Part shown: piece after piece, positions 1 through 20,296 of the stretch | Position numbering within the stretch: position 1 is the stretch's first letter | How the letters are laid out: the number at the start of each line of letters is the position of its first letter | Origin: a virus | Direction: 5' to 3' (one strand) | Virus record (IMG/VR): IMGVR_UViG_3300042343_000622 | Coordinates: 1 to 20,296 of that record | DNA: 20,296 bases | Made by a program: the position numbers and the translations under genes | The notes under the pieces: generated by a model | Database searches by the model: none | What the model saw: only the letters and a program-made list of their open reading frames with translations | What the model was told of the DNA's origin: nothing

Positions 1-1
1 T

Positions 2-361
2 AGAAGAGTTGCGGAGGTATCTAAATTAATGTTGGATGCTGGTATTGTGGTAATTGTGTCATTGATATCACCATTTGCTGCAGATAGGAATATTGCAAGA
101 AATATCATTGGTGAAAAATTTAATGAAATCTATATGGATTGTGCATTAACGGTATGTGAGGGTAGAGACCCTAAAGGATTGTATAAGAAAGCTAGAAATG
201 GTGATATAAAATTCTTTACAGGTATTGATTCTGGATATGATGTCCCTATATGTCCAGAGTATGTGATAGATACTGCATCATTAACTATTACCGAAAGTGG
301 TAATAAATTAATTGATTTTGTATCAAAAAAGTTGTTGACAACTAGAAAAACTAGTCTATAA
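2..361 (+). CDS. cysC: Adenylylsulfate (APS) kinase CysC, C-terminal part (5' truncated by window edge)
   Basis: APS kinase phosphorylates adenylylsulfate to PAPS in sulfate assimilation, in the cytosol. The reading frame is open from base 2, so the gene enters from outside the window and the P-loop is not visible. What remains matches the family closely in order: RRVAEVSKLMLDAG, then the ISPF block (ISPFAADRN), the RDPKGLYKKAR motif and FTGIDSGYDVP, all conserved signatures of bacterial CysC. The ATG at 29 is internal, because upstream codons also fit the family. The last residues (TTRKTSL) extend past the usual end. Since the N-terminus is missing, a longer fusion such as a CysNC-type enzyme cannot be excluded. 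Its place directly upstream of phage gene 32 marks it as a phage-carried auxiliary metabolic gene. The stop codon overlaps the -10 box of the gene 32 promoter. The family call is firm; the biological role in infection is inferred. Confidence 0.92.
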   Translation, partial: RRVAEVSKLMLDAGIVVIVSLISPFAADRNIARNIIGEKFNEIYMDCALTVCEGRDPKGLYKKARNGDIKFFTGIDSGYDVPICPEYVIDTASLTITESGNKLIDFVSKKLLTTRKTSL

Positions 362-362
362 T
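335..362 (+). promoter_or_regulatory. Host-type sigma70 promoter with perfect consensus boxes
   Basis: A perfect TTGACA (335-340) is followed after 16 bp by a perfect TATAAT (357-362). Transcription would start near 369 and run into gene 32. The spacer holds an inverted repeat, ACTAG (341-345) / CTAGT (351-355), around five A residues, which could be a protein-binding site. The promoter overlaps the end of the upstream cysC gene. Function is inferred from sequence only. Confidence 0.7.
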
Positions 363-401
363 GACAGTCTGTCCTGTAGAATATACAGTTTGTAGATTTA
401 T

Positions 402-409
402 TATAAATA
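402..409 (+). promoter_or_regulatory. T4-type late promoter box upstream of gene 32
   Basis: An exact TATAAATA octamer lies 92 bp before the gene 32 start. In T4 this octamer alone specifies late promoters read by the phage-modified polymerase, and T4 gene 32 also has a late promoter. In an AT-rich genome the octamer can arise by chance, so the intergenic position is the main support. Confidence 0.5.
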
Positions 410-415
410 TGCAAA

Positions 416-488
416 CGGTGAGCTATCCATCGAAGGGTTATACCAAGATAGTAAATTTTATTTTAATTAATGATTTATATTTTATAAT
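416..488 (+). promoter_or_regulatory. Possible gp32 autoregulatory leader (pseudoknot plus AU-rich tract)
   Basis: T4 gp32 represses its own mRNA by binding a leader pseudoknot and then an unstructured AU-rich run. Here GGTG (417-420) can pair with TACC (441-444), and CTATC (423-427) with GATAG (447-451). These pairings cross, giving an H-type pseudoknot. A nearly pure A/T tract (452-488) follows, up to the ribosome-binding site. One stem is short and alternative nested hairpins exist (ATCC 425-428 with GGGT 435-438), so this is a suggestion by analogy. Confidence 0.35.
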
Positions 489-492
489 AGGA
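489..492 (+). promoter_or_regulatory. Ribosome-binding site that fixes the gene 32 start
   Basis: AGGA lies 9 bases before the ATG at 502. It supports that start over the upstream in-frame ATG at 361, whose 47 extra codons have no gp32 likeness and cover the promoter and leader region. Confidence 0.7.
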
Positions 493-501
493 CAATTTAA
501 A

Positions 502-1458
502 ATGGCTAGAACTTTTGACTTATCGGCGTTACAAAATAAACTTAACACGAAGCCCATTTCCAGAAATAATTCATCTCGTTATCCTTTCTGGAATATGAGA
601 ATTGATGAATCTGCAACAGTACGATTCTTACCTGACAAAAATGAAGAAAATCCTTGGTTCTTACTGGAATACCATTCACATGAATTAATTATTGATGGTA
701 AAAAACGGTCTATACCATGTTTGAAACAATATGGTGAAGATTGCCCAATGTGCAAACGTTCACAAGAATTCTTCACTAAAGAAGGTAAAGATTCTGTTCG
801 TGGTAAACAAATGTATCGTAAACGTTCATGGTTAGGTCAGGTGTTGGTTGTAAAAGACCCATTGCCGGTTGATGTTGAAACTGGTGAAAACAATGATGGA
901 TTGTATAAAACTGTTTCATTAGGTGCTCAGATTTATGATTCTTTAGTAGCTGCTATTAAAGAGGGTGATGTTGAAAGTGCTCCGCATGCTTATGATGATG
1001 GTACTAACTTTGTTATCAGAAAAACACAATCTGAAAGTAAAGGACGTGGTAAAGAATCTTTTGCTGAATATAACAGAAGTAGATTCGAGAAATATCCATC
1101 AGAATTATCACCAGAAGTCGTAGAGTATATCGAAGAAAATATTGTTGATTTAGAAGATATCAGACCTTCCAAACCTGAGAAAACATATCTAGTTCAACAA
1201 ATGGCAGCATTTCTTCGTGAAGATGCTGATGAGGATGAATATGAATATGAAGCACCTACAAAACGTGTTTCCTCATTTAATGAAACTAAATCAACAAAAC
1301 CGGCTGCATTATTTTCGGAGGATGAAGATGAGTATGAAGCACCTGCTCCGAAAGTTAAAAAGCCTGTATATGTTCCAGAGTCTAGTGATGATGACGAGGA
1401 TGAAGATGCGTTATCTATGTTAAATAGATTACGTGGTAAATCTAATAAACCTGAATAG
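502..1458 (+). CDS. 32: Single-stranded DNA-binding protein gp32 (T4 type)
   Basis: It coats single-stranded DNA during phage replication, recombination and repair and recruits partner proteins. The 318-residue product compares with about 301 in T4. The N-terminus has a basic/serine stretch (NNSSRYPFW, residues 22-30), where family members carry the cooperativity segment. The core holds a likely zinc site made of a histidine (H58 or H60) with C73, C81 and C84 (CLKQYGEDCPMC), matching the His-Cys-Cys-Cys site of T4 gp32. The C-terminus, from about residue 240, is strongly acidic with runs such as EDEDEYEAP and DDDEDEDAL, the region that binds other replication proteins in T4. The start at ATG 502 is chosen from the AGGA site and the family N-terminus (MARTFDLSALQNKL). 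A perfect promoter, a late box and a possible operator leader precede it, and a strong terminator follows. Next downstream is uvsX, its functional partner. Confidence 0.95.
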   Translation: MARTFDLSALQNKLNTKPISRNNSSRYPFWNMRIDESATVRFLPDKNEENPWFLLEYHSHELIIDGKKRSIPCLKQYGEDCPMCKRSQEFFTKEGKDSVRGKQMYRKRSWLGQVLVVKDPLPVDVETGENNDGLYKTVSLGAQIYDSLVAAIKEGDVESAPHAYDDGTNFVIRKTQSESKGRGKESFAEYNRSRFEKYPSELSPEVVEYIEENIVDLEDIRPSKPEKTYLVQQMAAFLREDADEDEYEYEAPTKRVSSFNETKSTKPAALFSEDEDEYEAPAPKVKKPVYVPESSDDDEDEDALSMLNRLRGKSNKPE

Positions 1459-1472
1459 TCACAATCGTTAAG

Positions 1473-1517
1473 AGCATCCTAACCATTAATGTTCATGGTT
1501 AGGATGCTATTTAATTT
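1473..1517 (+). terminator. Intrinsic terminator after gene 32
   Basis: A perfect 14-bp stem (AGCATCCTAACCAT at 1473-1486 with its complement at 1495-1508) has an 8-base loop and is followed by an AT-rich run, ATTTAATTT. The stem is AT-containing and the T tract is imperfect, so termination may be partial. Confidence 0.75.
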
Positions 1518-1527
1518 ACTAAATGAT

Positions 1528-1531
1528 AGGA
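1528..1531 (+). promoter_or_regulatory. Ribosome-binding site that fixes the uvsX start
   Basis: AGGA lies 8 bases before the ATG at 1540. The upstream in-frame ATG at 1489 lies inside the terminator loop and has no such site, so it is rejected as the start. Confidence 0.7.
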
Positions 1532-1539
1532 ATAATAAT

Positions 1540-2571
1540 ATGCAATTTATGAAGAATTTACACAAATCAATGAATAAAATGGATGGTGTCACAACAGATG
1601 ATTCACCACCTAGATATTGGTTTGGTAGTGGGAATGTAACAATCAATAGAATTATTGGTGGGAGTTTCCATCAATTTTTGCCACAAGGTAGAATTACCGC
1701 ATTTGCTGGTGCTTCCGGGGCGGGAAAATCATTTTTATTAGCTAATGTATTAAAACAAGCACAATCTGAAGGTGCTATGATTTTTGTATTAGATTCTGAA
1801 AATGCCTTTGATAGAGATTTTGCTGGTGCTATAGGCATTGATACATCATCTGAGCATTATCATTGTGTTAGGGTTACAACTATTGATAATGTTACAAAAA
1901 TCATCTCTACCTTTATTAAAGGATATAAAGAAGATTATGAAGATGATTTTGAAAATGCTCCGAAAGTTGTCATTGCTATTGATAGTGCTGATATGTTGAT
2001 GACTAATTCAGAACATGATAAATTCAAGAAAGGTGATGGTAATGCTGACCAAGGTCAACAGGCTAAACAATTGAAAAGCATGTTAAAACCTTTTGTGAAC
2101 ACGATTTCTAATTTGAATATTAGTATCATCTTTACAAAACAAGTATATCCTGCTAATCAAGAACAAATCATGGCTGGTAATGGTAAATGGGTAGTTACGG
2201 AATCTATCAAATATTGTGCTTCTCAAATCGTATTGATTTCAAAATTAAAATTGAAAGATAAGGATTCTGTTACTGGTATCCGTATGAAGGTAGAAGGATA
2301 TAAGACAAGATTTACAAAACCTTTCCAAACCGTTACAGTAGAAGTTCCTTATGATGAAGGAATGTCACAATATAGTGGATTATTAGATGCTGCTATTGGA
2401 TTAGGTGTTGTTAAGGGTGGAACATGGAATTCTTATGGAGACCCTGAAGTAAAATTCCAATCTGGAAAATTTGAAGACCATGCCGAAGCAATTCTTAAAT
2501 TATGTGAAGAGAAATCTAATGCTTTCTTCAAAATATCTGCAGAATTAGAAGATTTGGAAGTTGTAGAATAA
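1540..2571 (+). CDS. uvsX: UvsX RecA-like recombinase
   Basis: UvsX is the T4-type RecA homologue. It forms filaments on single-stranded DNA, helped by gp32 and UvsY, and drives ATP-dependent strand exchange for recombination-dependent replication. Numbered from ATG 1540 (343 residues; T4 UvsX is about 390), the Walker A motif GASGAGKS is at residues 57-64. The segment FVLDSEN follows, with E87 in the place of the catalytic glutamate. A Walker B strand, VVIAIDSAD, has its aspartate at D148. A later segment, MAGNGKWVVTES, lies where the DNA-binding loop L2 region is expected. The C-terminus is acidic (ELEDLEVVE). The gene sits between two strong terminators, so it either depends on read-through from the gene 32 promoter or has an unrecognised promoter in the short gap. 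No defect is visible. Confidence 0.93.
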   Translation: MQFMKNLHKSMNKMDGVTTDDSPPRYWFGSGNVTINRIIGGSFHQFLPQGRITAFAGASGAGKSFLLANVLKQAQSEGAMIFVLDSENAFDRDFAGAIGIDTSSEHYHCVRVTTIDNVTKIISTFIKGYKEDYEDDFENAPKVVIAIDSADMLMTNSEHDKFKKGDGNADQGQQAKQLKSMLKPFVNTISNLNISIIFTKQVYPANQEQIMAGNGKWVVTESIKYCASQIVLISKLKLKDKDSVTGIRMKVEGYKTRFTKPFQTVTVEVPYDEGMSQYSGLLDAAIGLGVVKGGTWNSYGDPEVKFQSGKFEDHAEAILKLCEEKSNAFFKISAELEDLEVVE

Positions 2572-2578
2572 TATTATT

Positions 2579-2608
2579 AAAAGCTCCCACCTATGGTGGG
2601 AGCTTTTT
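2579..2608 (+). terminator. Intrinsic terminator after uvsX
   Basis: A GC-rich stem (AAAAGCTCCCACC with its complement, 13 bp, loop TAT) ends in a run of T. The next ribosome-binding site (AGGAG, 2609-2613) starts directly after the T run, so any read-through transcript would carry the hairpin immediately upstream of that start. Confidence 0.85.
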
Positions 2609-2623
2609 AGGAGAGATATAGTT

Positions 2624-3088
2624 ATGGCAAACATTATTGATGTATTAAAGAAAGATTTAAGAGTATTAGATAGTGTGATAGAATTATACCAAAATGATTT
2701 AATAGAAGCTGATGATATTATAAAATTAAAAGGTAAACAGATAGACTTTGCGAATGTTGAACATTCTGGGTGGGCTAATTATTATCATCAGAAAGGTGTT
2801 GAGGTTAAAAATATTAAAGATTATGTGGAAATGAAATTAGATGAGGTTCAAGGACAGTTATGGATGAAATATACTGAACATTATGATAGACAGTTAGCAC
2901 AAAAGGATATTGAAAGATATATAAAACAAAATCAAGAATATTTGGACATGTATGAAAAATATTTGAAGGTTAATGAATTATGGGGACAGTTCGAAAGGGT
3001 TAGAGAATCGTTTAAGACTAGAGGATATAATTTAAATAATCTTACAAAATTAATTACTGCTAATGTCCAAGAATGGGAAATGACTTAA
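2624..3088 (+). CDS. uvsY: UvsY-like recombination mediator
   Basis: In T4, UvsY loads UvsX onto gp32-coated single-stranded DNA. The product here has 154 residues (T4 UvsY has 137) and is highly charged and helical. The call rests on overall resemblance recalled from T4 and cyanophage UvsY: a central WxKYxxHYD-like stretch (KYTEHYDRQ), a helix LDMYEKYLKVNELWGQFERV, and a C-terminal arginine-glycine block (FKTRGYNLNNL) corresponding to the SRGF/NRGF block before the UvsY C-terminus. Position between uvsX and uvsW supports the role. The start is fixed by AGGAG (2609-2613), 10 bases upstream of the ATG. Similarity is low, so a profile comparison is needed; the alternative is an unrelated small coiled-coil protein. 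Confidence 0.72.
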   Translation: MANIIDVLKKDLRVLDSVIELYQNDLIEADDIIKLKGKQIDFANVEHSGWANYYHQKGVEVKNIKDYVEMKLDEVQGQLWMKYTEHYDRQLAQKDIERYIKQNQEYLDMYEKYLKVNELWGQFERVRESFKTRGYNLNNLTKLITANVQEWEMT

Positions 3089-3106
3089 TATCATTCCTAA
3101 TAGTAG

Positions 3107-3112
3107 TATAAT
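3107..3112 (+). promoter_or_regulatory. Possible -10 box upstream of uvsW
   Basis: TATAAT at 3107-3112 stands in the 52-bp gap before uvsW. No convincing -35 box is seen (TTAATA at 3085-3090 with a 16-bp spacer is poor), so the promoter is uncertain. Confidence 0.25.
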
Positions 3113-3140
3113 ATTCATTTACAATTAATAATAAAAATAT

Positions 3141-5168
3141 ATGACAAGAGAAATAACAGTTCGGATTTTTGATGAGGTCAAATGCGCATTCTATGGATTG
3201 GATAGAGAGGTTATTGAACAATTGGTAGAGGATTATGCAATATTCATGGATGGTTATCGATTTGTTGCTACCTATCAAATTGGAAAATGGGATGGTAAAA
3301 AGCAATTCTTTACTAAGAATGGGGCAACCTATCTATTCTTATTGCCTAAAATTATTAAAAAATTAAAAAGTTGGGGATATAAAAATATTCGGTACGTGGA
3401 TGAACGTTCATCACCATTTCATGAAATATGTCCAACCACCATTGAAGATGATTATTTTTCACATATTATCAATACAAAAAGTAACGAACCTTATACCCTC
3501 ACAGACCATCAATTAGAGGCTGCTAAGACGATGGTAACCCATGGCGGTGGTATTGCATTGGCTGGTACTGGGTTCGGCAAAGCACAGCCATTATATTGCA
3601 AAATTTTGACACCTACTGGATGGACTACCATGGGTGATATTCAAAAAGGTGATTTGGTTATGACACCTAAGAATACCATTACAAAAATAATAGATACTTT
3701 TGAACAAGGTGTTACCAGAGCTTATAAAGTATTATTTGAGGATGGTAGTGAAACCTATTGTCATTCTGGCCATATTTGGAAAATTTATAATACTAGATGG
3801 TACGCCGATGATAAAGAACCATATTCTTTATATACTGCAAAGCAGATTATGGATAATATGAAAAAAACTAAAAATAACTATTATGTTCCATCTATTCCGG
3901 TACCTATTAATTTTGAAAAACAACAATATTCTATTGACCCATATCTTGCAGGAAGTATTTTACCATTCGTAGAATTAAAGGATGATAAATTAGTTATTAC
4001 CGAACAATCTGCCAGTACCCATCGTCATAGTCAAATATTATTGATGGATGCTATGGATGCTTATGCTCCATATGGGATTGTGTTGAAAGTAAGAACATCT
4101 GCAATAGGGGAAGATGTACTGGGTATATTATCTGCCACCGATGAATATTCTCAAAAAATATTAGATGTTGTTAAAAATTTTATTGAAAATAATAAAACCA
4201 TTCCTGAACAATATATTATATGTGACCAAGCAGATAGATTAAGATTCTTACAAGGAATGTGTGATGTTGGGGGAATGATTTCTGTTAATGGTCAGATTAA
4301 TGTATTAGTATTCCATTCTCAATTAAGAAAACAAATAATGGAAATGATATTATTACAGGGTGGTACCTTAGACCCGTTGAATAATAGACCACATTATAAT
4401 AAACAATATGGTATTACGGTTTACTTCTCCCATGGTAAGCCTGATGAATTCTTTACCATTATGGATAAGAAGAAGCATTTTTATTTACATCGGGCTGAAA
4501 ATTTAGAAACTATTACTAAAATTTCTAAAAATAGAAAGATTGTATCTATTACATATCATGGGATGGAAGAAACTAAATGTATTCTATTAGAGGATAAAGA
4601 CCATCTATATATTACAGATGATTGCATTATTACCCACAATACCATCCTTAATGCAGTATTAGTAGATTCTTATGCTAAAAAAGGATGTAAAACATTAACA
4701 ATTGTTCCAGCAAAAACATTGATTAAGCAAACTGTTGAACAATTTGAAAAACTAGGATTAGATGTTACCCATTATAATTCTTTGAATCCTTCGTTGGACC
4801 ATGACCATATTGTTACAACATGGCAAACATTACAGAATGTTCCTCATGTTATGTCACAATTCCAGATGGTGGTGGTTGATGAGTGTTTGGATGGTGAAAC
4901 ATTAATCACTATGGCAGATTATAATCATAAAAAAATTAAAGATATTGTTGCAGGTGATAAGATATTATCATATAATAATGGACACTATGAGGTTGATGAA
5001 GTGTTAAAATTGCATCAGAATCTATTAAAGTCTAATAATGAAAAAATGTATAGATTAGAATTTGATAATGGTGTAGTATTAGAAGTCACTGGCAATCATC
5101 TTATTATGACAGATAATGGTTATATTCGTGCTGATGATTTAAATGATGAAATTGTTATAGGATTGTGA
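3141..5168 (+). CDS. uvsW: UvsW helicase, N-terminal half, with a class 3 intein in motif I and a C-terminal split-intein N-fragment
   Basis: UvsW is a superfamily 2 helicase that processes branched DNA and R-loops and helps switch T4 replication to the recombination mode. The 675-residue precursor reads: helicase residues 1-147, intein 148-500, helicase 501-581, split-intein N-fragment 582-675. The N-terminal domain has DGYRF...GKWDG (residues 37-52), as in T4 UvsW. Motif I is AGTGFGK plus T501, so the intein sits between the lysine and threonine of Walker A. Motif Ia (TIVPAKTLIKQ), TTWQTLQ and VVVDE follow. The last is the first half of a DECH box, completed by the gene at 6421. No ribosome-binding site is visible before the ATG, but this start matches the family N-terminus. 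The protein cannot work until the first intein is excised and the second trans-splices. Confidence 0.93.
   Translation: MTREITVRIFDEVKCAFYGLDREVIEQLVEDYAIFMDGYRFVATYQIGKWDGKKQFFTKNGATYLFLLPKIIKKLKSWGYKNIRYVDERSSPFHEICPTTIEDDYFSHIINTKSNEPYTLTDHQLEAAKTMVTHGGGIALAGTGFGKAQPLYCKILTPTGWTTMGDIQKGDLVMTPKNTITKIIDTFEQGVTRAYKVLFEDGSETYCHSGHIWKIYNTRWYADDKEPYSLYTAKQIMDNMKKTKNNYYVPSIPVPINFEKQQYSIDPYLAGSILPFVELKDDKLVITEQSASTHRHSQILLMDAMDAYAPYGIVLKVRTSAIGEDVLGILSATDEYSQKILDVVKNFIENNKTIPEQYIICDQADRLRFLQGMCDVGGMISVNGQINVLVFHSQLRKQIMEMILLQGGTLDPLNNRPHYNKQYGITVYFSHGKPDEFFTIMDKKKHFYLHRAENLETITKISKNRKIVSITYHGMEETKCILLEDKDHLYITDDCIITHNTILNAVLVDSYAKKGCKTLTIVPAKTLIKQTVEQFEKLGLDVTHYNSLNPSLDHDHIVTTWQTLQNVPHVMSQFQMVVVDECLDGETLITMADYNHKKIKDIVAGDKILSYNNGHYEVDEVLKLHQNLLKSNNEKMYRLEFDNGVVLEVTGNHLIMTDNGYIRADDLNDEIVIGL
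3582..4640 (+). other. Class 3 intein in the UvsW Walker A motif, with decayed LAGLIDADG endonuclease domain
   Basis: The intein has 353 residues and lies between GTGFGK and T. It starts with the non-nucleophilic Ala (AQPLYCKILTPTGW), then the block A-type MGDIQKGD. The block B region HSGHIW has Trp at intein residue 66, block F has Cys (ETKCILLED, protein residue C480), and the intein ends in HN before Thr+1. Trp-Cys-Thr with a non-nucleophilic first residue is the published signature of class 3 inteins, which use the block F Cys to start splicing. The central region keeps the outline of two LAGLIDADG helices (LAGSILPFV at residue 269 and LQGMCDVGG at 370). The catalytic aspartates expected in GDG/DADG are missing from both, so the endonuclease is probably inactive while the splicing residues are intact. 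Confidence 0.88.
4884..5165 (+). other. Split intein, N-terminal fragment (94 residues)
   Basis: The fragment begins with the Cys nucleophile in CLDGETLIT directly after VVVDE of helicase motif II, and runs to the stop codon. Block A is followed by IVAGDKIL. Block B has TGNH (T69 and H72 of the fragment), the TxxH catalytic pair of class 1 inteins. There is no endonuclease domain. By my count it has about 17 acidic and 9 basic residues, whereas the partner is slightly basic; this fits charge-driven association of natural split inteins. The partner fragment starts at 6421. Confidence 0.92.
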
Positions 5169-5187
5169 AATGGTAGAAAGTTTTGAA

Positions 5188-5203
5188 CATAGTGTACACT
5201 ATG
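5188..5203 (+). repeat. 16-bp perfect palindrome
   Basis: CATAGTGTACACTATG is its own reverse complement and lies 20 bases after the stop of the N-half of uvsW. No T tract follows, so it looks more like a protein-binding site than a terminator. Its function is unknown. Confidence 0.5.
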
Positions 5204-5223
5204 CTGTATAGCAACTACATTAC

Positions 5224-5257
5224 ATCCCATAATTCAAGAAAAAATATGGGATATTTT
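5224..5257 (+). terminator. Weak terminator-like stem-loop after the N-half of uvsW
   Basis: An 8-bp stem, ATCCCATA (5224-5231) / TATGGGAT (5245-5252), with a 13-base loop is followed by ATTTT. It is weak compared with the other terminators here. Confidence 0.35.
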
Positions 5258-5311
5258 GAAATAATCTGGTTATAATAAATATTACCGTCTTTTATTAATT
5301 TGAGGATTGTC

Positions 5312-5542
5312 ATGTGTCGTTATAAGGTTGAAAAGTATTATATTGGTTTAGAAGATGGTTTTGTTGTTAAAGATAATTTGAAGATAAAGTCCCCACCCTA
5401 CTGTAACCCCCTACTGATTCCGTTTATATATGATGATACTGGAAAGAAACAATTAATAAATGATGGTGATTATATAATGATTAAAGATGGTGAAAAAAGT
5501 ATACAAAACAATATCATAATAAAGTTTAAAAAATATATGTAA
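5312..5542 (+). CDS. Small protein of unknown function between the split uvsW halves
   Basis: This 76-residue protein is not recognised. The ATG at 5312 is preferred over an in-frame TTG at 5300 because GAGGA (5302-5306) stands 5 bases before it. The product is basic, rich in Lys, Ile, Tyr and Asp, with two glycine turns (GLEDGF, NDGDYIMIKDGEK) suggesting a small beta-rich fold. It has no signal peptide or membrane segment. It shows no HNH, GIY-YIG or LAGLIDADG motif, although endonuclease genes are known to sit between halves of split-intein phage genes. A box one mismatch from the late consensus (AATAAATA, 5274-5281) precedes it. It could be expressed independently of uvsW. Confidence 0.6.
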   Translation: MCRYKVEKYYIGLEDGFVVKDNLKIKSPPYCNPLLIPFIYDDTGKKQLINDGDYIMIKDGEKSIQNNIIIKFKKYM

Positions 5543-5579
5543 ATACTAGTTTATAACTAATTTACAAGAGGTAAACTTT

Positions 5580-6032
5580 ATGGCTGATAATGAAAATGGT
5601 AATGCTGAACCTACCACCACTAACAAATCTAAACCCACCACTACGACTACCGTTGCGGTAATAAATGATGAGCATGATGAATCACACCATCATACTGATG
5701 AAAATTTAGACGGTGAATATTTGGTATGTGATGATATTCGTGAAGAGGTAATACAAATTGTGAAACCTTTTAGGGTTGAAGTATTCACACATTGTAATAA
5801 TACTTTATATTCCTTAGATATTTCTAAAATGCCTATTATTCAAGTATATCAAAGTGAAGCATATGATAAACCATATGTATTAATCATTGAATTTGATAAT
5901 GGGAAACAATTGAAATTCTATACTAATAATAGAAATCATCCACATAAACAGATTAAACATATTTTCTTAAAGAATGAAGCATTTCAAAAATTAATAACTG
6001 ATTTAGGATTGGTTTACACTATTGATATGTAA
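5580..6032 (+). CDS. Unknown protein with Thr-rich N-terminus, between the split uvsW halves
   Basis: This 150-residue protein is not recognised. A good ribosome-binding site (AGAGGT, 5567-5572) precedes the ATG. The first 55 residues are low-complexity and probably disordered: Thr clusters (EPTTTNKSKPTTTTT) followed by an acidic/histidine stretch (HDESHHH). Residues from about 56 onward look folded, with strands such as RVEVFTHC, PYVLIIEFDNG and KQLKFYT, and a C-terminal helix (EAFQKLITDLG). No nuclease motif is visible. The Thr clusters resemble the stalk of the vWA protein at 11798 in composition only. A terminator follows directly, so its transcript probably ends before the next gene. Confidence 0.65.
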   Translation: MADNENGNAEPTTTNKSKPTTTTTVAVINDEHDESHHHTDENLDGEYLVCDDIREEVIQIVKPFRVEVFTHCNNTLYSLDISKMPIIQVYQSEAYDKPYVLIIEFDNGKQLKFYTNNRNHPHKQIKHIFLKNEAFQKLITDLGLVYTIDM

Positions 6033-6039
6033 TATTATG

Positions 6040-6068
6040 GTGGATAGGATTTAATCCTATCCACTTTT
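6040..6068 (+). terminator. Intrinsic terminator between the split uvsW halves
   Basis: GTGGATAGGAT (6040-6050) pairs perfectly with ATCCTATCCAC (6054-6064): an 11-bp stem with loop TTA, followed by TTTT. It separates the two uvsW halves, so the C-half needs read-through or its own promoter. Confidence 0.8.
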
Positions 6069-6090
6069 GTTAAAATAATGGGGTAATTAT

Positions 6091-6417
6091 ATGAAAGACC
6101 AAGAATTTATAGATGTTGAAATTATTATCGTAGAAGATGCACATGAACAAATGAATAATGAACAATTAGATTTATTATTATCTTTTGATATTGTAACTAG
6201 ATGTGAATATGAAAATGTGGATATAACAATATATGAGGATTTTTCAGTATGCTATCCTCCTGAAAAATATGATGAAATTTTAAATTTTTTAAAAACATTA
6301 CCTGATGATACCTATAGTTTTAAAATATTTAATGATGATGAAGATATAATTAAACAATATGGTGATTTAGAAGTAGAACGAGATGATGTATTTGTATTCA
6401 ATCAACAACACAATTAA
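6091..6417 (+). CDS. Small acidic protein of unknown function, just upstream of the C-half of uvsW
   Basis: This 108-residue protein is not recognised. The start is supported by GGGGT (6080-6084) ahead of the ATG. Asp and Glu make up roughly a third of the residues, with clusters such as EIIIVEDAHEQ, NDDEDII and EVERDDVFVF, and basic residues are few. Such acidity occurs in DNA-mimic inhibitors, but no family likeness supports that here. Predicted alternating strands and helices suggest a small folded domain. Its stop codon is 3 bases before the ATG of the uvsW C-half, which has no ribosome-binding site of its own, so translation of the two is probably coupled. No endonuclease motif is seen. 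Confidence 0.65.
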   Translation: MKDQEFIDVEIIIVEDAHEQMNNEQLDLLLSFDIVTRCEYENVDITIYEDFSVCYPPEKYDEILNFLKTLPDDTYSFKIFNDDEDIIKQYGDLEVERDDVFVFNQQHN

Positions 6418-6420
6418 AAA

Positions 6421-6525
6421 ATGAAATTAATTAACCGTACTGAAATTACTAAACCAGATATTGTATATAATTTAGAAGTTAAGAATAATCATAATTATCT
6501 TGCTAATAATGTAGTAGTATCTAAT
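6421..6525 (+). other. Split intein, C-terminal fragment (35 residues)
   Basis: The fragment begins at the start codon and has the block F pattern DIVYNLEVKNNHNYLANN. It ends VVVSN before Cys+1 (C36). The terminal Asn and the Cys nucleophile are present. The usual penultimate His is Ser, which natural inteins tolerate. Length and start match known split-intein C-fragments, and the break point matches the N-fragment at 4884. Confidence 0.92.
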
Positions 6526-7308
6526 TGTCATGGAACTAAAGCAGCACAATTACAATCCTTATTGATTGACCATGGTGCAAATATTGCACATAGGTATGGA
6601 TTGACTGGTACTTTACCTAAAGACCCTTGTAGCAAAATGTTAGTACATGTTGCTTTAGGTGAGGTAAAATGTGAATACCATGCTAAGGATTTGATTGCTA
6701 AAGGATGGTTAGCAACATTAGATATATCTATTCTACAATTAGACGATGTTTCATATTTGGAAAATAATGGAATACCTCGTGCCAATTTGATGATGTATGA
6801 AGAAGAAGAACATTTTGTAAAAACGAATGTCCGAAGAATGGAATGGATTGCTAATACTATCATGGAAAATAAAAAACAATCTAAACTTGGGAATACGTTA
6901 GTATTAGTGAATACAATTAAATATGGTAAAGAATTACATAAATTGATACCTAATTCTTATGTTTTGAATGGTTCTAACAGTGATAAATCAAGGAAAGCTG
7001 TTTACGATTTGTTTGAGACTAATGATGATGTGGTAGCTATATGTACTAAACAGATTGCTGGTGTAGGATTATCTATTGATAGAATATTTAATTTAGTCTA
7101 TGTAGATGCTGGAAAATCATTTATTACTACTATCCAACAGATTGGTAGAGGATTGAGAAAAGGTAGGGATAAAGATTCTGTAAATATTTTAGATATATGT
7201 AGCAATCTTCCATCAGCATCAAAAAGGTTACGAGAACGTATTAAACATTATAAGGATGCTAGTTATCCTTATAAGAAATATTTAATAGGGTACGAAAATG
7301 ATAGTTGA
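6421..7308 (+). CDS. uvsW: UvsW helicase, C-terminal half, led by a split-intein C-fragment
   Basis: The 295-residue product begins with a 35-residue C-intein, then C36-H-G, completing the DECH box begun by the gene at 3141. Helicase motif III is LTGTL (residues 61-65), as in T4 UvsW (LSGSL). Motif V is IAGVGLSIDRIF. Motif VI is QQIGRGLRKG (residues 239-248), compared with QTIGRVLRK in T4. ATP hydrolysis therefore needs motif I from one precursor and motif VI from the other. After both splicing events the helicase would be about 488 residues (147 + 81 + 260), close to the 503 of T4 UvsW. No ribosome-binding site precedes the ATG; coupling to the gene ending 3 bases upstream is likely. A late promoter box follows the gene, marking the border to the structural block. 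Confidence 0.93.
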   Translation: MKLINRTEITKPDIVYNLEVKNNHNYLANNVVVSNCHGTKAAQLQSLLIDHGANIAHRYGLTGTLPKDPCSKMLVHVALGEVKCEYHAKDLIAKGWLATLDISILQLDDVSYLENNGIPRANLMMYEEEEHFVKTNVRRMEWIANTIMENKKQSKLGNTLVLVNTIKYGKELHKLIPNSYVLNGSNSDKSRKAVYDLFETNDDVVAICTKQIAGVGLSIDRIFNLVYVDAGKSFITTIQQIGRGLRKGRDKDSVNILDICSNLPSASKRLRERIKHYKDASYPYKKYLIGYENDS

Positions 7309-7314
7309 TAAATA

Positions 7315-7322
7315 TATAAATA
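7315..7322 (+). promoter_or_regulatory. T4-type late promoter box before the tail-fibre pair
   Basis: An exact TATAAATA lies in the 52-bp gap between uvsW and the first structural gene, 39 bp before its ATG. Transcription would start near 7330. The position at the switch from recombination to structural genes supports function. Confidence 0.65.
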
Positions 7323-7360
7323 ATACGATATATATTTAAACCATCAGGATTTTTTGCATT

Positions 7361-8695
7361 ATGAAATTACCATTTAGACAAGGTATTGTTAAATACACTT
7401 CAACTAATGATAAAGTACCTACCTTTTTATATAATAATAGATTGGATACGTATGTTACATTAATCGCAAATACTAATAATGTGTTAATTACTTTTGCACA
7501 CAACGATGTTGATTACCTATTTGAAGAAAAGACTAGTATTGATAATGCATGGGGTCCTTTTGCCACGAATATCAAATATTGGTTATTCTGGGATATTGAT
7601 GTAAAAACTGGGAAACGTACATTTGGTAGTACCACCAATGAACCCTTGGTTTCTGAGATTATTCCAGAAAATCCTTCAGCAGACCAACATTGGTTCAATT
7701 TAAAAGATAATTACATTATTACGTATAATAACACAACTAGTAAAAATGATTATAGAAAATTAAGTAAAAATGCTATGTATGTTTGGGAAGATGCACAATG
7801 GACCCAACGTATTAGAGTATTTGCTGGTACATATTACACAGGTGACATTACTATTAATTCTTTATCCTCACAAGTAGGATTATATGAACAATGTCATGCT
7901 GGATATATTTTATATGATGATAATGATACGCCTACCCAACAAGTAAGATTAGATGGTACATATAAATTTTTAACCACCGAATCTCATTTTTATAACTCTA
8001 AAACTGCTACTACTACCGTCAGTTTAGACCCTATTGTTCATTATGGTAAAGCCTCTGTTGCTTTATCTAAATTTGACTTTGTGGGAATATCTGGGAATGA
8101 TAGTTTTGGTAAGGCATCTTCAGCAGCAAACTCATTGCTTCCAGCAATAGGTATTTTGGAGGTAAACGTCCCACAAAATACTAACTGTGTTGTTGTCACT
8201 AATACCAATATTGAAAATCCAGCATGGAATTTTACTGCTGACCCAACAACCCCAGTATATTTAACTCCTACCGGAGTATCTACAATACCACCAACAGCCG
8301 GGTTGATTCAACAGGTTGGGTATGTTATTAATCATAATACAATATTTGTAGATATCTCTAACCCTGTAATATACCACGATGTTATTCAAACAAATATTTC
8401 AGAACAAATAAAGGTAGATTTGTCTAATGGTAAATTATATACCACGTTAGTTAGTAGTTCTGATTATACTAGTTCGGTATCATATGATTTATATTCTACT
8501 GCATACAAACAACCTATTCCGAATAGATTGTGGACAATTGTTCATAATTCACATTTACCAAATTTTTTAGTACAAGTTTATGATGAACTAGGAAATTACC
8601 AAATCCCAAGTAATATTACTAGAAAAGATAATAATACGATAGAAGTTCTATTTACTAATAGAATTCAAGGTACTGCTTTGGTATTTTTATTTTAA
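7361..8695 (+). CDS. Tail-fibre-type structural protein (first of a tandem paralogous pair)
   Basis: This 444-residue protein belongs to a family I recall from marine T4-like phages, usually annotated as a tail fibre or structural protein. Its N-terminal half matches the next gene almost block for block: LPFRQGIVK, AWGPF, LFWDIDVKTGKRTFG, QHWFNL, IRVFAGTYY, QVGLYEQ, LTTESHFY. The middle (about residues 215-385) is beta-rich. The last 56 residues form one copy of a module (RLWTIVHN...IQGTALVFLF) that recurs in the next two genes. AGGA (7346-7349) precedes the ATG. It is probably a trimeric fibre or decoration on the tail, made late from the box at 7315. No chaperone or receptor-binding motif is recognised, so the exact place in the virion is unknown. 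Confidence 0.75.
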   Translation: MKLPFRQGIVKYTSTNDKVPTFLYNNRLDTYVTLIANTNNVLITFAHNDVDYLFEEKTSIDNAWGPFATNIKYWLFWDIDVKTGKRTFGSTTNEPLVSEIIPENPSADQHWFNLKDNYIITYNNTTSKNDYRKLSKNAMYVWEDAQWTQRIRVFAGTYYTGDITINSLSSQVGLYEQCHAGYILYDDNDTPTQQVRLDGTYKFLTTESHFYNSKTATTTVSLDPIVHYGKASVALSKFDFVGISGNDSFGKASSAANSLLPAIGILEVNVPQNTNCVVVTNTNIENPAWNFTADPTTPVYLTPTGVSTIPPTAGLIQQVGYVINHNTIFVDISNPVIYHDVIQTNISEQIKVDLSNGKLYTTLVSSSDYTSSVSYDLYSTAYKQPIPNRLWTIVHNSHLPNFLVQVYDELGNYQIPSNITRKDNNTIEVLFTNRIQGTALVFLF

Positions 8696-8723
8696 TCATT
8701 TACCTTAACCACGGACTATTTAC

Positions 8724-10298
8724 ATGAAATTAACATTTAAACAAGGTATAGTAAAAAGTCAAGTAGATTCTAATAATGTACCTACTTTTCTAAACAAAAG
8801 CTCAACTAGCGATTATGTATCATTATACATCAATGCTACTTCAACTTTAATAACTTTTTCTCATGGTTCTGTAGATTACTTATATGAAGAATCTAATAGT
8901 GTCGAGCAAGCATGGGGACCATTTACACCACCAGTAACCCAAACTTATTACCTATATTGGGATATTGATTTAGAAACAGGTATTCGTACATTTGGTCATA
9001 CTACTTTTACTACTGTCGTATCGGAGACACCACCTACTATTCTAGCAAATGGTCAACATTGGTTTAATTTATTAGACAAAAAAATGTATGTTTACCAAGA
9101 TTTGGGATGGGCAGAAAAAATTAGAGTATTTGCTGGTGTCTATGCAAATGGCTCGTTGACACCATATAGTGTATTGGATACTAGTGTTACACCTAGTGTA
9201 ACTAGATATTTCACAACGCAAGTTGGTTTGCATGAAACTGCTAATGCTGGTTTTATATTATTCGATGATAATACGTTACCAATTAGACGGTCTCAGAATA
9301 GCACATTCTTAACTACAGAATCACAATTCTATACTACCAAATCATTAATTAGTGCTGTTAATTTTGATACTAATTTATTTTATGCAACGGCAAATGAGAA
9401 TGTTCCAGCTTTCAGTATTGTTTCTTATAATAAAGATAATACTTTAAGTGTAGCATCATATGATGATGTACATGCTACGTCTGCTAATGGTTTTATTAGA
9501 AATGAAGTATATAAAGGTGAAGTAACTAATATTGTTACTAATGGTTATATCACTAATATCAATTGGAGATTTTCAGTTCCTGCAGCAACCCCAGTATATT
9601 TAGGGTTAAATGGTGAAATTCAATTAACACCACCAAGAAGTGGATTTATTCAAAAAGTTGGTACTATTGTTTCACCTGATACAATTTTTGTAAATATTGA
9701 ACCGCAAATTGTATATAATACGGTAAACCACACTAGTACATCTATTCCAGTAAACGTAGATATTTTAACTGGTAAATTGTTTACTGCACAAAGTGCAGAT
9801 GCTGATTTTAAATTACCAATTCCTGATATTAATACACCAACACCAGAGCCGTCCGCTAGTACATTAGTAGGTCTGACTTTTATACAACATGTTGATAGAC
9901 GAGTTTGGACGATAACACATGGTAAAAATACTGAAAATGCATTTGTTCAGACGTATGATATAGATGGTAATTTAATGTCTCCACTATCAGTGGTTACTGA
10001 ATTCAACACTATTATTATAACCTTTTCTGCTCCGGTAAGAGGTTATGTACAAGCAGTATTATTTTTGACTCCAAATTATGTCAATATTAGAGATAACACT
10101 GGCCCAACTATTACCGAATTTTCACAAACAACCCCAAGTGTAACCTGGACAGTTGACCATAATCTAGGTCACAATCCTATTACTAAAGTATATATTAATA
10201 ATATTATGGTTTTACCATCGTCTATTGTACATACCAGTATCGATTCAGTAGTTATTACCTTTGCTACGCCACAAGAAGGGGTAGTTAGGTTTATTTAA
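8724..10298 (+). CDS. Tail-fibre-type structural protein (second of the tandem pair)
   Basis: This 524-residue paralogue of the preceding protein shares LTFKQGIVK, DYLYEESNSVEQAWGPF, LYWDIDLETGIRTFG, GQHWFNLLDKKMYVY, IRVFAGVY, QVGLHETANAGFILFDD and LTTESQFY. The common region covers most of the first 350 residues. It differs at the C-terminus, where it has two copies of the roughly 60-residue module: RVWTITHG...VRGYVQAVLF from residue 393, and VTWTVDHNLGHNPI...QEGVVRF at the end. The order and spacing point to tandem gene duplication followed by gain or loss of terminal modules. The ribosome-binding site is weak (CGGAC before the ATG). A strong terminator follows directly, closing this two-gene unit. 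Role and location are inferred as for its paralogue. Confidence 0.75.
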   Translation: MKLTFKQGIVKSQVDSNNVPTFLNKSSTSDYVSLYINATSTLITFSHGSVDYLYEESNSVEQAWGPFTPPVTQTYYLYWDIDLETGIRTFGHTTFTTVVSETPPTILANGQHWFNLLDKKMYVYQDLGWAEKIRVFAGVYANGSLTPYSVLDTSVTPSVTRYFTTQVGLHETANAGFILFDDNTLPIRRSQNSTFLTTESQFYTTKSLISAVNFDTNLFYATANENVPAFSIVSYNKDNTLSVASYDDVHATSANGFIRNEVYKGEVTNIVTNGYITNINWRFSVPAATPVYLGLNGEIQLTPPRSGFIQKVGTIVSPDTIFVNIEPQIVYNTVNHTSTSIPVNVDILTGKLFTAQSADADFKLPIPDINTPTPEPSASTLVGLTFIQHVDRRVWTITHGKNTENAFVQTYDIDGNLMSPLSVVTEFNTIIITFSAPVRGYVQAVLFLTPNYVNIRDNTGPTITEFSQTTPSVTWTVDHNLGHNPITKVYINNIMVLPSSIVHTSIDSVVITFATPQEGVVRFI

Positions 10299-10304
10299 TT
10301 ATAC

Positions 10305-10330
10305 AAAAGCCCACCGGTGGTGGGCTTTTT
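10305..10330 (+). terminator. Intrinsic terminator closing the tail-fibre pair
   Basis: AAAAGCCCACC (10305-10315) pairs perfectly with 10319-10329: an 11-bp GC-rich stem, loop GGT, ending in T residues. The stem is A/T at its base, so it could act on both strands, but no - strand gene uses it. Confidence 0.88.
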
Positions 10331-10338
10331 TATTATAA

Positions 10339-10357
10339 TATAAATATGATATAAATA
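10339..10357 (+). promoter_or_regulatory. Tandem pair of T4-type late promoter boxes before the large structural operon
   Basis: Two exact TATAAATA octamers (10339-10346 and 10350-10357) are 11 bp apart, directly after a terminator and 48 bp before the first gene of a roughly 9.5-kb gene block. The repeat spacing is about one helical turn. Confidence 0.7.
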
Positions 10358-10404
10358 TAGTGGTATAATTTTTAATACATAATGAATAATTAATAGGGGT
10401 TTTC

Positions 10405-10824
10405 ATGGAGATTAATCAATCAACACCATCCAGTATTTGGGCAGTAGCACATAACCTCAATACAACACAACCAGCAGTTGACGTTTGGGTGGATGACAAT
10501 GGTGTCACAACAGCAATAATGCCTAAGCAAATTCAATTGGTAGATAATAATAATTTAAATATTTCATTTTCAGTACCTATTTCCGGTACGGTGGTAGTTA
10601 ATTCAACGTCCAGTGATGCATATACACATAATCAACCAACAACTAGTAATCAATGGAGTATCCTCCATAATTTAGGTACCAAATTTGTAAATATTGAAGT
10701 TATGGTACAATTTAACGGAGTATTAGAAAGTATTACTCCACATAACATTACCAGCATTAATAATAATCAAGTTAATGTTTATTTTAGTACACCAATGTCA
10801 GGACTTGCTAGAGTTAGTAAATAA
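10405..10824 (+). CDS. Small structural protein made of two HNLG modules
   Basis: The 139-residue protein consists almost only of two copies of the module seen at the ends of the two preceding proteins: SIWAVAHNLN...VPISGTVVV (residues about 8-66) and QWSILHNLGTKF...TPMSGLARV (about 78-137). Each copy has Trp, an HNL turn, an outward strand ending in V, a D/N-rich turn and a final (T/S)P-x-x-G strand, typical of small phage fibre beta-sandwich domains. A good ribosome-binding site (AGGGG) precedes the ATG. Its stop overlaps the next start (TAATG). It is the first gene after the tandem late boxes. It could be a fibre tip, adaptor or decoration protein; this is inference from module sharing. 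Confidence 0.72.
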   Translation: MEINQSTPSSIWAVAHNLNTTQPAVDVWVDDNGVTTAIMPKQIQLVDNNNLNISFSVPISGTVVVNSTSSDAYTHNQPTTSNQWSILHNLGTKFVNIEVMVQFNGVLESITPHNITSINNNQVNVYFSTPMSGLARVSK

Positions 10825-11801
10825 TGCAAAAACATATCCCTATTGCCGTTACCGGCAGATGTATAATTTCTGATGATTTAGGAAATATCATTTTAGATAA
10901 AACAAATGCTATTCATCCTATGAATTTATCTCGTATTTTTTCAAGAGCATTAGCAAAAGAAAAAAATAGTTATATACACAAAATTGCTATTGGTAATGGG
11001 GGTACATATGTTGACCCGGCAAATAATATAAAATATAAAGCACCGAATATTGGTAATTATAAAACTAAGTTATATAATGAAACATATTCTCAAATATTAG
11101 ATGGTACCAATAATTCTAGTATAGTAAGTAATGAATTAACATCATATTCACAATCGGTAGTTACTATATATTTGAACAAAAATGAACCATCTAATGAATA
11201 TTTGTCACAAAGTTATAGTATCCCTACTGAAAGTTCATATACTTTTGACGAAATAGCATTATTTGCTCCTGGCGTATCTGATGATTCACCTACTAGTGGA
11301 TATCAATCAGCAGTATTTAATACTCCAAATATTACGATAGATACTGGATTGTTGAAAAATACTAATTATGTTTTTTCAATTGTTGTTGATGGTACTAAAT
11401 TTGATTATACTTTAAATATTCCTAGTAATGATGCTAGTGTAGTTACCTTTGCAAAACTGGTAACATATATTAATGGTATATCTGGTTTGAATAATTATAT
11501 CACTGTTACCATGTCACAAGGGTATTTGACCTTTACTAGTAAAACAACATCTTCTACATCTACTATTAAAATAGTAGATAATTCTGATAATGCATTATGG
11601 ATATTTAAAAATATTTCAACATTTACTAAATTGGATATTGCGGTGAATGGTAAAGATTCAGGATTACAAAATAATCCTAATAATCCTGATGCTGAATATG
11701 CCAGAATGATTACTCACCTGATATTTAATCCTATTACAAAACCATATGATAGGATTTATACAGTAGATTACACCTTAAATATTAATGTTGTTCAAGCATG
11801 A
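10824..11801 (+). CDS. Virion structural protein, paralogue 1 of 3
   Basis: This 325-residue protein belongs to a family with three copies here. The shared N-terminus reads GRCIISDDLGNIILDKTNAIHP, then an arginine-rich helix (MNLSRIFSRALAKE), IAIGNGGTYVD and KLYNETYSQI. A later FDEIALF strand is also shared. Inserted between residues about 165 and 255 is a small domain (DTGLLKNTNYVFSIVVDG...YLTFTSK) that recalls short inserted domains in phage fibre proteins. The C-terminus (GLQNNP...MITHLIFNPI...IYTVDYTLNI) returns to the main fold. The gene overlaps its neighbours by 1 and 4 bases, indicating translational coupling. No enzyme motif is seen. I recall similar N-termini in T4-like marine phage structural proteins, but cannot assign a baseplate or fibre position. 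Confidence 0.68.
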   Translation: MQKHIPIAVTGRCIISDDLGNIILDKTNAIHPMNLSRIFSRALAKEKNSYIHKIAIGNGGTYVDPANNIKYKAPNIGNYKTKLYNETYSQILDGTNNSSIVSNELTSYSQSVVTIYLNKNEPSNEYLSQSYSIPTESSYTFDEIALFAPGVSDDSPTSGYQSAVFNTPNITIDTGLLKNTNYVFSIVVDGTKFDYTLNIPSNDASVVTFAKLVTYINGISGLNNYITVTMSQGYLTFTSKTTSSTSTIKIVDNSDNALWIFKNISTFTKLDIAVNGKDSGLQNNPNNPDAEYARMITHLIFNPITKPYDRIYTVDYTLNINVVQA

Positions 11802-14071
11802 AACAAAAATTACCAATAACTATTTCTGGACATTGTTTAATTACCGATGATTTAGGTAATACACATTTAAACCAAACTAATGCTATTCATCCTAGTAATA
11901 TGTCTAGGATTATTGGAAGAATATTAGCACATGAAGATAATTGTTGGATTGATAGAATAGCTTTTGGTAATGGTGGTACATTTTATGAAAATCAAGCTGG
12001 TGTAACATATTTAAGATTAAAAACCGTTAATGATGGAATATCTCCAGATACTGCCGATTGGCAATCTAGGTTATACAATGAAACATATACTGAAAAGGTA
12101 GCTGACGGTTCTGGTAAAGGTACCGTTATACCACAATTCATCAGTTCTGACCATACTTCATCTGGTGTAGGTTGTTCTAGTGTGGATAAAGATAGAATCT
12201 CGCAGGTAGTGTTACATGCTCAAATAGGATTAGGTGAGCCTACTGGACAATTAAAAACTGATTATAATACAAATGAAGAATCATTTGTATTTGATGAGAT
12301 TGGGTTATATTCTCGTGGAATATCTAATAAACCATCTAAAGGTTATCAAATAGTAAAAATATCTGATTCTGCTAATACTGGTTTATCTAAAAAAATATAT
12401 GATTTTACTATATCGGTAGATGATAAAACACCAGTTACCATAAAAATATCTCCTAAAGATAATACATTAACAGAATTGATGTTATTATTGAAAAATGCTT
12501 TATCCATACAGAATGTTGAAGTATCTTTAGAGTATGGTAACATAAAATTTGAAAGTAGAAAAGAAGGTAAAGATTCTAAAATCAATATTATTAAACAATC
12601 TAAACCTGCCGAATCATGGTTATTTGATAAAATAACAGGTTTTGTTGAGATTGATAAGCCCGTTAATGGTAGTTATATGGGATTTAAAAATAATCCTTGT
12701 GATGGTAATTTAGAACAAGAAAGACTATTAACACATTTAATATTTTCTCCAGTATTAAAATCGGCTAATAGAATTTTTAATATTGTTTATACATTGACCG
12801 TATATGTTAATCGTACATATGAAAAAGCAACTATAGATATTATTTTGCCTCCAGCGGTAACAACGACAACACGAGCACCTACTACAACCACCACAAAAGC
12901 TCCGACTACGACTACTACCAGAAAACCGGTAACCACTACTACTAGGGCGGCCACTACAACGAGAGCACCTACTACCACTACTACAAAAGCTCCGACTACT
13001 ACGACTACTTACCGTGGACCATCTACTACCACGACTAGAATACCAGTGACTACGACTACTGGTGCTCCAACTACGACAAAAGCTCCGACTACAACTACCA
13101 CGAAAGCCCCAACGACAACGACTACATATGGTGGTCCATCTACCACTACGACTAGAAAACCAGTAACTACTACCACGAAAGCACCAGTTACCAGTACAAC
13201 GAAAGGACCTACGACTACTACCACTAAGGCTCCGACAACTACTACGTCAACTACTAAAGCACCCACAACTACGACGACTAAAGCCCCCACAACTACGACT
13301 ACTAGGGCACCGACTACCACAACTACTGCAGTGCCGGATTCACCAGGCAATCCAGTGTTGACACAAAAAGGCATCGATATCGTATTTGTTATAGATTATA
13401 CTTCGAGTATGGGTGGAATTATTGAAAATGTGAAAACAAATATCTCTAATATTGTGTCTTTGATTTCCAGTAAATCGAATATCAACTATAGATTAGGATT
13501 AGTATTATTCGATGAATATACTGCATTTGATTATGGGCAAGCCAAAGGATGCTTGAGTAGCAATGATTATATCAGTTTGCCATCATCCCAAAAATATGTT
13601 AATAATAGTGCTGCATTAGGTGGCAGAGTACAAGTTATTACTGCCATGGAAATGATGCAGACAAATAATAACTTGTCTTTCATAACACAACTTAACAAAA
13701 TTAATAAATCTACTTTTGTTCTTGGTTACGGTGTTGGTGGTCCAGAACCAGGGGATATTGCATTAGATAAAACTTATAATAATTTTGCCGGAACCTGGAG
13801 AGATAATGTTGCAAAAATGGTTGTTTTAATTACAGATGCTACGCCTAGTGGTATTGATGATACTACTACTGTAACAGATACTACATTTATGACTAGCCTT
13901 ACACAGCAATACTACAACAAAAACATAAGAGTATTGTTATTAACTACTGACAATATAAAAAATAATACGGAACAATCTTACGTTAATATGGCTGTTAAAA
14001 CCGGGGGGAGTGTATCAACTCCTATTACTAATGTATCATTAGTGACTAGTACAATTAACGCCATTCCATAG
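11798..14071 (+). CDS. Structural protein with Thr-rich stalk and C-terminal von Willebrand factor A domain (paralogue 2 of 3)
   Basis: This 757-residue protein has three parts. Residues 1-353 are a paralogue of the preceding protein (GHCLITDDLGNTHLNQTNAIHP, AFGNGGTF, RLYNETYTEK, FDEIGLYSRG, an inserted DTGL-type domain, LLTHLIFSPV). Residues about 354-512 are a low-complexity stalk of repeated TTTTxAP and TTTTRKPV units. Residues 525-757 form a vWA-type domain: GIDIVFVIDYTSSMG supplies the first metal-site loop (D533, T535, S537), T615 lies in VITAMEMM, and D680 in VLITDATPSG. The usual DxSxS is DxTxS here, a conservative change. vWA domains bind protein or glycan ligands, often through a metal ion. 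By design this looks like a surface adhesin on a long flexible stalk attached to the virion through its N-terminal domain. The start overlaps the upstream stop (ATGA). Domain calls are firm; the adhesion role is inferred. Confidence 0.82.
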   Translation: MKQKLPITISGHCLITDDLGNTHLNQTNAIHPSNMSRIIGRILAHEDNCWIDRIAFGNGGTFYENQAGVTYLRLKTVNDGISPDTADWQSRLYNETYTEKVADGSGKGTVIPQFISSDHTSSGVGCSSVDKDRISQVVLHAQIGLGEPTGQLKTDYNTNEESFVFDEIGLYSRGISNKPSKGYQIVKISDSANTGLSKKIYDFTISVDDKTPVTIKISPKDNTLTELMLLLKNALSIQNVEVSLEYGNIKFESRKEGKDSKINIIKQSKPAESWLFDKITGFVEIDKPVNGSYMGFKNNPCDGNLEQERLLTHLIFSPVLKSANRIFNIVYTLTVYVNRTYEKATIDIILPPAVTTTTRAPTTTTTKAPTTTTTRKPVTTTTRAATTTRAPTTTTTKAPTTTTTYRGPSTTTTRIPVTTTTGAPTTTKAPTTTTTKAPTTTTTYGGPSTTTTRKPVTTTTKAPVTSTTKGPTTTTTKAPTTTTSTTKAPTTTTTKAPTTTTTRAPTTTTTAVPDSPGNPVLTQKGIDIVFVIDYTSSMGGIIENVKTNISNIVSLISSKSNINYRLGLVLFDEYTAFDYGQAKGCLSSNDYISLPSSQKYVNNSAALGGRVQVITAMEMMQTNNNLSFITQLNKINKSTFVLGYGVGGPEPGDIALDKTYNNFAGTWRDNVAKMVVLITDATPSGIDDTTTVTDTTFMTSLTQQYYNKNIRVLLLTTDNIKNNTEQSYVNMAVKTGGSVSTPITNVSLVTSTINAIP
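12857..13330 (+). repeat. Thr-rich low-complexity coding repeat (TTTTxAP units)
   Basis: About 158 codons encode repeats such as TTTTTKAP, TTTTTRAP, TTTTRKPV and TYGGPS. Threonine codons are mixed (ACT, ACC, ACG, ACA) rather than copied exactly, so the protein repeat is kept while the DNA repeat is scrambled. The segment is richer in C than its surroundings. It joins two folded domains of one protein. Confidence 0.92.
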
Positions 14072-14080
14072 GATATAAAT

Positions 14081-14881
14081 ATGGGCTTAAAAATTAAAGG
14101 TCATTGTATAATAAAAGATGAAAATGGTAATATAATTTTAGACCAATCCAATGATATTCATCCTGGAAATATGGCTAGAATAATTGCTAGAGGATTAGCA
14201 CGTGAATCTAATCATTGGATTAACAGTATACGATTCGGAGATTTAGGAACATATAAAAATAATGACGGTATATCAGTTCATAAAACACCAAATGATGGGA
14301 TTATCCCGGATTATCATGGGTGGAAATCTGATTTATATCATGAAATATATAGAGAATATTTAGACGATTTAGTCCCCACATCAGTTAGTAAAGGTCCATA
14401 TGCCGATTATGCTACTGACCCTAGTAGTGTTGCTAATGATTTAAATGGTCCGGGTATAGTAAGTACCGAAAATGGAAACAAAACAACGGTAACCATCAAT
14501 TGTGTTTTAAATAATAATGAGCCTAATAATCAGTTAACATCAGGACCAGTTTTTACCTTTGATGAAATTGCATTATTTTCAGGATTGTCTAAAAGTGCCT
14601 ATTCTGGGGTACAATATGTAGATGTTAGTAAAAATTTTGATTCTGAAGATAGTGGATTAGATAATAACAAAACATATACCTTTGATGTTAAATTAGGTGA
14701 TGATATAAAAACTATAAATATAACGACACCGAAAATAGGGACTGGTAATGATGCAAAAATATCTTATCATGATTTGTTATTATTATTGAATGATGCTATG
14801 AAGGATACTGCACTGGTTAATACTGTTGTAGTAGATGTAGTAGAATTTAAAAATAATGTCATTACACCAATTAAACTATAG
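14081..14881 (+). CDS. Virion structural protein, paralogue 3 of 3, C-terminally short
   Basis: This 266-residue protein shares GHCIIKDENGNIILDQSNDIHP, the helix GNMARIIARGLARE, a GDLGTYKN loop, DLYHEIYREY and FDEIALF with the two paralogues upstream. It then enters the same inserted small domain (DSGLDNNKTYTFDVKLGDD), but stops within it. The final roughly 75 residues of the longest shared version (NNP...THLIF...YTL) are missing. No leftover of that part is seen before the next gene starts 12 bases later, so the short form looks settled rather than freshly broken. AGGA (14070-14073) gives a close ribosome-binding site before the ATG. Function is as for its paralogues: structural, exact role unknown. 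Confidence 0.66.
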   Translation: MGLKIKGHCIIKDENGNIILDQSNDIHPGNMARIIARGLARESNHWINSIRFGDLGTYKNNDGISVHKTPNDGIIPDYHGWKSDLYHEIYREYLDDLVPTSVSKGPYADYATDPSSVANDLNGPGIVSTENGNKTTVTINCVLNNNEPNNQLTSGPVFTFDEIALFSGLSKSAYSGVQYVDVSKNFDSEDSGLDNNKTYTFDVKLGDDIKTINITTPKIGTGNDAKISYHDLLLLLNDAMKDTALVNTVVVDVVEFKNNVITPIKL

Positions 14882-14893
14882 AGAAACTCACAT

Positions 14894-16138
14894 ATGTATA
14901 TTGCCTATAAGTACAAACAATTAACTACTGCAGATGATGTAAAAAAAGTCTTAGCAGATTTGAAAAAAATGTTAACATATACTGCTGAATCATTTGATGC
15001 TGATGGATATTTTAATGATATTTTCAAAAGTGCAATGACATCACAATTATCCGATATATGTGATAAAGATTTTACATTAAATACAAAATTAACCACTATT
15101 TCTAATCCGCCATTAGCCGACCAGATTATTCCGGCCAATAGTTATATTAAATCATTACCAGGTTGGGTAGAATCAGATGGGATGACCAGTACCGCTAATG
15201 AAATATATTTAAGTGGTGGAAATGGTAAACATGTTATTATTGGTTTGCCTACCACGGTAACATTTGGTACTGGTGCGCAAGCTGTTGATAAAGTATCTGC
15301 TGCTTTAACTATTAAAGCATATGAAAAAACGACTGATGGTAAAAAGAATAGTTCTTATGGATTTGCTGACAATAATTACATTAAACCGGTATTATATGTT
15401 GCTGGTGGCACGTTATATATTTCAGTAGATGAAACACATTTATTGATAGCTAGTACCAATAGTAACAAATATGCTTGGACACCTGGATTAGGCGTAGTTG
15501 ATTTCGACCCTTATGTATTTGAACATGATGGGGTAAGCATTGGTTCATATTTACAATCTAATTTATATCCTAAATGGGTATATATTTCTATGAATGGTGC
15601 TGTGAATATTTCAACACCTAGAACATATAATGTAAAAAATGCAGTTGATGTGGTGTGGTTCGATGATACCACATATATTGGAACAACTACTAAACCATCA
15701 TCGTATCCTGCTGCAAAGAATTTATTCCAATTAAAAAGCCAATATATTAATTCGGTATTGTCACCTTCCGGCATGACGATTCCTAAGAAAACATTAAATT
15801 ATAATTTCACCCCAGCCATTGTTTGTGCAAGAGTAGGAATTCATAATAAATTAGTTAAAGTGGATAATGACCCAGATAAATACGACCCATTATATTATGA
15901 TATTGGCGGTGATGTATCTACAAAGTCGCCAATTTATATGATTGGTTTGGGTAAAGCATTAGATACGATTGATATTGTGTTACCTAAACATGATACCATT
16001 GATACTACTGATGCCGATGATAAAAAAGCATATGATGATTTAAAATATGGAAATTATGTTGTTTGGGATTCTGCCACATCAACAAAAACACAATTGAACA
16101 CATCATCAACATTTAAATATATTGTAAGATTGGGTTAA
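14894..16138 (+). CDS. Large structural protein of unknown position (member 1 of a four-gene family)
   Basis: This 414-residue protein begins MYIAYKYKQL, like the gene at 17426 (MYIAYQYKAA). The N-terminal region, residues about 13-75, is helical (DDVKKVLADLKKML). The remainder is beta-rich with a GGTLYISVDETHLLIAS strand pair near the middle, a W-containing strand (YPKWVYISMNG), and a C-terminal motif (GGDVSTKSPIYMIGLG followed by YGNYVVWDS) recurring in the next three genes. It has no signal peptide, membrane segment or enzyme motif. The gene sits in the tight late operon 12 bases after the previous stop. It is probably a tail or baseplate component; this is inferred from operon and family only. 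Confidence 0.6.
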   Translation: MYIAYKYKQLTTADDVKKVLADLKKMLTYTAESFDADGYFNDIFKSAMTSQLSDICDKDFTLNTKLTTISNPPLADQIIPANSYIKSLPGWVESDGMTSTANEIYLSGGNGKHVIIGLPTTVTFGTGAQAVDKVSAALTIKAYEKTTDGKKNSSYGFADNNYIKPVLYVAGGTLYISVDETHLLIASTNSNKYAWTPGLGVVDFDPYVFEHDGVSIGSYLQSNLYPKWVYISMNGAVNISTPRTYNVKNAVDVVWFDDTTYIGTTTKPSSYPAAKNLFQLKSQYINSVLSPSGMTIPKKTLNYNFTPAIVCARVGIHNKLVKVDNDPDKYDPLYYDIGGDVSTKSPIYMIGLGKALDTIDIVLPKHDTIDTTDADDKKAYDDLKYGNYVVWDSATSTKTQLNTSSTFKYIVRLG

Positions 16139-16142
16139 TAAT

Positions 16143-17423
16143 ATGTATATAGAATTAGTTTTAAGTGATTATGATGGGTTTACCTTAAATACGGGTGTGC
16201 CTGATAGTACCCCTGAAACGCCTGCTGGATTAATAGTTACTCATAAGAGAGCATTAGATACATTTACAGATATTATTAAATGTTTAACATGTGTAAGTTT
16301 TGATGGTAGTTCTTCATCATTGAATCTTAGTAATAATGTTAGAGATACATCTGTATTTTTACACGATGACCCAAAAAATCCAACATTAACATCGTTTTTA
16401 CAACATACTACCACATTTGGACCAGCATTAATAGATGGTGCATATGATTATGCTAATTGGACATCTTGTCAAAATACTACCACTAGAATTTGTGATACTA
16501 TTTTACAGTTCGATACATTAGATACTGTATATAATGATGATGGTACGGTAAATACGACTAATAGTGTTTTAGCATACCTATATGTAAAAATGGAATATAT
16601 TGTTGCTGGTGCATATGATTTACCAATGATTATTACTTTATCATTAGTTAGTGATGGTACTACAAAACCAACAACAGTTAATCCAGAATTATCACAAACA
16701 ATCACCTATTCCAGAATGACGATGACCGGTGGTTTTGCATATGGTGGTGTAACTTCGTATAAATTGATTTTATCATTATCTAAAAACCATTTATATGTAT
16801 CTGGTATTTCAGGAGTTAAAAATATTCTTGGTGATGTTACTACTAATATACATACCGCAGCATTATTGACAAAATATACCCCTATGGATGTATGGTATAA
16901 TACTACTGTTAATGATAATAAAAATCTATTCAATGGTTGGAAAAAATGGGCATTTATGAGAGTGTTTACCCAAACACCATCATCTGGTGCTTCATATGGT
17001 TGTGCATTAAATATTTTTAGTAGTAAAGCAAAAACCTTAGTATCTGATGCAGCATCATGTAAATTAAAATGGTCATCTACTATGAATATTATGCATTCAT
17101 CGGCATCTGACCAAGGCAAATTACCAATATATTTAATTTCTGATGAATCTAAACAACAAGCTATGTATATGCAACATTTAAATATTACTAGTGCTAGTGG
17201 TTTAGGTTTAACTGGTGATATTTCATCGAATAATAACATTTATTGGATGCATGGATTGAGTGGTAGCCATGAAGATATTATTAGTGACGTATTTGGACGG
17301 TCATATAAATTATTATTATTGAATACTTCTAATAAGGCGACATTGACATTAGCATCTACCGCTAATGGACCGGCAGATACTAAAAAACTAATATATCCTA
17401 AATTAGCTATTCCTATGTTCTAA
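16143..17423 (+). CDS. Large structural protein of unknown position (member 2 of the family)
   Basis: This 426-residue protein begins MYIELVLSDYDGF. It has the family's late strand pair (YKLILSLSKNHLYVSGIS), a W-rich stretch (WKKWAFMRVF) and the C-terminal motif GDISSNNNIYWMHGLSG, with an aspartate-aromatic segment DVFGRSYKLLLL after it. Many Thr, Ser and Asn residues suggest a beta-rich virion protein. It starts 4 bases after the preceding stop, without a clear ribosome-binding site, so translation is probably coupled. The relation to members 1, 3 and 4 is distant and judged by shared order of motifs. No catalytic motif is visible. Confidence 0.58.
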   Translation: MYIELVLSDYDGFTLNTGVPDSTPETPAGLIVTHKRALDTFTDIIKCLTCVSFDGSSSSLNLSNNVRDTSVFLHDDPKNPTLTSFLQHTTTFGPALIDGAYDYANWTSCQNTTTRICDTILQFDTLDTVYNDDGTVNTTNSVLAYLYVKMEYIVAGAYDLPMIITLSLVSDGTTKPTTVNPELSQTITYSRMTMTGGFAYGGVTSYKLILSLSKNHLYVSGISGVKNILGDVTTNIHTAALLTKYTPMDVWYNTTVNDNKNLFNGWKKWAFMRVFTQTPSSGASYGCALNIFSSKAKTLVSDAASCKLKWSSTMNIMHSSASDQGKLPIYLISDESKQQAMYMQHLNITSASGLGLTGDISSNNNIYWMHGLSGSHEDIISDVFGRSYKLLLLNTSNKATLTLASTANGPADTKKLIYPKLAIPMF

Positions 17424-17425
17424 TT

Positions 17426-18430
17426 ATGTATATTGCTTATCAGTATAAAGCAGCCTTACCTCCTGACCCTTATAATAGTGATGCATTAACTATTACAAGG
17501 GTTAAGAAACTTATTGTTCAAGATTTAGCTACTATTATTAATGGTATAACATCAAAATATGATTTATCAGATGCTTGTTTAAATGTTAATTATTTTGGTA
17601 CTAATAGTGGATGGACAACTGATACTGATAAAACCGATATTGACTTTGAAAGTAATATTAAATCTAATAATAGTGAAGCATATTTTCAAAAATACGTTAC
17701 TATTAGTACATTAGATGACACGGCTACTGACATATATGGTTTTACAAAAATAATTAATAATGATGGTTCTGTATCATATTCAGATGCTACTAATTTAGTA
17801 TATTATAATATGGTACTGAAGTTGTATGATAGTACCGATACCTTGTGCCCACAATCTAAAACTAAAACATTAAAAATATATGCAGACGGCGGGACAATAC
17901 ATATTCATTTAAATCAAAATAATTTGATGATGAGTAGTATTAATATGTCTAATAACAAATATTCATCACCTATTGGTATTTCCGATATTGATTCTAAAGA
18001 TATTTTAAATAATACTTTCCCAAGATTTGTGTTTTTTACCTGTTATGATTGGGAAGCATTAAACCCAACACCGGCATATGGTACTAGAAAACCCAGTACG
18101 ACTACTTATGGGGAAGCCTTCACGGCTGATAATGAGTATGATATTGAAATATATGATAAACTTGGAAATATAAATTTTTATAATCCTGATTCGGTATCAC
18201 ATAAATGGTATTATGGTAATCATGTTTATGTAAATGCTAAAGATTCTACCAATTATTTGTTCGGTGGTTCAATATCGGAATTTGGAAAATTCTATTGTTT
18301 ACCAAAAGTATCAATATCTGCAAAAATTTATGATGAGATTACCGATGGTGATAAGACATACATAATATGGCCTGTAAAAAACGATGATTTCACTACTTCA
18401 AATATTAGATTACTATTATTAAAAGGTTAA
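17426..18430 (+). CDS. Structural protein of unknown position (member 3 of the family)
   Basis: This 334-residue protein is the shortest family member. It begins MYIAYQYKAALPPDPYN, sharing its N-terminus with the gene at 14894, followed by a helical segment (TRVKKLIVQDLATIINGI). The strand pair is IYADGGTIHIHLNQNNLMMSS, the W-strand FPRFVFFTCYDWEAL, and the end GGSISEFGKFYCLPKV with GDKTYIIWPV. A short Thr-containing loop (GTRKPSTTTYG) recalls the stalk units of the vWA protein. It starts 2 bases after the previous stop, so translational coupling is likely. The structural role is inferred from family and operon. Confidence 0.6.
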   Translation: MYIAYQYKAALPPDPYNSDALTITRVKKLIVQDLATIINGITSKYDLSDACLNVNYFGTNSGWTTDTDKTDIDFESNIKSNNSEAYFQKYVTISTLDDTATDIYGFTKIINNDGSVSYSDATNLVYYNMVLKLYDSTDTLCPQSKTKTLKIYADGGTIHIHLNQNNLMMSSINMSNNKYSSPIGISDIDSKDILNNTFPRFVFFTCYDWEALNPTPAYGTRKPSTTTYGEAFTADNEYDIEIYDKLGNINFYNPDSVSHKWYYGNHVYVNAKDSTNYLFGGSISEFGKFYCLPKVSISAKIYDEITDGDKTYIIWPVKNDDFTTSNIRLLLLKG

Positions 18431-18434
18431 AATA

Positions 18435-19925
18435 ATGTTTACACAATATAATTTTGATAATATGTACGAAAGTATTGATGTTGGCTCTGCTGTTGATGCA
18501 TTACCAGCAATAAAGAATAACCAAACTATTGGAGAATGGGCAGGAAGTAATGACTATGCTTTCGATGGGACCATACCCGATGTAATCACTAAAGGTTCGC
18601 CAACGTATTACAAATTAGTTAGTAGTGCTACAATGCCATCCCCGTATAAGTATTATTTTCTTATGACCTTAGCGGAGTATCAAGCCCTGCCTAATCCTAT
18701 CCCGTCAGATATCAAAATAACCTATTCGGTACCCGGAACGGGCATGGCATTGGTTTCGGTTTCCATAGCTGGTAGATATAATTCAACAGTTAAAAAAACA
18801 AAATATGCTACTACCGTACAAATGACCGAAAGTAGACTTAATAATTTATTAACTGATATTACTAATATATTGACAAATGTTTCTTCAACCTCGCAAGGAT
18901 ATAAATCAAATACCTATACCACAGTAGCATGTAACTGGACTAAAGTGAGAGAAGAAGTATATGTAGTATCTTCACCAGTATATGGACAATCAAAAACTAC
19001 TTCCTACACAATAAAAGAATTTGTGTTATCAAGTCAATCCGAGTTATTACCAGATTATACTAGAATCGCTGGGGCAGTAGCCGAGGGGGTGCCTAATATT
19101 AGTGGCCCAGTATATTCAAATTTAACACAAACAAGTACCAATTTAGCTGGTAAAACATCATCATCTACTACGAAAAAAATAACAATACGAAATAGTTCAT
19201 CTAATATATACTTACGATATTATTACAGTTTAGGTAGTTCATCGGGTTCCAATATAGCCCCATCTGGTTCACAACACACCTTATATATAGAGGCTTGGGA
19301 TGGCGACCCAACCAATGTAGCTAGCAAACAATTATATTCCGATACTACTAATTATCCACAATACATGCCAAACATTGGTGGTGAATCCACATTATCCAGA
19401 ACTAATTTAGCATCTGGTATTTTATATATTAGTGCTTCTGATAATCACGTATGTATTACCAGTAAATGGAAACAAACACCAACGTCAATACAAAGTAACT
19501 ATTATGCATATCTAACATCCAAATTTGCTCATAATTGCCCATGGTTGGACAATAATTCTAAACCAATAGCATCCATCAAGATTTATCCACAATTGGATTC
19601 TAGGGCATATACTGGACGTTTATACAATCCATTTAATAATACATTAGCATACACCTCATCAGCATATTATACGCCATATAGTCCAAAAACATTAAATGAT
19701 AATGCTTTGGTATATAAAGATAGTACAAATACTAACCAATTCATATTATTACCAATATTCGTAAAATCCGATAATATTGGGTTATTTGGTAATTTATCAG
19801 AAGAATGTAAAATATATTCTATTGTTGGTGTTGGTAAAACCACAATTAAAGATGGTAATGAAATAACATTATCTGATGGTAGTAAATATATTAAATTTAC
19901 TAATCATGCAGTGAAGGTGGAATAA
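18435..19925 (+). CDS. Large structural protein of unknown position (member 4 of the family)
   Basis: This 496-residue protein has an N-terminal half not shared with the other members, with a compact beta region (LAEYQALPNPIPSDIKITYS, TGMALVSVSIAGRY) and a helix (ESRLNNLLTDITNILTNV). Its C-terminal half has the family strand pair (LASGILYISASDNHVCITS) and the closing motif GNLSEECKIYSIVGVG, then DGSKYIKF. It starts 4 bases after the previous stop, with AAAGG nearby. Its own stop overlaps the next start (TAATG). Codons around 18600-18770 look somewhat richer in G and C than those of its neighbours, which may reflect a different origin for the unique N-terminal part. The virion role is inferred. 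Confidence 0.6.
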   Translation: MFTQYNFDNMYESIDVGSAVDALPAIKNNQTIGEWAGSNDYAFDGTIPDVITKGSPTYYKLVSSATMPSPYKYYFLMTLAEYQALPNPIPSDIKITYSVPGTGMALVSVSIAGRYNSTVKKTKYATTVQMTESRLNNLLTDITNILTNVSSTSQGYKSNTYTTVACNWTKVREEVYVVSSPVYGQSKTTSYTIKEFVLSSQSELLPDYTRIAGAVAEGVPNISGPVYSNLTQTSTNLAGKTSSSTTKKITIRNSSSNIYLRYYYSLGSSSGSNIAPSGSQHTLYIEAWDGDPTNVASKQLYSDTTNYPQYMPNIGGESTLSRTNLASGILYISASDNHVCITSKWKQTPTSIQSNYYAYLTSKFAHNCPWLDNNSKPIASIKIYPQLDSRAYTGRLYNPFNNTLAYTSSAYYTPYSPKTLNDNALVYKDSTNTNQFILLPIFVKSDNIGLFGNLSEECKIYSIVGVGKTTIKDGNEITLSDGSKYIKFTNHAVKVE

Positions 19926-20296
19926 TGAGTGATGGGTTTATAGTTGATTTACCGTATAAATTTGAATTATTTGATGGTACGGTAAAACCATTTAGTTTAG
20001 AAGCACCATCGAGTTATTTGGGTATTGCTATAGTAGATACTCCAGTACATCATATCAATACATCTGGGATTGCTAGACCCTATTTAGGTATAGGTATTAT
20101 TGATGAGCCTATCAATACGGTATTACTTGCTAGAATAGCAGCTAACCATTTAGGTATTGGTGTCGTAGATGCTCCGAGTATTGATACAAACATTGCTACA
20201 ATAACACCACCATACTTAGGTATAGGTATTGTTGATGCCCCTACACCAAATAATAATTATGCAGCATTAGCAGAAGCCTATTTGGGTATCGGGGTG
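19925..20296 (+). CDS. Repeat protein of 22-residue units, 3' truncated by window edge
   Basis: An open frame starts at the ATG overlapping the previous stop (TAATG) and runs off the window after 124 codons. About 30 leading residues (MSDGFIVDLPYKFELFDG) are followed by units of exactly 22 residues that begin YLGIAIVDTP, YLGIGIIDEP, HLGIGVVDAP, YLGIGIVDAP and again YLGIGV. The pattern is [YH]LGI[GA][IV][IV]D-x-P followed by a variable dozen residues. Regular spacing suggests a solenoid or repeated beta-hairpin fibre. I do not recognise the family. Position at the end of the late operon suggests another virion or fibre protein. Full length and the number of repeats lie beyond the window. Confidence 0.7.
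   Translation, partial: MSDGFIVDLPYKFELFDGTVKPFSLEAPSSYLGIAIVDTPVHHINTSGIARPYLGIGIIDEPINTVLLARIAANHLGIGVVDAPSIDTNIATITPPYLGIGIVDAPTPNNNYAALAEAYLGIGV
20015..20296 (+). repeat. 66-bp coding tandem repeat (22-residue units)
   Basis: Units start at 20015, 20081, 20147 and 20213, with a fifth starting at 20279 and cut by the window edge. The first ten residues of each unit are well conserved and the last twelve vary. Codons differ between units, so the DNA repeats are diverged. Confidence 0.88.

What the first reader, a model, noticed from the sequence alone, without database searches (positions are those of the whole stretch)
4884..6525. UvsW helicase gene broken in two at its DECH box by a natural split intein
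The N-half ends VVVDE followed by a Cys1 intein fragment of 94 residues with TxxH. The C-half starts with a 35-residue block F/G fragment ending SN, then CHG. Joined, the exteins give VVVDECHG, the intact motif II, and a helicase of normal length. Natural split inteins are known in phage replication genes, but a UvsW-type helicase split inside its catalytic motif II is not one I recall. Helicase activity would depend on trans-splicing of two separately translated proteins.
Basis: partly seen in the sequence, partly recalled or inferred. Interest (0 to 1): 0.88.

Follow-up and report, generated by a model that had tools for sequence, protein, structure and literature searches.

The report
Phage helicase gene split by intein
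In this uncultured T4-like phage the DNA-repair helicase UvsW is encoded as two separate genes whose protein products are almost certainly stitched together by a natural split intein that cuts through the enzyme's catalytic site, an arrangement that turns out to be widespread in phages, including cultured Salmonella phages in which it could be tested directly.

Summary
Window 3141-5168 ends in VVVDE plus a 94-residue intein N-fragment (Cys1, TGNH). Window 6421-7308 starts with a 35-residue intein C-fragment (ends SN), then CHG. Joined, the exteins match T4 UvsW (2OCA, E=2.7e-25) across an intact DECH box. Cys1, TxxH and the terminal Asn are (nearly) invariant in 55 homologous inteins, and both fragments are under purifying selection.

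It is not unique. The same split intein at the same DE|CH site occurs in Salmonella phage S16 and kin, Proteus phage PM2, Prevotella Lak phages and scores of IMG/VR contigs. In most, a homing-endonuclease-type gene lies between the halves (the known 'fractured gene' arrangement); in a few the intein is contiguous. Large genomes checked hold no second, intact UvsW.

Splicing is inferred, not shown. Verdict: a new member of a known kind with unusual local anatomy.

The parts
3141..3581 (+). UvsW extein 1 (N-terminal domain through Walker A Lys, GTGFGK)
   Evidence: Pfam UvsW_N PF21241; joined exteins match T4 UvsW 2OCA; segment limits
3582..4640 (+). Contiguous 353-aa intein in Walker A (GK|AQPLYC...IITHN|T); class 3 WCT triplet; degenerate LAGLIDADG endonuclease
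   Evidence: dN/dS 0.06-0.13
4641..4883 (+). UvsW extein 2, from Walker A Thr to VVVDE of motif II
4884..5165 (+). Int-N, 94-aa N-fragment of the split intein (Cys1, TGNH); stop codon 5166-5168
   Evidence: TIGR01445 E=1.6e-9, Hint E=6.5e-9; alignment with S16, PM2 and Lak fragments
5300..5542 (+). Gap gene 1 (80 aa from TTG; an ATG at 5312 may be the real start), function unknown
   Evidence: conserved in L006, L086, L087; dN/dS about 0.1; not found elsewhere in IMG/VR
5580..6032 (+). Gap gene 2 (150 aa), function unknown
   Evidence: conserved; dN/dS 0.19-0.24; not found elsewhere in IMG/VR
6039..6065 (+). Terminator-like hairpin (12 bp stem, T-rich tail) between the two intein halves
   Evidence: different sequence at the same place in L087/L009; 5 of 58 gaps, all of this clade; 0 of 1000 shuffles reach it
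6091..6417 (+). Gap gene 3 (108 aa), function unknown; stops 3 nt before the C-half start codon
   Evidence: conserved; dN/dS 0.14-0.20; not found elsewhere in IMG/VR
6421..6525 (+). Int-C, 35-aa C-fragment of the split intein, ending VVVSN
   Evidence: TIGR01443 E=2e-4, above cut-off; alignment with S16, PM2, Lak
6526..7305 (+). UvsW extein 3, from CHG of motif II to the C-terminus (helicase domain 2); stop codon 7306-7308
   Evidence: Helicase_C PF00271 E=9e-7; phrog_9690 E=1e-44; 2OCA alignment

Best explanation
UvsW is made as two polypeptides. The first carries exteins 1 and 2, interrupted at Walker A by a contiguous class-3-type intein, and ends in the N-fragment of a class 1 split intein. 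The second starts with the matching C-fragment and carries extein 3. The two fragments associate, fold into one Hint domain and trans-splice through Cys1, Cys+1 and the terminal Asn, joining DE to CH and restoring motif II (DECH). The Walker A intein removes itself in cis and restores GKT. The product is a 488-aa UvsW helicase. Most members of this intein family carry a homing-endonuclease-type gene between the halves; in this clade that gene is absent, and three small phage genes plus a terminator-like hairpin lie there. Shown: anatomy, homology, conservation of splicing residues, purifying selection, lack of a second UvsW in large relatives. Inferred: the splicing itself, past loss of the endonuclease gene, and termination at the hairpin.
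For: Intein profiles on both fragments; joined fragments match DnaX, DnaB, NrdJ-1 and gp41-1 inteins in the PDB; joined exteins match T4 UvsW across DECH; same split intein at the same site in S16, PM2, Lak phages and many IMG/VR contigs; contiguous form in L010 and others with a confident Hint fold; Cys1, B:7 Thr and B:10 His 55/55, terminal Asn 54/55; dN/dS of Int-N 0.09-0.15; no N-half with enough downstream sequence lacks a C-half; a single, split UvsW in complete or large genomes.
Against: No expression or splicing data. The penultimate residue is Ser, not His, though Ser is the rule in this family (40/55) and such variation is reported for phage inteins (PMC5050341). No clear Shine-Dalgarno sequence precedes the C-half start. 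No second-UvsW search was possible in this phage itself, since only 20 kb is known.
Confidence: 0.93

Rival explanations
1. The halves associate without splicing, or the gene is a decayed, non-splicing fossil, so that helicase activity is absent or comes from a non-covalent two-chain enzyme.
For: Unspliced split genes can work as two chains (the 'genes-in-pieces' ribonucleotide reductase, cited in PMC3322345 and PMC10448857). T4 UvsW is not strictly essential (own knowledge), so loss would be tolerable.
Against: Splicing residues are conserved across 55 inteins; dN/dS well below 1 in both fragments and all exteins; an unspliced intein fragment would sit inside the ATPase motif II.
Confidence: 0.05
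2. The gap is an RNA intron or another RNA-level event joins the two reading frames, so that one polypeptide with a contiguous intein is made.
For: Group I introns are common in T4-like genes (general knowledge), and the intein is contiguous in some relatives.
Against: No intron family matches 4800-6700; the gap holds three selected genes and a terminator-like hairpin; the C-half begins with its own ATG at the canonical Int-C start, as in S16, PM2 and most loci.
Confidence: 0.01
3. The arrangement is an assembly chimera.
For: Window and L006 switch from about 88% to about 100% identity at 6457, inside the C-fragment, so one of these two contigs could be a chimera of close relatives.
Against: L006, L086, L087 and L009 all have the same architecture, and L087/L009 differ from the window on both sides of that point. 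A chimera of two such relatives would have the same structure anyway.
Confidence: 0.01

Closest known systems
'Fractured genes' of phage metagenomes (Dassa et al. 2009, doi 10.1093/nar/gkp095; split inteins gp41-1, gp41-8, NrdJ-1, IMPDH-1)
   Same: Phage replication or nucleotide-metabolism gene broken by a split intein, usually with a homing-endonuclease gene between the halves; most relatives of the window have exactly this layout.
   Different: Host gene is UvsW, which I do not recall from that work (the paper was not held). The window's clade has no endonuclease gene in the gap but three other genes and a terminator-like hairpin.
Split UvsW genes of Salmonella phage S16 and kin, Proteus phage PM2 and Prevotella Lak phages (public genomes)
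   Same: Same intein (46-56% identity in Int-N) at the same DE|CH site of UvsW.
   Different: They have an endonuclease-type gene between the halves and no Walker A intein; S16 and PM2 annotate the halves as 'DNA helicase' without mention of an intein.
Mycobacterium smegmatis DnaB (PMC6195587)
   Same: A helicase with two inteins of different splicing class, one of them class 3 in the P-loop with the Walker A hydroxyl residue as +1.
   Different: Its second intein is contiguous and sits in motif H4; here the second is split and sits in motif II.
Mycobacteriophage TerL inteins (PMC5050341)
   Same: TerL1-a sits between Walker A Lys and Thr, exactly as the Walker A intein here; TerL1-e sits in Walker B.
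   Different: Terminases, not a helicase; the passages read do not describe them as split.
Pseudomonas phage MIJ3 DNA polymerase B (PMC6892783)
   Same: Reported split intein with an HNH endonuclease gene between the halves of a replication gene.
   Different: Different host gene, and the endonuclease gene is present.

Membership tests
Class 1 split intein | Block A with Cys or Ser at position 1 directly after the N-extein | tested here: met
   Cys1 at 4884 after VVVDE; Cys in 55/55 relatives
Class 1 split intein | Block B TxxH | tested here: met
   TGNH; T and H 55/55
Class 1 split intein | Blocks F and G with terminal Asn and Cys/Ser/Thr at +1 | tested here: met
   VYNLEVKNNHNYLANNVVVSN|C; Asn 54/55. 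Penultimate residue is Ser, not His
Class 1 split intein | Fragments on separate ORFs, split between blocks B and F | tested here: met
   ORFs 3141-5168 and 6421-7308
Class 1 split intein | Fragments complement and splice in trans | not testable with these tools
   Needs co-expression; only homology, conservation and selection were tested
UvsW helicase | UvsW N-terminal domain and SF2 helicase core with intact motifs after joining | tested here: met
   PF21241 at cut-off; 2OCA E=2.7e-25 over residues 24-462 with DECH aligned
UvsW helicase | ATPase and branch-migration or R-loop unwinding activity | not testable with these tools
   Needs biochemistry
Class 3 intein (the Walker A intein) | No nucleophile at position 1; WCT triplet at B:12, F:4, G:5 | tested here: met
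   Ala1; W66, C333 and T351 invariant in window, L006, L087, L010 and L039; definition in PMC5050341
'Fractured gene' with endonuclease gene between the halves | Homing-endonuclease gene in the gap | tested here: not met
   No match to a model built from four relatives' endonuclease genes in the window or its four relatives; present in 58 other loci

The most novel reading that the evidence does not exclude
In this phage clade the split has been taken over for regulation: with the endonuclease gene gone and a terminator placed between the halves, the N-half (with two small genes) and the C-half (with one) are separate transcription units, so active UvsW forms only when both are expressed and both the Walker A and the motif II inteins have spliced, a protein-level AND gate that times UvsW-dependent recombination and replication.
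Probability: 0.1. Interest if true: 0.75.

Novelty: new member of a known kind. Interest (0 to 1): 0.5.

Why it matters
It identifies a widespread, apparently undescribed insertion site for split inteins, motif II of the UvsW helicase, present in cultivated phages, so trans-splicing can be tested in an ordinary Salmonella phage infection. It shows one intein family in three states (split with endonuclease gene, split without, contiguous), useful for working out how split inteins arise and fuse. It corrects the reading of UvsW as two separate 'helicase' genes in deposited genomes. It also adds a set of natural split inteins with penultimate Ser to the pool for protein engineering.

Tried and rejected
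Intron in the gap: no Rfam intron match. Frameshift or simple gene fission: rejected, because both junctions carry full intein motifs and removing the intein residues restores DECH exactly. Endonuclease remnant in the gap: a model built from four relatives' endonuclease genes found nothing in the window clade. Gap genes elsewhere: three IMG/VR scans found them only in the same four contigs; Pfam, NCBIfam and PHROGs gave nothing usable. AlphaFold of the Walker A intein was too poor to use (pLDDT 48.8). Literature: no held paper has 'split intein' with UvsW; of the seven papers with 'intein' and UvsW the three opened do not describe this. Dassa 2009 and Carvajal-Vallejos 2012 were not held. The intein tree needs at least three changes between split and contiguous but cannot give their direction.

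Full report
WHAT IS THERE. The N-half ORF (3141-5168, 675 aa) and the C-half ORF (6421-7308, 295 aa) are as described. The N-half ends VVVDE|CLDGETLI...TGNH...IGL-stop; the C-half starts MKLINRTEI...NHNYLANNVVVSN|CHG. The N-fragment scores on TIGR01445 (E=1.6e-9) and Pfam Hint (6.5e-9), the C-fragment on TIGR01443 (2e-4, above cut-off). PHROGs 16259 and 9690 already group such halves.

A SECOND INTEIN. The N-half also holds a contiguous 353-aa intein at 3582-4640, between Walker A Lys and Thr (GTGFGK|AQPLYC...IITHN|TILNAV). It starts with Ala and has Trp, Cys and Thr at the class 3 positions, invariant in five sequences (definition in PMC5050341, and PMC6195587). It matches gp41-1 and mycobacterial class 3 DnaB inteins in the PDB and, end to end, inteins in many phages. 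Both LAGLIDADG motifs have lost their last acidic residue (PFVE and DVGG, against GDG and DTDG in L039), so this endonuclease is probably dead (inference). Taking out both inteins leaves 488 aa that align to T4 UvsW (2OCA) over residues 24-462, E=2.7e-25, with DECH opposite DECH.

RELATIVES. The same split intein at the same site is in Salmonella phages S16, STP4-a, SEA1 and others, Proteus phage PM2 and Prevotella Lak phages. A scan of IMG/VR gave 147 relatives, of which 80 loci were kept. Of the loci held (some overlap or are near-copies), 58 are split with a TnsA-like/NUMOD3 endonuclease-type gene between the halves, 20 are split without it, 8 are contiguous, and 3 are cut off soon after the N-half. 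No N-half with enough downstream sequence lacks its C-half. That the gene between belongs to the EDxHD/Vsr family of Dassa 2009 is my inference from its position and motifs; Pfam itself gives TnsA-like and NUMOD3. L010 carries both inteins, at the same two sites, in one contiguous ORF; its motif II intein is predicted as a Hint domain (pLDDT 90.8; TM 0.86-0.88 to DnaB inteins). L070-L071, L076 and L079-L081 have different N- and C-exteins; those of L070 match another helicase family, phrog_2488. The scan patterns were built on DEC-flanked inteins, so the counts say nothing about other sites, nor about how many UvsW genes lack the intein.

IS IT FUNCTIONAL? In 55 distinct inteins Cys1, B:7 Thr and B:10 His are invariant and the terminal Asn is 54/55; the penultimate residue is Ser in 40. 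Against the close relatives dN/dS is 0.09-0.15 for Int-N, 0.07 for Int-C (against L087), 0.01-0.16 for the exteins and 0.06-0.13 for the Walker A intein. The Int-C value against L006 (0.36) rests on five differences next to a recombination point and is not informative. S16, PM2, Lak-B4 and five IMG/VR contigs of 168-360 kb give a single UvsW hit, the split one. These facts are hard to explain unless the halves are joined; splicing remains inferred.

THE GAP. The window and its four relatives have no endonuclease gene between the halves. Instead there are three small ORFs (5300-5542, 5580-6032, 6091-6417), conserved (dN/dS 0.08-0.24) and found only in the same contigs by three IMG/VR scans. A 12-bp hairpin with a T-rich tail (6039-6065) lies between gap genes 2 and 3; L087/L009 have a different hairpin sequence in the same place. 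With one fixed criterion, hairpins were found in the five gaps of this clade and in none of the other 53 (some of those gaps are short), and none of 1000 dinucleotide shuffles reached 12 bp. Over the whole window, looser terminator matches are no commoner than chance, so the case rests on the length of this stem and its repeated position. Gap gene 3 stops 3 nt before the C-half, which suggests coupled translation (inference).

HOW IT WORKS. Most likely, cis-splicing restores GKT and trans-splicing restores DECH, giving one 488-aa helicase. The simplest history is that an endonuclease gene once sat in the gap, as in most relatives, and was replaced; the tree does not fix the direction of change.

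STANDING. Split inteins in phage replication genes are a known kind, and every element here has a precedent: fractured genes, P-loop class 3 inteins, two inteins in one helicase, and split-intein halves separated by other genes (cyanobacterial DnaE, own knowledge). The UvsW motif II site seems undescribed in the held literature, but the key paper could not be read and the sequences have been public for years. Hence: new member of a known kind, interest 0.5.

Noticed in passing
window 6457-8550 (against L006): Identity to contig 3300042372_000184 jumps from about 88% to about 100% at 6457, inside the Int-C coding sequence: recombination between close phages, or a chimeric contig.
   Followed up: partly
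window 6039-6065: Terminator-like hairpin between the intein halves, with a different sequence at the same place in L087/L009.
   Followed up: yes
L011:1920-2927: A different P-loop intein, Cys1 type, inserted just before SGKS of UvsW (ATA|C...HN|SGKS), in a gene that also has the motif II split intein; so two P-loop sites are used in this family.
   Followed up: partly
L070, L071, L076, L079-L081: The same motif II intein with different exteins; those of L070 match phrog_2488, another helicase family. In the 131-kb record of L080 a separate open UvsW-like gene also scores.
   Followed up: partly
window 5170-5260 and L009:6134-6358: L009 and L087 have an extra 74-aa Cys-containing ORF right after the N-half; the window keeps what looks like its two ends (MVESFEHSVHYAV-stop, and TTLHPIIQEKIWDIL) with the middle missing.
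   Followed up: no
window 11798-14071: 757-aa ORF with long APTTTTT-type repeats and a C-terminal von Willebrand A domain (PF00092, E=9e-7), among ORFs with similar N-termini (10824, 11798, 14081).
   Followed up: no
window 361-3088: Recombination gene cluster upstream of uvsW: gp32-like SSB, UvsX-like recombinase, UvsY-like mediator, none interrupted by an intein profile match.
   Followed up: partly
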